NCBI RefSeq assembly: GCF_900182905.1
Contig: NZ_FXUF01000016.1
Coordinates: forward strand, 1-64,000
DNA from: Anoxynatronum buryatiense
GTDB lineage: Bacteria; Bacillota; Clostridia; Peptostreptococcales; Tindalliaceae
Direction of reading: 5' to 3'
DNA length: 64,000 nucleotides
Shown: positions 1 through 64,000 of the stretch, piece by piece
Layout of the letters: each line of letters begins with the position of its first letter
How positions within the stretch are numbered: position 1 is the stretch's first letter
Translations under genes and position numbers: made by a program
The notes under the pieces: generated by a model
Seen by the model: the letters and a program-made list of their open reading frames with translations, nothing else
Told to the model about the DNA's origin: nothing
Database searches by the model: none

Positions 1-174
1 AAAAAGAATAAAAATTTGACAAAAAAAGTAGCCGCAAGGCTTACTTTCAAAGGATCTTATGGATTCAACTTTTCGGTTTTGCTGTCAAACTCACGCGGCA
101 GCTGGGCTGAAAAGGGCACTCAGCTCTCAACAATCTGCATTTCGGAAAATCAGGGAGATATTCTTGTCTGTTCT

Positions 175-205
175 ATATGCAAACGGATTGCATATGTAGT
201 ATAAT
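175..205 (+). promoter_or_regulatory. Palindromic operator overlapping a -10 box upstream of the permease operon
   Basis: A perfect 8-bp inverted repeat, ATATGCAA (175-182) and TTGCATAT (188-195), separated by 5 bp, is followed by TATAAT at 200-205. The palindrome occupies the spacer and -35 region, so a bound repressor would block RNA polymerase. No good TTGACA is visible, which fits a regulated promoter. The dyad form suits an ArsR/SmtB-type or other metalloregulator, but the regulator identity is inference; no regulator gene lies beside it. The stretch 1-174 shows no convincing gene; a 62-codon open frame there has no ribosome binding site. Confidence 0.5.
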
Positions 206-262
206 GGGCAACAGAAAAGATTCATCTTCATCAATCAATCTCTTGCGTAAAGGATGATGCAT

Positions 263-1606
263 ATGACAACCAGCACCCTGGCTGGCCGCCGTGACAGTCG
301 CAGCCTCATTATCACTCTGGCGATTCTGGCAATGGTATTACTGATTTGGGCAATGGTGCAGTCCGGGAGTGATTCTTTTCTGGTGCAGCGTTCAACCCTT
401 GAAAACTTCAGCACGATTTTTATCAGTATTGTACTGGAAGCTTTCCCCTTTGTTCTTTTTGGGGTGTTTGTCTCCTCGCTGATTCAAATCTTTGTCACCG
501 AAGACATGCTGATCCGCTGGATTCCACCTCAAAAGCTGCCTGCGCTACTGGCAGCCTCCCTAATGGGCATTTTCTTCCCTATTTGCGAATGTGCCAATGT
601 TCCTTTGACCCGCCGTCTCATTGCCAAGGGTGTCCCCCTTCATGTGGGAATCACTTTTCTCATGTCAGTGGCCATCATGAATCCGGTGGTCATGCTGTCC
701 ACTTACTATGCCTTCAACGGCCAGTGGCACATTGCCCTGTTAAGAGGTTTTCTGGGAATGCTGGGAGCCATCATCATCGGCTATGTGGTTAGCCTGATGA
801 AACACCCTGAAAAAATGCTGCGTTTAGGCGGAGAGACCGCCTCATGTGACTGCGGCCATGATCATGGCCACCTGCATGGTCATGACACTCATGTTCACAG
901 TGATGCCTGTACCCATATACAGAGTACAGAACACGACTGTGGTCGTACACACCACTTCGAACACGACTGTGATCATACAGATGACTCATGTTCCGGAAAT
1001 CACGGTCACACCATCCCGGCCCATGCTTCTCATGACAATATTACGCTCCACGAGCATGAGCAAACCCATGAGAATCATCATACCCACGAACCGTCTCACA
1101 CCCATACCTCTCACAGTGAACCCCTCTGTGGATGTGATCATTCCCACGAGGCATCTGCTGTCGGCGGCTTCTTTAAAGATCCGACACTGAACCGCTTTTT
1201 CGGACATGTGACCAACATTATTCACCACACCAGCCTGGAACTCTATGCCGTGGGACGTTTTCTCATCATGGGCGCTTTTATTTCATCTTTTGTGCAGACC
1301 TTCCTGCCACGTAATCTGCTGATGTCCATCGGAGAACGCCCGGTGGTTTCCATCCTGATTCTCATGGCCCTGGCTTATGGTCTTTCTCTCTGTTCAGAGG
1401 CGGATGCCTTTATCGCCAGAACCTTCGTGGGGCAGTTTACCTCCGGCGCGGTGGTGGCCTTTATGATCTACGGCCCCATGATTGATGTGAAGAACACGTT
1501 AATGCTGCTGGATGGTTTTCAAACCCGATTTGTGGTGCGCCTCATCGCCGTCACCACTGTTGTCTGTTTCTCGTTTGCGCTCCTCATTAACCTTGTGGGA
1601 TGGTAG
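263..1606 (+). CDS. Predicted permease of the UPF0718/ArsP_1 (PF03773) family with a His-rich cytoplasmic-type loop
   Basis: Integral membrane permease of the family that includes the organoarsenical exporter ArsP and many uncharacterised metal-associated transporters. About four membrane segments lie on either side of a central hydrophilic loop (roughly residues 192-295) that contains about 28 His and 8 Cys, a likely metal-binding segment. The family hallmark with Cys in the first half (FPICECANVPLTRRL) and a matching second-half motif (LSLCSEADAF) are both present. In-frame ATGs lie at 254, 257 and 263; the AAAGG at 249-253 gives good spacing (9 nt) only to 263, so that start is chosen. It is translationally coupled to the next gene. 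Transport of a divalent metal or metalloid is inferred from the loop and partner, not shown. Confidence 0.85.
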   Translation: MTTSTLAGRRDSRSLIITLAILAMVLLIWAMVQSGSDSFLVQRSTLENFSTIFISIVLEAFPFVLFGVFVSSLIQIFVTEDMLIRWIPPQKLPALLAASLMGIFFPICECANVPLTRRLIAKGVPLHVGITFLMSVAIMNPVVMLSTYYAFNGQWHIALLRGFLGMLGAIIIGYVVSLMKHPEKMLRLGGETASCDCGHDHGHLHGHDTHVHSDACTHIQSTEHDCGRTHHFEHDCDHTDDSCSGNHGHTIPAHASHDNITLHEHEQTHENHHTHEPSHTHTSHSEPLCGCDHSHEASAVGGFFKDPTLNRFFGHVTNIIHHTSLELYAVGRFLIMGAFISSFVQTFLPRNLLMSIGERPVVSILILMALAYGLSLCSEADAFIARTFVGQFTSGAVVAFMIYGPMIDVKNTLMLLDGFQTRFVVRLIAVTTVVCFSFALLINLVGW

Positions 1607-1614
1607 GTGAAAAT

Positions 1615-2394
1615 ATGAAAAAAATCAATTGGAACGAATGCTGCTGGTTTTTAATCTTGCTTGGTTTCAGTGTGTATCTGTATCATTTGCTGTATTCCGG
1701 CGAAATTCTGTACTTTGTGCACCCCAGAAGTGTTAAGTTCACCACCTTGACCATGCTGGCTTTCTTTGTCCTCACCATCTTTCAGGTGAAGCGGCTGTCA
1801 GACACTTCCCGTCGCCCTGTTAAATGGGGCTACTTGCTGTTCCTGCTGCCTCTCCTGACAGGCGCACTGGTGGCTCCCAAAGGAATCACCGAAGAAATTG
1901 CCGTGACAAGAGGCATTACCGTCGCCGCCCAGGACCGATCAGGGTTTTCGCTTTTTTCACCCGACACCAACCGACGTATCGACTATACACGGTACGAGGT
2001 GCTGGAAATCGACGATGTGTTCTTTGATGATGCCCTCAACGAAATCCGCAATGATATTCCCCGTTATATTGGTCAGAAAGTGTCCCTTTATGGGTTTGTT
2101 TTCCGCCAGGATCATTTTGATGAACAGACTCTCTTCATTTCCCGCCTCTTAATTGTCTGTTGTGCCGCCGACTCCCTCATAACAGGTATTTTGGCCGATT
2201 ATGAAGGTGCAGATGCCTTTGAAGACTATACGTGGGTCCAGGTCACCGGCGTCATTGATCAAACCACGTATTATGACCCCTGGGTGGATAAAACCTACGA
2301 AGCTCCTGTGGTTCGGGTGGAAACCATTGAGCTTCGCGAAAAACCCGATGTTCCTTACGTCTATCCCCGGAACTATGCAGGCCCGGAACATTAG
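1615..2394 (+). CDS. TIGR03943-family membrane protein, partner of the permease
   Basis: This protein has an N-terminal membrane region with two to three hydrophobic segments (about residues 5-95) and a soluble C-terminal half with the family's pattern of ...GQKVSLYGFVFR... and a paired Cys-Cys (IVCCAAD). TIGR03943 proteins are nearly always encoded directly after a UPF0718 permease, as here, and the pair is thought to act together; in bacilli the pair has been linked with zinc limitation. An ATG at 1600 overlaps the end of the permease gene, but GTAGGTG just before the ATG at 1615 favours 1615. The biochemical role is unknown. A strong terminator follows. Confidence 0.8.
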   Translation: MKKINWNECCWFLILLGFSVYLYHLLYSGEILYFVHPRSVKFTTLTMLAFFVLTIFQVKRLSDTSRRPVKWGYLLFLLPLLTGALVAPKGITEEIAVTRGITVAAQDRSGFSLFSPDTNRRIDYTRYEVLEIDDVFFDDALNEIRNDIPRYIGQKVSLYGFVFRQDHFDEQTLFISRLLIVCCAADSLITGILADYEGADAFEDYTWVQVTGVIDQTTYYDPWVDKTYEAPVVRVETIELREKPDVPYVYPRNYAGPEH

Positions 2395-2411
2395 CGTCAC
2401 AAAAAACCATC

Positions 2412-2454
2412 AAACAGTGAAGGGAGGGCTTAACGCCCTCCCTTCACTGTTTTT
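2412..2454. terminator. Strong intrinsic terminator after the permease operon
   Basis: An 18-bp perfect stem (2412-2429 pairing with 2435-2452) with a 5-nt loop is followed by T residues on the plus strand. A run of A at 2401-2406 gives a U-tract for minus-strand transcripts too, so it may serve both the permease operon and the convergent Fe-S protein gene. Confidence 0.9.
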
Positions 2455-2563
2455 CCAACCTCAAGACCATGATGAATCGGGCTGATCTCTTCTTTTCCCA
2501 TAGTCATATTTGCTGATACAGCTCCTGCAGACCGGCCATGACAATGAGCCGGTTTCATTTCAT

Positions 2564-3337
2564 CTATCCCTGAAGCAGGGTGCCGTCGGTGCCGATGGTG
2601 ACCTCTCGATAAGGCACAATGACCTGAGCTGCCAGCATGGCCTGACGAACTGCGCTCACAATGCCCCCACAGCAAGGCACCTGCATACGCGTTACGGTAA
2701 TGCTTTTCGGGTTATTGAGCCGAAATATTTCCGTTAATTTTTCCTGATAATGCTGGTTATCATCCAGTTTGGGGCATCCGATGAGCGTGATCTTTCCTTT
2801 AATGAAATCCCGGTGGAAATCTCCGTAGGCGTAGGCAGTGCAGTCAGCAGCAATGAGAATATCTGCCCCCTGAAGATATGGCGCCTGGGGGTGCACCAAG
2901 TTCAACTGCACCGGCCACTGGGATAGTTCAGAGGGTGCCTGATGGTGATCAGCATGCACTTGTTCATAGCTCTCATGGGAAGATGATGCTGTTGATGTGG
3001 TATGATCTCGTTGGATAGCTTTTGCTGCCATTCCGGGACATCCACAGGGAGATCCCGCTGGTGCCGTCTCTTTCACAACAGCTGCCTCACGGGCTTCACG
3101 TTCGCTGATGCGCTGCATCACCAGTGCTTCATCATAGGGTGCCGCTTCCCTTTCGATCATCTTGATGGCACCTGTGGGGCATTCGGGCAAACAGTCGCCC
3201 AGTCCGTCACAGTACACATCACTAATCAGGCGGGCTTTTCCGTCCACCATTTCGATGGCACCTTCATGACAGGCAGTGACACACAGTTCGCAGCCATTAC
3301 ACAGTGCCTCATTGATCTCAATAATTTTTCGGTTCAT
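2564..3337 (-). CDS. 4Fe-4S dicluster protein with a C-terminal Cys-containing domain
   Basis: The N-terminal ~60 residues carry two ferredoxin-like clusters: CNGCELCVTACHEG and a second set starting CDGLGDCLPECPTGA, so the protein should bind two 4Fe-4S clusters. A linker rich in Ala/Glu with a CGCPGM Cys motif follows, then a conserved C-terminal region (about residues 140-257) with ADCTAYAYGDFH, a GCPKLDD motif and a CCGG motif. Such stand-alone proteins are widespread in anaerobic Clostridia and Deltaproteobacteria and are annotated only as 4Fe-4S proteins. It stands alone behind its own promoter. A role in electron transfer or redox sensing is likely; partners are not evident from the neighbours. 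Confidence 0.85.
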   Translation of the reverse strand: MNRKIIEINEALCNGCELCVTACHEGAIEMVDGKARLISDVYCDGLGDCLPECPTGAIKMIEREAAPYDEALVMQRISEREAREAAVVKETAPAGSPCGCPGMAAKAIQRDHTTSTASSSHESYEQVHADHHQAPSELSQWPVQLNLVHPQAPYLQGADILIAADCTAYAYGDFHRDFIKGKITLIGCPKLDDNQHYQEKLTEIFRLNNPKSITVTRMQVPCCGGIVSAVRQAMLAAQVIVPYREVTIGTDGTLLQG

Positions 3338-3368
3338 TGGATAACCTCCGTGTTCAACGTTTTCTTTT

Positions 3369-3397
3369 ATTGTAGTATTTCAATACCTATTTGTCAA
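3369..3397 (-). promoter_or_regulatory. Sigma-A-type promoter of the Fe-S protein gene
   Basis: Read on the minus strand: TTGACA (3392-3397), a 17-bp spacer, and TACAAT (3369-3374), followed about 30 nt later by the gene's ribosome binding site CGGAGG and ATG at 3337. A near-consensus vegetative promoter. Confidence 0.85.
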
Positions 3398-3747
3398 TAT
3401 TAATTTGTTTTATTTTTTTGTCCTTCTGGTAAGGACGTTTGAATTATTTTATGAGACGGTTCCCTGTCTTGAGTTCTTGTATTCGTTGATATTGCTTTAT
3501 CGAATAGACTTATTGCTATTTTTTATGCTGTTTGGGTGCTTTGACAAGTGGACGCAAGCTGATTATACTCAAAGTAAATCAACTTGCTAATCATAGGTTT
3601 TTCAAAACCGTCATGTAAACGTTTCCTCAATGACCTGGTGTTACTTTCAAATGATGGTGCCTGTCAAGGTATGAGCTTCATGATTTCAGTCAGGAATGAA
3701 AAACGAATGACCCCTGTGGGGGAGAAGGAAAAAGAAGGGATGATGCT
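3398..3747. other. Intergenic region upstream of tdh
   Basis: No supported gene. The left part is T-rich; the right part contains the leader of tdh. I looked for a T-box, glycine riboswitch or clear -35/-10 pair and could not defend one. A ribosome binding site AAGGGA lies at 3735-3740. Confidence 0.5.
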
Positions 3748-4779
3748 ATGATGAAAGCATTGGTAAAAAAACACCGGGAGCCGGGTCTCTGGCTTGAGGA
3801 TGTTCCAAAACCCGAAGTTGGCAAAAATGACGTTTTGATCAAGATCAAGCGCACTTCTGTGTGCGGTACTGATGTGCATATTTACCAATGGGATGACTGG
3901 TCACAAAAAACCATTCCTGTTCCCATGACCATAGGTCATGAGTTTGTGGGAGAAGTGGTGGCCATTGGTGAAAATGTCCACGATGTTCACATAGGCGAAA
4001 TGGTCTCCGGTGAAGGTCATGTTGTCTGCGGCCGCTGCCGTAACTGCCTGGCAGGCAGACGCCACCTGTGCAACAGCACCAGTGGTGTGGGGGTGAACCG
4101 TCCGGGTGCTTTTGCCGAGTACCTGGCTATTCCCGTTACCAACGTGTGGCACTGCGACCCTACCATTGACATGGATATTCTCAGCTGCTTTGACCCACTG
4201 GGAAATGCGGTGCATACTGCTCTCAGCTTTGATTTGCTGGGCGAGGATGTCCTCATCACAGGTGCCGGCCCCATTGGCATCATGGCCGCCGCTGTGGCCC
4301 GCCATGCCGGTGCCCGCCATGTGGTGATCACCGATGTGAATGATTACCGGCTTGAGCTGGCTCAAAAAATGGGAGTCAGCCGGGCAGTCAATGTGCGTAC
4401 CACCCGGCTGAAGGATGTGATGGATTCTTTGGGCATGAAAGAAGGTTTTGATGTGGGCCTCGAAATGTCAGGTAACGCTTCGGCTTTTCAGGATATGATT
4501 CAAAACATGTGCCATGGCGGTAAAATCGCAGTGCTGGGAATTCAGCAGCCGGAAACTTGCATTGACTGGAACACCATTGTTTTCAACGGTCTCACACTGA
4601 AGGGCATCTATGGCCGTGAAATGTATGAAACCTGGTATAAAATGACAGCCATGATTCAGTCCGGGTTGGATATTTCTCAAGTCATCACCCATAAATTTCA
4701 TTATACTGAATACGAGAAGGCTTTTGAACTGATGGCATCCGGCCATTCAGGAAAAATCGTACTCAACTGGGAAGATTAA
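3748..4779 (+). CDS. tdh: L-threonine 3-dehydrogenase
   Basis: Zinc-dependent medium-chain dehydrogenase that oxidises L-threonine to 2-amino-3-ketobutyrate with NAD+. Visible features are the catalytic-zinc region ([11 protein letters not shown] and [12 protein letters not shown]), the four-Cys structural zinc lobe ([15 protein letters not shown]), and the Rossmann motif [13 protein letters not shown]. Length (343 aa) equals that of E. coli Tdh. It is followed after 40 bp by kbl, the enzyme that consumes its unstable product, so the pair converts threonine to glycine and acetyl-CoA. ATGs at 3748 and 3751 are both compatible with the AAGGGA site. Family assignment is firm because of the kbl neighbour. 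Confidence 0.96.
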
Positions 4780-4819
4780 CCGGCATGGGTGCTTCTTCCC
4801 CACAGAAAGGATGAGTCTT

Positions 4820-6016
4820 ATGTTCACACCAGCTACGCAAGAGCACTACTCCCAGCTTCTTGACGGCATTCGTCACCAGGGGCTCTGGAAAACTGAACGG
4901 GTACTTTCAGGGGCACAAAGTTCACGAATCAACACCACTTCAGAAACTGATGTGATCAATCTCTGTGCCAATAACTACCTGGGCCTCTCCAGCCATCCAC
5001 GAGTGGTGGCCGCTGCCAGAGCGAGCTATGACCAGTGGGGCTACGGGCTGTCATCAGTGCGGTTTATCTGCGGTACCCAGTCGGTTCATAAAGAGCTGGA
5101 GGCGGAACTGTCCCAGTTTCTGGGAACAGATGACACCATTCTCTACTCTTCCTGCTTTGATGCCAACGGCGGCCTTTTTGAAACCCTGCTTTCCGAAAAA
5201 GATACCATCATCAGTGATGAACTGAATCATGCCAGTATCATTGATGGTATGCGGCTGTGCAAAGCCAAAAAACTCATTTACAAGAACAACAACCTTGAAG
5301 ACCTTGAAAACAAGCTGAAGGAGCGACAGCCGGGAGGCATTACCCTCATCGCCACCGACGGTGTTTTTTCCATGGATGGCATCATTGCCAACCTCAAGGG
5401 AATCTGTGATTTGGCAGATGCCTATGGTGCTCTGGTGATGGTGGATGACAGCCATGCCGTCGGTTTTATGGGAAAAACCGGCAGGGGAACCCATGAGCAC
5501 TGCGGTGTCATGGACCGGGTGGATCTCATTACCGGCACCCTGGGCAAGGCTCTGGGAGGTGCCAGTGGCGGCTACACCAGTGGACGCAAGGCCTTGATTG
5601 AGCTTCTGCGGCAGAGGAGCCGCCCCTATCTTTTTTCCAACACGCTGGCCCCGGCCATTGCCGCTGCATCACTGGAGGTTCTGAAAATGCTTTCAGAGTC
5701 CACCGAGTACCGGGACCGGGTGCATGAAAATACTGTCTACTTTCGTAAACAACTCACCGATATAGGTTATACCATTATTCCCGGAGAGCACCCCATTGTT
5801 CCCGTTATGCTGGGGGATGCGGTGCTGGCACAAACCATGGCTGAAGATCTTTTAAAGCGCGGCCTCTATGTGGTTGGTTTCTTTTACCCGGTGGTGCCCG
5901 AGGGGAAAGCCCGGATTCGCACCCAGGTGTCAGCAGCTCACAGCCGGGAAGATCTTGACCAGGCACTGGATGCTTTCCGCGGTGCCTATGCTCATTTTGA
6001 AGCATTAAAGCAGTGA
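4820..6016 (+). CDS. kbl: Glycine C-acetyltransferase (2-amino-3-ketobutyrate CoA ligase)
   Basis: PLP enzyme of the alpha-oxoamine synthase family that cleaves 2-amino-3-ketobutyrate with CoA to glycine and acetyl-CoA. Signature elements include the [10 protein letters not shown] segment, [16 protein letters not shown], and the PLP lysine in [14 protein letters not shown]. With the start at 4820 the protein is 398 aa, the usual family length; an upstream in-frame ATG at 4811 abuts the AAAGG ribosome binding site and is too close to be used. Second gene of the tdh-kbl-symporter group. Confidence 0.96.
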
Positions 6017-6079
6017 TAACACCGGTTTTACCGGTGATTAAAACAATATATCTAACATCAGAGAGGAGTTTTTTGTATC

Positions 6080-7243
6080 ATGAAAAACATGGGTTTGATT
6101 CCCAAACTGCTGCTGGGGATTGTGGCAGGGATTATCATCGGTCTGACCATGCCTGGCCATGTGGGGCGTGTGCTCTACACCTTCACACAGATTTTTGGTC
6201 AGTTGCTGGGTTACATTGTTCCCCTCATTATCATTGGCTTTATTATTCCCGGTATTGCTGAACTGGGGGAAAAAGCCGGCAAACTGCTGGGAGCCACCGC
6301 TGGTATTGCTTATCTTTCCACCCTGGCAGCGGGGATTGTTGCTTTCTTTATTTCCAGCCTGATTATTCCCGCTATCATCACCGAAGGGGTTGCCGCCACC
6401 GATTCTGTTGGTCTGACGCCCATCATCGAGCTGAGTATCCCACCGATCATGGGTGTGATGACAGCCCTGGTGACAGCCTTTATTTTCGGTCTTGGCATCA
6501 ACTTTCTTCGCCACGAAGAATCAAAAACAGCCCTTTTTAATTTTATGGAGGAATTTAGAACCATCATTGTACGGGTCATCACCAAGGTCATTATTCCCCT
6601 GCTGCCTTTTTACATTGCCGGTATATTTGCCGACATGGCTGCTGCCGGTGATGCTTTTACCACGCTGCGTGTATTTGGACAAGTCTTTGTGCTGATTATT
6701 CTGATGCATGTGGGTTACCTGCTGGTGCTTTACACCATCGCCGGCTCCCGGGCAGGTAAAAATCCCCTGGTGGCACTGAAAAATATGCTGCCTGCCTACG
6801 CCACTGCGCTGGGCACCATGTCCAGCGCCGCCACCATTCCCGTCACGCTGCGCAGCGCCAAAAGCAACCAGGTTTCTGAACAGGTGGCCGACTTCGTGAT
6901 CCCCCTTTCTGCCACGATTCATCTGGCAGGCAGTACCATTACCCTGGTGGCCTGCTCCATCGCTGTGCTGGCCATGAATGGTATGGCACCTGTTTTTGGC
7001 GATTACCTGCCCTTCATCGTGTTGTTGGGCGTTACCATGGTGGCTGCTCCCGGAGTTCCCGGCGGTGCTGTTATGGCTGCCCTGGGATTACTCTCTTCCA
7101 TTCTTGGTTTTTCGGAAGCCAACCTGGGACTGATGATTGCCCTTTATATGGCACAGGACAGTTTTGGAACCGCCTGCAACGTCACCGGAGACGGCGCCAT
7201 TGCCCTGATCATCGATTCCTTTTACCAAAAGAAAACCGCTTAA
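6080..7243 (+). CDS. Dicarboxylate/amino acid:cation symporter (DAACS family)
   Basis: Polytopic sodium-coupled carrier of the DAACS/SLC1-like family. It shows the serine-rich re-entrant loop (MSSAATIPVTLRSAK), the second hairpin region (AAPGVPGGAVMAALG) and the substrate-binding transmembrane-8 motif ending in NVTGDGAIAL, preceded by AQDSFGTAC. At 387 aa it is shorter than glutamate carriers and closer to the compact serine/threonine or dicarboxylate members. Position 63 bp after kbl suggests it supplies threonine or serine to the tdh/kbl pathway; that substrate is inference. Ribosome binding site GAGAGGAG. A terminator follows. Confidence 0.85.
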   Translation: MKNMGLIPKLLLGIVAGIIIGLTMPGHVGRVLYTFTQIFGQLLGYIVPLIIIGFIIPGIAELGEKAGKLLGATAGIAYLSTLAAGIVAFFISSLIIPAIITEGVAATDSVGLTPIIELSIPPIMGVMTALVTAFIFGLGINFLRHEESKTALFNFMEEFRTIIVRVITKVIIPLLPFYIAGIFADMAAAGDAFTTLRVFGQVFVLIILMHVGYLLVLYTIAGSRAGKNPLVALKNMLPAYATALGTMSSAATIPVTLRSAKSNQVSEQVADFVIPLSATIHLAGSTITLVACSIAVLAMNGMAPVFGDYLPFIVLLGVTMVAAPGVPGGAVMAALGLLSSILGFSEANLGLMIALYMAQDSFGTACNVTGDGAIALIIDSFYQKKTA

Positions 7244-7283
7244 GGCAGCCTAAGAAGCACTTTCAACATTCCATACAATCACC

Positions 7284-7328
7284 AACAACCCCGTTCCAGA
7301 ACTTCCTGGAACGGGGTTGTTTATTTTC
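7284..7328. terminator. Bidirectional intrinsic terminator
   Basis: Stem ACAACCCCGTTCCAG (7285-7299) pairs with 7306-7320 across a short loop, with T-rich sequence downstream on the plus strand. It lies between the convergent symporter gene and the FMN oxidoreductase gene. Confidence 0.88.
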
Positions 7329-7343
7329 TTCACTTGATATGAT

Positions 7344-8363
7344 TTAGCGCTTCCAGCACTTGTCAGGCGTCGCATCTGCCAGGGAATGGCAGCCGGTCAT
7401 GATCATGGCTTCTTTCAGTTCCTGGCCTATTTTTTCGGCATAAACACGCACACCCTCCGTACCGCCGCCATAGGCGGCAACCGCAAAAGGTCTGCCAATG
7501 AGAACGGCATCTGCTCCCAGCGCCAGGGCTTTCAGGATATCTTCTCCGCTTCTGAAGCCACCGTCGATGAAGATGGTCAGCTTTCCCTTGACCGCTTCGG
7601 CAATGGCAGGCAGTACTTCAATGGTGGATGGGGCGTCATCCATGACCCTGCCGCCATGGTTGGAGACCACGATGCCTGCTGCTCCTGCTTCCAGCGCTTT
7701 CAGTGCACCTGCAGGAGTCATGATACCTTTTAGAATCATGGGGAGTGCAGTGCTGTCACACAGTTCTTTCAGTTCTTCCACCGATTTGTTGTACACCGGG
7801 GTGCCGGCCATGGCCAGCAGCACCAGACCGGCGGCATCCACATCCATGGCCAGGGCTGTGACCCCATGGGCTTCTGCCATGCGGATTTTCTGCAATGCCA
7901 TGGCGTTATCCCAGGGCTTGATGGTGGGCGCTCCCACACCTTCATTATCCTGAATGATTTTCAGCGGCCCTTCATAGTACTCCATTTTGGCACCGTCTCC
8001 GGTGAAGGCCATGATCCCGGCCTCACGACATCCGGCCACCATATGCTCATTGTAGGTTAAATCATTGAGGGATGGGTGGTAGTTGATTTCCAGTGCACCA
8101 ATGGGTGCAGCAAAGAATGGAAATCGAAACTTCTTGCCAAAAAGAGTCACACTGGTGTCAGTTTCTGTCGCCGGTACCAGGGTGTCCAGATTCAGACTTG
8201 TTTCACGCACCATCACCCGGTTGCGGATAAAAGAACTGCCCAGCCCCTTGCCACCCACTCCCGGCACCTGCCCCCGGCAGGCAATTCCATTGCAGTCTTC
8301 ACATACTTTACATTTTTCTTTTAAAATACTGCGGGCCTGGCTTCTGATTTCCTGATACTTCAT
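7344..8363 (-). CDS. FMN-dependent alpha-hydroxy-acid oxidising protein (lactate dehydrogenase-like)
   Basis: TIM-barrel flavoenzyme of the FMN-dependent alpha-hydroxyacid dehydrogenase family. Seen in the sequence: the active-site motif VSNHGGR, the phosphate-binding segment IDGGFRSGEDILKALALGADAVLIGRP, and family segments such as FAAPIGAL. The N-terminus carries CKVCEDCNGIACRG, a Cys cluster typical of the clostridial subgroup and possibly metal binding. Start chosen at 8363 (MKYQEI...) because AGGAGG sits 8 nt upstream; the reading frame stays open further upstream but without a binding site. The exact substrate (lactate, glycolate or other 2-hydroxyacid) cannot be told. Length 339 aa. Confidence 0.88.
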   Translation of the reverse strand: MKYQEIRSQARSILKEKCKVCEDCNGIACRGQVPGVGGKGLGSSFIRNRVMVRETSLNLDTLVPATETDTSVTLFGKKFRFPFFAAPIGALEINYHPSLNDLTYNEHMVAGCREAGIMAFTGDGAKMEYYEGPLKIIQDNEGVGAPTIKPWDNAMALQKIRMAEAHGVTALAMDVDAAGLVLLAMAGTPVYNKSVEELKELCDSTALPMILKGIMTPAGALKALEAGAAGIVVSNHGGRVMDDAPSTIEVLPAIAEAVKGKLTIFIDGGFRSGEDILKALALGADAVLIGRPFAVAAYGGGTEGVRVYAEKIGQELKEAMIMTGCHSLADATPDKCWKR

Positions 8364-8390
8364 AGTTGCTTCCTCCTGTTTCATTAAATG

Positions 8391-8430
8391 ACAGTCTGAG
8401 GCAGCCTGGCAACAGGCTGCCTCAGACTGT
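8391..8430. repeat. 17-bp perfect inverted repeat between the chemoreceptor and FMN enzyme genes
   Basis: ACAGTCTGAGGCAGCCT (8391-8407) is exactly complementary to 8414-8430 with a 6-nt loop. The U-tract is poor on both strands, so it may be a weak terminator, an RNA stability element or a protein-binding dyad. A second, imperfect hairpin with the same AGGCAGCCT core lies at 8531-8554, directly after the chemoreceptor stop codon. Confidence 0.7.
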
Positions 8431-8530
8431 AGACAAAATACAATGAATATAAGGGATTTGGTAAAGGACAGCCTTGGAAATCTTGTTTTGAAATCAGCTG
8501 GCCTGGCCAAAGCCCTTTGTCTTCAACCTC

Positions 8531-8554
8531 AGGCAGCCTTGAAACAGGCCGCCT
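8531..8554 (-). terminator. Imperfect hairpin after the chemoreceptor gene
   Basis: AGGCAGCCT (8531-8539) and AGGCCGCCT (8546-8554) form a 9-bp stem with one mismatch just downstream of the stop codon at 8565. No U-tract, so the terminator call is weak. Its core repeats that of the larger dyad at 8391-8430. Confidence 0.35.
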
Positions 8555-8564
8555 TCTCTGCAGT

Positions 8565-10562
8565 TTATATTTTAAACTGATTCACCAGATTTTCAAGGGT
8601 TTCGGTGATATGCGCCATTTCACGGGCTGCCTGGCTGGTTTCTGAAGCACCGCCTGCTGTATCTGCTGACACGCTGTTGATATCCACCACATTTTCAGCA
8701 ATTTCATTGGAACCCTGGGCGATTTCTTCTGATGAACGGGCCACGTCTTCCACTTTTCGGGAAACCTGTTCCACGTTACTGGCCACCTCGTTGGAAGCAA
8801 CTGCAATCTCACCGGCGGAACGTGCCAGCTCATTGACGCCCTCGGCAATTTCTGCCACACTTCGGGAAACATCTTCCGCATTACCGGCTACCTGTGTCAT
8901 TTCCCGGTTCACTGCCTCCACCTCCTGGGAAGCATTGATGGCTGCCTCTGATATGTCACCGGTGGTTGCTGACTGTTGTGTCACTGCGGCGGCAATGGAA
9001 TTGGTGATTTCAGTGATTTCTGTAATGACATCACCGATTTCTTTCACCGAGCCAACGGCATGGCTGGTACTCGCCTGCATGGTCTCAATTTGATTGCGAA
9101 TCTCTTCAGTGGCTTCACTTGTTTGTCGGGCCAATTCTTTCACTTCATTGGCCACCACTGCAAAACCCTTGCCTGCTTCGCCGGCACCTGCAGCTTCGAT
9201 GGCAGCGTTCAGCGCCAGCATGTTGGTCTGATCAGCTATATCATTGATCACATTAACAATTTTTCCCACTTCATTGGAGAGCCGGTTTAACTGGATAATG
9301 GTCTCATTGGTCTCATGGGCTTTTTCTTCAGCATTGGCAGTAATTTGAATGGAACGTTCACAGCTGCGGCTCACTTCATTCAAAGAGAGATTAATTTCTT
9401 TAATGGCAGTCACCACACTGGTCACCGCACTGGAAACATGATCGGTTGATTGGGAAGTGCTTTGAATTTTGGCTGAGATGTCATTGACCAATGCTGCCAC
9501 ATCTTTGACACCCACCGAACTTTGCTCGGAGGCAGAGGCCATGTTTCTCAGCGTGGCATTCATTTCTTCAATGGCTGCACTGACAACTCCCAGACTACTT
9601 TTCACTTCGTCGGAAGCCTGGGCCGTGCCTGCAATGCTGGCGGTGATTTCTTCCACCGCCGCACTGACCGTCTCCACCTTGGAGTTCAGTTCTTCACTGT
9701 TTGCGGCCATTACTTCTGCCACTTCGCCCAGATTGGCAGAAGACTTGCGCAGGGTATTGGTGGTAACCTGAATATCCTGCACTGTATGCTGGATTTTTTC
9801 CACAAACTGGTTGAAGTATCGTGCCATAAGCCCCACTTCGTCATTGGATTGAATCGCAAGACGCGTGGTCAAATCTCCTTCACCCTCGGAGATATCTTTC
9901 AGCATGGCCGTCATGCGCCCAATGGGACGTATGGCATTTCGGTTAAGAAAAACACCCACCACAAGGGCAATGACCACTGCTGCTGCGATCAGGAGCAGCG
10001 TCAGTGTCAGCAGGGTTTGCTGTGTCGTGGTGGATTGCTGCTGGAGATCACCGGAAAGCACTCCATAGGAATCGTTAATCCCTGTCATAATGGCCCTCAC
10101 TTCCCCCAAATGCAGCTGCGTCACTGTGCCATAGGTATTCACAGCTGTTTCAACGTCTCCCCGGTTCATGGCAGCAATGATGGTTTCGGCACTTCTATGT
10201 AACTCAATATGAGGCTGCTCCAGATCGCGAAACTGCTGCTGAAGGTGTGAAGGCAACAACCTGAATGTTTCTGTTTCAATGAACTCGTAATACCATCGCC
10301 CAAGACCGCAGGCGGTATGGTCCAGGGAACCGTGAAAATCGTCTCCTTCAAAAACGGTGCGGCTTAAATCAGCACTCCAGTCCAAATGGTCAATTTCCCG
10401 TTCCCTGATAAAGCGGGTCATCAGCAGATTGTCTTCCACTTCACCGCCAAGGTGAGCCACATTCAGATTGCCAAAATAGGCGGTGGCACCCAGTATCACA
10501 GAGACCAGCCCCAGTATAAACAGGGATAAAATGATTTTTGCTTTAATGGAAACATTGTTCAT
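8565..10562 (-). CDS. Methyl-accepting chemotaxis protein with an extracellular CZB-like zinc-binding sensor
   Basis: Transmembrane chemoreceptor: TM1 at about residues 10-28, an extracellular sensor of about 150 residues, TM2 at about 180-205, a HAMP domain, then a long coiled-coil signalling domain with the conserved hairpin tip ([28 protein letters not shown]). The sensor contains the pattern of a chemoreceptor zinc-binding (CZB) domain: [19 protein letters not shown] and PHIELH, so zinc or a zinc-modulating oxidant may be sensed, here outside the membrane. Start at 10562 has AAAGGA at 9 nt. At 665 aa it is a standard class. It signals to CheA/CheW, which are not in this window. Confidence 0.92.
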
Positions 10563-10630
10563 GGCATCAAATCCTTTCTGTTGTCACGTCATTTTTGTGT
10601 TTTTTTATATTTTTCGTTCATACTGTTTTT

Positions 10631-11362
10631 CTATTTCAGCTCAAATCCCTGGTCTGTGAGATACCTACGCATATGGGGCCGCATTTCTCTGGTCACTTTT
10701 TCTGCCACAGTCTGAGTCCATGTTTGATTGCGTTGATTGCTGCCCCGGCTGTTTAGATACGCCTGAAAAGTGTGGTCATACTCCTTTAACAGTTCACCGT
10801 CTTCATGATAGGTTTCTTCCATTAATACCAGGGGCAATGGCAGCCTCGGCTTCACCTGAGGGTCCTGTGCCGGGTATCCAAGCGACATACCAAAGACGGG
10901 ATAGACCTGCTTCGGAAGTTGGAGGAGATCCGATACTTCACGGGGGTGATTGCGGATGCCTCCCACATAGACACCTCCCAATCCCAGTGATTCTGCGGCC
11001 ACCAGCACATTCTGACCGAAAATACCCGCATCCACACTGGCAATAATGAACTGTTCTGTCATGCCAGGCACCATTTTCACTCCCTGTACCTCACAGGCCA
11101 TTTGCCAGCGATGCAGGTCAGCACAAAAGATCAGAAACAGAGGTGCTTCTTTCACATGCATCTGATCGCCGCACCAGGTTGCCAGTTGCTCTCGTTTTTC
11201 AGCGTCCCGCACCCGAATCACGCTGTAGGCTTGCAAAAAACTGGAAGTGGCAGCATGTTGCCCGCAACTTATGATCTTCTCCACCACGGCATCTTCCACC
11301 GGCTGATCCAGAAATTTTCGGATTGATCGGTGATTTTCCAGTAAATGGATCACTTCATTCAT
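10631..11362 (-). CDS. Nitroreductase-family NADPH:FMN oxidoreductase (NfsA-like)
   Basis: Flavin reductase-like protein of the nitroreductase superfamily, NfsA/Frp subgroup. Indicators are the N-terminal HRSIRKFLDQPV motif that binds FMN phosphate, SSFLQAYSVIRV, the central GQNVLVAAESLGLGGVYVGGIRN segment, and the VFGMSLGYPAQDP motif. Length 243 aa is typical. It likely reduces flavins, quinones or nitro compounds with NAD(P)H; physiological substrate is unknown. Ribosome binding site GGAGGTG precedes ATG. It follows the ArsA-like gene by 34 bp and may be its operon partner. Confidence 0.88.
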   Translation of the reverse strand: MNEVIHLLENHRSIRKFLDQPVEDAVVEKIISCGQHAATSSFLQAYSVIRVRDAEKREQLATWCGDQMHVKEAPLFLIFCADLHRWQMACEVQGVKMVPGMTEQFIIASVDAGIFGQNVLVAAESLGLGGVYVGGIRNHPREVSDLLQLPKQVYPVFGMSLGYPAQDPQVKPRLPLPLVLMEETYHEDGELLKEYDHTFQAYLNSRGSNQRNQTWTQTVAEKVTREMRPHMRRYLTDQGFELK

Positions 11363-11396
11363 ATCCTCAGCACCTCCATCAATTCATTCTGCCGAT

Positions 11397-12368
11397 TCAC
11401 GCTGTTCCTTCCACACCGTCTGCTTCTTTTATTTCCAACAACGGAGCCAACCAAACTGCCATTTTTTCCAGAGTTGTTTCATCGATTTCCATCTCCATAA
11501 GGGGGATATGAAGAATGCGCTGGGCAGGGAACTTCTGGCTGATTTGACTCAGGTAGCTGGATTCAATCACTTTGCGTTTCTGCCAAAATCCGGGCGGTTG
11601 ATCATCAGGTAAGATGCGATTTACCACCAGGTCATTCACTGGAATTCCATGCTTTGCCAGCACACCAACCGCCTTGGCCGTTTCTTCCACTGGCAGACGT
11701 TCCGGATTCAGTACAAATACAAACCGAAGGCGCTGCCTGTCCAGCAGCACTTCCCGGGCCCTTTCCAGATTGGCTTTGCGGTTGCTGAGCAGCGTGAGCA
11801 CCGGATCCTTTGCCATGATTTCTTCCGCTTCATGCCCTTTACGCATGGCCATTCCCGAAAGTTTCAGGGCATGTCGGCGTTTCTCCATCAGCCTGTCAAG
11901 CCATGCCCCCAGCAGTTCAGGGAGGGCCATCAGTCGCAGGGTGTGTCCCGTGGGAGCTGTGTCGAAAACCACCTGATCAAAATCGTTCCCGTTTTCATTG
12001 ATAATTTCCACCATCTTATCAAAAAGAGCGGCTTCCTCTGACCCAGGCGATATGGAAGCTGCATCCAGCTGTTTTTCGATTTCTTCCAGGATCACCGGAC
12101 TGACCACTTGAATCAGGTTGTTTTTCACCCGGTTAATGTACCGGGTGCTTTCCTCTGCCGGGTTGATTTCCATTCCAAAAAGGAAGGGTGCCAGTTCAGT
12201 CACCTCACAGCCAATACGGGCATGAAAAAGATCCGCCAGCGAATGGGCCGGATCAGTGGAAACTAATAAGGTTTTTTGCTGATTTTTGGCACACAGTAAC
12301 GCGAAGGCAGCTGCGCAGCTGGTTTTTCCCACGCCGCCCTTACCACCAAAGAAGACAAATCGGGCCAT
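11397..12368 (-). CDS. ArsA/GET3-family ATPase
   Basis: P-loop ATPase of the SIMIBI class. The deviant Walker A GGKGGVGKT is at residues 7-15, the switch I region reads STDPAHSLAD, and switch II contains FDTAPTGHTLR. Length 323 aa is close to single-domain ArsA/Get3. The metal-binding Cys of arsenite-pump ArsA are not evident, and no arsB or arsR is nearby, so arsenite export is unlikely; a client-protein chaperone or metallocofactor role is an alternative. Start chosen at 12368 because AAGGAGGTG lies at proper distance; a longer open frame upstream overlaps the preceding gene and lacks a binding site. Confidence 0.85.
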   Translation of the reverse strand: MARFVFFGGKGGVGKTSCAAAFALLCAKNQQKTLLVSTDPAHSLADLFHARIGCEVTELAPFLFGMEINPAEESTRYINRVKNNLIQVVSPVILEEIEKQLDAASISPGSEEAALFDKMVEIINENGNDFDQVVFDTAPTGHTLRLMALPELLGAWLDRLMEKRRHALKLSGMAMRKGHEAEEIMAKDPVLTLLSNRKANLERAREVLLDRQRLRFVFVLNPERLPVEETAKAVGVLAKHGIPVNDLVVNRILPDDQPPGFWQKRKVIESSYLSQISQKFPAQRILHIPLMEMEIDETTLEKMAVWLAPLLEIKEADGVEGTA

Positions 12369-12381
12369 TCCCATCACCTCC

Positions 12382-12675
12382 TTAACAACACCAGTCGTAA
12401 GTGCTCCAACGTTCTGAGAGAATACTTTTTCTTTCCATAATGCGCCGCTCCCAGCCCTCCAGGTCTTCTGCCATGTAGGGCAGCAGCTCAATGGTGTAGT
12501 AGGACAGGGGCAGGGGAATGCCCAAAAGATCAGCATAGCAGAGCAACATGAAATTATCCATTTCATCCAGGGCTTCTTTTTTCAGAAAAGCCGTTGATTT
12601 ACCCTCCATATCAAATGCACTGCCGAAAAATTCTTTCAGCGCCTTTTCCAGTGACAGCCATTTTTCTTTGTCCAT
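12382..12675 (-). CDS. Small conserved protein ending in Cys-Cys, coupled to the ArsA ATPase
   Basis: A 97-residue protein (start at 12675 with a GGAAAG-like site; an ATG at 12717 is possible but has no binding site). It is mostly helical-looking and ends in YDWCC immediately before the stop codon. I recall a RefSeq family called cory-CC-star with this kind of ending, but I cannot confirm membership. It ends 13 bp before the ArsA-like ATPase, so the two are probably co-translated. The terminal Cys pair could bind metal or an Fe-S intermediate, or be lipid- or disulfide-modified; this is speculation. Confidence 0.65.
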   Translation of the reverse strand: MDKEKWLSLEKALKEFFGSAFDMEGKSTAFLKKEALDEMDNFMLLCYADLLGIPLPLSYYTIELLPYMAEDLEGWERRIMERKSILSERWSTYDWCC

Positions 12676-12747
12676 TGAAATCGCTTCTTTCCATTGGATT
12701 AATGAAGCCTTGTTCATCGTAACCGAAGACTGATTAATAAATGATCA

Positions 12748-14322
12748 TCAGAGCCTGGTGCTGGTTTTTTTCCAGAAGCGTGCCAGTTGGTGATTGAAGG
12801 CAGTTTCCCGTTGCTGCTGCCATCCTTCATATCGCCCGGCCTGGCGCATCAGCTCAACATCAGCCGGATGATCCGATACCCAGCGTTTCATATGTTTCAT
12901 CTCACAGTGAACATCGTGCAGATCACCCATCAGCGTCTGCAGCTTTTTCATGGTCTTGACTGTCTTTCTGGGGATGTCTGGCAATGCCGGTGAGAGGCTT
13001 TCCATCACATACCGGATTTTTTTGCCCTGTATTCGCAGGCGATGGAGCTGTTGAATATCTTCCAGCCCGGTGCAGCGCCCCTTGGTCTCAAAACGTTTCA
13101 CCCAGCGGCGAAGCCTCTTTTCTCCAAAGTCGGCCAGTAGACGGTCACCCATGTCATCATCCACCGACAGTTCTTTCGTCTGGCGCCAACAGGCCAGCAG
13201 CCGGGTTGTCATTTCTCCCTTCCCGAGGGAATCATACAAAGGCCGACGTGCCAGTGCCACCTGCTGATCCACGAGCGTCTGCATCAACGGGGCCGCTTTC
13301 GGCTCATCTGCAGATTCAAACGCATGGATAAACTCCTGAAAATGAACTGCCAGCACATCAATCTCTCTCAGTGGAGACCATTGATTGCTCCACCTCTGAA
13401 GGCTTGTCTGGAGTGCTTCTGCCTGGGTCTTGTTCAATGCGGGTCGCAGAAAAGAAATAAGTGAACGAAGACGCCGCAAGCTGACCCGCAACTGATGGAG
13501 GTGTTCCGGCATTTCAGGTTCATGGTGCAGGTTCTGAAAACTGCTGATCACATCGGCAAAACCTTCTTTAAGCACTCTGGGTACGGCCTGGGCCAATGTT
13601 GATGTCTTGGCCTGCTCTTTTGTCAGCAGTGCTTTTTTTTGATAACGGGCTTCTTTTGACTGGCTGCCCGGGACCAGTTCCAGCATTTGAAGCCCCCTGT
13701 GAAACTTACTGTCATCACCGGGGGCCACCGCCATGTACTTGGATATATGTTCCCCCAGCTCCAGCAACACCAGTGATGACCCTTCTTTTAGTTCCAGCTC
13801 CAGTTCATTGATTGGCATTTTTTTGGTTTCGGTCTCAATGACCCCTTCATCCAGTGCCAGTTCAATCCGTGTACCCGACGAATGCTGCCAAAGTGCCTGA
13901 GTGCGTTGAAATCGGGTGGTCATAAGAGGCACAAGGGGTTGATCATCTGTCAGCTTCATAAGAACAGATCTAATTTTTTCGTCTTCAAGGAGTGTCAGAT
14001 CCGGCTGCCCTTCCGGCAGCGGGGAGTTCCACTCCTCACGCCGATGAAGGCCCCCTTCAACGGTTCCCATCCCCTTGACGGTTGCCATCCACCCCGTTGC
14101 CTCCCTCCGAACCCGATAGGTATATCCCTTCTGCAGCAAGTCATGATCAGGGGTATCGTAATAGGTGCTCACCAACATATCGGTAACCGGTTTTGATTGG
14201 AGCCCCTGGCGAAGATGGGGAATACGCCAGAAAACAGAGTGGTCCGGTGATTGCAGCAATAACAGCTTAAGTTCAATTTCCTGTGTCTCCCGGTAGTCAC
14301 CGGATTCTCTGGTCTCACTCAT
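12748..14322 (-). CDS. CYTH and CHAD domain protein (inorganic triphosphatase-like)
   Basis: Two-domain protein. The N-terminal CYTH domain (about residues 10-210) starts with the ExExK signature EIELKLL and includes further Lys/Arg/Glu triphosphate-tunnel strands (YTYRVRREATGWMATVKG). The C-terminal CHAD domain (about 230-520) has repeated His-containing helices (LHQLRVSLRRLRSL, LHRLRIQGKKIRYVMESL) and is expected to bind polyphosphate. Such fusions act as tripolyphosphatases or polyphosphate-granule proteins. Start at 14322 has AGGAGG at 7 nt. No polyphosphate kinase is in the window. Confidence 0.9.
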   Translation of the reverse strand: MSETRESGDYRETQEIELKLLLLQSPDHSVFWRIPHLRQGLQSKPVTDMLVSTYYDTPDHDLLQKGYTYRVRREATGWMATVKGMGTVEGGLHRREEWNSPLPEGQPDLTLLEDEKIRSVLMKLTDDQPLVPLMTTRFQRTQALWQHSSGTRIELALDEGVIETETKKMPINELELELKEGSSLVLLELGEHISKYMAVAPGDDSKFHRGLQMLELVPGSQSKEARYQKKALLTKEQAKTSTLAQAVPRVLKEGFADVISSFQNLHHEPEMPEHLHQLRVSLRRLRSLISFLRPALNKTQAEALQTSLQRWSNQWSPLREIDVLAVHFQEFIHAFESADEPKAAPLMQTLVDQQVALARRPLYDSLGKGEMTTRLLACWRQTKELSVDDDMGDRLLADFGEKRLRRWVKRFETKGRCTGLEDIQQLHRLRIQGKKIRYVMESLSPALPDIPRKTVKTMKKLQTLMGDLHDVHCEMKHMKRWVSDHPADVELMRQAGRYEGWQQQRETAFNHQLARFWKKTSTRL

Positions 14323-14354
14323 TCCGTTACCTCCTGTTTTGCTTTTTTCATCAC

Positions 14355-14768
14355 TTATTCTGCAAGCCGTCCCACCACCGGCGCCCGGCTCAGTACCCGG
14401 TCTCCGTGTGGTGATGTATTGTGAAGCGCTTCAGTGAGATCCTGACCGGCTTCAAAGCTGTTGTGAGTGCCGCCCTGCCATCCGCCAAGTTCTGTAAAGT
14501 CATACACCAGGCCATCCACTGCAACGTAAGCGGGATTGCCATCCTGGCCGTTGAAGGCAGCCAGTTCTTCGAGTGTGTATACCGGCAAGTCCTCCTCTGA
14601 TTCAGATTCATCAGGTGCCTCTGCCGCTGTCTCTGGAGCTTCTGTTTCTTCAGGTGCCGCCGGCGGTGCTGTCTCTGACGATTGTGAGTTGCAAGCTGTC
14701 AGGACCAGTATTGTCAGCAGCAGGATCAGCACTAATTTGCCTGACCAATGATGCTTATGCACTGTCAT
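14355..14768 (-). CDS. Lipoprotein with a cytochrome b5-like heme-binding domain
   Basis: 137-residue secreted lipoprotein. The signal peptide ends in a lipobox (LTAC, Cys at about residue 26), followed by an acidic Pro/Glu/Ala linker to about residue 60, and then a cytochrome b5-like domain with YTLEELAAFNG, VDGLVYDFTELGGWQGGTHNSFEAG and SPHGDRVL. The two His in GTHN and SPHG match the expected axial heme ligands. It would sit on the outer face of the membrane. In an anaerobe this hints at an extracytoplasmic heme electron carrier or heme/steroid-like ligand binder. It precedes the CYTH-CHAD gene by 32 bp. Confidence 0.88.
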   Translation of the reverse strand: MTVHKHHWSGKLVLILLLTILVLTACNSQSSETAPPAAPEETEAPETAAEAPDESESEEDLPVYTLEELAAFNGQDGNPAYVAVDGLVYDFTELGGWQGGTHNSFEAGQDLTEALHNTSPHGDRVLSRAPVVGRLAE

Positions 14769-14872
14769 GATGATTCCTCCTTTTGTGGTTCGGTTCCCAT
14801 ACTTCTACGCTGTCTACTTGTATTCATACCTCAATTTTTCATAAATAATCCTCTGGCGGAGGAAAAGCCTGC

Positions 14873-14903
14873 AAAAAACCGGCTTCCATTTGAAAGCCGG
14901 TTT
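14873..14903 (-). terminator. Intrinsic terminator after the response regulator
   Basis: On the minus strand a stem AAACCGGCTTTC/GGAAGCCGGTTT is followed by a run of T. It ends the transcript of the glnS/response-regulator group and isolates the cytochrome b5 lipoprotein operon. Confidence 0.88.
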
Positions 14904-14943
14904 CAGACAATGGCGTTAGCCGTGTTTCATTGACAACAGACCG

Positions 14944-15393
14944 TTAACAGCGCTCAGCAATTACCCGGAGAAGGTGATCCACCGATACCGGCTTTGAGAG
15001 GTAATCATCCATGCCTGCGTTAAGACACTTTTCCCGGTCTTCTTCCAGGGCGTAGGCGGTGATGGCAATAATGGGAGTGTGGACATTCGTCAGTTGCTCC
15101 TGCTCCCGGATCAGTTTCGTGGTTTCGTATCCATTCATCACCGGCATTTGAATATCCATGAAAATCAAGTCGTATGTGTTGCGGTTATAGAGTCGCATGG
15201 CTTCTAATCCGTCGATGGCAAAATCTGCTTCGACTCCCAGGCGTCCCATGATTTTTTGCATAAACGTGCGACTCATGGGGTCATCTTCCACCACCAGTAC
15301 CGCCAGTGATTGTTCCTGGATTTTTTCCCGCATTTCATCCAGCCGCAGGGCTCCTGAATCCGCTTTCACTGCCCTTAAGTTTGTTTGTGCCAT
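14944..15393 (-). CDS. Stand-alone response regulator receiver protein
   Basis: A 149-residue CheY-like protein with no output domain. The acidic pocket (VVEDDPMS), the phospho-acceptor Asp in LIFMDIQMPVMNGYE, the Thr/Ala switch (IIAITAYA) and the conserved Lys in YLSKPV are all present. A ~35-residue N-terminal extension precedes the receiver. The sequence resembles receiver domains of hybrid histidine kinases. Start chosen at 15393 where AAAGGA sits 9 nt upstream. No histidine kinase is encoded nearby. Confidence 0.9.
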   Translation of the reverse strand: MAQTNLRAVKADSGALRLDEMREKIQEQSLAVLVVEDDPMSRTFMQKIMGRLGVEADFAIDGLEAMRLYNRNTYDLIFMDIQMPVMNGYETTKLIREQEQLTNVHTPIIAITAYALEEDREKCLNAGMDDYLSKPVSVDHLLRVIAERC

Positions 15394-15447
15394 GAACTTC
15401 AATCCTTTCCAGGAATAAGTCAACAGAACCTACAGCAATTGTCTTCT

Positions 15448-17124
15448 CTAACTTTCCGCCTTTTGAATTTTCGCCCAGGTGTCGCGGAGGGAGACAATTC
15501 GGTTAAATACAATATGTCCCTCCCGGCTGTCTGGGTCTGCGCTGAAGTAGCCATGACGCAAAAACTGGAAATGTTCGCCAGTGACTGTTTTCTGCAGGCA
15601 GGGTTCCACCATGGCCGCCAGTTTGATACGGGAATCCGGGTTCAACACTGGTTCGGCACCTTCGGTTTCCGATTCATCCAGATACAAATGGTCATACAGT
15701 CGTACTTCTGCTGGAATGCCATGTTCGGCCGACACCCAGTGAAGCGTTCCCTTCACTTTCTTACCGCTTTTATCTTCACCACTGCGGGTGTTTGGGTCAT
15801 ATGTGCAGTGAAGCTCCACGATTTCACCGGTGGCTTCATCCCGAATCACTGCTTCACATTTAATGATATAGGCATATTTCAGGCGCACTTCTCTTCCCGG
15901 GGCCAATCTGAAGAATTTTTTTGGCGGATCTTCCATAAAGTCTTCCCGTTCAATATAAATCTCCCGGCTGAACTGGAGGGGTCGATGGCCCATCTCCGGA
16001 TTTTCCGGATTATTCTCAGCACGCAGTTCCTCAACGCCTGCTTCAGGATAGTTGGTGATGATCACCTTCAGTGGATTCAGCACCCCCATCACCCTTGGCA
16101 CTTTCAGCTTTAGGTCTTCCCGAATGCAATATTCCAACAGGGCGATATCCACCACGCTGTTGCTTTTGGCCACCCCAATGCGGTCACAGAAATCCCTGAT
16201 GGCTTCAGGGGTATACCCCCGCCGTCGCAGGCCGGAAATGGTAGGCATGCGGGGATCATCCCAGCCGTCAACGGCACCGGTTTCCACCAGAGCGCGCAAC
16301 AGGCGCTTACTCATCACCGTACGGGTCAGGTTCAGCCGTGCAAATTCAATTTGCTGAGGATGCGGCTTATAGTCCAGCGCGTTCAGTGTCCAGTCATAGA
16401 GGGGACGATGGTCTTCAAACTCCAGGGTGCAGATGGAGTGGGTGATGCTTTCATAGGCATCTGACAGGGGATGGGCGTAATCATACATGGGATAAATGCA
16501 CCACTGGGTTCCGGTGCGATGATGAGCTGCGAAACTGATGCGGTACAGCACCGGGTCGCGCATATTCATATTGGGTGATGCCATGTCGATCTTGGCCCGC
16601 AGCACCCGGCTGCCTTCTTCAAATTCACCGGCTTTCATCCGCCTGAACAAGTCCAGATTTTCTTCTGCGGAACGGTTGCGAAAAGGGCTTCCAGTACCAG
16701 GCTCTGTGAGGGTTCCCCGGGTTCGGCGAATTTCTTCGGCACTGAGATCGCAGACATAGGCTTTGCCTGCCTCAATAAGCCCTTCGGCGTAATCATACAT
16801 TTGCTGGAAATAGTCGGAAGCATAAAAGAGCCGGTCTTCCCAGTCAAAACCCAGCCAGCGCACATCCTCCTGAATGGATTCCACATACTCCACATCTTCC
16901 TTAATGGGATTGGTATCATCAAACCGCAGGTTGCACAGGCCGTTGTATTCCGACGCCAGGCCAAAGTTCAGGCAGATGGACTTGGCATGACCGATGTGAA
17001 GATACCCATTGGGCTCGGGCGGGAAACGCGTATGGACACGGCTGTCATTTTTTCCGTTTTTCAGGTCTTCATTAATGATATTTTTGATGAAGTGAGATGG
17101 TACTGGTTGCATTTCGTTGGACAT
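15448..17124 (-). CDS. glnS: Glutaminyl-tRNA synthetase
   Basis: Class I aminoacyl-tRNA synthetase that charges tRNA-Gln directly. The HIGH motif appears in [15 protein letters not shown], a KMSKS variant in VMSKRLL, and C-terminal anticodon-binding barrels follow ([12 protein letters not shown] onward). Start at 17124 (MSNEMQ) follows GGGGGGAAAG; the resulting 558 aa match the E. coli enzyme length. The upstream -10-like TATAAT at 17183-17188 (minus strand) may be its promoter. Most Firmicutes lack glnS and use GatCAB transamidation, so this gene is probably an old lateral acquisition shared by some clostridia. Confidence 0.96.
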
Positions 17125-17200
17125 CTTGTCTTTCCCCCCGGCGTTTTTCATCGTATGGCCCGTGTAGGGCACTAATAGGGACATTATATCATATGTTGCT

Positions 17201-17941
17201 TCAGGATGCATCGACTGTCAGCGGGTGTTTCTGAGTTTTTTCCGAGTGCCGCATCAGGGCCAGCAACAACCCTGCTGCCATGAATAAAAGGGGTCCTGTC
17301 ATCAACAATGCTTTTCGATGGCCAGGCATGGCTCGCCAAAAGCCATCCCGAAAATTTTCGTAGATTTGTCGCCGTTCTTCCCGGGGCACCTGCACCCGCA
17401 GGGCACCATCATCTTCACGTACCAAAAAAGCGTTTTGTTCCATTTCCCAGGAGTTTTCTTCTTTTCCTTCATAATGTACCCAAAAATGACTCAATGAAAA
17501 GCTCTGCTGATAGGGAATTTCCAACGCTTCAAAAAGACTGGCCAATACGATGAACCTTGTTTTGCAGTCACCGGTTTCCTGAGCCAGTGCCTGGTCAAGG
17601 GTTGGAAAATACCAGGGCATGCCATAGGTCACCCAGTCATACTGGTAAGGAAACTTTTCAAGCACGAAACGTTCCAGTGCTTCTGGTTCGCTGGGGGCCT
17701 CCGCCAGCAGGCGGGCCACCTTTGCCGGCTCCACCGGTGGTGCAATGATTCGGTGGATGCTGCGCGCCAGGTTCAGGGGGTTTGGGTAGAGTACCAGCAA
17801 AACCCAGATCCCGGTGAGCAACAGCAGATGACGGTATTTCACCTGCTTCATCAGAAAACAGGTTATCCGGTTTGCCGCACCAGGTGTCGGTACCCTTGCT
17901 GAGCTGGTAGTTGATGCTTCTTTTTTGTGAGTCGCTTTCAT
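17201..17941 (-). CDS. Membrane protein with a transglutaminase-like (papain-fold) domain
   Basis: 246-residue protein with a membrane segment near residues 38-55 ([15 protein letters not shown]), an extracytoplasmic domain and a second membrane segment near 210-230 ([18 protein letters not shown]). The middle contains [21 protein letters not shown] and [10 protein letters not shown], matching the Cys and His of a transglutaminase/papain-like fold. This resembles proteins that trim or cross-link extracellular peptides, but no substrate can be named. It is encoded 31 bp after the gamma-glutamyltransferase gene and may act on the same cell-surface peptides. Start at 17941 has AAGGATG at long spacing, so a shorter form from 17851 is possible. 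Confidence 0.65.
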
Positions 17942-17972
17942 GGAACATCAGCCATCCTTCTTGACATTACTT

Positions 17973-19580
17973 TTACCACACGGCCACCATGCCGTCGGTA
18001 CGGGGTTCAGTGGCTCCGCAAAGGGTGCCGGCTTCATTTCTAAGAATGATCTGTCCTCTGCCAAAGCTTCCGGCGTCAGACTGGTAGACGATTTGATGGC
18101 CCTTCTTCCGAAGGGCTTCCACCAACAGTTCTGAAATGCTGGGTTCCATTTCGAAACGTTTTTCTCCCAGCCATTGCCAGCGGGGAGCATCCAGCGCTGC
18201 CTGAGGATTCAGCCCGTAGTCCACCAGGCGGGACACCACCTGCAGATGCCCCTGGGGCTGCATGAATCCGCCCATCACGCCAAAGGGCCCCAGGGGGCTC
18301 CCATCGCGGGTAAGAAAACCGGGAATAATCGTGTGATAGGGACGCTTTCCCGGCGCCACACAGTTGGGATGGGACGGGTCCATGGAAAAGTTGTGGCCCC
18401 GGTTGTGAAGCGCAATTCCCGTTCCCGGCACCACCAGCCCTGATCCAAATCCCATGTAGTTGCTTTGAATGTAAGAAACCATGTTGCCTTCTCCATCAGC
18501 GGCGGCCAGATAGACCGTGCCGGAAGCGGGCGGGGTTCCCGGTGCAGGTAACAGGGCCTCACTGCCAATGAGGCGGCTTCGTTCTTTGGCATAGCCAAAT
18601 GATAAAAGATCTTCCACGGTCACCTTCATGTGAGCAGGGTCGGCGATATGGGCCTTGCCATCGCTATAGGCCAGTTTCATGGCTTCCATTGACAAATGAA
18701 GGGATTCGCAGGTTTCTGTGGGATCCAGTTCAAACTGCCCGAGAATATTTAAGGCCATGAGCGCTACGATGCCGTGTCCGTTGGGTGGCAGCTCCCATAC
18801 ATCGACTCCCCGGTAATTGATGGAGAGGGGTTTTTCCCACTTGACTTCATAACGGGCCAGGTCATCTTTGGTGAGAAAACCGGTGATTTCTTTCATGAAA
18901 TCGTGAATTTGACACGCCAGATCACCTTCGTAGAAGTCCCGGGCATTGCTTTGAGCGATTTTTTCCAGCGTACGGGCATGATCTTCAGATCTCCATATTT
19001 CGCCGGCTTTTGGTGCCCGCCCCGATGGGGCAAAGGTTTTGAACCAGGCCTGATGTGCCGCTCCCTGATAATGTGCCGCTGCTTTTGTCACACCCCGTTC
19101 CCAGTTGCGGGCGGCCACAGGAGAAACCGGGTAGCCATGGCGTGCGAGATCAATGGCCGGCTTGAGCGTTGAGGTCAGGGGCAGTCTGCCAAAGGCTTCA
19201 GCCAGTGCTGCCCAGGCGGCGGGGGCTCCGGGAACAGTCACGGGAACAGGCCCGTGGGCTGGCATTTCGTGGAGGCCTCGCTGTTGCAAAGCTTCCAGCG
19301 ACAATGCTGCCGGTGCGGGGCCACTTGCATTGAGCCCATGAAGGCCATCCTTCAACCATACAATGGCAAAAGCGTCGCCGCCAATACCATTGGAGGTGGG
19401 CTCGGTAACAGTGAGGCAGGCTGCCGTGGCGATGGCTGCATCAACGGCATTTCCACCGGCTTTGAGGATGTCAAGCCCCGCCTGGGCCGCCAGTGGTTGT
19501 GAGGTGGCCACCATTCCCCGCTGTCCATAAACCAGTGTACGGCGGGAGGTGTAGGGGTAATGCTGGGCAGAAAAGTTCAT
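17973..19580 (-). CDS. Gamma-glutamyltransferase family protein (YwrD-like)
   Basis: N-terminal nucleophile hydrolase that matures by autocleavage before a Thr. The N-terminal family block GGNAVDAAIATAACLTVTEPTSNGIGGDAF and the small-subunit start GTVYLAAADGEGNMVS, whose Thr is the expected nucleophile, are present, as is GHGIVALMALNIL. No signal peptide is visible, unlike secreted GGT, and the length (535 aa from 19580) matches B. subtilis YwrD, so this is the cytoplasmic-type branch. Start 19580 has GGAAGGAG upstream. Probable role: hydrolysis or transfer of gamma-glutamyl groups of glutathione-like or poly-gamma-glutamyl compounds. Confidence 0.9.
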   Translation of the reverse strand: MNFSAQHYPYTSRRTLVYGQRGMVATSQPLAAQAGLDILKAGGNAVDAAIATAACLTVTEPTSNGIGGDAFAIVWLKDGLHGLNASGPAPAALSLEALQQRGLHEMPAHGPVPVTVPGAPAAWAALAEAFGRLPLTSTLKPAIDLARHGYPVSPVAARNWERGVTKAAAHYQGAAHQAWFKTFAPSGRAPKAGEIWRSEDHARTLEKIAQSNARDFYEGDLACQIHDFMKEITGFLTKDDLARYEVKWEKPLSINYRGVDVWELPPNGHGIVALMALNILGQFELDPTETCESLHLSMEAMKLAYSDGKAHIADPAHMKVTVEDLLSFGYAKERSRLIGSEALLPAPGTPPASGTVYLAAADGEGNMVSYIQSNYMGFGSGLVVPGTGIALHNRGHNFSMDPSHPNCVAPGKRPYHTIIPGFLTRDGSPLGPFGVMGGFMQPQGHLQVVSRLVDYGLNPQAALDAPRWQWLGEKRFEMEPSISELLVEALRKKGHQIVYQSDAGSFGRGQIILRNEAGTLCGATEPRTDGMVAVW

Positions 19581-19606
19581 GATGCCACTCCTTCCAGATG
19601 ATGATA

Positions 19607-21352
19607 TCACGGATTTTCACTTCGTCGGGCTTCTTCCAGGGATTCTTCCAGCATGTCCCAAACAGCGGGAAGTTCAAAGTCCTTTCGCCAGCCGGCAAAT
19701 CCACCAAGTTCGTACTGTTGGATCAGGCCGGCTTTCAGCCCCAGCGAACGCTCATCCTCCAGCCAAACACGGTAACGCTTGCCTTCTGCTTCATATTCGG
19801 CATAATACTGGCCAATGTCTTCCAGCCACTCCCAGTCTTCTTCCGTCACACCGTTTTCTTCCAGCGTGCGGCGGATAAACTGCATCCCCATGGCCCGGGA
19901 GCTGACACTGACGCCTCCTCCTGCCCGGGGAGTTTCTTCCCATAAGCGGGTGTAGAGAGGCAGTCCCAATAATACTTTTGAAGCCGGCACTTCTTCCAGG
20001 GTGGCGGCAATACCCCGTTCCACCCAATCCAGAGAAGCAACAGATCCGGCCACAGGGCTTGAACCCCAGTGTTCATCATAGGTCATCACTGCAAAATAAT
20101 CCACATGGGGTTCCAAAGCGCTGCGGTCATAGACCTGCGACCAGTTGAGACTGCCTCCGGGAATGGTCACATCGATGGAGACGATGAGCCCCTGCTCCCG
20201 CATGGTTTCGGAGAGTTCACCGACAAAATCGGTAAAGAGATCCTGATTGCGGTAATGGATGTTTTCAAAATCAATATTGATGCCATCCAGTTCATAGAGA
20301 GCCGCATAGACCATCAACTGATTGATGAACCGTCGCCGGCCTTCGGGATTCAGCATGAAGTTTTCTGTCAGATCAGGATCAAAGGCATTGGTCACCAGTC
20401 CCCAGAGCTGGTACCCCTGGTTTTTCATGGTTTGCGCATAGCGAAACTGCCCACGGTTTTCCAGGTCGCCGGCTTCATTTTTCAGTTCGAACCAGGTGGG
20501 AGAAAAGACATGAAGGGCATCGATGGGAAATTCTTCACTTCGATCCGGGTGATTGGCACTGACATAGTCCCACACCAGCCCAAAGGGATGCGGCAGCGGA
20601 TGAGGGTCAGCAGACTTCAGCTGCAGTTCTCTTGAATCAGTTTCACGGCGTTTCAACCCGCCTACGGCTGCCTGAGGCACAAATCCTGTCTGGCCTGATT
20701 CACTGAGTACCTGGTAATGGTTTTCGTAGATGGCCAGTACCTGAAGGGTTTCTCCGGCTTCAAGGGTGGCTGTTCCCGGATCGAGGCGGCGGGTGCCTGT
20801 TCGCAGGGTTGTTTTTTTAAGGATTTCTCCCTGTTGCCATGAACGATGAGCGTCGTTGACCACCAGCAACCGATACTCCGGGCGCCACTCCACCGTAACG
20901 CCCAGCAGAGGAGCCACACCACTGATGGGAAAATACAGGACACCGCCCTCTTCCATCAGATTGATTTCAATGGGAAAAGTAACTTGGTGCAGAAGATCTG
21001 TCAAATCTCTGCGATCAAGCTGGAGATGGTTTTTATGGGGAATCCAGCGAGCTTTGGCGCTTTGCTCCAAAATCTCCAGTTCCGGCAGCAGGTGCGATTT
21101 TACCCAATCCACGGGCAGAAAAGCCACACCCTGTCGGGTAAAAGTGGTTGTCTGACCCGGTTCGCCGTTATAGATCAGGGTATGGGCCGGCGGCGGTGTT
21201 TCACGGTGAAACAGGCGGCTCATCATCTCCGGTCCAAAAAAATAGAAAAGGAGGGTTGATGTTACAAAAGCGAGCACCAGTATCAGTTTAATTCGAATTT
21301 TTTTTTGATTGGCCTGTATCTCTTTTCTGCGGTCCATGCGGGTCAATGTCAT
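19607..21352 (-). CDS. Membrane-anchored GH18 glycosidase-like protein with SH3-like domain (SleL/YaaH-like)
   Basis: 581-residue protein with an N-terminal membrane anchor (about residues 23-42), a copper-amine-oxidase-like/beta domain, an SH3-like segment (about 185-235: TLEAGETLQVLAIYENHYQVLS), and a C-terminal GH18 barrel. The GH18 catalytic motif DGINIDFENI with the acid/base Glu is intact, as are YFAVMTYDEHWGS and VLLGLPLYTR. This matches spore-cortex/peptidoglycan N-acetylglucosaminidases such as SleL/YaaH, so cell-wall turnover is likely. The ATG at 21352 is only 3 nt from AGGAG; a TTG at 21346 has better spacing. Confidence 0.87.
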   Translation of the reverse strand: MTLTRMDRRKEIQANQKKIRIKLILVLAFVTSTLLFYFFGPEMMSRLFHRETPPPAHTLIYNGEPGQTTTFTRQGVAFLPVDWVKSHLLPELEILEQSAKARWIPHKNHLQLDRRDLTDLLHQVTFPIEINLMEEGGVLYFPISGVAPLLGVTVEWRPEYRLLVVNDAHRSWQQGEILKKTTLRTGTRRLDPGTATLEAGETLQVLAIYENHYQVLSESGQTGFVPQAAVGGLKRRETDSRELQLKSADPHPLPHPFGLVWDYVSANHPDRSEEFPIDALHVFSPTWFELKNEAGDLENRGQFRYAQTMKNQGYQLWGLVTNAFDPDLTENFMLNPEGRRRFINQLMVYAALYELDGINIDFENIHYRNQDLFTDFVGELSETMREQGLIVSIDVTIPGGSLNWSQVYDRSALEPHVDYFAVMTYDEHWGSSPVAGSVASLDWVERGIAATLEEVPASKVLLGLPLYTRLWEETPRAGGGVSVSSRAMGMQFIRRTLEENGVTEEDWEWLEDIGQYYAEYEAEGKRYRVWLEDERSLGLKAGLIQQYELGGFAGWRKDFELPAVWDMLEESLEEARRSENP

Positions 21353-21387
21353 CAGCTCCTGTTTGTCAGTTCCCGTGACGGATGGCT

Positions 21388-22761
21388 CTATGTCATACCG
21401 GTCATGGCTGCCGGTTGAATCAGTTCATCGTAAGTGGACTCGTCCATGAGGTGCAGATTCATGACGGCTTCTTTGAGGGTCAGGTTTTCCTGATGGGCTT
21501 TCAGTGCTGCCTGGGCTGCGGTTTCGTAGCCAATCACCGGCACTAGTGCTGTCACCAGCATCAGTGAGCGTTCCACAACTTCCTGAATGCGGGTTTCGTT
21601 GGCAGTTAGTCCCGCAGCGCAGCGAAGGGTAAAGGAACGCACGCCATCGCTGAGCAGTCTCACTGACTGAAGAAAATTGTGGATCATCACCGGCATGTAC
21701 ACGTTCAGCTGAAAGTTTCCCTGACTGGCAGCAAGGCCGATCACAGTATCATTTCCCATGACCTGGCAGGCAATCATGCTCAGTGCCTCACATTGGGTGG
21801 GATTCACCTTTCCCGGCATGATGGAGCTCCCTGGTTCGTTGGCGGGCAGAATCAGCTCACCGATCCCGCAGCGGGGACCACTGGCCAGCCATCGGATATC
21901 GTTGGCTATTTTCATGAGATTGGCCGCCAGCGCTTTCAGGGCGCCATGGGAGAAAACCAGGCGGTCGTGACTGGTGAGGGCATGAAACTTATTGGTATCT
22001 TCCACAAATGTTTTTCCTGTTGCTTCACTGATGCCCACAGTCACCGCTGCCCCAAATCCCTCAGGTGCATTTAATCCCGTTCCCACTGCTGTTCCACCAA
22101 TGGCCAGCGCTTTCATTTCATCGGCACCGCACCTGATCATCCGCAGGTTGTTTTCCAGCATGGCTTCCCAACCACTGATTTCCTGTCCCAGAGTGAGTGG
22201 GGTGGCATCCTGCAGGTGGGTTCGTCCAATTTTCACCAGGTGCCGATAATGCAGGGATTTTTCAGCCATAACTCTCCGCAGTCCCTCAATGGCAGGAATC
22301 AGTTCTTCTTCCAGCGCGAGAACCGAGGCGATGGCCATGGCTGTGGGAAAGACATCATTGGAACTCTGGCTGCAGTTCACATGGTCATTGGGGTGCACCA
22401 GTCCAGGCTCGCTCAGTTCGTTGCACCGATGGGCAATGACTTCGTTCACATTCATATTTGTCTGAGTACCACTGCCTGTCTGCCAGACCGACAATGGAAA
22501 TTCATCATCATACAACCCTGTTCTCACTTCTTCCGCCACCTGGATGATCAGCCGGCTTCTTTTTTCATCCAGCACTCCCAGGCGGTGATTCACTTCCGCT
22601 GCCGTCTTTTTCACGAGGGCCAGGGCATGAATCAGCGCCAAGGGCATTTTTTCTTCTCCGATGGGAAAATTTTCTAGACTGCGCTGTGTCTGGGCGGCCC
22701 ATCGCCGATGGGCCGGAACGGCAATGCGCCCCAAAGCATCGTGTTCCATGCGAGTTTTCAT
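21388..22761 (-). CDS. fumC: Fumarate hydratase, class II
   Basis: Homotetrameric fumarase/aspartase superfamily enzyme converting fumarate to L-malate. The superfamily signature GSSIMPGKVNP is intact, and active-site segments SGTQTNMNVNEV, HPNDHVNCSQSSNDVFPTAM and GRTHLQDATP all fit FumC rather than aspartase (oxygen-stable, no Fe-S). Start at 22761 is preceded by AAGGATG; the protein is then 457 aa, near the usual 460-467. It heads a minus-strand series GH18-ggt-glnS with short gaps. Confidence 0.93.
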   Translation of the reverse strand: MKTRMEHDALGRIAVPAHRRWAAQTQRSLENFPIGEEKMPLALIHALALVKKTAAEVNHRLGVLDEKRSRLIIQVAEEVRTGLYDDEFPLSVWQTGSGTQTNMNVNEVIAHRCNELSEPGLVHPNDHVNCSQSSNDVFPTAMAIASVLALEEELIPAIEGLRRVMAEKSLHYRHLVKIGRTHLQDATPLTLGQEISGWEAMLENNLRMIRCGADEMKALAIGGTAVGTGLNAPEGFGAAVTVGISEATGKTFVEDTNKFHALTSHDRLVFSHGALKALAANLMKIANDIRWLASGPRCGIGELILPANEPGSSIMPGKVNPTQCEALSMIACQVMGNDTVIGLAASQGNFQLNVYMPVMIHNFLQSVRLLSDGVRSFTLRCAAGLTANETRIQEVVERSLMLVTALVPVIGYETAAQAALKAHQENLTLKEAVMNLHLMDESTYDELIQPAAMTGMT

Positions 22762-22817
22762 CCCGTCACATCCTTGTTCTGTTTTCATTTAAGATCACCG
22801 TGCTCAGGCAGTTTGCA

Positions 22818-22860
22818 AAAAGGCCGGGCACACCTGATGGACAGGGGCCTGGCCTTTGCA
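22818..22860 (-). terminator. Intrinsic terminator of the SLH surface protein gene
   Basis: On the minus strand AAAGGCCAGG pairs with the CCCGGCCTTT arm (one mismatch, longer loop) and is followed by TTTTT. It lies 35 nt after the stop codon at 22895. Confidence 0.8.
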
Positions 22861-22894
22861 TGCTCAGCCTTCCGTGACTGATTTCATTATACCA

Positions 22895-25315
22895 TTATCT
22901 TCGTTGCTGAGCCACTGCCTTATAAAGGATATCCGCGGTTTCTGCCATGGTGGCTTCATCTTGGGGACGAAACTGCCCCGTGCCGTTGATGATCCCTAAT
23001 CCGTAATTGATGGCCACTGCTCCCAGCGCCTTCTGGGAAATGGTGTCAGCGTCGGCATAGGGCACCTGGAAAATATGGGTGGCATCTGCCAGCTGCCGGT
23101 ACCCCATGAAACGAGTCATCCACAGAGCCAAATCTTCACGGGTGATGGTGGCTTCCCGCTGGAACTCCTGAGGTTGGTTATCAATATAGCCATAACGAAT
23201 GGCCCACTGCAGGTAACGATAATCTTCATCTGCTTCCGACACATCCACAAACTGTACTTTTTCATCACCACCGGCTTCCATCATGGGGCCGTAGTAATCC
23301 ATCCCCCGGGCCTTCACCATCATTTTGACCGCATCCATGCGGGTAACGGGCTCGTCGGGATCAAAACTGGTGGTGTCCAAAATCCCCTGCTGGGCCAGCA
23401 GGCGGGCAGTCCGTTCAACCCAGTGGCCGCTGATGCGGGCATCAAACCCCTGGGAATCCTGCTGGGGCAGAGCACGACCATTGTAATCCAGCTGCGTGCC
23501 GTCCTGTGCATCTACGTAGGGATAGTTACTGGTGGCTTCGTTGAACATCCACCGGTATACCAGTTTGGTTTCATATTCAGGATACATGCTGTCGTAGTTG
23601 GTGTTATAACGCAGGTAAGCCAGTTCAAGGCGGTAATTTTTCAGCAGTGCTTCCATTCCTTGCCGGGCAGTCATCAGGTTTTCGGCTCTTGGAAGTGTCA
23701 GTGTGTCACTCCATCTGTCGGTGTAATTGGTGACGGTACCGGTGGTGGCGTTGATGCCCACACTCAGATTGTTTTCATCGAATACGATGCCTTCGATGAT
23801 TCTGGGGAAATAATAGTAGTATTCTGTGGGCTGCATTACCTGACCATCCATGATTTCACGTTGCTGCAGACTGCGCTGCCAGGTGCGAATTTCATTGATT
23901 CTGCCGGGGTGATAGGCGGCGATCATCTCGATGGCCATATCGTATCCCTCTTCCCAGCTCAGGGCAGGCTTTTCTGTGTTGCCATAGGGGCCTTCCATAT
24001 ACTGCCACCAATTGAAAGCAATCAGTTCACCGGTACGTGCATTCACCATTACCCGCCCATTGGTATAACCAGGCATCATCATGCGTTCATCGTCATTGCT
24101 GTCACTGGGTTCTTCCGATTCTGTCAGTGTAAAGTCCAGGTTCCATGCACTGCGTCCCACGGTCTCCCAGTAATGGTCCCCTTCCATGTAGTTGGCTGCC
24201 TGGATGACCGCCTCTTTTCCTGCCAGTTCCCGAATATAGCTCAGCGCAATTTCTTCAGCCTGTTGCTGATTCAAGGGCTGGGGCAAAGAAGAAACCGGTA
24301 CGGCCTGAGCTGCAATGGCTTCTTTATCGGCAGGTGTCAGATCTTTTTCCAGCATGTCAAGGATATCATCCTGTCCGCTCCAGTCAACCGGCTGACCGGT
24401 CTTGGCATTGATCATGCTCACCATGGAGGCGTCCATTCTGTATGCCAGCCGGAACTGGCTGGGAATCGACTCATAGGTAAATTCATTTCGCAGGGGTAGG
24501 TAAAAAAGCTCCGACTGCATGAGGCCGGTTAAACGGCTTCGCGCCTGGGACTCACTGATGATTCCCTGGGCATCGGGCAACTCGGGGTCAGTTTCCCATC
24601 GCTGACCGAACCACTTGATTTCACCGGTACTGCCATCAATACTAATGTTCACAAAATTGGCATCATAGATAATCCCGTCGATCTGACGCACATAGTTAAA
24701 CGAATACTGGTACGTTCCCATGGCAGCCATTCCCATGTAGTTTTCAGGGTTTTCCCGAAGCTGCATGTCTGCCAGGCGCCCTGGAAAGAGCTGTTGAATG
24801 AAACTTTCTGCTTTTTGCCGGGCTTCGTGGCGTGTCAATTGAAGCAGCGGTCTTTGAACTTCACCGTAACTCCCTCTGTCCTGGCTCAGATCCATAATCT
24901 CTCCGGTGCCGGCATCCAATGTGACGTTGGCGCTGGCATAGTTCATGGGATCACTTAGATACCAGTAGAGGTTCCACACATACCGGTCTGTTAACTGCCA
25001 GTCTCGCCGGTATTCGGTGTTCAGTTGAAAGTTGCCGGTGGTGACATCCATGCCGGCATGTTTTCTCAATGCTTCTGTCGCAATCTCAACGGCATGTTCC
25101 CTGCTCATTTCCGGTGTCACGCCGGGTTCGATGAAATCCTGACCGCCATTTAACGGCATATCCATCGTTGCTTCCGGTGTTGTCACCGGCATCTCTGCCG
25201 CCTCTGTCGCAATTACCGGCTCTGTCGCAGTCAGCGCAAAGACACTGTTGAGACTACCGGCAACCAGTGCTGCCACCAGGAGCAACACCAGCCATTTGGG
25301 TTGTTTTTGACTCAT
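22895..25315 (-). CDS. S-layer-anchored protein with YcdB/YcdC-type repeats and three SLH domains
   Basis: 806-residue secreted protein. The signal peptide is at residues 1-28 (KWLVLLLVAALVAGSLNSVFA). The long middle part holds several copies of a PepSY-like YcdB/YcdC module, each with an internal ...ANVTLDAGTGEIMDL... or VNARTGELIAFNWW-type strand pair. Three SLH repeats close the protein (DPDEPVTRMDAVKMM; ITREDLALWMTRFMG; LGIINGTGQFRPQDEAT), anchoring it to secondary cell-wall polymer. Start at 25315 has GGGAGG 6 nt upstream; an open frame continues upstream without a binding site. A protease-inhibitory or surface-assembly role is possible from PepSY relatives. Confidence 0.88.
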   Translation of the reverse strand: MSQKQPKWLVLLLVAALVAGSLNSVFALTATEPVIATEAAEMPVTTPEATMDMPLNGGQDFIEPGVTPEMSREHAVEIATEALRKHAGMDVTTGNFQLNTEYRRDWQLTDRYVWNLYWYLSDPMNYASANVTLDAGTGEIMDLSQDRGSYGEVQRPLLQLTRHEARQKAESFIQQLFPGRLADMQLRENPENYMGMAAMGTYQYSFNYVRQIDGIIYDANFVNISIDGSTGEIKWFGQRWETDPELPDAQGIISESQARSRLTGLMQSELFYLPLRNEFTYESIPSQFRLAYRMDASMVSMINAKTGQPVDWSGQDDILDMLEKDLTPADKEAIAAQAVPVSSLPQPLNQQQAEEIALSYIRELAGKEAVIQAANYMEGDHYWETVGRSAWNLDFTLTESEEPSDSNDDERMMMPGYTNGRVMVNARTGELIAFNWWQYMEGPYGNTEKPALSWEEGYDMAIEMIAAYHPGRINEIRTWQRSLQQREIMDGQVMQPTEYYYYFPRIIEGIVFDENNLSVGINATTGTVTNYTDRWSDTLTLPRAENLMTARQGMEALLKNYRLELAYLRYNTNYDSMYPEYETKLVYRWMFNEATSNYPYVDAQDGTQLDYNGRALPQQDSQGFDARISGHWVERTARLLAQQGILDTTSFDPDEPVTRMDAVKMMVKARGMDYYGPMMEAGGDEKVQFVDVSEADEDYRYLQWAIRYGYIDNQPQEFQREATITREDLALWMTRFMGYRQLADATHIFQVPYADADTISQKALGAVAINYGLGIINGTGQFRPQDEATMAETADILYKAVAQQRR

Positions 25316-25518
25316 TTCCCATTCCTCCCTGTGATCAATGACGGTTGTTCTGCTGTTGCATTGATACCCATTATGACGTTCATATATAAAAGAAGTTGCA
25401 GTCACCGAAAAATATATTTCGAAGTCACTGATGGCTGGGCACATTGATTAGCCGCGGGTTGCAGGGGTATATGTTAGATGGTAAAATGTCTGAAACAACA
25501 AATTGAAAGACAGGTGAC

Positions 25519-26754
25519 ATGATGGATGCTACTCAGCTGGGTCAATGGCTTCAAAACAGTGCATTGTCTGAACTTCTGGGAAATCTGGTTTTAGGGGCTC
25601 TCTTTATATTGCTGGCCCTTGGCGCTTATTATCTGATTCACATTGGAAATTCGAAAGTGCCAGAGCCCAGGCAGCTGAAGTTCGATACGGGCCAGTTCAA
25701 ACTGATTTTTTTCATGGTACTGGGTACACTGGTTGTTTTGTGGATTTTTGCACGTCGCGCGCTCATTTTGTCGTTACTGACGCCTTTTTTCATCTCCGGC
25801 GTGCTGGCTTATGCCCTGAATCCCGTGGTTGCTTACCTGGTGAGGCGAAAGCTCAGCCGTCTTCAGGCGGTGGCGGCTCTTTTTGTCACTTTAATCGTCC
25901 TTCTGGTGGTATTGTCAATGACACTGCTGCCGAGTCTGGGAAGTGAAATCAGGCATCTGGGAGAACAACTGCCCCAGTACAGCCTCCAGTGGTATAAGCA
26001 GGCGGAAAGCTGGTACAACCAACACCTTGCTGCTTATGCATTTCTTCCAGACAACCTTGATCAGGTAACCGATTTCTTTGGCCTTGATTTTCAGACAGTC
26101 AGCAACTGGCTGCTTCAATCTTTGGGTTCTCTCATGAAGGGTGTCAGTTCACTGGTATCCAGCCTGGTGACCCTGGTGACCGTTCCGGTGCTCACCTTCT
26201 ATTTTATGAAAGACGGTGATAAGATTGCCGGCAGTGTGAAACGCTCAGTGCCTCCCGGAAGCAGGCAGTGGATGCTTCCACTGGCCCGTCAGATTGATGA
26301 TGTGCTGGGCGGCTTTATCCGGGGACAGTTGATTGTGGCCCTTTTTGTTGGGATACTCAGTGGCATGGCCCTGTTGCTGTTGGGCATTGATTTTGCCCTG
26401 ATTCTGGGAATCGTCGCCGGTATCACCAATATTATTCCCTATCTGGGACCTTTCATTGGCGCAGTACCGGCTGTGTTAATGGCTCTGCTCACCAGCCCGC
26501 TGCAAACTCTCTGGGTGATTCTTGCCTTTACTGTGATTCAGCAGGTGGAGAGCAGTGTCATATCGCCCCGAATTGTTGGAAAACGGGTGGGTCTTCATCC
26601 CACGCTGGTGATTTTGGCCCTCCTCACGGGAGGCGCGCTTTGGGGTTTGGTGGGACTGCTTATTGCCGTGCCGGCGGCCGCAGTAGTCCGCGTACTTATT
26701 CTGGCCATCATTGGCTGGTTTCGCGAAAGATATCCCTCGTTCTTCGAACAGTAA
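25519..26754 (+). CDS. AI-2E family transporter (PF01594)
   Basis: 411-residue membrane protein with seven or eight hydrophobic segments. The conserved C-terminal half has GGFIRGQLIVALFVGILSGMALLLLGIDFALILG, GITNIIPYLGPFIGAVPAVLMAL and the ISPRIVGKRVGLHPTLVILALLTGG signature of the AI-2E/YtvI/PerM group. These proteins export diverse solutes (some are Na+/H+ antiporters in alkaliphiles); autoinducer transport should not be assumed. It is divergent from the SLH gene. Start 25519 or 25522, with AGGTG upstream. Confidence 0.9.
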   Translation: MMDATQLGQWLQNSALSELLGNLVLGALFILLALGAYYLIHIGNSKVPEPRQLKFDTGQFKLIFFMVLGTLVVLWIFARRALILSLLTPFFISGVLAYALNPVVAYLVRRKLSRLQAVAALFVTLIVLLVVLSMTLLPSLGSEIRHLGEQLPQYSLQWYKQAESWYNQHLAAYAFLPDNLDQVTDFFGLDFQTVSNWLLQSLGSLMKGVSSLVSSLVTLVTVPVLTFYFMKDGDKIAGSVKRSVPPGSRQWMLPLARQIDDVLGGFIRGQLIVALFVGILSGMALLLLGIDFALILGIVAGITNIIPYLGPFIGAVPAVLMALLTSPLQTLWVILAFTVIQQVESSVISPRIVGKRVGLHPTLVILALLTGGALWGLVGLLIAVPAAAVVRVLILAIIGWFRERYPSFFEQ

Positions 26755-26799
26755 ATGACTCCGCTCCATTGTTTTCCCTGTGATTTCCAGTGCCACAAG

Positions 26800-26844
26800 A
26801 AAAACCCTGCGGCTCACACATGCGATGTGAGCCACAGGGTTTTT
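26800..26844. terminator. Bidirectional terminator
   Basis: AAAAACCCTGCGGCTCACA pairs with TGTGAGCCACAGGGTTTTT (one mismatch), giving A-run/U-run symmetry. It ends both the AI-2E transporter gene and the convergent HD-GYP gene. Confidence 0.92.
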
Positions 26845-26855
26845 GATTCGTGAGG

Positions 26856-27971
26856 TTACACGAAGTCGCGGATCTGGAGGTGGCGGTATTCATTCTGGTT
26901 CAGATCCACCACTTCTTCAGAGTCATCCATGCGCACCATGGGACGGTGAATGTTCTGCCGGGGAACAAAGATAATCTCTCCGGTGCGACCGTCCTGCAGG
27001 ATAATCCGCTGACCTGTAAACAGGGTTCCGATTCGATTAAGGAACAGGTAGAGCACTTTGGGATCCAGCAATTCGTTGAATTCTGTTTCCATAATGCGAA
27101 TGGCTTCAAAGGGAGTCATTTTATCCCGGTGGGGACGCTTTGATGTCAGGGCGTTATATACATCTGCCACGGCAACAATTCGTGCGTAAAAGGGAATATC
27201 CTCTCCTTTCAGGCCCATGGGATATCCACTGCCATCCATCCGTTCATGATGATGCAACACACCCATGGCCACCTGATGTGACAGAAAGTGGTAATCTTTA
27301 ATGGCTTCGTAACTGTATTGGGCATGTTTACGGGCTTCAGCAAATTCCAGTTCAGAGAACACCCCTTTTTTTTGCATGATTTCAGAATCAACTTTCATCT
27401 TGCCTATGTCAATAAAGAGAGCTGTCTGCGTCAGTTCCTTCAGCTGATCGTCGGGAAGTTCCATCCAGCGTCCAATGAGGTGGCTGGTGAGGGCCACGTT
27501 GTGAGAATGGACATACGTGCTGTCATCCAGATCTCGTACTTTCTGCATCAACTGCATCACATTAATGTCCGCATCAAAAGCGGTAAGGGTTTCATCCAGC
27601 CGTTCTCCCAGTGTTTCTTTGTTGACTTCGCCGTCCATCATCATTCGCTGAAACTCCATTTTCAACCGGTCGCATTTTTCATCAATGGTCTCCAGAAACA
27701 CCTTCGCCTGGCGTTCCTGAAGGGTTTCCTGCTTTGGGGGGCGGTGTGTCTCGACTTCAGTCCCGGCTATCTCTTCAGGGATCCGAACTTTCAGCATCAT
27801 GATACCGTGAGTCGTCAGTACATGCTTGACTCTGTCAATCTCGTCCAAAATGTGCCCCCGCGGAAGCAGCACCATTCCCTGTGCCGAGTATACATCCTGG
27901 TCTATCATCATCCCCTGCTTCAACTCTTCCAAAAATATGTTTTTTGATGTCACATAGACAATTTCCGACAT
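26856..27971 (-). CDS. HD-GYP domain protein, probably degenerate at the HD motif
   Basis: 371-residue protein: an N-terminal region found before many HD-GYP domains (about residues 1-130; ...QDVYSAQGMVLLPRGHIL...), then an HD-GYP domain. The GYP half is intact (HHHERMDGSGYPMGL, DVYNALTSKRPHR). In the HD half the usual HDIGK reads IDIGK (TALFIDIGKMKV), so the metal-ligand His is replaced by Ile while Asp stays; the earlier His of HSHNVA is kept. Classical HD-GYP proteins hydrolyse c-di-GMP; this one may be weak, inactive or a binding protein. It follows the GGDEF gene by 35 bp, so the two are likely one operon. Confidence 0.9.
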   Translation of the reverse strand: MSEIVYVTSKNIFLEELKQGMMIDQDVYSAQGMVLLPRGHILDEIDRVKHVLTTHGIMMLKVRIPEEIAGTEVETHRPPKQETLQERQAKVFLETIDEKCDRLKMEFQRMMMDGEVNKETLGERLDETLTAFDADINVMQLMQKVRDLDDSTYVHSHNVALTSHLIGRWMELPDDQLKELTQTALFIDIGKMKVDSEIMQKKGVFSELEFAEARKHAQYSYEAIKDYHFLSHQVAMGVLHHHERMDGSGYPMGLKGEDIPFYARIVAVADVYNALTSKRPHRDKMTPFEAIRIMETEFNELLDPKVLYLFLNRIGTLFTGQRIILQDGRTGEIIFVPRQNIHRPMVRMDDSEEVVDLNQNEYRHLQIRDFV

Positions 27972-28006
27972 ATCCGACCTCCAGCAATCATTGATTGGTA
28001 CCGCCT

Positions 28007-30331
28007 TTATGGAACAATTACTTCTTCCAACGAACGTTTAGGCACATGGTGTACCTGATTATCATCCCGGTAGTACTTGATGTCACCATCTGGCTTCAAT
28101 GGTTCCAATATCACTTTTTCCACAGGCTTTCCGAGAGCAATGACCAGCAGAATCTCAAACCGCGGGTCCAGATTCAGTGCTTCCCTCAGGCCGTCACGAT
28201 CAATGGAGCCGAACATACAACCGCCAAAGCCTTCTTCAACGGCAGCCAGGAGAATTGACTGACTGGCCAGTCCATGATCCCACCAGTAGTTTTTGCTGAC
28301 AAGAGTGTCGCCCAGTACCACAATGTACGCTGTGGGTCTTTCGCCAGAAACGGGTCCTTCCCAGTCTTTCAGGTATCCTGCCCAGCGCAGGTGCGGAAAA
28401 ATGCGCTCATTTTTTTCCGACTGCCATGAGAGATGGTATTTCAAGGGTTGTAAGTTTGCGCCGCTGCTGGTGATCCGGGCAAGATCCACCCACTCCCGCA
28501 GTTGTTCTTCTGATATCTCCCTGGTTTCATCAAACCGCCGGTAGGTCCTGTTTTTTTCCACCAGTTCTCTGATCATGTTGATTCCTCCCTGCTTTATAAT
28601 ATGTTGAAAGGCTTTATCCAGATCCGGCACTGCGTAACGCTTGCGCAACTGCTGCCGGGTACTTTGACTGCTATTGACTTTCTTTTTGTACATCTCCAGC
28701 TCTGCTTTTCGAATCAGCGCTTCCAGCGAAGGCGATGCACTGTCTTTTGTCGCACTTCCCCAGGAAAGACTGGGTTTCACCGGCAGATCCTCATAGAGGC
28801 TGCACAGTCTGGTAATCCGCTCGCCAATTTTTCGGCCGCCTTCTTCCCCTGTGCCGGGCAGCAGAATGGCAAATTCATCACCACCCCATCGGGCGATAAC
28901 ATCGTCTGCCCTGCAGGCACTGGTCAGAATTTCTGCAATGCGCGTCAGCAATCGATCACCCACATGATGCCCATGAAAATCATTGGCCATTTTCAACCCG
29001 TCAACATCGCCGATGATAATGGTGAGGGGCCAGTTGCGGGGTGTGTCCATTCGATACATTTCTTCTTCAAAGAATGCGCGGTTGTACAACCCCGTCAGTT
29101 TATCATGATAACTGAGAAAACGTATTTTTTCCTCAGCCAGCTTCCGTTCAGTAATGTCGTTAATTGTCCCTGTCATCCGCAAAGGGGTGCCATTTTGATC
29201 CCGCTGCATCACTTTTCCCTTGGATAATACCCATTTCCAGCGACCATCCTGACAATGCATCCGGTATTCCATGGCAACCACCGGTATTTCGCCTGCAACA
29301 TGCTGTTCATGATCTGAAATCAGTTTTTCCCAGTCTTCCGGATGTACCAACCGCTGAAAGGTGGCGTAGCTGCCTTCCAAATCACCGGGCTGGTAGCCGA
29401 GGATGCGCAGATACTGAGATGAGTAGAATACTTCACCACTTTCCATATTCCAGTCCCAGACACCTTGATCGCTGCCTTCCAGGGCAAACTGCCACCGTTC
29501 TTCGCTTAAGGCCAGCGCCTCCTGCACCTGTTTTTCTCTTGTGATATCAGTGTAAATGCCATACCCCCCGGTTATTTCACCTTCCACCTTCACCACCAGT
29601 CCCCTGATATCAACGGTTAATGGAAAGCCATCACGGTGGTAACGCACTGCCTGAGTGTTCACCAGCTCGCCGCTCATAAGGCGGCTTGTCAGTTCTTCTG
29701 CTTCCTGATGGTTATGGGAGCGGGTGATGAGATCATCCACACATTTCCCCCGAACATCCTCAGGGGAATAACCAAAAATTTCCTGGAATCGCTGGTTAAT
29801 ATTGACTATACGGTGGTCCCGGTCAAAGAATACGATCCCGTCGGATGAGTTGGTGAAAAGCGCTTCCAGATTTTTATTCTGCTCTTTCAACTGCTGTTCA
29901 ATGCGTTTCTGGTCAGTGATATCCCGGGTGGAACCGAGTATCTGCCTTACTTCTCCTGTTTCATCCATCACCGGCGAAAGTTGTACCAGTGCTGAACGCA
30001 GCTGCCCGGCCAGCATCAGGGTTTCTTCATATTGAATGGGCTGACAGGCGTCAACGCAATTGATTAAGTTTTTGATGATATGTCTGCCTGTTTTTTCGCC
30101 GTGTACCTCTCCGGGAGTTTTTCCCAGCAGTTCTTCCAGTGAAAGTCCCGTTACCTCCAGGTAGCGACGATTTGCCGCCTGGTAGAAGAAATCTCCGCCT
30201 GGCGTCACTGCAAGCAATACGACTGCGTCATGAGTGCCTTCGAGAAAAACATTCGGTTGAATAACTGCCGTACCGATACTTGTGGAGGTTGAGATATTGT
30301 CGTTCAGTTTGTCTTGTTCCATGACACTCAT
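28007..30331 (-). CDS. PAS-PAS-PAS-GGDEF diguanylate cyclase fused to a C-terminal nitroreductase domain
   Basis: 774-residue soluble protein. Three PAS domains (roughly residues 30-150, 155-275, 280-400, each ending in a DIT motif) precede a GGDEF domain (about 405-560) with an intact GGDEF at 483-487 and an I-site RxxD (RADD) exactly five residues before it, so it should make c-di-GMP and be product-inhibited. Residues 586-774 form a complete nitroreductase-like FMN domain (KNRTYRRFDE, SGANLQPLKYHLSW, EGFGGCMFGSIDRD, VIALGKPVEKV). The joint is odd: a ribosome binding site and ATG sit inside the gene (see the separate entry). I know no standard family with this order. Start 30331 follows AGGGGG. 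Confidence 0.9.
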   Translation of the reverse strand: MSVMEQDKLNDNISTSTSIGTAVIQPNVFLEGTHDAVVLLAVTPGGDFFYQAANRRYLEVTGLSLEELLGKTPGEVHGEKTGRHIIKNLINCVDACQPIQYEETLMLAGQLRSALVQLSPVMDETGEVRQILGSTRDITDQKRIEQQLKEQNKNLEALFTNSSDGIVFFDRDHRIVNINQRFQEIFGYSPEDVRGKCVDDLITRSHNHQEAEELTSRLMSGELVNTQAVRYHRDGFPLTVDIRGLVVKVEGEITGGYGIYTDITREKQVQEALALSEERWQFALEGSDQGVWDWNMESGEVFYSSQYLRILGYQPGDLEGSYATFQRLVHPEDWEKLISDHEQHVAGEIPVVAMEYRMHCQDGRWKWVLSKGKVMQRDQNGTPLRMTGTINDITERKLAEEKIRFLSYHDKLTGLYNRAFFEEEMYRMDTPRNWPLTIIIGDVDGLKMANDFHGHHVGDRLLTRIAEILTSACRADDVIARWGGDEFAILLPGTGEEGGRKIGERITRLCSLYEDLPVKPSLSWGSATKDSASPSLEALIRKAELEMYKKKVNSSQSTRQQLRKRYAVPDLDKAFQHIIKQGGINMIRELVEKNRTYRRFDETREISEEQLREWVDLARITSSGANLQPLKYHLSWQSEKNERIFPHLRWAGYLKDWEGPVSGERPTAYIVVLGDTLVSKNYWWDHGLASQSILLAAVEEGFGGCMFGSIDRDGLREALNLDPRFEILLVIALGKPVEKVILEPLKPDGDIKYYRDDNQVHHVPKRSLEEVIVP
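28574..28590 (-). promoter_or_regulatory. Internal ribosome binding site and start codon for the nitroreductase domain
   Basis: On the minus strand AGGGAGGA (within 28581-28590) precedes an ATG at 28576-28574 with 6 nt spacing. Translation from here gives a 189-residue protein that is a normal-length nitroreductase beginning MIRELVEKNRTYRR. The site is in frame with the upstream GGDEF protein and no stop codon separates them. The sequence TATTAT just upstream could also serve as a -10. The domain may therefore be made both as fusion and as a free enzyme. Confidence 0.6.
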
Positions 30332-30654
30332 CGTCCCCCTTCGTCAACTTCCGGCATTTATTATCCATTATACCGCAAAACCAAAAATCATTCACTGTTT
30401 TTTCTGAATCCACGCCATTTTCCTGCTTTTATGTATTTTGCTGTGAGACTGTAATTGTATGTACAAGCTTCCGTCGGTTTTGATGAAGGATGGCCTCTCA
30501 CATGCAAATAGCTTCTTATGGTCAATTGTTTTCACTTTCTTTTTCCGACAGGCAGGAACTGAGGTGCTCAGTGTCGAATACTCTTCTGTGTGAACAGTGT
30601 GAACGAATCGCAAACCAAGCCACTTAACGCATTGAAATCAGGGAGGTATGAACC
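30332..30654. other. Divergent intergenic region
   Basis: 323 bp without a supported gene between the GGDEF fusion (minus) and the alcohol dehydrogenase (plus). On the minus strand a TATAAT is present (30367-30372), a plausible -10 for the GGDEF operon, with no good -35. Upstream of the dehydrogenase the site AGGGAGG precedes ATG 30655. Confidence 0.5.
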
Positions 30655-31830
30655 ATGTTAACAACGACAAAGCCTTTTACCTTTACGTTGCCCACTGACA
30701 TTCATTTTGGTCCCGGTGTCGTGAAAGAACTGCCTGGACTTCTCAAATCCGAAGGCATCCGCCAGGTGTTGGTGGTCACCGACCCTGGCATCATCAAAGC
30801 CAGCCTTCTGGACGTGCTGGATCTGCTGCTGACGGAAGCCGCTGTCAACTATGCCGTTTATGAGCAGGTGTCTCCCAATCCCCGGGATACAGAGGTGGAG
30901 ACCGCTGCCCGGATGGGTCGGGAAACCGGTGCCCAGGCAGTGATTGCCCTTGGCGGCGGCAGTCCCATTGATTGTGCCAAGGCAGTCAATGTTCTTTTAA
31001 GCCTCGGCGAAGAGCGAATCAAGCCCTTTGAAGGGAAAGGAAAAGTTCCCCGCCCCCTGTTGCCCCTCTACACCATCCCCACAACATCAGGCACCGGCAG
31101 TGAAGTTACCTTTTCTTCAGTGATCAATGACACTTTGAATCAGTATAAAATGACTGTCAAGAGTCCCTATATGGCACCCCGGGCAGCCCTGGTGGACCCC
31201 GAGATGACTCTGGATCTTCCGGGCCCTGTCACAGCCGCCACCGGCATGGATGCTCTCACCCATGCCATCGAAGCCTATACGGTGAATGTGGCTAATCCCA
31301 TCAGTGATGCCCTGGCCCTTCAAGCCACTGAACTGATCAGCGCTTCACTGGTGAAAGCATATCAACAGGGAGATCATTTGGAGGCCCGCAGCGCCATGAT
31401 GTTGGGCAGTCTGTTGGCCGGTTTGGCCTTCAGCCACTCAGATGTGGGTGCCGTCCATTGCATGGCCGAGTCTCTCGGAGGACGGCTGGACCTGCCCCAC
31501 GGTCTCTGTAATGCCATTCTCCTGCCTTATGTAATGGCCTTCAACCAGCCTGCCTGCACAGCGCGTTATGCCCGGCTGGCACAGGCCATGGGCTGCCGCT
31601 TCAGCTCTGATGAAGCCGGAGCCGCCGCAGCTATCTCACGGGTGAAGGAATTGTCACAATTGGTGGAGCTCCCGCCCTTCAGCCATTTGCGGATCAGCCC
31701 TGATGACTTTGAAGAAATGGCCGCCCTGTCTGCCAACAATATCTCCACCGAAAGCAACCCCCGCCCCATGACCAAAGAAGACTATCTGGCAGTTTTTCAA
31801 CATGCTTATGCCGGCAACGGAACCGATTGA
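30655..31830 (+). CDS. Iron-containing alcohol dehydrogenase
   Basis: Group III metal-dependent alcohol dehydrogenase, 391 aa. The NAD(P)-binding GGGSPIDCAKAV, the TSGTGSEVT segment, and the metal-ligand regions (GMDALTHAIEAYT; DVGAVHCMAESLGGRLDLPHGLCNAILLP) are intact, including the His residues expected to hold Fe2+. It is 65 bp upstream of an aldehyde:ferredoxin oxidoreductase, so it probably interconverts an alcohol and the aldehyde handled by the AOR. Exact alcohol is unknown. Strong ribosome binding site GGGAGG. Confidence 0.93.
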   Translation: MLTTTKPFTFTLPTDIHFGPGVVKELPGLLKSEGIRQVLVVTDPGIIKASLLDVLDLLLTEAAVNYAVYEQVSPNPRDTEVETAARMGRETGAQAVIALGGGSPIDCAKAVNVLLSLGEERIKPFEGKGKVPRPLLPLYTIPTTSGTGSEVTFSSVINDTLNQYKMTVKSPYMAPRAALVDPEMTLDLPGPVTAATGMDALTHAIEAYTVNVANPISDALALQATELISASLVKAYQQGDHLEARSAMMLGSLLAGLAFSHSDVGAVHCMAESLGGRLDLPHGLCNAILLPYVMAFNQPACTARYARLAQAMGCRFSSDEAGAAAAISRVKELSQLVELPPFSHLRISPDDFEEMAALSANNISTESNPRPMTKEDYLAVFQHAYAGNGTD

Positions 31831-31895
31831 TACAACCAGTGCAGCAACCCCGCCGCGGTTAGAGAGGCATCAACACAGGTTAGGAGGAGGATCCC

Positions 31896-33779
31896 ATGAT
31901 GTATGGAAGCAATGGGTGTTTTTTGCGGGTGAATCTCACCACAGGAAGCATCACCCGAGAAGCGGTAAGCCCTGCATTTTACAGAAAGTATTATGGCGGC
32001 CGGGGCATGATTTCTGCCCTGCTGCTGAAAGAACTGGCACCCGGCATCGATGCCCTGGGGCCGGACAATAAGGTTATTTTTGCCACCGGCATTCTCACCG
32101 GGAATCCCATTCCCGGCAGCGGCCGCCACAGCGTGGGTGCTAAATCACCGGTTACCGGTGGTTATGGCGACGGTGAGGCGGGCGGATTCTGGGGAGCCGA
32201 ACTGAAGCGAGCCGGTTATGATGCCCTGATCGTGGAAGGCCGGGCAGCGCACCCCGTTTACCTGGCCATCCATAACGACACCGTCACCATCAAGGATGCC
32301 CGTCATCTCTGGGGCCAATCCACCGCAGATGTACAGGAACTGCTGACCCAGGCAGAAGGAAAAGTACGTATTGCTCAAATTGGCCAAGCCGGCGAGAATC
32401 TGGTGAAGTACGCCTGTGTGGTCCATGATCTGGAACACTTTGTGGGACGCTGTGGCATCGGTGCCGTGATGGGCTCCAAGAACCTGCGGGCAGTGACCGT
32501 TTCAGGCTCCAGCACACCCCCAGTTCATGACCCGGATACCATGAAGTCTCTCACCCGCTTTATGGCACAGCACTATCAGACGCTGGCCTCCAACATCTAC
32601 GAAAACGGTACCCTGATGGTACTGCCGCCCCTGAATGCCGCCGGAGGATTACCCACCAGAAACTTCACCCAGGGCCAGTTTGAGGAAGCCGAAAAGTTTT
32701 TTCCTCAGACAGTTCGGGATGCTTATATGACAGAACGATCCGGTTGTTATGCCTGCCCTGTACGCTGTGGCATCAAAGTGCGTGGCGGCGGCCCTTATGA
32801 AGTGGATGCCCGCTACAAAGGTCCTGAATACGAGACAGTTGCCGCTTTCGGTTCAAATCTGGGCATCAGTGATTTTGAAGTGATTCAGAAAGCCAACGAG
32901 CTTTGTAACGCCTACGGTCTGGACAGCATTGCCACAGGCATGTGCATCAGCTTTGCCACCGAAGCCTTTGAAAAAGGACTCATCAGCACAGTGGAAACCC
33001 ATGGTCGACAACTGGCTTTTGGAGATGCCATTTGCCTGGATGTGATCCATGACATTGCCCTGCGCCAGGGTGTGGGAGAAGTACTGGCTGAAGGCACCCG
33101 AAGTGCTGCTGCGCAATGGGGCGAGGCTACCCTGCCTCTGGCTGTTCAGATCAAGGGGCAGGAAATGCCCCTGCACGAAGCCAGGCTGAAGCAGGGACTC
33201 GGCCTGGGCTATGCCCTGTCTCCCACAGGCGCCGACCATACCCACAACCTCCACGACACGCTGTATGTGAAAGAGACGCCCGCTTTCGACGAACTTCGGG
33301 CCCTGGGGTATACTGCAACCCCCTTGCCCGCATCCACTCTCAACGCTAAAAAAGCCCGCCTGTTCCACTATGCATCTTTTTCCCGTTATTTAGCAGATTG
33401 TCTGGTTACCTGCTTTTTCATTCCCTGGACAACAAACCAGCTTCAACAACTGATTCAGGCAGTGACTGGCTGGAACACCACCACCGCAGAAATGATGGCG
33501 GTTTCTGAACGAAGTATTGTGAATGCCCGCCTTTTCAACCTTCGAGAAGGCTTTAGCGCCAAAGATGATGCGTTATGCCCCCGATTTTTGGAACCTTTTG
33601 AAGAAGGCCCGCTGAAAGGTGTGGCGATTCTTCAGGAAGATTTTCTGGAAGCCCGCAGTGCCTATTATCAGCTGATGGGCTGGGATGAGGCAGGCGTTCC
33701 CACCCCGGGGTCACTGGCAAAGCTGGGTCTTCTGGAAGAAGAAGCCTGCGATTACCAGCATAACGAGGCAGATGCCTGA
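31896..33779 (+). CDS. Aldehyde:ferredoxin oxidoreductase (tungsten/molybdenum bis-pterin enzyme)
   Basis: AOR-family enzyme oxidising aldehydes to carboxylic acids with ferredoxin, or the reverse acid reduction. The N-terminal domain shows GGRGMISALLL, TGILTGNPIPGSGRHSVGAKSPVTGGYGDGEAGG and GPAGE-like IGQAGENLVKYA; the 4Fe-4S cluster uses CYACPVRC plus a distal Cys near the C-terminus; pterin contacts include a GADHTHNL segment. At 627 aa it is of normal size. Ribosome binding site AGGAGGAGG. It overlaps the following MoaD-like gene by one base (TGATG), implying co-translation. Works with the upstream alcohol dehydrogenase. Confidence 0.94.
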   Translation: MMYGSNGCFLRVNLTTGSITREAVSPAFYRKYYGGRGMISALLLKELAPGIDALGPDNKVIFATGILTGNPIPGSGRHSVGAKSPVTGGYGDGEAGGFWGAELKRAGYDALIVEGRAAHPVYLAIHNDTVTIKDARHLWGQSTADVQELLTQAEGKVRIAQIGQAGENLVKYACVVHDLEHFVGRCGIGAVMGSKNLRAVTVSGSSTPPVHDPDTMKSLTRFMAQHYQTLASNIYENGTLMVLPPLNAAGGLPTRNFTQGQFEEAEKFFPQTVRDAYMTERSGCYACPVRCGIKVRGGGPYEVDARYKGPEYETVAAFGSNLGISDFEVIQKANELCNAYGLDSIATGMCISFATEAFEKGLISTVETHGRQLAFGDAICLDVIHDIALRQGVGEVLAEGTRSAAAQWGEATLPLAVQIKGQEMPLHEARLKQGLGLGYALSPTGADHTHNLHDTLYVKETPAFDELRALGYTATPLPASTLNAKKARLFHYASFSRYLADCLVTCFFIPWTTNQLQQLIQAVTGWNTTTAEMMAVSERSIVNARLFNLREGFSAKDDALCPRFLEPFEEGPLKGVAILQEDFLEARSAYYQLMGWDEAGVPTPGSLAKLGLLEEEACDYQHNEADA

Positions 33780-34009
33780 TGAACATATTGCTTTCTGTTT
33801 TTTTACCTCTCCCAGATGAAAAACCCCTTCGCAATACCCCCCTGAATCTGCCCGACGGCACCACCGTCGGGCAGGTCATGGATCAGTTTGGCGTGTCAGA
33901 CCATCGCGTCTGGCTGTATGTGGTGAACCACAGGGAAATCCGAAAACGGGAGGATACGCTTGATGAAGGTGATCATCTGATGGTGTTTCCACCCATGGAG
34001 GGTGGTTGA
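33779..34009 (+). CDS. MoaD/ThiS-like sulfur carrier protein
   Basis: 76-residue beta-grasp protein ending in the diagnostic Gly-Gly (PPMEGG), which is adenylated and thiocarboxylated in sulfur carriers. Other features are LNLPDGTTVGQVMDQFGV and a hydrophobic strand VFPP just before GG. Its start codon overlaps the stop codon of the AOR gene. MoaD-like proteins beside AOR genes are thought to serve synthesis of the tungsten/molybdenum pyranopterin cofactor; that role is inferred from position. Confidence 0.88.
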   Translation: MNILLSVFLPLPDEKPLRNTPLNLPDGTTVGQVMDQFGVSDHRVWLYVVNHREIRKREDTLDEGDHLMVFPPMEGG

Positions 34010-34141
34010 AGGGTTGTTTTGAACCGACAGTTTAGCTGTATGGTTTATAGGGTAAGTACTCACCAAGAATACGGTTTCACAGCCGGCCGGTTTGCCGACA
34101 TGTGCGGCAGGCAGGAAGATTTTTGGTAAAGGAGGAGCCCT

Positions 34142-35299
34142 ATGAAACCATTCACCAAAGAAGAATTGCGGGAACTGATGGAAATGGGCGAGGAGCCCAG
34201 TGTATCGTTTTTCCTCCCCACAAATCCGGTAAGCACCGAATCGCAGCAAAACCGGATCAAACTGAAAAACCTCCTTCGTCAGGCAGAAGATCAGCTGAAA
34301 GAGAACGGGTATCGTCCGTCGGATATTGAAAAATTGTTACAGCCGGTGGATACCCTGCTGAATGAAAGCCTTTTCTGGAGTCATCAGCAGGAGGGACTGG
34401 CAGCCTTTGTCAATCGCAGGCTTTTCCGGTATTATCGCCTTCCCCATGCCTTTGAAGAGCTGGCGGAAGCCGGGCGTCAGTTTCATTTAAAACCCCTGCT
34501 GCCTTTGCTGACACAGGATTTTCAATTTTACCTTCTCACATTAAGCCAGAATCAAATCGGCCTGTTCCAGTGTTCCAGCACCCATATTTATCCCCTTGAT
34601 CTGGACGGGATTCCTGAAAGTCTGGATGAAGCCATGCGATATGATCAGGCGGAAAAACAGCTTCAGTTCAGCACCCGAACTCCTCAGTCCGGCGGCGGCG
34701 AAATGCGGGCTGCTGCTTTCCATGGGCAGGGAATCGGTATGGAGAATACAAAAAAAGACCTGTTGCAGTTTTTCCATAAGGTGGATGCCGGTATTCAGCA
34801 AAAAATGAACACCCCCGGTGCCCCCTTGATGTTGGCTGGTGTGGATTATCTTTTTCCCATTTATCGGGAAGCCAACACCTATCCCCATCTGATGGAGAAC
34901 GGCATCGCCGGCAATCCGGAAGAGCTGACGCCGCAACAGCTCCACCAACAAGCCCTTGAACTGGTGGCACCTCTGCTGAAAGAAGCCCAGTTGAAGGGGC
35001 TGGCCCAGTATGCTGAACTGGATGGCACAGGCCGCACCGCCCGTGAAACCGGTGATATCGTGGCCGCTGCACAACATGGCCGCGTTGAAACCCTTTTTGT
35101 GGCCAAAGGTGCCCAGCAGTGGGGAGCCTATTCACCTGAAACCCAAGAAGTTGTTTTGGTGGATGCGCCCAGCCCTGATCACGAAGATCTGCTAAACACG
35201 GCAGCCCTTCAGGCTTATCTCAACGGCGGCACCGTTTTTCTGCTGTCTCCGGATGAGATGCCTTCAGACAGCCATTTAGCGGCCATTTACCGCTACTGA
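34142..35299 (+). CDS. Bacterial archaeo-eukaryotic release-factor-like protein (baeRF family)
   Basis: 385-residue soluble protein similar in organisation to bacterial eRF1-like (baeRF family 3/7) proteins: an N-terminal region with VSFFLPTNPVS, a middle domain (FQFYLLTLSQNQIGLFQCSS, a typical RNase-H-like strand pair) and a C-terminal ribosomal-L7Ae-like segment (TGDIVAAAQHGRVETLFVAKG). These proteins are thought to act on stalled or hibernating ribosomes, but most have no proven role. Ribosome binding site AAAGGAGGAG. It appears monocistronic, ended by a strong terminator. The family number is from memory. Confidence 0.7.
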   Translation: MKPFTKEELRELMEMGEEPSVSFFLPTNPVSTESQQNRIKLKNLLRQAEDQLKENGYRPSDIEKLLQPVDTLLNESLFWSHQQEGLAAFVNRRLFRYYRLPHAFEELAEAGRQFHLKPLLPLLTQDFQFYLLTLSQNQIGLFQCSSTHIYPLDLDGIPESLDEAMRYDQAEKQLQFSTRTPQSGGGEMRAAAFHGQGIGMENTKKDLLQFFHKVDAGIQQKMNTPGAPLMLAGVDYLFPIYREANTYPHLMENGIAGNPEELTPQQLHQQALELVAPLLKEAQLKGLAQYAELDGTGRTARETGDIVAAAQHGRVETLFVAKGAQQWGAYSPETQEVVLVDAPSPDHEDLLNTAALQAYLNGGTVFLLSPDEMPSDSHLAAIYRY

Positions 35300-35354
35300 T
35301 ACCACTCCCGTCAATGCAACGGGAGTTCCTGTCATTGATGAACATCCTCATAAG

Positions 35355-35382
35355 AAGCGCCCGGGAAATTTCCCGGGCGCTT
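35355..35382. terminator. Bidirectional terminator
   Basis: AAGCGCCCGGGAAA/TTTCCCGGGCGCTT is a perfect 14-bp dyad, between the baeRF gene (plus) and the Cache gene (minus). Confidence 0.88.
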
Positions 35383-35404
35383 CAAGTTATTTTGCTTACC
35401 TCCG

Positions 35405-36064
35405 CTATTTGCGTTTCATCAATAGCTTATAAAGAACAAATCCTGCCAGTAACAGCTGAAGCACCGTAATGACAAATATCACATTGATGTTCCTCTGGGA
35501 CTGAGCGGCCTTCTCCACATCGTCAATGTAAAGACCTGTTCCAATAATCCACTCCCATGGCTCAAAATACTTAATATAAGAAATTTTCGATTCCATTCTG
35601 TCAGCTTCATCATAGTACTGCCACTGATAACGGGTAAAGCCTTCCTGTCTGCTCTCTGCAATGGTAACAAAATTTTCAAAAAGATCCAGAAACTCACCGG
35701 TTGCTTCACCCTCCAGATCCACTCTTTCAAGATCCGGGCGAAAAGGATGCACCACCAACGTGGGTGTTTTGTCATTGATCCAGTAATAGTCTTTTCCCTC
35801 CGGACCAAACCGCAGGTCGCGAATCAGCGAGGTAGCCTGCCCCTGGGCCTGACTTCGGGTTAATTTACCGTCCATTTCCATAGAATGAAAATGAGAAAGA
35901 ATGGAAATTCCCAAATTGGTCAGATCTTCAATCTGGCTTTCTTTTTCACTGATCATGCTGCGTTTAAGCAATGGGGCTGAGTAAAAAGTGTTAAACAGAA
36001 TAAACAGTATCAACGGTATCACTATTGGGTATAGCCAGGTGGTGAGCTTCAATCGTTCTGTCAT
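35405..36064 (-). CDS. Orphan single-Cache (sCache_2-like) membrane sensor without output domain
   Basis: 219-residue protein: TM1 at about residues 10-30, an extracytoplasmic Cache domain, and TM2 at about 192-212, ending in KLLMKRK. The domain carries sCache_2 hallmarks: GKDYYWINDKTPTLVVHPF and the terminal SYIKYFEPWEWIIGTGLYIDDV. Chemoreceptors and kinases normally continue into HAMP and output domains; here the protein stops just after TM2. It may act as a decoy, a co-receptor or a subunit. Start chosen at 36064, with GGGAGG 7 nt away (36070 is too close). It lies 117 bp after rsgI and could belong to the sigI operon. Confidence 0.82.
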   Translation of the reverse strand: MTERLKLTTWLYPIVIPLILFILFNTFYSAPLLKRSMISEKESQIEDLTNLGISILSHFHSMEMDGKLTRSQAQGQATSLIRDLRFGPEGKDYYWINDKTPTLVVHPFRPDLERVDLEGEATGEFLDLFENFVTIAESRQEGFTRYQWQYYDEADRMESKISYIKYFEPWEWIIGTGLYIDDVEKAAQSQRNINVIFVITVLQLLLAGFVLYKLLMKRK

Positions 36065-36180
36065 CGCCATTCCTCCCGTGGGTCAGGCAAAACCTGTGAC
36101 CGGTTTTCGTTATCAATACCCGACACCATGGGATTTAATCGACTTCTTTTCAGTTGTCACTTAACATTTTTCGCCACTTA

Positions 36181-37725
36181 TCAGTTGTTACTGTTGTTAC
36201 TGTTGTTACTGTTGTTACTGTTGCTACTGTTGTTACTGTTGCTACTGTTGTTACTGTTGCTACTGTTGTTACTGTTGCTGCTGTTGCTGCTGTTGTTACT
36301 GTTGCTATTGCTGTCTGATCCCTGGCTACCGCTGGTGTTCTCCTGGTTATTGGGCACACCTTGGGAGTTTCCCGGATTCTCGTCAAAAACCGGATGGGTT
36401 TGATCCGGTTTTTCTTCGGTTTTATTGCCTTTGCCCGGATTTTCATCAAACACTGGATGTTCCTTCTCTGGCTGTGGATCATTTACCGTACCCCGGCCGG
36501 GATGTTCATCAAAAACCGGATGATTTTGATTTCCATCAGTCTGCGGTTCTTCCTCTTCAACCGGCGGCTTACCTACTTGGGGCGTCTCTGGTTTTTCAGT
36601 TTGTCCATTGCCCTGCCCCGGGTGTTCTTCAAAGACAGGATGTTCTTTTTCTGCTGATATGTCGTCGTCTGCCTGATCCTCTTTTTTCGGTTTCGCAGGT
36701 TCAGCCGGTTCTGCTGGTCGTTTTGCAGGCTGATTGCCCTGACCCGGGTGTTCTTCAAAGACCGGATGGATATCACCCTTGTTTTCCTGCTGTGTTGTTC
36801 CCGGATGGGTGTCAAACACAGGATGTTCCTTTTCTCCTGCTCCACCGTTATTCTCAGTTTTCTCCTGCTGACCGCCTGGGTGCGACTCAAAAACAGGATG
36901 CTGTCTTTCTGTGGAAGCAGGTGACAGCATCTCTTCCGGACGCTTATGGCGAAGCAGTTCCTTCACCATTTCGGGTACAGGAGGTTCGCCATGACCATAT
37001 TTGACGTTGTTGTCACTGTTTTCAATTTGATGCATTTCCCAATAGGCTTCCCGCAGGACAACTTGATTCAGAGAAATTCCCTCCTGTTTTGCCAGTGCCA
37101 CCTGCTGGGGAGTGCCTTTAAATGCCAAGAGTTCCAACGTCAGTTGCCGACTTTCAATTTGTTCAGTCAGGCGGTTTTCCATCAGCATCAGCAGCCGGTC
37201 CACAGCTTCTGCCGCTTCGTCTCCAGAGCTCATAGTTGCCAGGGAAAGCACCAGATAATGCATTTCATCCCCGTTCAAATAGCCCTGGTCTTCCAATCGT
37301 TCCAGGAGAAAGGTCATCGCATCTTCCGCCGGCTGGTTTTTCATAGATTTCAACTGCAGGGTAGCTGCATCATCATTAAGCGCTGTTGCTGCAATAACTT
37401 TTCCATCTGCCGCTAATGTGATCTCGAGGCTGGGGTTCACGTCAATGGATACCAGATATGCCACTGGCTCCGGTCGAACCCACCAGAGAAAGCTGCTCAT
37501 ACCGATCAGCATGAAGATGGCCGCAGCAATGGCTGCAGGCACGAACGCCGAAAAACGTTTCTTTCGCCGGCTGGTTTTTTCTGCAGCCGGCATTCTGGTA
37601 AACTCAATTTCAGTTCCGGCAAAAACCGAATCCGTCGTATGGGGGATTTCAATGAAGTCGCAGGAACTGGTCATCACAACTAACGTGTGCTGACGCACTT
37701 CGATGACACACCCTTTTTCTTTCAT
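36181..37725 (-). CDS. rsgI: RsgI-like anti-sigma-I factor with HPVF repeats
   Basis: 514-residue single-pass membrane protein. The N-terminal ~55 residues form the cytoplasmic RsgI_N domain that binds SigI (MKEKGCVIEVRQHTLVVMTS...). TM at about residues 62-82, then the conserved extracytoplasmic RsgI region (YLVSIDVNPSLEITLAADGKVI...) followed by an extended low-complexity ectodomain: seven copies of HPVF(D/E)xxPG (pattern HPVFEEHPGQG) separated by acidic, Pro-rich spacers, and an Asn/Ser tail. Clostridium thermocellum RsgI proteins carry carbohydrate-sensing ectodomains; here the repeat array takes that place and its ligand is unknown. It overlaps sigI by 4 bp (ATGA), the usual order. Confidence 0.92.
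   Translation of the reverse strand: MKEKGCVIEVRQHTLVVMTSSCDFIEIPHTTDSVFAGTEIEFTRMPAAEKTSRRKKRFSAFVPAAIAAAIFMLIGMSSFLWWVRPEPVAYLVSIDVNPSLEITLAADGKVIAATALNDDAATLQLKSMKNQPAEDAMTFLLERLEDQGYLNGDEMHYLVLSLATMSSGDEAAEAVDRLLMLMENRLTEQIESRQLTLELLAFKGTPQQVALAKQEGISLNQVVLREAYWEMHQIENSDNNVKYGHGEPPVPEMVKELLRHKRPEEMLSPASTERQHPVFESHPGGQQEKTENNGGAGEKEHPVFDTHPGTTQQENKGDIHPVFEEHPGQGNQPAKRPAEPAEPAKPKKEDQADDDISAEKEHPVFEEHPGQGNGQTEKPETPQVGKPPVEEEEPQTDGNQNHPVFDEHPGRGTVNDPQPEKEHPVFDENPGKGNKTEEKPDQTHPVFDENPGNSQGVPNNQENTSGSQGSDSNSNSNNSSNSSNSNNSSNSNNSSNSNNSSNSNNSNNSNNSNN
36184..36311 (-). repeat. 9-bp microsatellite encoding the Asn/Ser tail of RsgI
   Basis: About fourteen near-identical 9-bp units (plus strand GTTACTGTT with GTTGCTACT variants). 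Units are multiples of three, so copy-number change alters only the length of the Asn-Ser-rich C-terminal tail. The same stretch makes a misleading poly-Leu open frame on the plus strand. Confidence 0.95.
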
Positions 37726-38462
37726 TTTGATCCCTCCTCCACCGATCGAATGTACGTTTTCATTGTTTCCAGGTCGCTGTCAAGAATCATCATGACCGCG
37801 AGAATAAACTGCTTGCTCCGGTCCACCGTTTTTTTAGTCACACCGTACTCTTGCTGCAAACGTTTAAGCGGCATGCGTCCACTTTTCAGAGCTGCTTCCC
37901 TTAGATCTTGCTGTTCATATAGGAAACGGGCGATTCGAATGGCATTCCGTCTTGTATCTTCATGTTTTGGGGCGTTTTCCACCAAATTATCCAGTGTCAA
38001 TCCCACCTGAGCCAGTCGTTTAACCAACTGTTGCATCTCTTCCTGAATGGAAAGCGTTTCTTCTGGAGGCGGACGCCACAGGACACGCACCTGCCCGGCA
38101 GCAGCTCCCTCAATGCCTTCATCTCCAAGCGCCGTAAAGGGCATCTCATTCACAGCACCTTTGTTTTTTCTGAGGTGATCAATGGCGCGGTTACGAATCA
38201 CCGTTGCCGCAAAGGGCAAAAAACTGCCCCGTTCCAGCTGGTAGTGGTCGATGGCTTCATTAAAAGCCATTAAGCCAATTGAAAAGACATCATCGTTTTC
38301 TTCTTCGATGTAACGCCCCAATTGTTGGCTTAGATTTTTTTTGATGAAAGGAGCATATTCCCGAATCAGCATATTCCGCTCAGATTCACTGCCGGACTGA
38401 GCGGATATCACCCGCTTTTCCAGTTTTTTGCCAAATGGAATGTGCTTCAGAAGCGATGGCAC
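37722..38462 (-). CDS. sigI: RNA polymerase sigma factor SigI
   Basis: 246-residue sigma-70-family factor of the SigI type. Region 2 includes YIEEENDDVFSIGLMAFNEAIDHYQLERGSFLPFAATVIRNRAIDHLRK, and a C-terminal helix-turn-helix replaces normal region 4 (LKRLQQEYGVTKKTVDRSKQFILAVMMIL). Directs transcription of envelope or heat-response genes under control of RsgI, which it overlaps by 4 bp. The frame is open to an ATG at 38504, but GAGGAGG precedes a GTG at 38462 with 7 nt spacing, giving the usual length; I choose the GTG. Confidence 0.92.
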   Translation of the reverse strand: MPSLLKHIPFGKKLEKRVISAQSGSESERNMLIREYAPFIKKNLSQQLGRYIEEENDDVFSIGLMAFNEAIDHYQLERGSFLPFAATVIRNRAIDHLRKNKGAVNEMPFTALGDEGIEGAAAGQVRVLWRPPPEETLSIQEEMQQLVKRLAQVGLTLDNLVENAPKHEDTRRNAIRIARFLYEQQDLREAALKSGRMPLKRLQQEYGVTKKTVDRSKQFILAVMMILDSDLETMKTYIRSVEEGSK

Positions 38463-38800
38463 GCTGCCACCTCCTCGCAAATTAAATACGAAACTGGGTT
38501 TCATTTTAGGGTACTAAATTGCTGACTGATGATGATTGTTATATTCTATCATACCCATCTATCTTTTCCATTCATTCTTAAACCTTTTTTAATTGCACTT
38601 ATTCTCTGTTCACAACATCATATCATGACATCGCATGCCTTCTCTGTTAAGCAGCGTTAAACAACTTTAAGAACACTTTTCACACAGGGAATGGGTAAAG
38701 GTTTATTTTCCAACGCTGCATATGTTTTGCCGAATGGTTTCGGGGTAACATATTATTAGTTTCCAACCCTGTCCATTCCAAGGTTTGAGGAGATGTCTTG
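38463..38800. other. Divergent regulatory region between sigI and the first BTAD regulator
   Basis: No gene. AT-rich; it should hold the promoters of both operons. A TATTAT at 38751-38756 is a possible -10 for the plus-strand regulator. A SigI-type promoter (ACCCC... CGAA) could be expected upstream of sigI for autoregulation but I see no convincing copy at the right spacing. Confidence 0.4.
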
Positions 38801-40033
38801 ATGGTTCACCAGGAAAACAGATTAACCTCCCGCTCAGATTCAGTGCTTATCATCAGGACACTGGGTCGGTTTAGTGTTCAAAAAAACGGATGCACACTCA
38901 CTGCAGAGTCTCGCAGTTCAAAAAAAATCTGGACACTTTTTAAATACCTGCTCACTTTTCGGAACAAAAGCCTATTGCCCGAAACCATCGCTGATCACCT
39001 GTGGCCCGACCAGAACTACAGCAATCCCCGCAACCTGCTGCGCACCCAGTCTCACCGGCTTCGCAAAATGCTGGGAGAGCACAACGACAGTTCCGGCCCC
39101 ATTGCATATCAAAATGGCTGCTATTTCTGGAATGAAACACCGTCTTGCCTGATAGATATCCTGCAGTTTGAATCATTGTCCAAAGAAGCCCGTTCCATCA
39201 GTAACACAGCTCCCCGCGAAGCAGTTGAATGCTTCCGCGAAGCTTTGGATTATTATCTTGGAGATTATTTGCCTGAATGTGCTGAGGAGGAGTGGGTGAT
39301 TCCTCCCCGCATTCATTATCGGCGGTTATTTATCGAGAATGTGTTGAGTCTGTGTCACCTCCTCACCCAATACCAGCAATATACACAGGTGCTGGAAACC
39401 GCTGAGAAAGCCATTTCTTTAGAGCCCTGTGAAGAATCATTTCACCTGGTGCTGCTGAACACTTTACTGCGTCTGAACCACCGGCGAGAAGCGCTGGCAC
39501 ATTATCAGTATGTGACCACCTATCTGTATCGGGAGTTGGGAGTGTCTCCCAGCAATGCCCTGAAGCAAATATACCGTCAGCTGCACAACAGCGATTCCTC
39601 ATTCGAAATACCAATAGCCATTGATTCCTCCGACAATCTTCACCACCCCTCTGATCAGGCTTATTTATGTGCTCCTGATGTTTTTCGTTCACTGGCAGAA
39701 ATTGAAGCACGCCGTAACCAGCGGGATAACCGGCCTTTTTACATCTGCTTTTTTTCATTAGCGTATGACGATTCCACCAGGCATGATCGGCTCGATCTCC
39801 CTCATCGAGGCCATGAGCGGTTGCAGTTGTTTCTGATGTCCAATCTGCGTCAGGGCGATGTCCTCACCCGATGGTCAGAGGCTTCCTATGCAGTGCTTTT
39901 CAACTGCCTGGCAGAAACCGGTTTGCCCCAGGTGATTGAACGCCTCTTGCTTCGCTACAACGACGCGCCTTTAATACCTCGTTCACGTTTGTCCGCTTCC
40001 ATCACCGAATCATTGGATGCGTTGCCACGATAA
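38801..40033 (+). CDS. BTAD/SARP-type transcriptional regulator with degenerate GGDEF-like C-terminus (paralog 1)
   Basis: 410-residue protein. Residues about 15-110 form an OmpR-like winged helix (RTLGRFSVQKNG, NLLRTQSHRLRKMLGE), followed by a bacterial transcriptional activator (BTAD) TPR domain (about 115-260: CFREALDYYLGDYLPE, HRREALAHYQYVTTYLYRELGVSPS). The last ~130 residues resemble a shortened GGDEF fold: FRSLAEIEARRNQRDNRPFYICFFSLAY, then LRQGDVLTRWSEASYAVLF. There RQGD keeps the I-site RxxD and the five-residue spacing to the position of GGDEF, which reads SEASY, so cyclase activity is not expected. Paralogous to 42688-43968. c-di-GMP sensing is inference. ATG 38801 follows TGAGGAG. 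Confidence 0.8.
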   Translation: MVHQENRLTSRSDSVLIIRTLGRFSVQKNGCTLTAESRSSKKIWTLFKYLLTFRNKSLLPETIADHLWPDQNYSNPRNLLRTQSHRLRKMLGEHNDSSGPIAYQNGCYFWNETPSCLIDILQFESLSKEARSISNTAPREAVECFREALDYYLGDYLPECAEEEWVIPPRIHYRRLFIENVLSLCHLLTQYQQYTQVLETAEKAISLEPCEESFHLVLLNTLLRLNHRREALAHYQYVTTYLYRELGVSPSNALKQIYRQLHNSDSSFEIPIAIDSSDNLHHPSDQAYLCAPDVFRSLAEIEARRNQRDNRPFYICFFSLAYDDSTRHDRLDLPHRGHERLQLFLMSNLRQGDVLTRWSEASYAVLFNCLAETGLPQVIERLLLRYNDAPLIPRSRLSASITESLDALPR

Positions 40034-40085
40034 AATAAATATTCCTTCATATCCTTCGCAATATCCTTCACACTTTTCCCACTTA

Positions 40086-40120
40086 GCCAGGCACTGTCGA
40101 TGACAGCGCCTGGCATTTTT
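40086..40120 (+). terminator. Terminator after the first BTAD regulator
   Basis: GCCAGGC-A-CTGTC pairs with GACAG-C-GCCTGGC around a GAT loop, then ATTTTT. It ends the regulator transcript 50 nt after the stop codon. Confidence 0.88.
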
Positions 40121-40310
40121 ACGCGTTCTCTTGAATCCAGTGACGCATGAATCTCATGAAACAGCCATGAAATGCCCACGAAGCAACTATGAAACCACTC
40201 TGATGCATTGGTGAAAAATTCCTGTATGTTCCATGAACGGTGTTGCAGGTTATGATGTAAATGGAATCATCATGTGCGGTCATCAACTGCCAGAGAGGGA
40301 GGAACAGCCG

Positions 40311-40562
40311 ATGCATCCGCCAATACGTCCCGAAGATGGTCAATCCATTCCCGGTGGAACACACTTTTTAATCCGTATTCAGTATCAGCAGAATAACAGT
40401 TGGCAGGGGACGATTCAATGGCTGGACAACAGAAAAATCATCCCTTTTCGTAGTACCCTTGAAATGATCCTCCTGATGGAAGAAGCTTTGGTGTTACATG
40501 CCGGCAAAGATCAGCAACAATCGCAGTTTCGACACTGGAACAGAGAGACGGAAATCGGCTGA
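40311..40562 (+). CDS. Small hypothetical protein
   Basis: 83-residue protein of unknown function (start 40311 with GGGAGGA upstream; the frame is open to 40233 without a binding site). It contains THFLIRIQYQQNNSWQGTIQWLDNRKIIPFRSTLEMILLMEEAL, which looks like a small beta-strand/helix domain seen beside other clostridial surface-protein genes, though I cannot name the family. It is followed after 57 bp by the small LPQTG protein gene and probably shares its transcript. Confidence 0.6.
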   Translation: MHPPIRPEDGQSIPGGTHFLIRIQYQQNNSWQGTIQWLDNRKIIPFRSTLEMILLMEEALVLHAGKDQQQSQFRHWNRETEIG

Positions 40563-40619
40563 CCCCCATTCCATCCATGAGTTTGAGCGCCTCGTTATTT
40601 TTCGAAAGGAGCCATTACC

Positions 40620-40991
40620 ATGACCATGAAGCGGCGACCAAAAAAAACATTAAGCCTGTTGCTCGTTTTCTGGTTGGTGTCATTACTGACCGTTGGGTCA
40701 CTGTTGACCACCTTTGCCACTGAAAATACCTTTGAAGCTGATGCCACACATGCGGCTCAGATTCCAGCCACAACACCGGCAGTCATCTCCTCCGTAACTG
40801 TCGACGAAACAGCTGCCGGAGCGTTGCAGCCAGAATTATTGATGGCGGCCTCCAGTTCAGGAATTCTCCCCTTACTGCCCCAAACCGGAAATCTTCCTCC
40901 TGCTGTTTTCTACCTGCTTGGATTGGGGCTGGCCGGCATTGGAATGGCCGCCCGAAAAAGCAAAACACAAAAGAAAACCCATCAAACATAA
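40620..40991 (+). CDS. Small sortase-anchored (LPQTG) surface protein
   Basis: 123-residue pre-protein with a signal peptide (residues 1-34, cleavage near TFATEN), a short Thr/Ala-rich mature segment of about 50 residues, and a full cell-wall sorting signal: LPQTG, a hydrophobic helix (FYLLGLGLAGIGMAA) and a basic tail (RKSKTQKK). After sortase cleavage only ~55 residues would be displayed, so it may be a tether, a pilin-like cap or a substrate reporter rather than an adhesin. The matching sortase is encoded at 44021-44710. AAAGGAG sits 8 nt before ATG. Confidence 0.85.
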   Translation: MTMKRRPKKTLSLLLVFWLVSLLTVGSLLTTFATENTFEADATHAAQIPATTPAVISSVTVDETAAGALQPELLMAASSSGILPLLPQTGNLPPAVFYLLGLGLAGIGMAARKSKTQKKTHQT

Positions 40992-41107
40992 TGAAGTACC
41001 CCTAAATACAAGCACCACCCATACGTAAGCACTTTTCGTTCACATGATCGTCAGCGTCATGCGGTCTGTCACATTGCCTCTAATCACTGTATTTATTTGA
41101 GAACAGC

Positions 41108-41148
41108 AAAGAAGCCTGCCCCGGGAGAGTTGGGACAGGCTTCTTTTT
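41108..41148. terminator. Bidirectional terminator
   Basis: AAAGAAGCCTG-CCCC and GGGA-CAGGCTTCTTT pair around a short loop, with T-run on plus and A-run on the other side. It separates the LPQTG gene from the convergent transglutaminase gene. Confidence 0.85.
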
Positions 41149-41212
41149 ATGGAAAGAAAATCGGAAAGGCTATGTGATTATTGACATTCAATTGAAATGC
41201 GTCCATGCAATC

Positions 41213-42013
41213 CTACACTTCACTGGTTTTAGTAAAAGCCGTGCTATCCTTGAACATCTTTACAGGTGTCTTGCTCTGTCGGTAGGCAGCATCCATGGTG
41301 GTATCCATCGTCTGCCATTCGCCTTCCACCAGTATTTCGTTCCATGCATGATACACATCAATTCCCGGGGCGTACCCCTTTGCCATTCTGGCAGGCACAC
41401 CCACACTCCGCATCATGGCTGCAAAGAGAGAGGCATAATCGTAGCAGATGCCGCTGCCTGCTGATAAAGTAGCGTCGATATCTGGTTGATAGCCACTGGT
41501 GACCGTAGCTGCCTTGGCGTCATCATATCGGATATTTTCAACAATATAATCGTAGATGGCTGTCACTTTTTCCATGTCTGTGGTTAATCCGGCAGTCAAG
41601 ACTGCTGCTTTCTGAATGGCTTGCATGTTTTGATCCCATCGAATTTCCTGAACAGAACTGAGGAAACGGGCTGTCGGATCAACAATGGCCACTTCAATGG
41701 TTTCGGTTTTGATGGGGCGGTACTGGTTACCACTCACATGTTCAAGGATGGAAACTTTGTACTGTCCGTCACCTAAAAGCAGCGGTATGGTTTCTTCTGT
41801 TCTTGTTGCCGAAAGATCAAAAACAGACCGCTCACCGCCTTTTTCAAGCATGATTTTGGTGGCAGTATGTCCTGGCACCTGGTATTGAACCGATAAAAGT
41901 CCGGTCTCCAGTGAACGGGTATCAAGTGAAGCCACTTCCATCGCACTGGCTGATCCCATACTGGCAATAACCAAAACCATCAATAACATCACCATAAACC
42001 GGCTTTTTTTCAT
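41213..42013 (-). CDS. Secreted transglutaminase-like protein controlled by c-di-GMP riboswitches
   Basis: 266-residue protein with a signal peptide (residues 1-25, ending ASAMEV), a beta-rich N-terminal region, and a transglutaminase-core domain with catalytic triad candidates Cys in GSGICYDYASLFAAMMRSVGVPAR, His in VYHAWNEILVEG, and Asp in QTMDTTMD. Family members cross-link or cleave surface peptides. Start chosen at 42013, with AAGGGAG upstream. The 5' leader holds two tandem c-di-GMP-I aptamers, the nearer ending 2 nt before the ribosome binding site. It sits among sortase and LPQTG genes, suggesting processing of those surface proteins. Confidence 0.88.
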   Translation of the reverse strand: MKKSRFMVMLLMVLVIASMGSASAMEVASLDTRSLETGLLSVQYQVPGHTATKIMLEKGGERSVFDLSATRTEETIPLLLGDGQYKVSILEHVSGNQYRPIKTETIEVAIVDPTARFLSSVQEIRWDQNMQAIQKAAVLTAGLTTDMEKVTAIYDYIVENIRYDDAKAATVTSGYQPDIDATLSAGSGICYDYASLFAAMMRSVGVPARMAKGYAPGIDVYHAWNEILVEGEWQTMDTTMDAAYRQSKTPVKMFKDSTAFTKTSEV

Positions 42014-42029
42014 AAAAAAGACTCCCTTT

Positions 42030-42101
42030 CGGTAGCTGGCTGCCATTTTACAGGCCCTTTAGCTTTGCGTCCTCCAGTTTCCTGAAGTTTGCCTTTATCG
42101 G
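42030..42101 (-). ncRNA. Cyclic di-GMP-I (GEMM-I) riboswitch, gene-proximal copy
   Basis: On the minus strand: AAAGGCAAAC, then the P1b hairpin CUUCAG-GAAA-CUGGAG, the invariant GGACGCAAAG, a P3 side with GGGCC, and AUGGCAGCCAGCUACCG at the 3' end. All are hallmarks of the c-di-GMP-I aptamer. The 3' end abuts the AAAGGGAG ribosome binding site of the transglutaminase gene (42021-42028) and no terminator is evident, so translational control is most likely. Confidence 0.92.
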
Positions 42102-42140
42102 TGGAAAGCGGTTTTGGGGTAAATAAAAAAACTTCTTCTT

Positions 42141-42213
42141 CGGTAGCTGGCTGCCATTTTACAGGCCCTTTAGCTTTGCGTCCTCCGGTTTCCCAAAGTT
42201 TGCCTTTATCGGT
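42141..42213 (-). ncRNA. Cyclic di-GMP-I riboswitch, distal tandem copy
   Basis: A second aptamer of the same class, 40 nt upstream of the first. Its P1b hairpin is CUUUGG-GAAA-CCGGAG; compared with the proximal copy the stem changes are compensatory, good evidence for a conserved RNA structure. GGACGCAAAG and the 3' AUGGCAGCCAGCUACCG are identical. The two copies are otherwise over 80% alike, suggesting recent duplication. Confidence 0.92.
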
Positions 42214-42264
42214 AAAAAGTTTCGCTTCCTACCTGCTCGTTCAAATGTACGAGCTGATACTGAT

Positions 42265-42292
42265 ATTATATCATCAAATATATTTTTGTAAA
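42265..42292 (-). promoter_or_regulatory. Promoter of the tandem riboswitch-transglutaminase transcript
   Basis: Minus strand TTTACA (42287-42292), 16-bp spacer, TATAAT (42265-42270). A transcript from here begins about 45 nt before the distal aptamer and includes a small GCTCGT/ACGAGC hairpin. Confidence 0.75.
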
Positions 42293-42687
42293 CCTTTTTT
42301 CCTGAATTTAATGGTCTTTATTTCCCTTTTTTTCAGTTTTATGTAAACCATTCATTTCCAGTCCGTGCTGGCTGCCTTCTGCTTTGATTGATTCACATTC
42401 GTGACTCTGGGCCATGATTGAAAATTCCTGGCATTTCTAGTATGATAGGATCATCTGTTATATTTACGTACCTTTGAATGTCATTGGCGTCCATTCTGCC
42501 TGTTACATTCGTTTTGACATATCGGCAGCTTCTTTGCCTGTGACAAACACCTGATGTTAATCCTTCCCGATTTTTCATTTTTTTAGGTCTCAGGTCCTCT
42601 TTTTTGATTTTTTTTATCAACATTCGACATGAAATCCAAAATATCGGGTAATTTAGAGACAGAGAGGACAGAAAGAAGGTGGCACCC
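42293..42687. other. Intergenic region upstream of the second BTAD regulator
   Basis: About 395 bp with no supported gene. AT-rich with T runs. A TTGACA occurs at 42516-42521 on the plus strand but without a clear -10 at normal spacing. The leader of the regulator contains AAAGAAGG at 42671-42679. Confidence 0.4.
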
Positions 42688-43968
42688 ATGAATCATGCAG
42701 TAACTGACGAACCGACAGCGAAGGATCAGTCTGTGATCACCATAAAGACTCTGGGTTGTTTTGATGTGGAAAAAAACCGTCAGTCTCTGGTAGAAGCTTC
42801 CCCAGGGTCCAGGAAGCTGTGGGAACTTTTCAAGTTTATGCTGACCCACCGACAACGTTCCTTCACACCCGAGGCATTGCTGGATGGTTTGTGGGCATCA
42901 GAAGATTATAATGATCCCCGAAGCACCCTTCGCCGCCAGATGCATCGGCTTCGCCAAATTCTTGAAGAGAATGAAAACAGCCAGGCTTCCTATATGAGCA
43001 TTGTCTACGTCAACGGCTACTATCGATGGAATCCGGAGGTTGATGCCCGGGTGGACGTGGATATTTTTGAATCTTCCGTTCAGCTGGGAGAAGCTTTGCA
43101 GCATGAACATCCAGAAAAAGCATTGTTGCATTATCAGAAGGCCCTTTCAATGTACCATGGTGATTACTTGCCGGAATGTACCGATCAACAATGGGTTTTT
43201 CCGGTACGCAGTCACTATCGCCGCCAATATTTGAAAGCTGTGTTGTCGTCCACAGGTTTGTTGATGGAACTTGGTCAGTTTGCCGAAGTACTTCGAATTT
43301 GCGAGAAGGCCATTGAGTTGGATGTCTACGAGGAAGAATTTCATCTTCGCCTGATGGAATCGTTGTTGCAACTGGGAGAACGCAAACAGGCACTTACTCA
43401 TTATGAATACATCACCGGTTTCTATTATCAGGAACTTGGCCTCAAACCCACACCTGCTCTGAAGTCGCTGTATAAGCGCATGCTCTCAACACAGCCCACC
43501 CTTGATTCCATGGATGCCCTTCATGCTGATCTGGATGGGATTGATCCCCTTGAAAATGCCTATTTTTGTAATCCTGATGTGTTTAGATCCATCTACGAGC
43601 TGGAGCGCCGCCGCAGCGAACGCAGTGGTGCCCAGGCAATGGTGGGTATGGTTACCATGAGTCACCCCTCATCTGCTTCTCACGGCAAACAGCAACAGCG
43701 CATGCAGGCACTGCAGCAACACCTGCTGCACCAGCTTCGAAAAGGCGATACTATTACCCGTTGGAATGATTCTCAGTTTCTGGTGCTTCTTCCCGGTCTT
43801 AATACCGAAACCATGGAGGCGGTATTGCAACGCGTCATCCAAAAATTCCCCCGGGAAACTCCGGATGACTTGACCCGTATTAAGACTCACTGTCATCTGA
43901 TTTTGCCGCCGGCGCAGCTACCCCCGGGTGGCTTTGCTGCTGCATCCCCTTCTTCCTTTGCCGATTAA
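42688..43968 (+). CDS. BTAD/SARP-type transcriptional regulator with degenerate GGDEF-like C-terminus (paralog 2)
   Basis: 426-residue paralog of the protein at 38801-40033 with the same order: winged helix (KTLGCFDVEKN, STLRRQMHRLRQILEEN), BTAD TPR region (LLHYQKALSMYHGDYLPE, RKQALTHYEYITGFYYQELGLKPT), then a ~130-residue C-terminal domain. The latter has NPDVFRSIYELERRRSERSGAQAMVGMVTM and LRKGDTITRWNDSQFLVLLPG, a pattern close to RxxD-x5-GGDEF-xxLLP of diguanylate cyclases but with NDSQF at the catalytic site. It should therefore bind rather than make c-di-GMP, if it binds nucleotide at all. Start 42688 is 8 nt after AAGG; the GTG at 42679 lies in the binding site. Next to sortase and adhesin genes. 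Confidence 0.82.
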   Translation: MNHAVTDEPTAKDQSVITIKTLGCFDVEKNRQSLVEASPGSRKLWELFKFMLTHRQRSFTPEALLDGLWASEDYNDPRSTLRRQMHRLRQILEENENSQASYMSIVYVNGYYRWNPEVDARVDVDIFESSVQLGEALQHEHPEKALLHYQKALSMYHGDYLPECTDQQWVFPVRSHYRRQYLKAVLSSTGLLMELGQFAEVLRICEKAIELDVYEEEFHLRLMESLLQLGERKQALTHYEYITGFYYQELGLKPTPALKSLYKRMLSTQPTLDSMDALHADLDGIDPLENAYFCNPDVFRSIYELERRRSERSGAQAMVGMVTMSHPSSASHGKQQQRMQALQQHLLHQLRKGDTITRWNDSQFLVLLPGLNTETMEAVLQRVIQKFPRETPDDLTRIKTHCHLILPPAQLPPGGFAAASPSSFAD

Positions 43969-44003
43969 ACCTTCCTGTTTCCAGCCATAATATTCAGTCC
44001 TCA

Positions 44004-44047
44004 AACAGCAACAGCAGGCTTCAAAAGCCTGCTGTTGCTGTTGTTTG
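44004..44047. terminator. Bidirectional terminator overlapping the sortase stop codon
   Basis: AAACAGCAACAGCAGGCT and its complement AGCCTGCTGTTGCTGTT form a long perfect stem around TCAAA. It lies between the convergent BTAD regulator and sortase genes; the sortase stop codon (44021-44023) falls inside the hairpin. Confidence 0.9.
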
Positions 44048-44710
44048 ATCGTTTTCTTCCTCTTCAGACTCCACCATGACACCGTGTATGATCAGCCGAT
44101 GGGATGCCACGTAGATGGGGTCGCAGGTAATCAGCGTGACCACTTTATCCCGGCTGTTCCGGTTTAACACCGATAAGTCAGTGGGTTCCACCACTTTTAT
44201 TTCATAAACCCGGTACACATAGGTTTCTTCAGGCGTTGTTATATGAATGGTATCGCCCAGTTTCACCTCATTCAGCCGATTGAAAAAACGCCCGTAGGTA
44301 TGACTTCGGTGAGCTGCAATGGCAGCATTGCCAATACTGCCAATGGGTGAAGTGCCGTCCAGCAATGCTGCTGCCGTTTTAAGATTATGATCACTGGCTC
44401 CCTGTACCACCGGCATCTTTGCATCAATTGCAGGGATTTCCAAACTTCCCAGCAGCGCGCCTTCTTCCGCCGGTCTTATTTCCTCCGGTGATGCCTCAAA
44501 GCCCTGTTCTTCCTCGTCATAGGCCGTGAACATCTCCTGCAGTTCCTGATATGCTTCCACCGTTTCCCGTTCCAGTTCCATCTGAGTCAGTTGCTCCTCC
44601 AGTTCAGCCATCAGTCTGGCTTCTTCCCGCTGTTCAATATAACGATTGACTGCCGGATAAAGCGCGATCACCAGCCCGGCAATGATCAAAATAGTGGAAA
44701 ACTTGCGCAT
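44021..44710 (-). CDS. Sortase (class D-like)
   Basis: 229-residue membrane-anchored transpeptidase. N-terminal TM at about residues 4-22, an acidic coiled linker (to about 90), then the sortase barrel: LGSLEIPAIDAKMPVVQGAS, catalytic His in GNAAIAAHRSHTYGRFFNRL, Cys in VVTLITCDPIY, and Arg in ASHRLIIHG. The TLITCDP/xxxHR layout and small size match class D rather than class A or B. Its likely substrates are the two LPQTG proteins of this locus. Start at 44710 has GGGGAGGG upstream. It follows the large LPQTG gene by about 210 bp on the same strand. Confidence 0.92.
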   Translation of the reverse strand: MRKFSTILIIAGLVIALYPAVNRYIEQREEARLMAELEEQLTQMELERETVEAYQELQEMFTAYDEEEQGFEASPEEIRPAEEGALLGSLEIPAIDAKMPVVQGASDHNLKTAAALLDGTSPIGSIGNAAIAAHRSHTYGRFFNRLNEVKLGDTIHITTPEETYVYRVYEIKVVEPTDLSVLNRNSRDKVVTLITCDPIYVASHRLIIHGVMVESEEEENDQTTATAGF

Positions 44711-44922
44711 GGCCATCCCTCCCCGATTTGACAAATTCGATAAACGCAATGTGTGGCGTTAATGACTCTAAATGTGCTGCCAGATCAGTTTTTCCAACTT
44801 GCGACGAAAAAGGAGAGATCAGTTTCATCTCTCCTTTATTGTATACCCATTCTCCTTGTTGTCTATCTTTTCCGGCCATTCACTAATTATTTATATCCAT
44901 TTTTTTGGAAACTGCAATGCTG

Positions 44923-47040
44923 CTACGCTTCGATATTCTTTCGGAAAAGAAAACCTGCTGCCGCCAGCAATATGCCTGCAATATAGTAGAAGACAGGATT
45001 CCCTTCGCCAGTCTGTGGAAGCACCGGAACTCCCAGGGGAATCATTTCATCCAGTACAATCACTTCATCTGGATCAGACTGGGGAACCACCGGGGCTGCC
45101 AAAGGAATCACAGGATCGTCAAGTGTCACAGTTTCTGTCAAAACAACCACTGGGTCGTCAGGATCATCTGCCGGTTCGTCAGGATCATCTGCCGGGTCAT
45201 CAGGGTCATCAACGGGATCTTCGGGATCTTCGGGATCTTCGGGATCTTCAGGATCTTCAGGATCTTCAGGATCTTCAGGATCTTCAGGATCTTCAGGATC
45301 TTCAGGATCTTCAGGATCTTCAGGATCTTCAGGATCTTCGGGATCTTCGGGAATCAATCGATTGATGATAATAATCGTCATGTCTTCCATCCCTGGATTG
45401 ATAAAGAAGATGATTCCCTCATCAACACCGTCATCTTCACCAAGCAACCAGATACTTTCACCAATCTGGTAACCCACAAGCTGGTAACCATCAGGCACAT
45501 TTATTTCTTCAAGGATATATGCTCCGAAATCCAATCCTTCCACCGTGACATCATTGAGTTGGCTCAGGTCATCAAATAGTTTTGGAAACCCGTCTTCGTC
45601 TTCCAGTTCTTCTTCCACTTCTTCAAGAATGGATACCAGATCCATTTCTGTCAGCCTGACTTCAAATTCGAATACCTGTTCATCGCTTTCAACGACATTG
45701 TCATTTTCATCGATCACTCTTTTTTCAACAATCACTGTCGGCGGTTCCTCTTCGCAGGGTGTTTCAGGCAGCACCACCCGTGCACTGTGGAGACGCTGAG
45801 CACTTTCAAAGGCTTCACCATGATGTGGCGGTATTTCCACCAGACCCGGTTCCCATTCGCCTTCCACCAGTCGATAGGTGTACAGATCGATTTGAACAGG
45901 TTCGCAGTCACGAGGGGTCTGCACCTGTAGAACAATGGTTTCAGGTCCTTCAAAGAGATGATGATCGTCATCGAACCAGCTTTGCACCTCATAAGGTTCA
46001 CCATTGGGTTGCACGTCGGTTCCCGGCGGGTACTGGTAACTGGTAAGATGGAATCCAATGCAGTAACCCTCATTGACGGTGATTTCCACACGATTGTTGT
46101 CCAGCCACGTCACTGTAAAATACTGGTTGCTGTAAGGCTGGTTAAGCTGTATGCTTTCAATGTAGATGACGGCATCCAGAGGAACCATGATGCAATCGGG
46201 TTCAACGTAATTTTCAAGGCATACATGGCTGAGTACCAGTTTGGCACCACCACTGCCCGCTGGAACAACCAAAAATGCGTCCACCAGCACGTCGTGATCC
46301 GGTGTGCCCACAAAGAAGTGTTGTACGTTACCGTTTCCCACGGGCTGTCCGGCAACCATTTTGGTGCCGGCATTCTGGAAAGTTGCTTCCAGCATCAGAG
46401 GTCCTTCATCCACCTGAAGCTGATTGGCCACGAAATGCCATACCACCGGATCTGTCAGTCCACCGCAATCAGACTCATTCTCAAATTCAGTGCTGGATGC
46501 ATTTCTGTGAGGACTGTGGAGCTCAACGCGAATTTCTTCCAGAACCACTTGCTGAAAACCGCCCAGGGGAACAGGAACTTCGTCGATATTTTCAGTTTCT
46601 TCCTCTTCTTCCCCGGTATCACCAGTGGTTTCATCTGCGGTTTCTCCCCCAGTGTCATGATTGGCAGTTTCTTCTTCGTTTGCATCTTCGTTTACGCCAT
46701 CATCAGCAGATTCTTCATCAGTGACCTCTTCTTCCTCATCCACTGATGATCCTTCCTGAATGGTGTCATCACCGACATCAGACTCATTTGCTTCTGTCGA
46801 TTCGCCGGAGTTGTCCGGTTCTCCCACAGATGCTTCGCCATCTTCATTATCCGGCGCATTGCTCTCATCGTCAGCCATTTCATTTGATTCTTCAGCCGCG
46901 GTTTCCTCCGGCACCGAATCAGCAAATACCATGCCCACTCCCATACTGGGAATAAATCCATAAAAGGCTACCAGTATAACGACGATCCATACGAATAATT
47001 GCTTGGCGCCTTTTTTTCTGATATTTTCTCTGCTTCTCAT
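44923..47040 (-). CDS. Large sortase-anchored (LPQTG) surface protein with acidic stalk
   Basis: 705-residue pre-protein: signal peptide (residues 1-40, ...FYGFIPSMGVGMVFA), a highly acidic Asp/Glu/Thr/Ser segment (to about 125), a beta-rich region (about 130-430), a Cna-B/SpaA-like prealbumin domain (VEKRVIDENDNVVESDEQVFEFEV ... GAYILEEINVPDGYQLVGYQ), an (EDP)15 stalk plus DDP repeats, and a sorting signal (LPQTG, hydrophobic helix, FRKNIEA). It looks like an adhesin or pilin-like backbone. Start 47040 has AAAGGAG 8 nt upstream; GTG 47049 overlaps that site. Controlled by a c-di-GMP-I riboswitch with terminator and a Fur-like box. Confidence 0.9.
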   Translation of the reverse strand: MRSRENIRKKGAKQLFVWIVVILVAFYGFIPSMGVGMVFADSVPEETAAEESNEMADDESNAPDNEDGEASVGEPDNSGESTEANESDVGDDTIQEGSSVDEEEEVTDEESADDGVNEDANEEETANHDTGGETADETTGDTGEEEEETENIDEVPVPLGGFQQVVLEEIRVELHSPHRNASSTEFENESDCGGLTDPVVWHFVANQLQVDEGPLMLEATFQNAGTKMVAGQPVGNGNVQHFFVGTPDHDVLVDAFLVVPAGSGGAKLVLSHVCLENYVEPDCIMVPLDAVIYIESIQLNQPYSNQYFTVTWLDNNRVEITVNEGYCIGFHLTSYQYPPGTDVQPNGEPYEVQSWFDDDHHLFEGPETIVLQVQTPRDCEPVQIDLYTYRLVEGEWEPGLVEIPPHHGEAFESAQRLHSARVVLPETPCEEEPPTVIVEKRVIDENDNVVESDEQVFEFEVRLTEMDLVSILEEVEEELEDEDGFPKLFDDLSQLNDVTVEGLDFGAYILEEINVPDGYQLVGYQIGESIWLLGEDDGVDEGIIFFINPGMEDMTIIIINRLIPEDPEDPEDPEDPEDPEDPEDPEDPEDPEDPEDPEDPEDPEDPEDPVDDPDDPADDPDEPADDPDDPVVVLTETVTLDDPVIPLAAPVVPQSDPDEVIVLDEMIPLGVPVLPQTGEGNPVFYYIAGILLAAAGFLFRKNIEA
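45214..45348 (-). repeat. Fifteen tandem 9-bp units encoding an Glu-Asp-Pro stalk
   Basis: Fifteen uninterrupted copies of a 9-bp unit (GGGATCTTC or AGGATCTTC on the plus strand) encode (EDP)15 in the large LPQTG protein. Outer units carry G and inner units A at the first base, as expected for expansion from the middle. Copy-number change would lengthen or shorten the wall-spanning stalk without frameshift. Confidence 0.97.
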
Positions 47041-47177
47041 CCGACTCACTCCTTTCGCAGGTCACAAGATGTGTTCACGCTTCTCCTAATGTTTTCAGTC
47101 ACCAGAACCCCTGAATCACTTCTTCTATTTTTCACCTTTATATCGACCCCCTTGACGCCAGCCGTTTTTTGAAAATA

Positions 47178-47206
47178 AAAAAACTGCCGAAAATAATCTC
47201 GGCAGC
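47178..47206 (-). terminator. Riboswitch-associated terminator of the LPQTG gene leader
   Basis: Minus strand CTGCCGA (47200-47206) pairs with TCGGCAG (47185-47191), followed by seven T. The 5' arm is the conserved 3' edge of the c-di-GMP aptamer (GGCUGCCGAG), so aptamer and terminator compete. That layout favours ligand-dependent read-through (an ON switch); this is inference. Confidence 0.85.
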
Positions 47207-47288
47207 CGGACGATCATGACACCTGAATATCGGTGTGTTAGACTCTTGACTTTGCGTCCCATTCTTTCGAATGGTTTGCCTTTTTCTG
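47199..47288 (-). ncRNA. Cyclic di-GMP-I riboswitch of the large LPQTG gene
   Basis: On the minus strand: AAAGGCAAACC, P1b hairpin AUUC-GAAA-GAAU, GGGACGCAAAG, an extended P3 with a CACACC.../GGUGUC helix, then AUGAUCGUCCGGCUGCCGAG. The first half is nearly the same as the well-studied Vibrio Vc2 aptamer. It lies about 160 nt upstream of the start codon and ends in an overlapping terminator. Confidence 0.9.
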
Positions 47289-47290
47289 TG

Positions 47291-47309
47291 ATAATAATTA
47301 TCATTATCT
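47291..47309 (-). promoter_or_regulatory. Fur-box-like palindrome in the LPQTG gene promoter region
   Basis: The 19-mer GATAATGATAATTATTATC (minus strand) matches the classical Fur consensus GATAATGATAATCATTATC at 18 of 19 positions. A TTGAAT -35-like element lies at 47314-47319, placing the box over the -10 region. If genuine, iron-loaded Fur would repress the surface protein upstream of its riboswitch. AT-rich sequence can mimic such a box. Confidence 0.55.
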
Positions 47310-47779
47310 TTAATTCAATAATACCTCCCTCCCATGAATCTAAACAGCATTTTGCATGAAATAGCTGATTTTTCCTTCTGTTTTCAATATTTAGGACGTT
47401 TGTCATTTTTTCGTCTGCAACCTCTATCTTTCATCTTTTTCTTGCACAACTTGCCTGATGGCTGGCGAATGTGCCGCATTAAGCGGTGATTCATGCTTCT
47501 TCAGATATATTTCCTTTCAGACATCGCATATTCCGCCAAATACAGCTGCTGCTAAGCAGCAATAAAAAAGCACGGGAATGCGCACACATGAAAAAGGGCT
47601 ACTGGCGCTGTGCCCGTAACCCAATTGCTGCCTAAGCCCGCTCCTCTGAGAGACTTAAAAATGGAGTTCGGCTGGCCCATTAAAGGTCAGCCATCTACCC
47701 GATTGCTTACACGAACAATACTACTGCAATTTGTGCAGCAAACCACAATGGTGAATACCTGCGTATGTTTTGGTTATAG
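47310..47779. other. Intergenic region between the LPQTG leader and the aldehyde dehydrogenase
   Basis: 470 bp with no supported gene. It contains a TGCTGC-TAA-GCAGCA dyad near 47549-47563 and GC-richer segments (about 47590-47700) that look structured but match no RNA family I recognise. It may hold a remnant of an insertion or an untranslated RNA. Confidence 0.4.
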
Positions 47780-49219
47780 CTAAATGGGATATTGTTTTTT
47801 GCGTTTTGCCATTGTGACCCACTTTACTTCCGTGAGCTCTTGTATCGAGTGTGCACCGCCTTCTCTGCCCTGACCACTTTCTTTCGTTCCGCCAAATGGA
47901 CATGCTGCATCTGCATCCACAGAGCTGCCATTTACATGAACCATACCTGCATCAATGTTTTCAGCAAGGAATAACGCTTTTTCATAATCATTGGTAATCA
48001 GGCCTGCGGAAAGCCCATATTGAGTATCATTTGCGACTTCCAAGGCTTCCTGTACATCATTGACAGGAATAATTGAAGCAACAGGACCAAATGTTTCGTC
48101 ATAGTATATCTTCATATCCTTTGTTATATTTGCAAGAAGCGTAGGTTTAAACAGTCGCCCTTCATATGTGCCGCCTGTGAGAAGTTTTGCTCCTTTTGCC
48201 AAAGCATCCTGAACTTGATCATTAATTGCATTGACTTGTTTGTCACTAATGATTGGCCCAATAAAAGTTGATGGGATATTTGGATCGCCAACCGTTAATG
48301 AAGAAGCCAGCTCAACCAGTTTCTTGGTAAACTCTTCCACAATAGGCTTCTCCACAATGATCCGGTCTGCCGACATACAGATCTCTCCCTGGTGAAGATA
48401 GGCGCTGAATGCCGCAACTTTAACAGCATAATCAATATCTGCATCAGCAAGAACAACAAGCGGGTTCTTACCGCCCATTTCGAGATAGTATTCCTTCAAA
48501 TTGGATGCAGCTCTTTGAGCCACATGCCTTCCTGTTTTGGTTTCACCGGTAATGGCAACAAAAGAACATCGCTTATCGTCAATAAGTGCATCCCCTAAAA
48601 CGCTTCCCGGCCCTGTAATGACGTTGAGCACACCCGCAGGAATATCTGCTTTTTCGAAAACCTCTGCAATTTTCAAACCGATTACAGGAGTTTCACTAGC
48701 GGGCTTCAAGACAATCGTATTACCCGTTGCAAGACCGTATGCAACTTTATACATAGACAAAATCAGCGGGAAATTCCATGGTGAAATACATACAATGGTT
48801 CCTCTTGGCTTTCGAAAGCTCATGGACAGTGACGTTGGATCAGTATGGTATGTTTCACCTTTCACACTTTTAGCATCTCCGGCCGCTGTATTAAGCAAAT
48901 CGACTGTTTGCGAAATCTCGAACATTGCTTTTCCAAAAGAACTCCCACCTTCATTAATCAAAACCTCTGCAATATCCATCTGGCTCTCTTCCATAATGCG
49001 TGCAGCTTTTAACAATATCTTAGCGCGTTCTGCAGCTGGTGTGGCTGCCCATGCTTTGCGAGCTTCGAAAGCTGCACCCATGACGACATCAACATCTTGA
49101 ACTCCTGCTTTTGGAATTTTTGCATACACTTCATTGTTAAATGGGTTTAGATCATCAAATGTTTCTCCTGATATAGAGGGAACCCATTTACCGCCAATAA
49201 ACATCTTGTACTCTTTCAT
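47780..49219 (-). CDS. NAD(P)+-dependent aldehyde dehydrogenase
   Basis: 479-residue aldehyde dehydrogenase superfamily enzyme. Cofactor-binding ISPWNFPLILSMYKVAYGLATGNTIVLKPASETP and ITGETKTGRHVAQRAASNLKEYYLEMGGKNPLVV (catalytic Glu), and the nucleophile Cys in HQGEICMSADRIIVE are present. It resembles benzaldehyde/vanillin-type dehydrogenases rather than CoA-acylating ones. It is last in a minus-strand group with an alcohol dehydrogenase and a membrane protein, and is AT-richer than the flanking core genes. Start at 49219 has AAAGGG 9 nt upstream; the ATG at 49228 directly touches that site. Confidence 0.92.
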   Translation of the reverse strand: MKEYKMFIGGKWVPSISGETFDDLNPFNNEVYAKIPKAGVQDVDVVMGAAFEARKAWAATPAAERAKILLKAARIMEESQMDIAEVLINEGGSSFGKAMFEISQTVDLLNTAAGDAKSVKGETYHTDPTSLSMSFRKPRGTIVCISPWNFPLILSMYKVAYGLATGNTIVLKPASETPVIGLKIAEVFEKADIPAGVLNVITGPGSVLGDALIDDKRCSFVAITGETKTGRHVAQRAASNLKEYYLEMGGKNPLVVLADADIDYAVKVAAFSAYLHQGEICMSADRIIVEKPIVEEFTKKLVELASSLTVGDPNIPSTFIGPIISDKQVNAINDQVQDALAKGAKLLTGGTYEGRLFKPTLLANITKDMKIYYDETFGPVASIIPVNDVQEALEVANDTQYGLSAGLITNDYEKALFLAENIDAGMVHVNGSSVDADAACPFGGTKESGQGREGGAHSIQELTEVKWVTMAKRKKQYPI

Positions 49220-49267
49220 CACATTCATCCCTTTCGTTTTATAATTTTATTAAAACAGTTCATTCAT

Positions 49268-50440
49268 TTATAGATTAAAAAAATCCAAAAATAACTTTTC
49301 AACATCTTCGTAGGCTGCAGGTCTGGCATTGGTATTGATCACACCGTCACCAAGTGCTCTTTCAACAAGATCAGGTATCATCTCTTTCGTTACTTGAACA
49401 TCATCCAGATGTTTTGGAACGCCAACATCCTCACATAACTTCTCAACCATCTCAAGGGCTTTTTGAGCTGCCTCTTCGACTGGCATGTTATTGATATCAG
49501 CTCCCATAGCTTGCGCAATATCAGCAAATTTCTGTAAACGTACAGGCATATTGAATTTCATTATTAGAGGCAACAGTACTGCATTAGCTAAACCGTGGGG
49601 CGTTCCAAAAAAAGCACTGAGCTGATGTGCCAAAGCATGGCATGCTCCTAAACCATTAAGACTAAATGATGTTCCAGCCATCATAGAAGCTGTCGCCATC
49701 TCTTCTCTGGCTTTTAAATTGTTCGGCTCATTAACTGCTGTTCTCAATGTCCTACTAATCATTCTCACTCCATGTAGCGCTAAAGCATCGGCCGGAGGGA
49801 ATTCTACAATTGAAGTATACGCCTCAATGCAATGTGTCAATGCATCAATTCCTGTGAATGCTGTAAGATTTGCCGGCATTGAAACTGTTAACTCAGGGTC
49901 AATGATTGCCACATCCGGTATTAGCAAAGGACTTAACACGCCAAATTTCGTTTGTTTCTTGGTGTCTGTGATAACACCAACATATGTTACTTCCGTACCA
50001 CTTCCTGATGTTGTGGGAATGGCAATTAATGGCAGCAACTTAGGCGTTATTTTCATTATTCCACCAATGGCTATATCGTAGTCATTCACTGTCCCGCCAT
50101 GAGTGTAAACGACATTTGCTGTTTTACCTGTATCAATTGGGCTTCCTCCACCAATACACACGATCACTTCCGGAGTTTCTTCCTTCATAACAGCTACAGC
50201 ATTATGAACCATTTCTTCGGTAGGATTAGGTCCAATTTCACAAAACAAACTAACAACCAAACCCTGTTTTTTTAAGTCGGTCATCGTATCCTTTACTACA
50301 GGAAAATCTTTCATGACAGTATCTGTAATGACAAGAACTCTGCTTTTCTTCATTTCTTTAATGATTTCACCCAGCTCTTGTAATGATCCTGCTCCAGTAA
50401 CAACCCTTTTAGGCCAACAAACGAACGAATTAGCTGCCAT
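49268..50440 (-). CDS. Iron-containing alcohol dehydrogenase
   Basis: 390-residue group III alcohol dehydrogenase, with VCIGGGSPIDTGKTANVV, IPTTSGSGTEVTYVGVITD, GIDALTHCIEAYTS and the metal-ligand His in ACHALAHQLSAFFGTPHGLANAVLLP. It is similar in kind to the enzyme at 30655-31830 but distinct in composition. It lies between a membrane protein and an aldehyde dehydrogenase, so the operon likely converts an alcohol through the aldehyde to the acid. Ribosome binding site AGGAGG. Substrate unknown. Confidence 0.92.
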   Translation of the reverse strand: MAANSFVCWPKRVVTGAGSLQELGEIIKEMKKSRVLVITDTVMKDFPVVKDTMTDLKKQGLVVSLFCEIGPNPTEEMVHNAVAVMKEETPEVIVCIGGGSPIDTGKTANVVYTHGGTVNDYDIAIGGIMKITPKLLPLIAIPTTSGSGTEVTYVGVITDTKKQTKFGVLSPLLIPDVAIIDPELTVSMPANLTAFTGIDALTHCIEAYTSIVEFPPADALALHGVRMISRTLRTAVNEPNNLKAREEMATASMMAGTSFSLNGLGACHALAHQLSAFFGTPHGLANAVLLPLIMKFNMPVRLQKFADIAQAMGADINNMPVEEAAQKALEMVEKLCEDVGVPKHLDDVQVTKEMIPDLVERALGDGVINTNARPAAYEDVEKLFLDFFNL

Positions 50441-50493
50441 TTAATTTTCCTCCTTTTTCTACACCCTGTTACTGTGGACATAAAAGATAAGCA

Positions 50494-51069
50494 TTACTCA
50501 GCTGCTTCAATGCTCATTTCATCAGGCTTAGCAATTTTACTCATAACAAATACTGTTATAGGAACAAATATTGTGCCGTAAGCTGTGCCAATCAGAAAGA
50601 AAACAGCCCCGTACAACCAGTTATAATTAGTTGGGTCACCAGGATCTTTTAAAGCAAACCAGATGCCATAAGTTCCAAGTGTCATTGCTACTGCATTAAA
50701 GTAGGTTTTTTCTAAAACAACTACATGAAGGAGTGCAAGTAGGTATGTAACCGCTAATGCACATATTCCGAATGCAACCAACGCACTCACACCATTACTC
50801 ATTAAAATATCAAGCAATCCAAAGAAAAGCATTCCATACAACGGCCCGACGGCTGCACTGCAAAGCATGTTGGGCAAAGTCTTAAAACTTCCTTGCTGAG
50901 CAACAACTAATCCAAGCCCTGCAAATGCACACCACAGCAAACTAAACAACGGAGACATGTTTTGAGGATTAGCGGGATCAAAACCGAATACTGCAGCCCA
51001 GATGATACAAAAGATCGAGATAAATACTGTGACGACTGTAGCTAAAACAAAAAGAAATTTTTTGTTCAT
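50494..51069 (-). CDS. Six-TM membrane protein (DUF1097-like), possible transporter or facilitator
   Basis: 191-residue hydrophobic protein with about six membrane segments (for example FLFVLATVVTVFISIFCIIWA at the N-terminus and LYGAVFFLIGTAYGTIFVPITVFV near the end). The pattern resembles DUF1097/YcdZ-like small membrane proteins, but I am not certain. First gene of the alcohol/aldehyde dehydrogenase operon, so entry or exit of the alcohol/aldehyde substrate is a reasonable guess. Start at 51069 has GAGGAGG upstream; longer reading to 51114 lacks a binding site. Confidence 0.65.
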   Translation of the reverse strand: MNKKFLFVLATVVTVFISIFCIIWAAVFGFDPANPQNMSPLFSLLWCAFAGLGLVVAQQGSFKTLPNMLCSAAVGPLYGMLFFGLLDILMSNGVSALVAFGICALAVTYLLALLHVVVLEKTYFNAVAMTLGTYGIWFALKDPGDPTNYNWLYGAVFFLIGTAYGTIFVPITVFVMSKIAKPDEMSIEAAE

Positions 51070-51261
51070 TTTTTTCCTCCTCATCAATTTTTTGTCAATA
51101 CTTGTCCTTTCCATTTCTAGTCCCGGAACAGATCTGCCAGCCTTATGGTCCTGCTAAACGACTCAAGCTGCCGGATGTCAATGAATGTATAGTGTCTATA
51201 ATTATCATATAGTATTAAGTATCTTACGTCTTTGTATACCAACACGAAAAAACGGACTATT

Positions 51262-51281
51262 AATTGTATTTTCATACAATT
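51262..51281. promoter_or_regulatory. Perfect palindrome upstream of the dehydrogenase operon
   Basis: AATTGTAT-TTTC-ATACAATT, an 8-bp perfect dyad about 195 bp before the operon's first start codon. A candidate operator for the PucR-type regulator encoded at 52031-53326; no binding evidence. Confidence 0.5.
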
Positions 51282-51418
51282 CGCAATCCGCCGAAAATTA
51301 AACCTGTACATTGGTGGGTTGAGTCCGTATAATGGTGTCAAAAGACAATGAGCCAAAAACTCATATCCTCAGTTAGCGTATACGTGACAAGCAAATACCA
51401 TACCGAGGAGGATGAATC

Positions 51419-51925
51419 ATGGCTCAGTTCAAAACTACCTAACTTAAGGGCATTTGCACACACTTTTTACTGGTGATGGACGTTAACAGGAATTAGCCAA
51501 ACTCTTGGAATCGTTTAACCACGGGCTGCTGGTCCGGTTCAAGGAGCAAATTGGCGCAGATTCCAGTCCTTAGAAAATAGAAGGTTGAAGGAAGTGCGCC
51601 TGGTCACCTCTGATAGCCATAAATGATTGGTACAAGCCCTCCATCAACACTTTCAAGATGCCGGATGACAACGTTGTCATACCCGCTTTTCCAGAAACAT
51701 GCTGGATCATACCCCAAAAACCTTGCAATCAACAATGAAGGAAGACCTGCGGGAGCTTTACGAAACAGCTGACCTGGAAAGCACCATGAAAATCTGCCAC
51801 CCGGTTCATGGTCACCCGCTTGATGTAAAAAGCGAAAAATGGGAAACCGGACTTTTTACTCCACGGTCCTTTCAGCAGGCTTTCGAAGGCATCAATCGCA
51901 GGCATGTATGCTGCTTCACATAGAT
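51419..51925 (+). pseudogene. Degenerate IS256-family (mutator) transposase
   Basis: The start retains a ribosome binding site and ATG, but the frame is broken many times. Recognisable pieces across frames: a QELAKLLE-like N-terminal stretch near 51490-51550, then RLVTSDSHK, ALHQHFQDA, QRCHTRFSRNMLDHTPKTLQ and KEDLRELYETADLEST (51595-51790), which follow the order of the mutator DDE domain. Stop codons interrupt after SDSHK and before QRC. No intact terminal repeats were identified. It separates the dehydrogenase operon from its putative regulator. Confidence 0.85.
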
Positions 51926-52030
51926 TAGAGGCGCCGCCGGGGAAATGACACACGATGTTGAACTTGACAGTTAAAACGCCGGTATCGATATCATTAATGT
52001 CTTTGCATAACAATGAAGGGGGCAAAGCAT

Positions 52031-53326
52031 GTGTCTGAAGAACATACTAACCCACTCGATAATCAAAATAATTTTTCAACAGAGGACGAACATTTGAGCT
52101 ATTACTCCATCAAGCTTTTGGATTCCTTAGCTGAAAGAAAAGGTCTCCAACACATCGTTGATCTTGGATATGAAATGTTGGGTAATCCCTTTCATGTAGT
52201 GGACTTAAGCTGGAAGCGTCTTGCTTATACAAAAAACTGTATTGCTGATGATGATCGCTTATGGCAAGAGTTTGATGCCACAGGCTATTTGTCAGTTAAA
52301 AGCGTAACGCATTACTTAAGTGTGAGTTTTACTCAAAAGCTGATCAACAGTCCTACTCCATTTTTTTGGGATGACGGCTACACGAAATATGGTCGACTCA
52401 TGAGCAGAATCTCAATTGGAAACAAAGCGATCGCTGCCATTGGAGTATTGGATAAAAACAGGCCTTTCAAAGAAAGCGATATCAAGATTGCATCGATCAT
52501 TTCTGATGCATTATCTGCAGAAATGCAGAAAAATAAGTTTATCCATTTTACAAAAGGACTCTTGTATGAAGATTTCATTAAAGATTTGCTTGACAAAAAA
52601 ATTGCCAATAGTAATGTCATGGAAGAAAGGAAAAATTATCTTCATCTTAACTTAAAGAAACACATTTATGTCCTTACTGCTGATGTAAGCGAGTTTGACA
52701 GCACACGTATTTCACTCTCATTTATTCAAGGTATGCTGGAGAGAATCATAGGCGAAAGCAAATCCATTATTTATAATGATCACATTGTCATTGTTGTAAG
52801 TTATAACCAGGAAAAAGATTTTCGAAAGTGCTATGAGGAGAAGACAAAAGAGTTATTAAAAGATAATAAAATCCGTATTGGAATAAGTCGTCCGTTCACC
52901 AACCTTGAACACATTCATCCTTTTTATTTGCAGTCCCTTGAAGCTTTATTTCTTGGTGTTCGCATGAAAAGCGACAATATTTATATACCATACGATGACT
53001 ATGCCATTTATCACATCTTAAAAACGTGTTCAAAGCAAGATGATTTGCTGGAATTTTGCAATCCATCCTTACTTGCTCTTATTCGTTATGATCTTGAATA
53101 TGATACAGATTACACCAAAAGCCTGTATGTTTATACTATAAGTTCAAAAAGCATTACTTCATCTGCTAATACTCTGAAAATGCATCGAAATACCATGATT
53201 TACCGCATTAGAAAAATTGCCGAAATAATGAAAATGGATCTATCGGACTACGAAACGTTTCTTCATATCCAATTATCATTTATGGTGTTAAAGTACGACA
53301 ATAAATATGTGCATCTATTTACTTGA
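52031..53326 (+). CDS. PucR/CdaR-type transcriptional regulator
   Basis: 431-residue regulator. An N-terminal sensory region (about 1-160, GAF-like: GNPFHVVDLSWKRLAYTKN ... GNKAIAAIGVLDKNRPF), a middle nucleotide-cyclase-like CdaR segment (IYVLTADVSEF..., HIVIVVSYN, KIRIGISRPFTNLEHI), and a C-terminal PucR helix-turn-helix (SSANTLKMHRNTMIYRIRKIAEIMKMDLSDYETFLHIQLSFMVL). It likely controls the adjacent alcohol/aldehyde dehydrogenase operon in response to a substrate-derived ligand; this is inferred from position. GTG 52031 has GGGGG 8 nt upstream; the ATG at 52013 has no binding site. AT-rich like its neighbours. Confidence 0.88.
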   Translation: MSEEHTNPLDNQNNFSTEDEHLSYYSIKLLDSLAERKGLQHIVDLGYEMLGNPFHVVDLSWKRLAYTKNCIADDDRLWQEFDATGYLSVKSVTHYLSVSFTQKLINSPTPFFWDDGYTKYGRLMSRISIGNKAIAAIGVLDKNRPFKESDIKIASIISDALSAEMQKNKFIHFTKGLLYEDFIKDLLDKKIANSNVMEERKNYLHLNLKKHIYVLTADVSEFDSTRISLSFIQGMLERIIGESKSIIYNDHIVIVVSYNQEKDFRKCYEEKTKELLKDNKIRIGISRPFTNLEHIHPFYLQSLEALFLGVRMKSDNIYIPYDDYAIYHILKTCSKQDDLLEFCNPSLLALIRYDLEYDTDYTKSLYVYTISSKSITSSANTLKMHRNTMIYRIRKIAEIMKMDLSDYETFLHIQLSFMVLKYDNKYVHLFT

Positions 53327-53499
53327 CTTTTATTTGGTAACCCGAGAATACATTAAGCGGCAGTGAGAAATACAAAAAAGTAATTGACAGCCCAAACCTT
53401 AACAATGCCTATTAAGTGAGTGAATTGCATACTTCACCTTTTTGCCAAATCAAAAGAGAATAGAGTAGAAAACTGATTTCAATGGGTGGCCTTTACGTG

Positions 53500-53600
53500 T
53501 CGCCCATTTATTTTCAGCCTCCCCTCATCAAACCGTACGTGAGGTTTTCCCTCATACGGCTTTCCTATCCTCTTCGTCAAGTGCAATGACGGCTGTAAAT
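53500..53600 (-). mobile_element. 3' fragment of a group II intron (domain V-like)
   Basis: On the minus strand, AAGCCGTATGAGGGAAAACC followed by TCACGTACGGTT and GATGAGGGGAGG is the typical domain V hairpin of bacterial group II introns. The rest of the intron is absent here. A short open frame over it (KPYEGKPHVRFDEG) is a known translation of this RNA and is not a gene. The remainder of 53327-53691 shows no gene. Confidence 0.75.
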
Positions 53601-53691
53601 GATACTCTGAAAGTGAGCCAGAAATAGCTGCACTGCTACCTCTAAATCGGACAGTAGAACTGAACCACATCAGTTATAGTGTCAGAAAGAG

Positions 53692-53900
53692 GTGAAATGG
53701 ATGGGACCACACCCTACTCAGGCCGAAAGAGATGAAATCTTGAAACTCCATTTTGAAAAAGGATACTCTACCAGGTTATTAGCTCGCAAGACAGGATTTT
53801 CGAGATCAGAAATTCTTAATTGGATTCGAGACTACCATAAAAACAGTCAGGTCACTGATATTACAGCTAAGAAAAGTCAGCTCAAGAAGGCTTCTGAAGC
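53692..53900 (+). pseudogene. N-terminal helix-turn-helix fragment of an unrelated transposase
   Basis: Encodes about 65 residues with a homeodomain-like helix-turn-helix (AERDEILKLHFEKGYSTRLLARKTGFSRSEILNWIRDY), as in OrfA of IS3/IS150-type elements. It runs into the IS1182 remnant at about 53885-53905 where the reading frame changes, so it is truncated at its 3' side. A ribosome binding site GAGGTG precedes it. Confidence 0.7.
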
Positions 53901-53902
53901 AA

Positions 53903-54340
53903 AGAGGATCCTTCCGAAAACGCGAATACGTCTACGATGAGTACTATGACTGTTACCTGTGTCCACGAGATAAGATCCTCTCCTATCGCACCACCAACCG
54001 GGAAGGGTACAGGGAATACCATTCCAATCCAGCCAACTGTAGAACCTGCCCTCATCTGGACCAGTGTAACGAAAGCAGTGACGATACCAAACGGCTCATG
54101 CGTCATGTATGGCAAGATTACCTGGATGAAGCGGAACACCTGCGGCACATGACCCAGAACAAAACCATCTACGAAAGACGCAAGGAAACCATCGAACGAG
54201 TCTTTGCGGACATGAAAGAAAAGCATGGCATGCGGTGGACAACCCTTAGAGGCATGAAACGGGTAGCCACTGAAGAAATGCTTGTGGCGGCTGCCATGAA
54301 CCTGAAAAAACTGGCACCTGGAAGTGGCGTAGGGAGTTGA
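53903..54340 (+). pseudogene. 5'-truncated IS1182-family transposase
   Basis: An open frame to the stop at 54340 encodes the C-terminal ~145 residues of an IS1182-type transposase: FRKREYVYDEYYDCYLCPRD, a zinc-like cluster (CRTCPHLDQC), and ERRKETIERVFADMKEKHGMRWTTLRG, the end of the DDE domain. The N-terminal half is missing and is replaced by an unrelated helix-turn-helix fragment. No start codon belongs to this frame. Confidence 0.85.
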
Positions 54341-54387
54341 CGGGCCCTGGGCCGTCTTCTTTCAAACGCTTTGTGGCTTTCCTACGC

Positions 54388-54423
54388 AAAATGCTGGCTC
54401 CCATTCAGGGAAACCAGCATTTT
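54388..54423. terminator. Hairpin after the IS1182 remnant
   Basis: AAAATGCTGG-C-TCCC pairs with GGGA-AA-CCAGCATTTT, symmetrical A/T ends. It sits between the IS1182 fragment and the convergent membrane protein gene. Confidence 0.75.
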
Positions 54424-54451
54424 GTCTTCGGTCTGAGCATTCAAAAGAATG

Positions 54452-54898
54452 CTAATCCTCATCTTTCTTGTTTTGAAATCTGTTTATTATAATCGTCGTT
54501 ACTGCTATAACGATAGCAACACCGGCCGTTATAAATAACATTGGTGCTGCCATTTCATCAATCCGACTAGAATTACTGAAACTTGCATTTTTTACAAGAA
54601 CCAAAATGGCTACAGAAACCATGACCGCAAGACCCATAGTAAGAAACACTTTTAAAAAAGGCTTTTCTTTTTCGGATGACGGTCCAACATAGGCGTTAGC
54701 TGATATTAGCCTTACAACATAGATTCCTGAGAAAATCGTTAAAACTATCATTACATTCGCTGGATAGCTCACCCATCTAAACCCAAACCCATGAAGACCT
54801 ACATCAAGCATCAACATATATAAAAGCATAAGGAATGTCTGGTTTCCAATTTTATTCTTTCTTTGAACCTGCATTTCGTCTAATCCTTTTTTATTCAT
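54452..54898 (-). CDS. Small membrane protein paired with an XRE regulator
   Basis: 148-residue protein with four predicted membrane segments (about residues 20-40, 48-65, 85-105, 118-138) and charged ends. It resembles the DUF2178/DUF6773-type proteins that are commonly encoded next to a short helix-turn-helix gene in Firmicutes, but I cannot fix the family. Start at 54898 has GGGAGG 9 nt upstream and overlaps the end of the regulator gene (stop 54891) by 8 nt. Possibly a regulator-modulating or stress membrane protein. Confidence 0.7.
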   Translation of the reverse strand: MNKKGLDEMQVQRKNKIGNQTFLMLLYMLMLDVGLHGFGFRWVSYPANVMIVLTIFSGIYVVRLISANAYVGPSSEKEKPFLKVFLTMGLAVMVSVAILVLVKNASFSNSSRIDEMAAPMLFITAGVAIVIAVTTIIINRFQNKKDED

Positions 54899-55100
54899 TT
54901 TGATCATCCTCCCAAAAAATATCATTTAGAGTCTTATCCAGTACTCTACAGATCGATACACATAAATTTATCGTTGGATTGTAATCACCGTTCTCAATAG
55001 CATTAATAGTTTGCCTTGTTACACCTACTGCATCAGCAACATCCTTTTGTGACATATCTTTTGCCGCTCGTGCAGACTTCAACCTTAAATTTTTACTCAA
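54891..55100 (-). CDS. XRE-family transcriptional regulator
   Basis: 69-residue single-domain Cro/CI-type helix-turn-helix protein: LKSARAAKDMSQKDVADAVGVTRQTINAIENGDYNPTINLCVSICRVLDKTLNDIFW. Short regulators of this YgzD/YozG-like type usually repress their own operon with the downstream membrane protein, with which it overlaps. It sits between transposon remnants and has low GC, so it may have come with a mobile element. Confidence 0.9.
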   Translation of the reverse strand: MSKNLRLKSARAAKDMSQKDVADAVGVTRQTINAIENGDYNPTINLCVSICRVLDKTLNDIFWEDDQNE

Positions 55101-55150
55101 TGTATCACCCCGAATCTTAGTACTAAAACCACAAGAGTTCTTCTACATGT

Positions 55151-55179
55151 AAAGTATCATTTATTTGATTATATGTCAA
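55151..55179 (-). promoter_or_regulatory. Promoter of the XRE regulator operon
   Basis: Minus strand TTGACA (55174-55179), 17-bp spacer, TACTTT (55151-55156). A GACATATA motif occurs at the -35 region and again about 30 bp upstream, a possible autoregulatory operator. Confidence 0.7.
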
Positions 55180-55239
55180 GTTTATTTTACTATATGTCTT
55201 TTATACTATATACCAATTCCTTTTCGTCTTCTTTGGCAT

Positions 55240-55868
55240 TTCGCACCTTTTGGACATGGAAAAAGCCCTCGTGGTTTTCCTGAACTTCCGAGATAATTAA
55301 CTCTCAAGGTACATTTCGAAGAAAGTAAAGCCTCAAAAAGGCGGCCATCAAGGAGAATCCCTTCAAGTCGGGTCCACTGATTTAAGCAGTAAGTGATGGC
55401 TTTTCCCAGAGGTGATTTGGGGAGGGCGGGCGTTTGTTTTCTTTCAGCCGCGCCAAGAAAGCCTCTGTCACAGGCCTTGACTGTTCCAGGTGGGCAGTGT
55501 AGCGTTCCTGAGGAGAAAGGTCTTTTAACTCACTTTCCAGCTCAAAGAGCCGGTTGCAGAAGGCCAGCCCTTCTGCAGACCTGGTGTGGGAGAGAGGTTC
55601 CTTCTCCTTGGTGAGTACCTTCAGGGCATTGGTGAACATACGCTGGGCATGGACCCAGCAGCCGATGACTCTCACCCCGGAAATCTGATTGTAGCCCTGA
55701 TACCCATCGGTGTGCAGATACCCCTTGAAGCCTTTCAGGAAGGCTGCCGGGTGTTTGCTGGCCCGGGTGGTCTGGTGGAACATCTGTATGACCGGTGGCG
55801 TAATGCCAAATGTAGGACTTGTTGGCAGCGGCGCGGCCTTCTTCCCGTAGGACCTGGAGTTCTATCTC
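55240..55868 (-). pseudogene. 3' part of an IS66-family transposase (TnpC) gene
   Basis: On the minus strand it continues the IS66 protein after the RIT insertion: ELQVLREEGRAAANKSYIWHYATGHTD (55864-55780), then FLKGFKGYLHTDGYQGYNQISGVRVIGCWVHAQRMF, TEAFLARLKENK, a stop at 55382, and beyond it KAITYCLNQWTRLEGILLDGRL near 55330-55390. After DGRL the sequence changes to RVNYLGSSGKPRGLF, a tail seen on other clostridial insertion sequences, so the 3' end is also replaced. Its missing 5' part is at 59344-59685. Confidence 0.88.
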
Positions 55869-55869
55869 A

Positions 55870-55897
55870 TCATTATAGAAACGTTTCTATAATGATG
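55870..55897. repeat. 28-bp perfect palindrome at the left end of the RIT element
   Basis: ATCATTATAGAAAC followed by GTTTCTATAATGAT, a gapless 28-bp dyad between the IS66 flank and the left terminal repeat, overlapping the latter by 3 bp. It is absent from the right end. Its half-site resembles the ATTATCGAAAC half-sites of the terminal repeats. Confidence 0.95.
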
Positions 55898-55983
55898 ATT
55901 ATCGAAACCACCGTTTTATCGAAACCAGCCCGCAGCAAACTATGTAAAATGAACTGCGAACCGTTAATTTGTTTCGATAATCA
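55895..55983 (+). repeat. Left 89-bp terminal inverted repeat of the RIT element
   Basis: Identical over 89 bp to the reverse complement of 59255-59343. It begins with GATGATTATCGAAACC and ends with GTTTCGATAATC, so the repeat itself is bounded by an inverted pair. TTATCGAAACCA occurs twice as a direct repeat inside (about 55900 and 55918). These are likely recombinase-binding arms. Confidence 0.97.
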
Positions 55984-56036
55984 TAATACCTTAGAATTGA
56001 GATAATCGAAAAATCTCAAATCTGGAGGTATTAAAC

Positions 56037-57254
56037 ATGGAACGACAAACGATCAATCAATTAGCACAAGGAGTCTTAGCTGAGTTAGTAAAAATGCACT
56101 ACGCGGAGATTAGCATCACACATTTTAGACAGGCTTTTAACAGGATTGAAAGGTACGCCACAAAAAACGGCGAGACTTTCATCTCTGATAGTCTGACTAA
56201 AAGGTATCTGTTTGACAACCACGGATGGGACATTGATTACCAGAGCAAACCAACGGCGCATGTCACCAGTCAATTACGGGTGATTAGGGTATTACAGTTT
56301 TACGAGGAATTCGGTAGTATACCAAGCAGGATATGCGGTACCAAAGAAATACCGACTTGCTTTAAGCATTGTTATGACATGTACATTTCTGAATGCGTTG
56401 ACCGAGGCTTATCAAACAAAACAATCACCACCAGATCCGATGACATTTATGATTTTCTTGTATTTGCCCATGACAAAGGCTTTTCAAGCATCACTGAAGT
56501 AGAAAAGGGATTCCTTGATAAGTACCTTCTGAAACGTAACGCTCAAGCCCCGGGAGCGATACCTCGGATTTTATCATCACTCCGCTGCTTTTTTCGCTGT
56601 ATGTTTTCAAACGGTGTGATTGCAATTGATTTATCGTTCTTCATCCCATCTGGATCAAGGTATCCGACAAAAACTGTACAAAAACTATGGACTGGTGAAG
56701 AGGTCAAAGATCTTCTCGGGTTTGTTAACAGATCAGACTCCATTGGCAAACGCGATTATGCGCTCATGCTGCTTGTACTCAGATATGGAATGCGTACAGG
56801 AGACATCCTAAACCTTAGATTAACGGATATCAATTGGCAGAATATGATCATCCAATTTCGCCAAGAGAAAACATCAGTCCCGAATGCGCTGCCCATTTTG
56901 GATGATGTCGGTTGGGCATTAGCAGACTGGTTAACCAACGCAAGACCCAAGCAAGCAACCACAAATCACGTTTTCATACTCCTTACGGCTCCATATTGCG
57001 GCTTGAAGAATTTAAGGAATGTGTTTAATAGACACATGGCAGCTGCGGGTATATCAAACTCCGGATACGGAAAATCCGGACCGCACTCACTAAGACATGC
57101 CCTTGCTTCTAATATGCTAGCAGAGCGTGTGCCCCTTCCCGTGATTTCATCAGTTCTCGGCCATACTTCTTCGGCATCAACAATGGTGTACCTGCATAGT
57201 GACGTCGAGGGGCTGAGACAGTGCGCACTTGACATCGAGGAGGGCGAATCATGA
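56037..57254 (+). CDS. ritA: RIT tyrosine recombinase A
   Basis: 405-residue site-specific integrase, first of the trio. A core-binding SAM-like domain spans about residues 105-200, followed by the catalytic domain: Arg I in LLVLRYGMRTGDILNLRLTDINW, HxxR in GPHSLRHALASNML, the second His region in VLGHTSSASTMVYLHS, whose Tyr is the nucleophile. An extra N-terminal ~100 residues is typical of RitA. GGAGG precedes ATG by 8 nt. It overlaps the next gene by 4 bp (ATGA). Gene name follows published RIT usage. Confidence 0.92.
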   Translation: MERQTINQLAQGVLAELVKMHYAEISITHFRQAFNRIERYATKNGETFISDSLTKRYLFDNHGWDIDYQSKPTAHVTSQLRVIRVLQFYEEFGSIPSRICGTKEIPTCFKHCYDMYISECVDRGLSNKTITTRSDDIYDFLVFAHDKGFSSITEVEKGFLDKYLLKRNAQAPGAIPRILSSLRCFFRCMFSNGVIAIDLSFFIPSGSRYPTKTVQKLWTGEEVKDLLGFVNRSDSIGKRDYALMLLVLRYGMRTGDILNLRLTDINWQNMIIQFRQEKTSVPNALPILDDVGWALADWLTNARPKQATTNHVFILLTAPYCGLKNLRNVFNRHMAAAGISNSGYGKSGPHSLRHALASNMLAERVPLPVISSVLGHTSSASTMVYLHSDVEGLRQCALDIEEGES

Positions 57255-58228
57255 ATCGCTTTCCTGTTTTCAAAAGCCAGCTTGGATACTTGCTTGAACA
57301 ATATGTCGAATACAGAAGGATGCGCGGGTACAAATCTCAAAGCGGCGAAGATGATATCTGCCAATTTGACTCTTATGCGGCAGCCTCACCGATAACGGCA
57401 AACATTCTCACAAAGGAATTGGTTGAAGCCTACATCGCCAGACGTCCCGGCGAGAAACGGACAACGCAAACCCACAGAATTTCTACCGTACGGTGTTTTG
57501 GTAAATATCTTGTTCGCTGCGGCATAGACGCATATATTCTCCCCAATGGTGTACTTCCCATTGCCAAGTATGACTTCATACCTCATGTGTTGAGTACGGG
57601 TGAAGTGGTGCGTCTAATAAATGTGGCTGATTCGTTACCCTATCGGGCAAACTATCCAAGACGTCACATCGTGATGCCAATGATGTTCAGATTAATTTAT
57701 GGCTGTGGTTTGCGGGTGTCCGAGGCATGTAGTTTGCAGATCAACGATGTAGACTTGCAAACTGGCGTCCTGCTTGTGCGTGCAGCTAAATTCAATAAAG
57801 ATCGATATGTTCCCATGGCTCAAATCCTTCTTCAAAGATGTCAGCGATATTTTGCCAAAACAATTCTGACCGGCAATATTAAATCACCATTTTTACCGTC
57901 ACCCTCAGGAGGGTTTTACAACAGGAGCACCGTGGGATACACTTTTCGCCAATGCCTTGCAATTGCTGGAATACCACATTTCGATGACGGTCCGACCGTT
58001 CATTCTTTGCGCCACTCTTTCGCTGTACACAACTTGGTAAGATGGGGCACCGAAGGTAAGGATATCGACACATTACTGCCATATTTATCTGCATACTTGG
58101 GCCATGAGAATTTGCTTGGTACCGAGCGTTATCTAAGAATGACAACGGAAATGTTTCCGGCGTTAAGGGAGAAAATCAGCACAGGATGCTCATGGCTGAT
58201 ACCGGAGGTGGCTCACCATGAGGACTAA
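57251..58228 (+). CDS. ritB: RIT tyrosine recombinase B
   Basis: 325-residue tyrosine recombinase, second of the trio. Catalytic residues are visible in FRLIYGCGLRVSEACSLQINDVDL (Arg I), VHSLRHSFAVHNL (HxxR) and AYLGHENLLGTERYLRMT (His/Tyr). Start codon overlaps the ritA stop codon; its stop lies 11 nt inside ritC, so all three are translated from one message. The strict gene order A-B-C in RIT elements suggests the proteins act as a complex. Confidence 0.92.
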   Translation: MNRFPVFKSQLGYLLEQYVEYRRMRGYKSQSGEDDICQFDSYAAASPITANILTKELVEAYIARRPGEKRTTQTHRISTVRCFGKYLVRCGIDAYILPNGVLPIAKYDFIPHVLSTGEVVRLINVADSLPYRANYPRRHIVMPMMFRLIYGCGLRVSEACSLQINDVDLQTGVLLVRAAKFNKDRYVPMAQILLQRCQRYFAKTILTGNIKSPFLPSPSGGFYNRSTVGYTFRQCLAIAGIPHFDDGPTVHSLRHSFAVHNLVRWGTEGKDIDTLLPYLSAYLGHENLLGTERYLRMTTEMFPALREKISTGCSWLIPEVAHHED

Positions 58229-59243
58229 AAGTATACCGACTGATTTTGCCAAATGTGTCACTCGATTTCTCACAATTCACTTGCCAGGTGAAAGGAATCT
58301 GAGTCCGCAAACCATTAAATCATACAGCTTTGCTTTGAAAATGTACATTGGGTACCTTGATTCTTCTGCTGGGATTAAGCCTGAGCGAATAGAGCTAAAG
58401 GATATATTGGCAGGCAGCATCATGGGATTTCTGGCATCAATGGGTGAATCCAGCCCAAAAACTCACAACCAGCGTCTTTCAGCGCTCAAAACCTTTGTTC
58501 GTTATGCAATGCTGGAATACCCAATCTTCATACTTGACGGGCAACGTATACTTGCCATTCCATCGAAACGGAGTTCTGAAAACGAGATCATCTATTTGGA
58601 GAAAGACGCAATGAAAGCTTTATTGGCGACTCCCGATCAAAAGAACGTCCGTGGCAGGCGGGATCTTGCGATAATGGCTTTGCTTTACGACACTGGGGCT
58701 CGGGTTCAAGAGCTGATAAATCTAAAGGTCAAAAATATGCGGCTTGTGAAGCCGGAGACAGTAACATTGTTCGGTAAAAGAAGAAAAATGCGAACAATCC
58801 CAATCATGCCTGAGACAGCAAGAATCTTGGAGGTATATATGCGTGACCGGGGATTTCTGGAACAATCTGCTTGTGGAGACCTTTATTTATTCAATTCTAT
58901 GAACAGGGCACAGTTTACAAGGCCGGGGATATCAAAGATTCTCAAGCGTCATTTTCTCATAGCAAAACAAGCTAATTCATCAGTCCCATTTCCTAATGAT
59001 ATCCACCCTCATGCTTTTCGGGCCAGCAAAGCCATTCATCTTCTTGAGTCCGGCGTCAACATCATCGCAATTCGGGATTTTCTTGGGCACACAAGCGTCT
59101 CAACTACTCAGGTTTACCTGAGAGTAAACAGCCAAGCTAAAAGAGAGGCAATCGTTCAGGCTTACCCTTCCTTGGCGGAATCAGTCCCTGCTTGGCAGGA
59201 AAATTGTGATCTGATGAAATTATTGAATCAAATGTGCTCGTAA
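58218..59243 (+). CDS. ritC: RIT tyrosine recombinase C
   Basis: 341-residue tyrosine recombinase, third of the trio. N-terminal core-binding domain (about 10-105: SPQTIKSYSFALKMYIGYLD ... THNQRLSALKTFVRYAM) and catalytic domain with Arg I in LLYDTGARVQELINLKVKNM, a less common HAFRAS in place of HxLRHT, and LGHTSVSTTQVYLRVN carrying the Tyr. It ends 11 bp before the right terminal inverted repeat. All catalytic residues appear present, so the trio looks functional. Confidence 0.92.
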   Translation: MRTKSIPTDFAKCVTRFLTIHLPGERNLSPQTIKSYSFALKMYIGYLDSSAGIKPERIELKDILAGSIMGFLASMGESSPKTHNQRLSALKTFVRYAMLEYPIFILDGQRILAIPSKRSSENEIIYLEKDAMKALLATPDQKNVRGRRDLAIMALLYDTGARVQELINLKVKNMRLVKPETVTLFGKRRKMRTIPIMPETARILEVYMRDRGFLEQSACGDLYLFNSMNRAQFTRPGISKILKRHFLIAKQANSSVPFPNDIHPHAFRASKAIHLLESGVNIIAIRDFLGHTSVSTTQVYLRVNSQAKREAIVQAYPSLAESVPAWQENCDLMKLLNQMCS

Positions 59244-59254
59244 GATCCACTCTG

Positions 59255-59343
59255 GATTATCGAAACAAATTAACGGTTCGCAGTTCATTTTACATAGTTT
59301 GCTGCGGGCTGGTTTCGATAAAACGGTGGTTTCGATAATCATC
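59255..59343 (-). repeat. Right 89-bp terminal inverted repeat of the RIT element
   Basis: Exact reverse complement of 55895-55983. The outer end (GATAATCATC) meets the IS66 sequence GGCATGGAGGACG directly, without the additional palindrome seen at the left end. Confidence 0.97.
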
Positions 59344-59685
59344 GGCATGGAGGACGACCTTTGCCAGCAGCTCCCGGTGCAGCTCTTGATAAAGGGAGTC
59401 CAGTCAGTCATGGGCACCCCGAATCATCCAGTTGGCCATGGTCTGGCGGGAGATGTCCCAGCCAAAATGTCGAAGCTGCTGTTCCTGGCGGTACAGGCGT
59501 AATCCTTCCCTGTACTTCCGGTTTATGACAAAGACCATGAAGGAGGGGGAGACGAAACTGCCTGGCAGTACCGGCGCCGGCATGGGAGCGGTGATAACGG
59601 GAGTGGTGATGCCCTCCTGTTCACAGGCCCGGCAGATGTATACATGGCGCACATGTTCCACCACTTTCACCTGGGCAGGAATGAT
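59344..59685 (-). pseudogene. Middle (5') part of the split IS66-family transposase gene
   Basis: Minus strand encodes the IS66 zinc-finger and following region: IPAQVKVVEHVRHVYICRACEQEG, PVITAPMPAPVLPGSFVSPS, LYRQEQQLRHFGWDISRQTMANWMIRGAHD, a stop codon (59404-59406), then LDSLYQELHRELLAKVVLHAD up to the RIT junction. The N-terminal ~130 residues are missing: the frame instead continues, in phase, into a group II intron reverse transcriptase at about 59685. Confidence 0.88.
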
Positions 59686-59869
59686 TCCGGCACTTCCTTT
59701 GTTTTCTTTGACTCTGAGCCATACGCTCTTCAGAATGTCGGGCCGGTAGATTTTGTCGTACAATGCATGGAATTTTCGCTCGGGGTTTGCCTTTGCACAT
59801 TGGTATAGTGTCGTCGAGAAGCGTTCCGCTTTTTTTCAACACGGCATTAGTCATTTTTCTGACATTCAT
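59686..59869 (-). pseudogene. ltrA: N-terminal fragment of a group II intron reverse transcriptase/maturase
   Basis: Minus strand MNVRKMTNAVLKK is followed, after a +1 shift at a run of seven A, by KAERFSTTLYQCAKANPERKFHALYDKIY and RPDILKSVWLRVKENKGSAG, the N-terminal RT-0/RT-1 region of intron-encoded proteins. It is then joined in frame to IS66 sequence. The frameshift plus truncation make it non-functional. Confidence 0.82.
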
Positions 59870-60388
59870 GTGCTAGTTCGCTCCTTTCCAAGCCTTGAGT
59901 GATAGCAGAGATCCTGCCCTCCATCCGGTTATGTTGTCCGGATGTTCTTCGGTACTATGTTCCCCTCTGACTCCCTTCCGTCAAGTTCCCATTTCGGTTC
60001 CCCTTATAAGGTTCCTCTTTACGGCCGTCAGGTCATGACGGGGAGGGTCTCCCCAGTTCCGCTCATTACTTTCCCAGCATTTCGTTTCCCTTACTCCGGG
60101 AGATTCTTTGGTCCTGACTTCCAAGTTCATGGCACCGTCCATGGCCATCACCTATGCACAAGAGGTTCGGCTTCTCCTTGTCCTTTCTCTCGGTTTCTTT
60201 TAACGAAGCGGCAGAATTCACTTCATGTTACAACCTGCTGGTTTGCTTGCCCGATTTTCATCGGTACTTTTTCACAGGGCTTCAACCTTAGGATTTCTCC
60301 ACCAGTTGCCTGTCAGCTACTGAGCATCTTGGCATTTACTCAGACTGGACTTTCACCAGTTAGCAATTAACGGCTTGCTGAGCACGCG
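59870..60388 (-). ncRNA. 5' part of a group II intron RNA (domains I-IV region)
   Basis: The minus strand runs from about 60388 (starting near GTGCTCAGCAAGCCG) through AACTGGTGAAAGTCCAGT, GGAGAAATCCTAAGG, and GGAACTGGGGAGACC to a GAGGGCAGGATCTCTGC segment and GGAAAGGAGCGAAC just before the maturase start. These are typical domain I and pre-maturase sequences of bacterial group II introns. A plus-strand open frame of 142 codons across it is an RNA-derived artefact. The 3' domains are missing here; a domain V piece lies at 53500-53600 and could be from the same or another copy. Confidence 0.78.
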
Positions 60389-60815
60389 TCTACGACAAGC
60401 GCAGTTTTGCCTGCGAAGCAGACGCCCGGCTGGAAATAGAGAAGCTTACCAAAGACCTTCTGAAACTGAAGTTTCATACAGTGCAGTTTGACGTTGCTCT
60501 CGTCCAGAAACGAAAACCTGACCGACCGTCTCCCCAAAAGGAACCAGCGACTGTGTATCACCTGCACCCCACCATCGCCGAAGATGAACAGGTCATCAGC
60601 GCTTACCTTATCTGGGAATGCACCTTTGTGCTGGTCAGTAATGACACCAGCCTCACAGCAGCATAACTGTTATTGGAATACAAAACCCAAAGCCAGACAG
60701 AGAAAAAGTTTCAGCAACTGAAATCTCCACAGTTTGTCAATGCCATCTACCTGGACAGTCCGCCCCGTATTGAAGCTTTTGCATACCTGGTGCGTATGGT
60801 CAATCTGACAATTTA
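60389..60815 (+). pseudogene. 3' fragment of an IS1634-family transposase
   Basis: Plus-strand translation with one internal stop gives RVYDKRSFACEADARLEIEKLTKDLLKLKFHTVQ, DEQVISAYLIWECTFVLVSND, LLEYKTQSQTEKKFQQLKSPQFVNAIYLDSPPRIEAFAYLVRM, the C-terminal part of an IS1634/IS4-superfamily DDE transposase (the YKxQxxxEKxFxxLK motif contains the catalytic Glu). Its 5' portion is absent; the group II intron sequence begins at its left edge, as if inserted there. Confidence 0.82.
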
Positions 60816-60990
60816 AATCATGATTATTTTGTACTCTTGGTTATTTTCTCTGTTTTTCTCACTCATTCCTCCCCTTGCCGCTCTGGATATATCTCTAATG
60901 GTTTCGGCTGATGACTTCACCATCGAAAATATGGTATACTTTTAACATTGATGCAGCGATTCCCACTGATTAGAAAAGGAGTGAATGTGA
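60816..60990. promoter_or_regulatory. Promoter region of the NuoE/NuoF operon
   Basis: A TATACT at about 60935-60940 is a plausible -10 for the downstream operon; the -35 is poor. The ribosome binding site AAAAGGAGTG lies at 60974-60983 before ATG 60991. Confidence 0.5.
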
Positions 60991-61533
60991 ATGCAATGTT
61001 GTGGAGGACAGGGACCGCAGGCCCCAAATGAAATCACTTCCAATTTTGACCTGAACCTGCTGGCCCCCGTGCTGAAAAAGTACGGTCAGAAGCCCGGCAG
61101 CCTCATTACAATTCTTCAGAAGGCTCAGGAGATCTACGGCTATCTGCCCATGGATGTATTGGATTACATCGCGGCACAAACCGGTATTAAACCACCCAAT
61201 GTCTATGGAGTGGCCACTTTCTATACCCAGTTTCGCCTTAACCCGGTGGGTGAATACCTGATCATGCTCTGCATGGGAACGGCCTGTCATGTAAATGGTG
61301 CCGGTGCCATTGAAGATGCCATTTGTGATGAACTGAAAATTCAGGACGGCGAAACCACCGCCGACAATCTCTTTACATTGAACAATGTTGCCTGTTTAGG
61401 ATGTTGCAGTTTATCACCTGTCATGATGATCAATGGTGAAACTTACGCCAAACTGACCCCGGAGAAAACTCGCAAAATTCTCAGGGATCTGCGCAAGCAG
61501 CATCAGCAGCAGGAAAAGGAGGCGACCTCATGA
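60991..61533 (+). CDS. NuoE-like 2Fe-2S subunit of an NAD(P)-dependent electron-transfer complex
   Basis: 180-residue thioredoxin-fold ferredoxin subunit (complex I 24-kDa family; HndA/HydC/StnA-like). The 2Fe-2S ligands appear as CMGTACHVNGA and CLGCCSLSP, and the N-terminal helical part (LITILQKAQEIYGYLPMDVLDYIA ... YGVATFYTQF) is typical. The extreme N-terminus has MQCCGG, an unusual Cys pair. It overlaps the NuoF-like gene by 4 bp (ATGA), so the proteins are made together. Such subunits pass electrons in electron-bifurcating hydrogenases and transhydrogenases. Confidence 0.92.
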   Translation: MQCCGGQGPQAPNEITSNFDLNLLAPVLKKYGQKPGSLITILQKAQEIYGYLPMDVLDYIAAQTGIKPPNVYGVATFYTQFRLNPVGEYLIMLCMGTACHVNGAGAIEDAICDELKIQDGETTADNLFTLNNVACLGCCSLSPVMMINGETYAKLTPEKTRKILRDLRKQHQQQEKEATS

Positions 61534-63281
61534 GAATCGTTGTGGGACAAGGCAGCTGCGGCATTGCCGCCGGTGCCGGAAAAGTCAGTGTTGCATTCCA
61601 GGAGGCACTCTCCCAGACAGATGCCCCTGTTTCCCTGGAGCTTACAGGCTGCTGTGGCACCTGTTACCTGGAGCCTGTGGTGGATGTTTATGACAGCCAT
61701 CATGAAAAAACCACCTTTGTGTTGGTAACCCCTGAAATGGTGGATGAAATCATCGATTTTACCCTTACCGGCAAACAGCCGGCAGCAGGTCATCTCATGA
61801 GCGAAGAAGACCTGACCGCTCAGGCAAAACAAAAAAAAGTGGCCCTGCGCAATGCCGGGTCCATTAATCCGGAAGACATCAATGATTACCTGGCTATTGA
61901 CGGTTACAAGGCCATTGAAAAAGCGCTAAAAACCATGACGCCGGTTCAGGTGATTGAGGAGATCAAAATTTCCGGTCTCCGCGGCCGGGGAGGGGCTGGA
62001 TTTCCTACCTGGTTTAAGTGGAATGCCGCTTATCAGCAAAAGGAAACCCCCAAATACATGGTCTGTAATGCCGACGAAGGTGACCCGGGAGCTTTCATGG
62101 ATCGAAGCATTCTGGAAGGTGATCCCCATGGAGTCATTGAAGGTATGATGATTGGCGGTTACGCAATGGGTGCCAGTGAAGGCATTTTCTATGTGCGGGC
62201 TGAGTATCCCCTGGCCATCAAGCGCCTTGAAAAGGCTATTGAGCAAGCCAGAGAAAAGGGCCTCCTGGGGAAAAATATCATGGACTCAGGTTTTGATTTT
62301 GATCTCTGGATCAAAGCTGGTGCCGGTGCTTTTGTCTGTGGTGAAGAAACCGCCCTCATCGCTTCCCTTGAAGGGGAACGAGGCATGCCCCGGCTGAAGC
62401 CGCCTTTCCCGGCTCAAAAAGGATTCTGGCAAAAACCAACCAATATCAATAACGTGGAAACCCTGGCCAATGTTCCCTGGATTTTCCGCAACGGCGGTGC
62501 CGCTTTTGCCGCCATGGGCACTGAAAAAAGTAAGGGTACCAAAGTGTTCGCCCTGACAGGCAAGATTAAAAAAGGCGGTCTGGTGGAAATTCCCATGGGC
62601 CTGACTCTCCGGGAAGTCATCTACGACATTGGCGGTGGCATCCTTGATGATAAAGGCTTTAAAGCCGTTCAGATGGGCGGCCCCTCTGGCGGATGTATTC
62701 CGGCCCATCTGCTGGACACACCAGTGGACTATGAGTCCATCACTCAGACAGGAGCCATTATGGGCTCCGGCGGAATGGTTGTCATGGACGAAACCACCTG
62801 TATGGTGGAAATGGCCCGTTTCTTCCTGGACTTCACCCGAAAAGAATCCTGTGGCAAATGCATCCACTGCCGCATGGGGACCAAACGCATGCTGGAAATT
62901 CTTACCCGCATTACGGAAGGCAAGGGTAAGGACGGCGACATTGAGCTCTTGGAAGAGTTGTGTGAACGAGTAAAGGAAGGCTCTCTTTGTGCTTTGGGCG
63001 GCACTGCTCCCAATCCGGTGCTGACCACACTGAAATACTTCCGCCACGAATACGAGGCGCACATCCACGATCGCAAGTGCCCTTCTCACCAGTGTAAGCA
63101 GCTGCTCACCTACACCATTTCAGAAACTGCCTGTAAAAAGTGTGGGATCTGTGCAAAGAACTGCCCCACCGATGCCATCACCGGCAGCAAGACTGAAGTG
63201 TATGTTATTGACCAGGCGCTGTGTATTCAGTGCGGCAAGTGTAAAACCGTCTGCCCCTTCAAGGCAGTGGACGTGGACTAA
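61530..63281 (+). CDS. NuoF-like flavoprotein subunit with 2Fe-2S and 4Fe-4S domains
   Basis: 583-residue protein in three parts: an N-terminal thioredoxin-like 2Fe-2S domain (about 1-90, with GCCGTCYLEPVVDV), the NuoF core binding FMN and NAD(P)(H) (GRGGAGFPTWFKW, CNADEGDPGAFMDR, GAGAYVCGE-like GAGAFVCGEETALIASLEG), an NuoF 4Fe-4S site (ESCGKCIHCRMGT), and a C-terminal 2x[4Fe-4S] ferredoxin domain (CKKCGICAKNCPTDA; CIQCGKCKTVCPFKA). This composition matches the flavin-bifurcating subunits HydB/HndC/StnB. Operon with NuoE-like and the Fe-S/flavoprotein genes. Confidence 0.94.
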   Translation: MRIVVGQGSCGIAAGAGKVSVAFQEALSQTDAPVSLELTGCCGTCYLEPVVDVYDSHHEKTTFVLVTPEMVDEIIDFTLTGKQPAAGHLMSEEDLTAQAKQKKVALRNAGSINPEDINDYLAIDGYKAIEKALKTMTPVQVIEEIKISGLRGRGGAGFPTWFKWNAAYQQKETPKYMVCNADEGDPGAFMDRSILEGDPHGVIEGMMIGGYAMGASEGIFYVRAEYPLAIKRLEKAIEQAREKGLLGKNIMDSGFDFDLWIKAGAGAFVCGEETALIASLEGERGMPRLKPPFPAQKGFWQKPTNINNVETLANVPWIFRNGGAAFAAMGTEKSKGTKVFALTGKIKKGGLVEIPMGLTLREVIYDIGGGILDDKGFKAVQMGGPSGGCIPAHLLDTPVDYESITQTGAIMGSGGMVVMDETTCMVEMARFFLDFTRKESCGKCIHCRMGTKRMLEILTRITEGKGKDGDIELLEELCERVKEGSLCALGGTAPNPVLTTLKYFRHEYEAHIHDRKCPSHQCKQLLTYTISETACKKCGICAKNCPTDAITGSKTEVYVIDQALCIQCGKCKTVCPFKAVDVD

Positions 63282-63299
63282 AGAAAGAGGGGTGAAAAC

Positions 63300-64000
63300 A
63301 TGTCTGAACTGAGACTAAATATAAATGGAAAAGAAGTCACCGGCCGCCGCGGCCAAACCATTTTGGAAGTGGCCCGGGAAAATGACATCAGCATTCCCAC
63401 ACTCTGCTATGACGACCGCATGAAAATATATGGTTCCTGCGGCCTCTGTGTGGTGGAAGCGGAAGGGATTCCCAAACTGCTGCGGGCCTGTGCCACTGAA
63501 ATCAGCCCGGATATGGTGATCAAAACCAATACCGAAAAGCTGAAAGCCAACCGAAAAATTGCGCTTGAACTGCTGTTGTCCGACCATACCGGCGATTGCC
63601 GCCCTCCCTGTGTGCTGGCCTGTCCCGGCAAAACCGACTGTCAGGGCTATGTGGGGCTCATCGCCAACGGCGAACACAAGGAGTCTCTGAAGCTTATTAA
63701 AGAACAGCTGCCTTTGCCTGCTTCCATTGGCCGGGTGTGTCCTCATCCTTGTGAGGACGAATGCCGCCGGCAACTGAAGGATGAACCCATTGCCATCGCC
63801 TGGCACAAGCGGTTTGTGGCAGATCTGGATCTTCAGGACCCTGAAGTGTTCATGCCGGAACTCAAACCGGCCACCGGCAAAAGCGTCGCCATTGTGGGCG
63901 GCGGCCCCGGCGGCTTATCCACCGCCTATTATCTGCTCACCCAGGGTCATGCCGTCACCATTTACGACATGATGCCGGAAATGGGGGGTATGTTAAAATA
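63300..64000 (+). CDS. 2Fe-2S ferredoxin/GltD-like NAD(P)-binding flavoprotein subunit (partial)
   Basis: Runs off the window after 233 codons. The N-terminal plant-type 2Fe-2S domain (PTLCYDDRMKIYGSCGLCVVE ... CATE) is followed by a complex I-type linker with Cys motif CRPPCVLACPGKTDC, a GltD-like Fe-S segment (GRVCPHPCEDECRR), and the start of an FAD-binding Rossmann fold (VAIVGGGPGGLSTAYYL). This order resembles NfnB/StnC-like subunits and the GltD-fused partners of clostridial NAD-dependent formate dehydrogenases or hydrogenases. Start ATG 63300 has AGAGGGG upstream. Whether it partners a hydrogenase, formate dehydrogenase or acts as a transhydrogenase depends on genes beyond the window. 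Confidence 0.88.
   Translation, partial: MSELRLNINGKEVTGRRGQTILEVARENDISIPTLCYDDRMKIYGSCGLCVVEAEGIPKLLRACATEISPDMVIKTNTEKLKANRKIALELLLSDHTGDCRPPCVLACPGKTDCQGYVGLIANGEHKESLKLIKEQLPLPASIGRVCPHPCEDECRRQLKDEPIAIAWHKRFVADLDLQDPEVFMPELKPATGKSVAIVGGGPGGLSTAYYLLTQGHAVTIYDMMPEMGGMLK

Follow-up and report, generated by a model that had tools for sequence, protein, structure and literature searches.

Gene content of the locus

The gene of interest lies in a 64,000-nucleotide stretch of Anoxynatronum buryatiense DNA (hereafter, the window) and encodes a protein with the layout of the SARP/AfsR regulator family: a winged helix followed by a BTAD domain, both of which score above their Pfam cut-offs (Table 1). 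An earlier note, made from the sequence alone, had assigned the N-terminal half in the same way. The open reading frame is intact, beginning at ATG 42688 or GTG 42679 and with a stop codon that ends at 43968. The C-terminal part resembles a GGDEF domain, the domain of diguanylate cyclases, in which the catalytic motif has been replaced. The alignment on which the earlier note based this resemblance, LRKGDTITRWNDSQFLVLLPG, is present as written: R351-K-G-D354 is followed by five residues and then by NDSQF. A paralogue in the same window retains the positions R308, R312, R351, D354 and R382, and gives no GGDEF match with Pfam.

The regulator gene is surrounded by genes for exported and wall-anchored proteins, several of which lie behind c-di-GMP riboswitches. 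A tandem pair of aptamers is found directly before the transglutaminase-like gene, which diverges from the regulator gene; a third aptamer precedes the genes for the LPXTG protein (whose stalk contains a long EDP repeat, 44923–45400, minus strand) and the sortase. The genome contains ten c-di-GMP-I aptamers in total, three of which are at this locus; the earlier note had not picked up these three. Tandem c-di-GMP-I aptamers before transglutaminase-like genes have already been reported in Bacillota (PMC12452182). As ten bases are common to the terminator-like hairpin and the 3' end of the third aptamer, a bound ligand would be expected to prevent terminator formation and thereby turn the gene on.

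Table 1. Features of the regulator gene and its surroundings (window coordinates).
Feature	Coordinates	Strand	Basis
Paralogue 1, same architecture, 38% identical to paralogue 2	38798..40033	+	Pfam, alignment
Small conserved protein, no known family, often adjoins SARP-GGDEF genes	40233..40562	+	
Small protein: LPQTG near end, membrane stretch, basic tail	40620..40991	+	
Exported transglutaminase-like protein behind tandem riboswitch; longer frame from 42046	41213..42013	-	
c-di-GMP-I(-GGC) aptamer, second of tandem pair	42027..42102	-	Rfam 64.1 bits; RF01051 68.3 bits
c-di-GMP-I(-GGC) aptamer, first of tandem pair	42138..42213	-	Rfam 64.7 bits; RF01051 67.9 bits
Promoter-like site TTTACA-16-TATAAT, 11/12, before tandem riboswitch	42265..42292	-	alike in three relatives
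SARP-GGDEF regulator gene (paralogue 2), 426 aa	42688..43968	+	ORF + Pfam
Winged-helix DNA-binding domain, OmpR-type, residues 41-111	42808..43020	+	Trans_reg_C PF00486, 34 bits, cut-off 26.2
BTAD domain, residues 122-266	43051..43485	+	PF03704, 88.1 bits, E 9.2e-25
Degenerate GGDEF domain, ~residues 296-400	43573..43887	+	Pfam, profile search, models
R312, WspR R198 position (I-site arginine from partner protomer)	43621..43623	+	82/89 homologues
RxxD I-site motif R351-K-G-D354	43738..43749	+	87/89 and 89/89; PleD R359/D362
NDSQF replacing GGDEF, residues 360-364, dead catalytic motif	43765..43779	+	GG[DE]EF 0/89
R382, PleD R390 position	43831..43833	+	85/89 homologues
Sortase	44021..44749	-	Pfam E 5.2e-33
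LPXTG (LPQTG) wall-anchored surface protein	44923..47049	-	
Terminator-like hairpin overlapping 3' end of third aptamer	47182..47207	-	
c-di-GMP-I aptamer	47198..47290	-	Rfam 74.1 bits

Of the intergenic regions compared between the window and three relatives, only the promoter-like one before the tandem riboswitch is similar in all four. SARPs bind short direct repeats before their target promoters; no direct repeat that could mark such an operator is common to the intergenic regions of these four sequences, and the repeats seen in the window only may be due to chance.

Several other elements of the window were noted along the way. Of 25 other neighbourhoods, 8 have a homologue of the small conserved protein (35–38% identical) close to the SARP-GGDEF gene, in several cases directly before a c-di-GMP riboswitch; the genome holds two further copies. 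Positions 36181–38504 (minus strand) encode an RsgI-like anti-sigma protein with HPVFDEHPG-type repeats and a polyasparagine/serine tail; the gene adjoins that of a sigma-70 region-2 protein, giving a pair of the SigI/RsgI type. Matches to group II introns are found at 53460–53564 and 60223–60362 (minus strand).

A GGDEF domain with a kept I-site and a lost active site

The search with the Pfam GGDEF profile (PF00990) that the earlier note had suggested gives a match over residues 338–391 of the regulator (E = 1.9e-5) that narrowly passes the curated cut-off, at 24.9 versus 23.8 bits. The match spans only profile positions 58–114 of 161, a short stretch for a domain, which we count against our preferred reading. 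The same profile is matched by 41 of 51 homologous domains at E ≤ 0.01. Searched alone against proteins of known structure, the C-terminal domain matches GGDEF proteins (5m3c, E = 2.9e-5; Thermotoga maritima 4urg, E = 0.0025), as does a profile of the 51 homologous domains (4urg, E = 4.2e-11; DgcR, 6zxm, E = 1.1e-9). Two related families were tried and rejected: GGDEF_2 (PF17853; 15.1 bits, below the cut-off of 24.5) and PelD_GGDEF (a weak match of 16.5 bits, below the cut-off of 27).

Structure prediction leads to the same fold. In an AlphaFold2 model of the full-length protein (mean pLDDT 71.8, seven sequences), the N-terminal part matches EmbR (2ff4, E = 1.2e-9) and the AfsR initiation complex (8k60, E = 2.0e-9; TM score by target 0.74), and GGDEF proteins are among the lower-ranked matches. 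The C-terminal domain was also modelled alone (pLDDT 77.9, pTM 0.70), with low confidence at its C-terminal end. For this model, all 50 of the 50 Foldseek matches listed are GGDEF proteins, and superposition onto PleD (2v0n) gives a Z score of 12.7 and an rmsd of 2.5 (115 aligned). The earlier note had itself named the fold comparison as a check, and the predicted fold is that of GGDEF rather than an unrelated one. The agreement of the structural database matches, the homologue profile and the model fold indicates a resemblance beyond chance.

Conservation was assessed in 89 full-length homologues, obtained from 110 full-length open reading frames by dropping copies with identical last 250 residues; the set was drawn from the fetched part of the family matches, and three partial frames with a tail were excluded. 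Despite a median pairwise identity of 26% across 22 taxonomic families, the residues of the I-site rank among the best conserved of the GGDEF domain: D354 is found in 89/89, R351 in 87/89, R382 in 85/89 and R312 in 82/89 homologues. Other well-kept C-terminal positions are F299 (88/89), C294 (81/89), L350 (80/89) and R308 (79/89). The triad R351/D354/R382 is whole in 83 homologues, 79 of which also carry R312; it is broken in the other six, a point against our reading. The GG[DE]EF motif occurs in none of the 89, which rules out an active diguanylate cyclase, and the old motif is partly kept, with N or S at position 360 in 74/89 and Q at position 363 in 63/89. The conservation of RxxD thus bears out the earlier note. 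Together, an intact RxxD and a dead active site are a hallmark of degenerate-GGDEF c-di-GMP receptors.

Judging from the alignment ranges and the profile map, the triad corresponds to residues 359/362/390 of PleD (2wb4). R351/D354 and R312 map onto residues 242/245 and 198 of WspR (3bre), and the triad onto residues 206/209/237 of DgcR (6zxm), provided that the DgcR construct has 20 extra residues. R382 and R312 are thus I-site residues beyond the RxxD recognized previously. At the position of PleD R390, WspR has a lysine according to our mapping (position 273). The PleD I-site consists of R359, D362 and R390 together with R313 of the partner (PMC7288161), and that of WspR of R242xxD245 together with R198, contributed by a symmetry-related domain; WspR retains c-di-GMP only if each of the arginines is present (PMC2270323). 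In DgcR, R206xxD209 is joined by R237, the equivalent of PleD R390, which is too distant in that structure (PMC8041772).

As a control, we turned to the other GGDEF domains of the same genome. Of 35 such places, 34 entered the comparison, and the 12 without GG[DE]EF by scan were dropped. Among the 22 that remain, the first arginine is present in 15, the aspartate in 13 and the third arginine in 11, and the whole triad in seven. The GGDEF fold hence tolerates loss of the triad; the SARP-GGDEF family does not. RxxD and the R390 position are nonetheless common in ordinary GGDEF domains too, which we also count against our reading.

Distribution of the family and its riboswitches

Members that bear the GGDEF tail were found in 16 of 99 close relatives (the genome of the window included, and matches to BTAD only removed) and in 40 of 391 genomes of the class sample, or around one in ten (8 genomes dropped). 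The family is also widespread in a phylum sample: matches at E ≤ 1e-35 were obtained in 72 of 299 genomes, though in many of these they cover no more than the BTAD part. The 53 carrier genomes used below omit those matched outside the GGDEF tail or partly (9/25 among close relatives, 8/48 in the class sample); a named example of a carrier is Fusibacter bizertensis. The P values given in this section assume independent sequences and genomes, though these are related.

A true GGDEF protein (E ≤ 1e-15) is encoded in 51 of the 52 carriers other than the genome of the window, as compared with 281/382 genomes of the class sample, carriers included (Fisher P = 1.4e-5, genomes treated as independent). 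In the sole carrier without such a protein (G296), the homologue's triad is broken, with R382 replaced by S (locus L136); this coincidence is a single case, seen after the fact. A second genome (G015) has another homologue with a broken triad and contains two GGDEF matches.

In 10 of the 53 genomes, a class I c-di-GMP aptamer is located no more than 5 kb from a family gene, where 0.81 such genomes would be expected (P = 2.6e-9, genomes treated as independent). The ten genomes belong to six families; four of the ten genomes come from the family of the window itself. Drawing a single genome from each of the 22 families gives an average of 3.54, compared with an expectation of 0.27 (median P = 2.2e-4, 95th percentile 0.025). 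Class I riboswitches occur in 39 of the 53 carriers, and 29 of these 39 have none within 5 kb, which again counts against our reading. The nearby riboswitches in relatives precede genes for VWA/MucBP, thioester/MucBP, LPQTG and camelysin (PF12389) proteins, the last of which are TasA-like.

Twenty neighbourhoods were inspected individually, with riboswitch carriers deliberately over-represented: ten contain a c-di-GMP riboswitch and ten do not. In the five loci from named records, a class I riboswitch lies 0.4–0.5 kb downstream in three (L038, L039 and the F. bizertensis locus, L040), a class II riboswitch lies ~6.6 kb away in one (L037), and no c-di-GMP riboswitch was found in another (L041). 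Among 20 further short loci, one has a class II riboswitch. Class II riboswitches near other family members were recorded at L151 3391–3473, L083 11328–11410 and L037 15841–15924. The gene order transglutaminase–regulator–sortase was observed in close relatives only.

A candidate c-di-GMP-responsive transcription factor

We propose, with a probability of roughly three in four, that the regulator is a c-di-GMP-responsive SARP transcription factor, in which the winged helix and BTAD domain would bind DNA and the dead GGDEF domain would act as the sensor. A response to c-di-GMP is strongly suggested by retention of the I-site at 26% median identity alongside loss of GG[DE]EF throughout the family. 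The N-terminal half would contact DNA and RNA polymerase in the manner of AfsR-type SARPs. An intercalated c-di-GMP dimer would then be held, like that in WspR and PleD, through R351/D354/R382 on one protomer and through R312 on the other; it may thereby cross-link two C-terminal domains and impose a dimer geometry that either permits or prevents DNA binding. Because the gene sits among surface-protein genes under c-di-GMP riboswitches, the regulator probably controls these sticky-surface genes in response to c-di-GMP. Likely targets are the neighbouring adhesin, sortase and transglutaminase genes and, in relatives, the TasA/camelysin-like matrix genes, so that c-di-GMP would be sensed at two points in the locus, namely transcription initiation and the RNA leader.

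A GGDEF domain could, hypothetically, be kept for other purposes. It may serve only for dimerization or protein docking—by pairing with an active cyclase or phosphodiesterase, for example—and leave c-di-GMP unbound. GGDEF domains do dimerize, trigger enzymes that control regulators by contact are known (PMC5052742), and true GGDEF proteins abound in the class. The best-kept residues, however, are those of the charged I-site rather than an interface, the fold has no need of the triad, and c-di-GMP riboswitches cluster at the locus. We regard docking as improbable, albeit the strongest of the alternatives. The domain may instead accommodate another ligand, such as GTP or a different cyclic dinucleotide, either in the former active site or in the I-site. 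A degenerate GGDEF domain that binds GTP is known (CC3396; PMC7288161), positions 360 and 363 are partly kept, and the tandem aptamers are matched by the model of the variant c-di-GMP-I-GGC family. Yet no alignment is obtained for the part of PleD with the metal- and guanine-binding residues, the motif is gone from every homologue, the I-site is conserved better than the old motif, and GGDEF proteins accompany the family in nearly all carriers; a different ligand is accordingly quite unlikely.

The domain may, lastly, be the decaying, functionless tail of an ordinary SARP regulator. The loss of the catalytic motif and of part of the domain would fit decay, as would the BTAD-only relatives in the same genomes. 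Conservation of four I-site residues in a family this divergent contradicts it, and we consider it very improbable.

Taking these points together, our best reading is that c-di-GMP-responsive SARP regulators form a family widespread among clostridia and control adhesin and matrix genes. We see about an even chance that the idea extends to a phylum-wide, so far undescribed class of one-component c-di-GMP receptors. In these SARP activators, c-di-GMP intercalated between two dead GGDEF domains would clamp the dimer; together with neighbouring riboswitches they would make up a double-reading circuit, with one messenger governing both transcription start and RNA read-through of the adhesin and matrix genes. 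Most of what is known of c-di-GMP output in clostridia concerns riboswitches. For many c-di-GMP-regulated genes of Clostridioides difficile, the mechanism has been called unclear (PMC6200980). If our reading is true, the family would supply a missing protein arm of this output, a DNA-binding protein would have taken over a dead enzyme domain as its sensor, and one locus would read one messenger at two levels.

The earlier note knew of no description of such a protein type. Likewise, full-text literature searches, with subscription journals and preprints outside their coverage, returned no SARP/BTAD-GGDEF fusion. Of two papers that contain both BTAD and GGDEF, PMC1262709 names them in different proteins, and neither word was found in the available main text of PMC2447327; a 2025 review of c-di-GMP effectors (PMC12564702) mentions neither SARP nor BTAD.

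The regulator shares features with several known systems. EmbR and AfsR have the same combination of winged helix and BTAD domain. The C-terminal part of EmbR is an FHA domain. AfsR ends in NB-ARC/TPR (PMC1262709); the tail of the regulator differs from both in being a dead GGDEF domain. With PleD, WspR and DgcR it shares the fold and the I-site positions, and unlike these active cyclases it is catalytically dead, with DNA binding as the predicted output. In lacking a catalytic site and keeping RxxD it is like PelD (PMC7288161) and PopA (PMC12564702), the receptors with which the earlier note had drawn a parallel; neither of these binds DNA, PelD being a membrane protein of Pel export and PopA a response regulator that acts via proteolysis. 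FleQ is a DNA-binding protein controlled by c-di-GMP (PMC12564702). VpsT and BldD are also described as DNA-binding proteins under c-di-GMP control, as proposed here. To our knowledge, none of these three belongs to the SARP family or senses c-di-GMP by way of a GGDEF I-site. Finally, the locus is like those of C. difficile, in which c-di-GMP riboswitches precede genes for LPXTG-type, sortase-dependent adhesins (PMC6200980); the available text of that paper names no c-di-GMP-binding transcription factor, whereas here a candidate sits within the locus itself.
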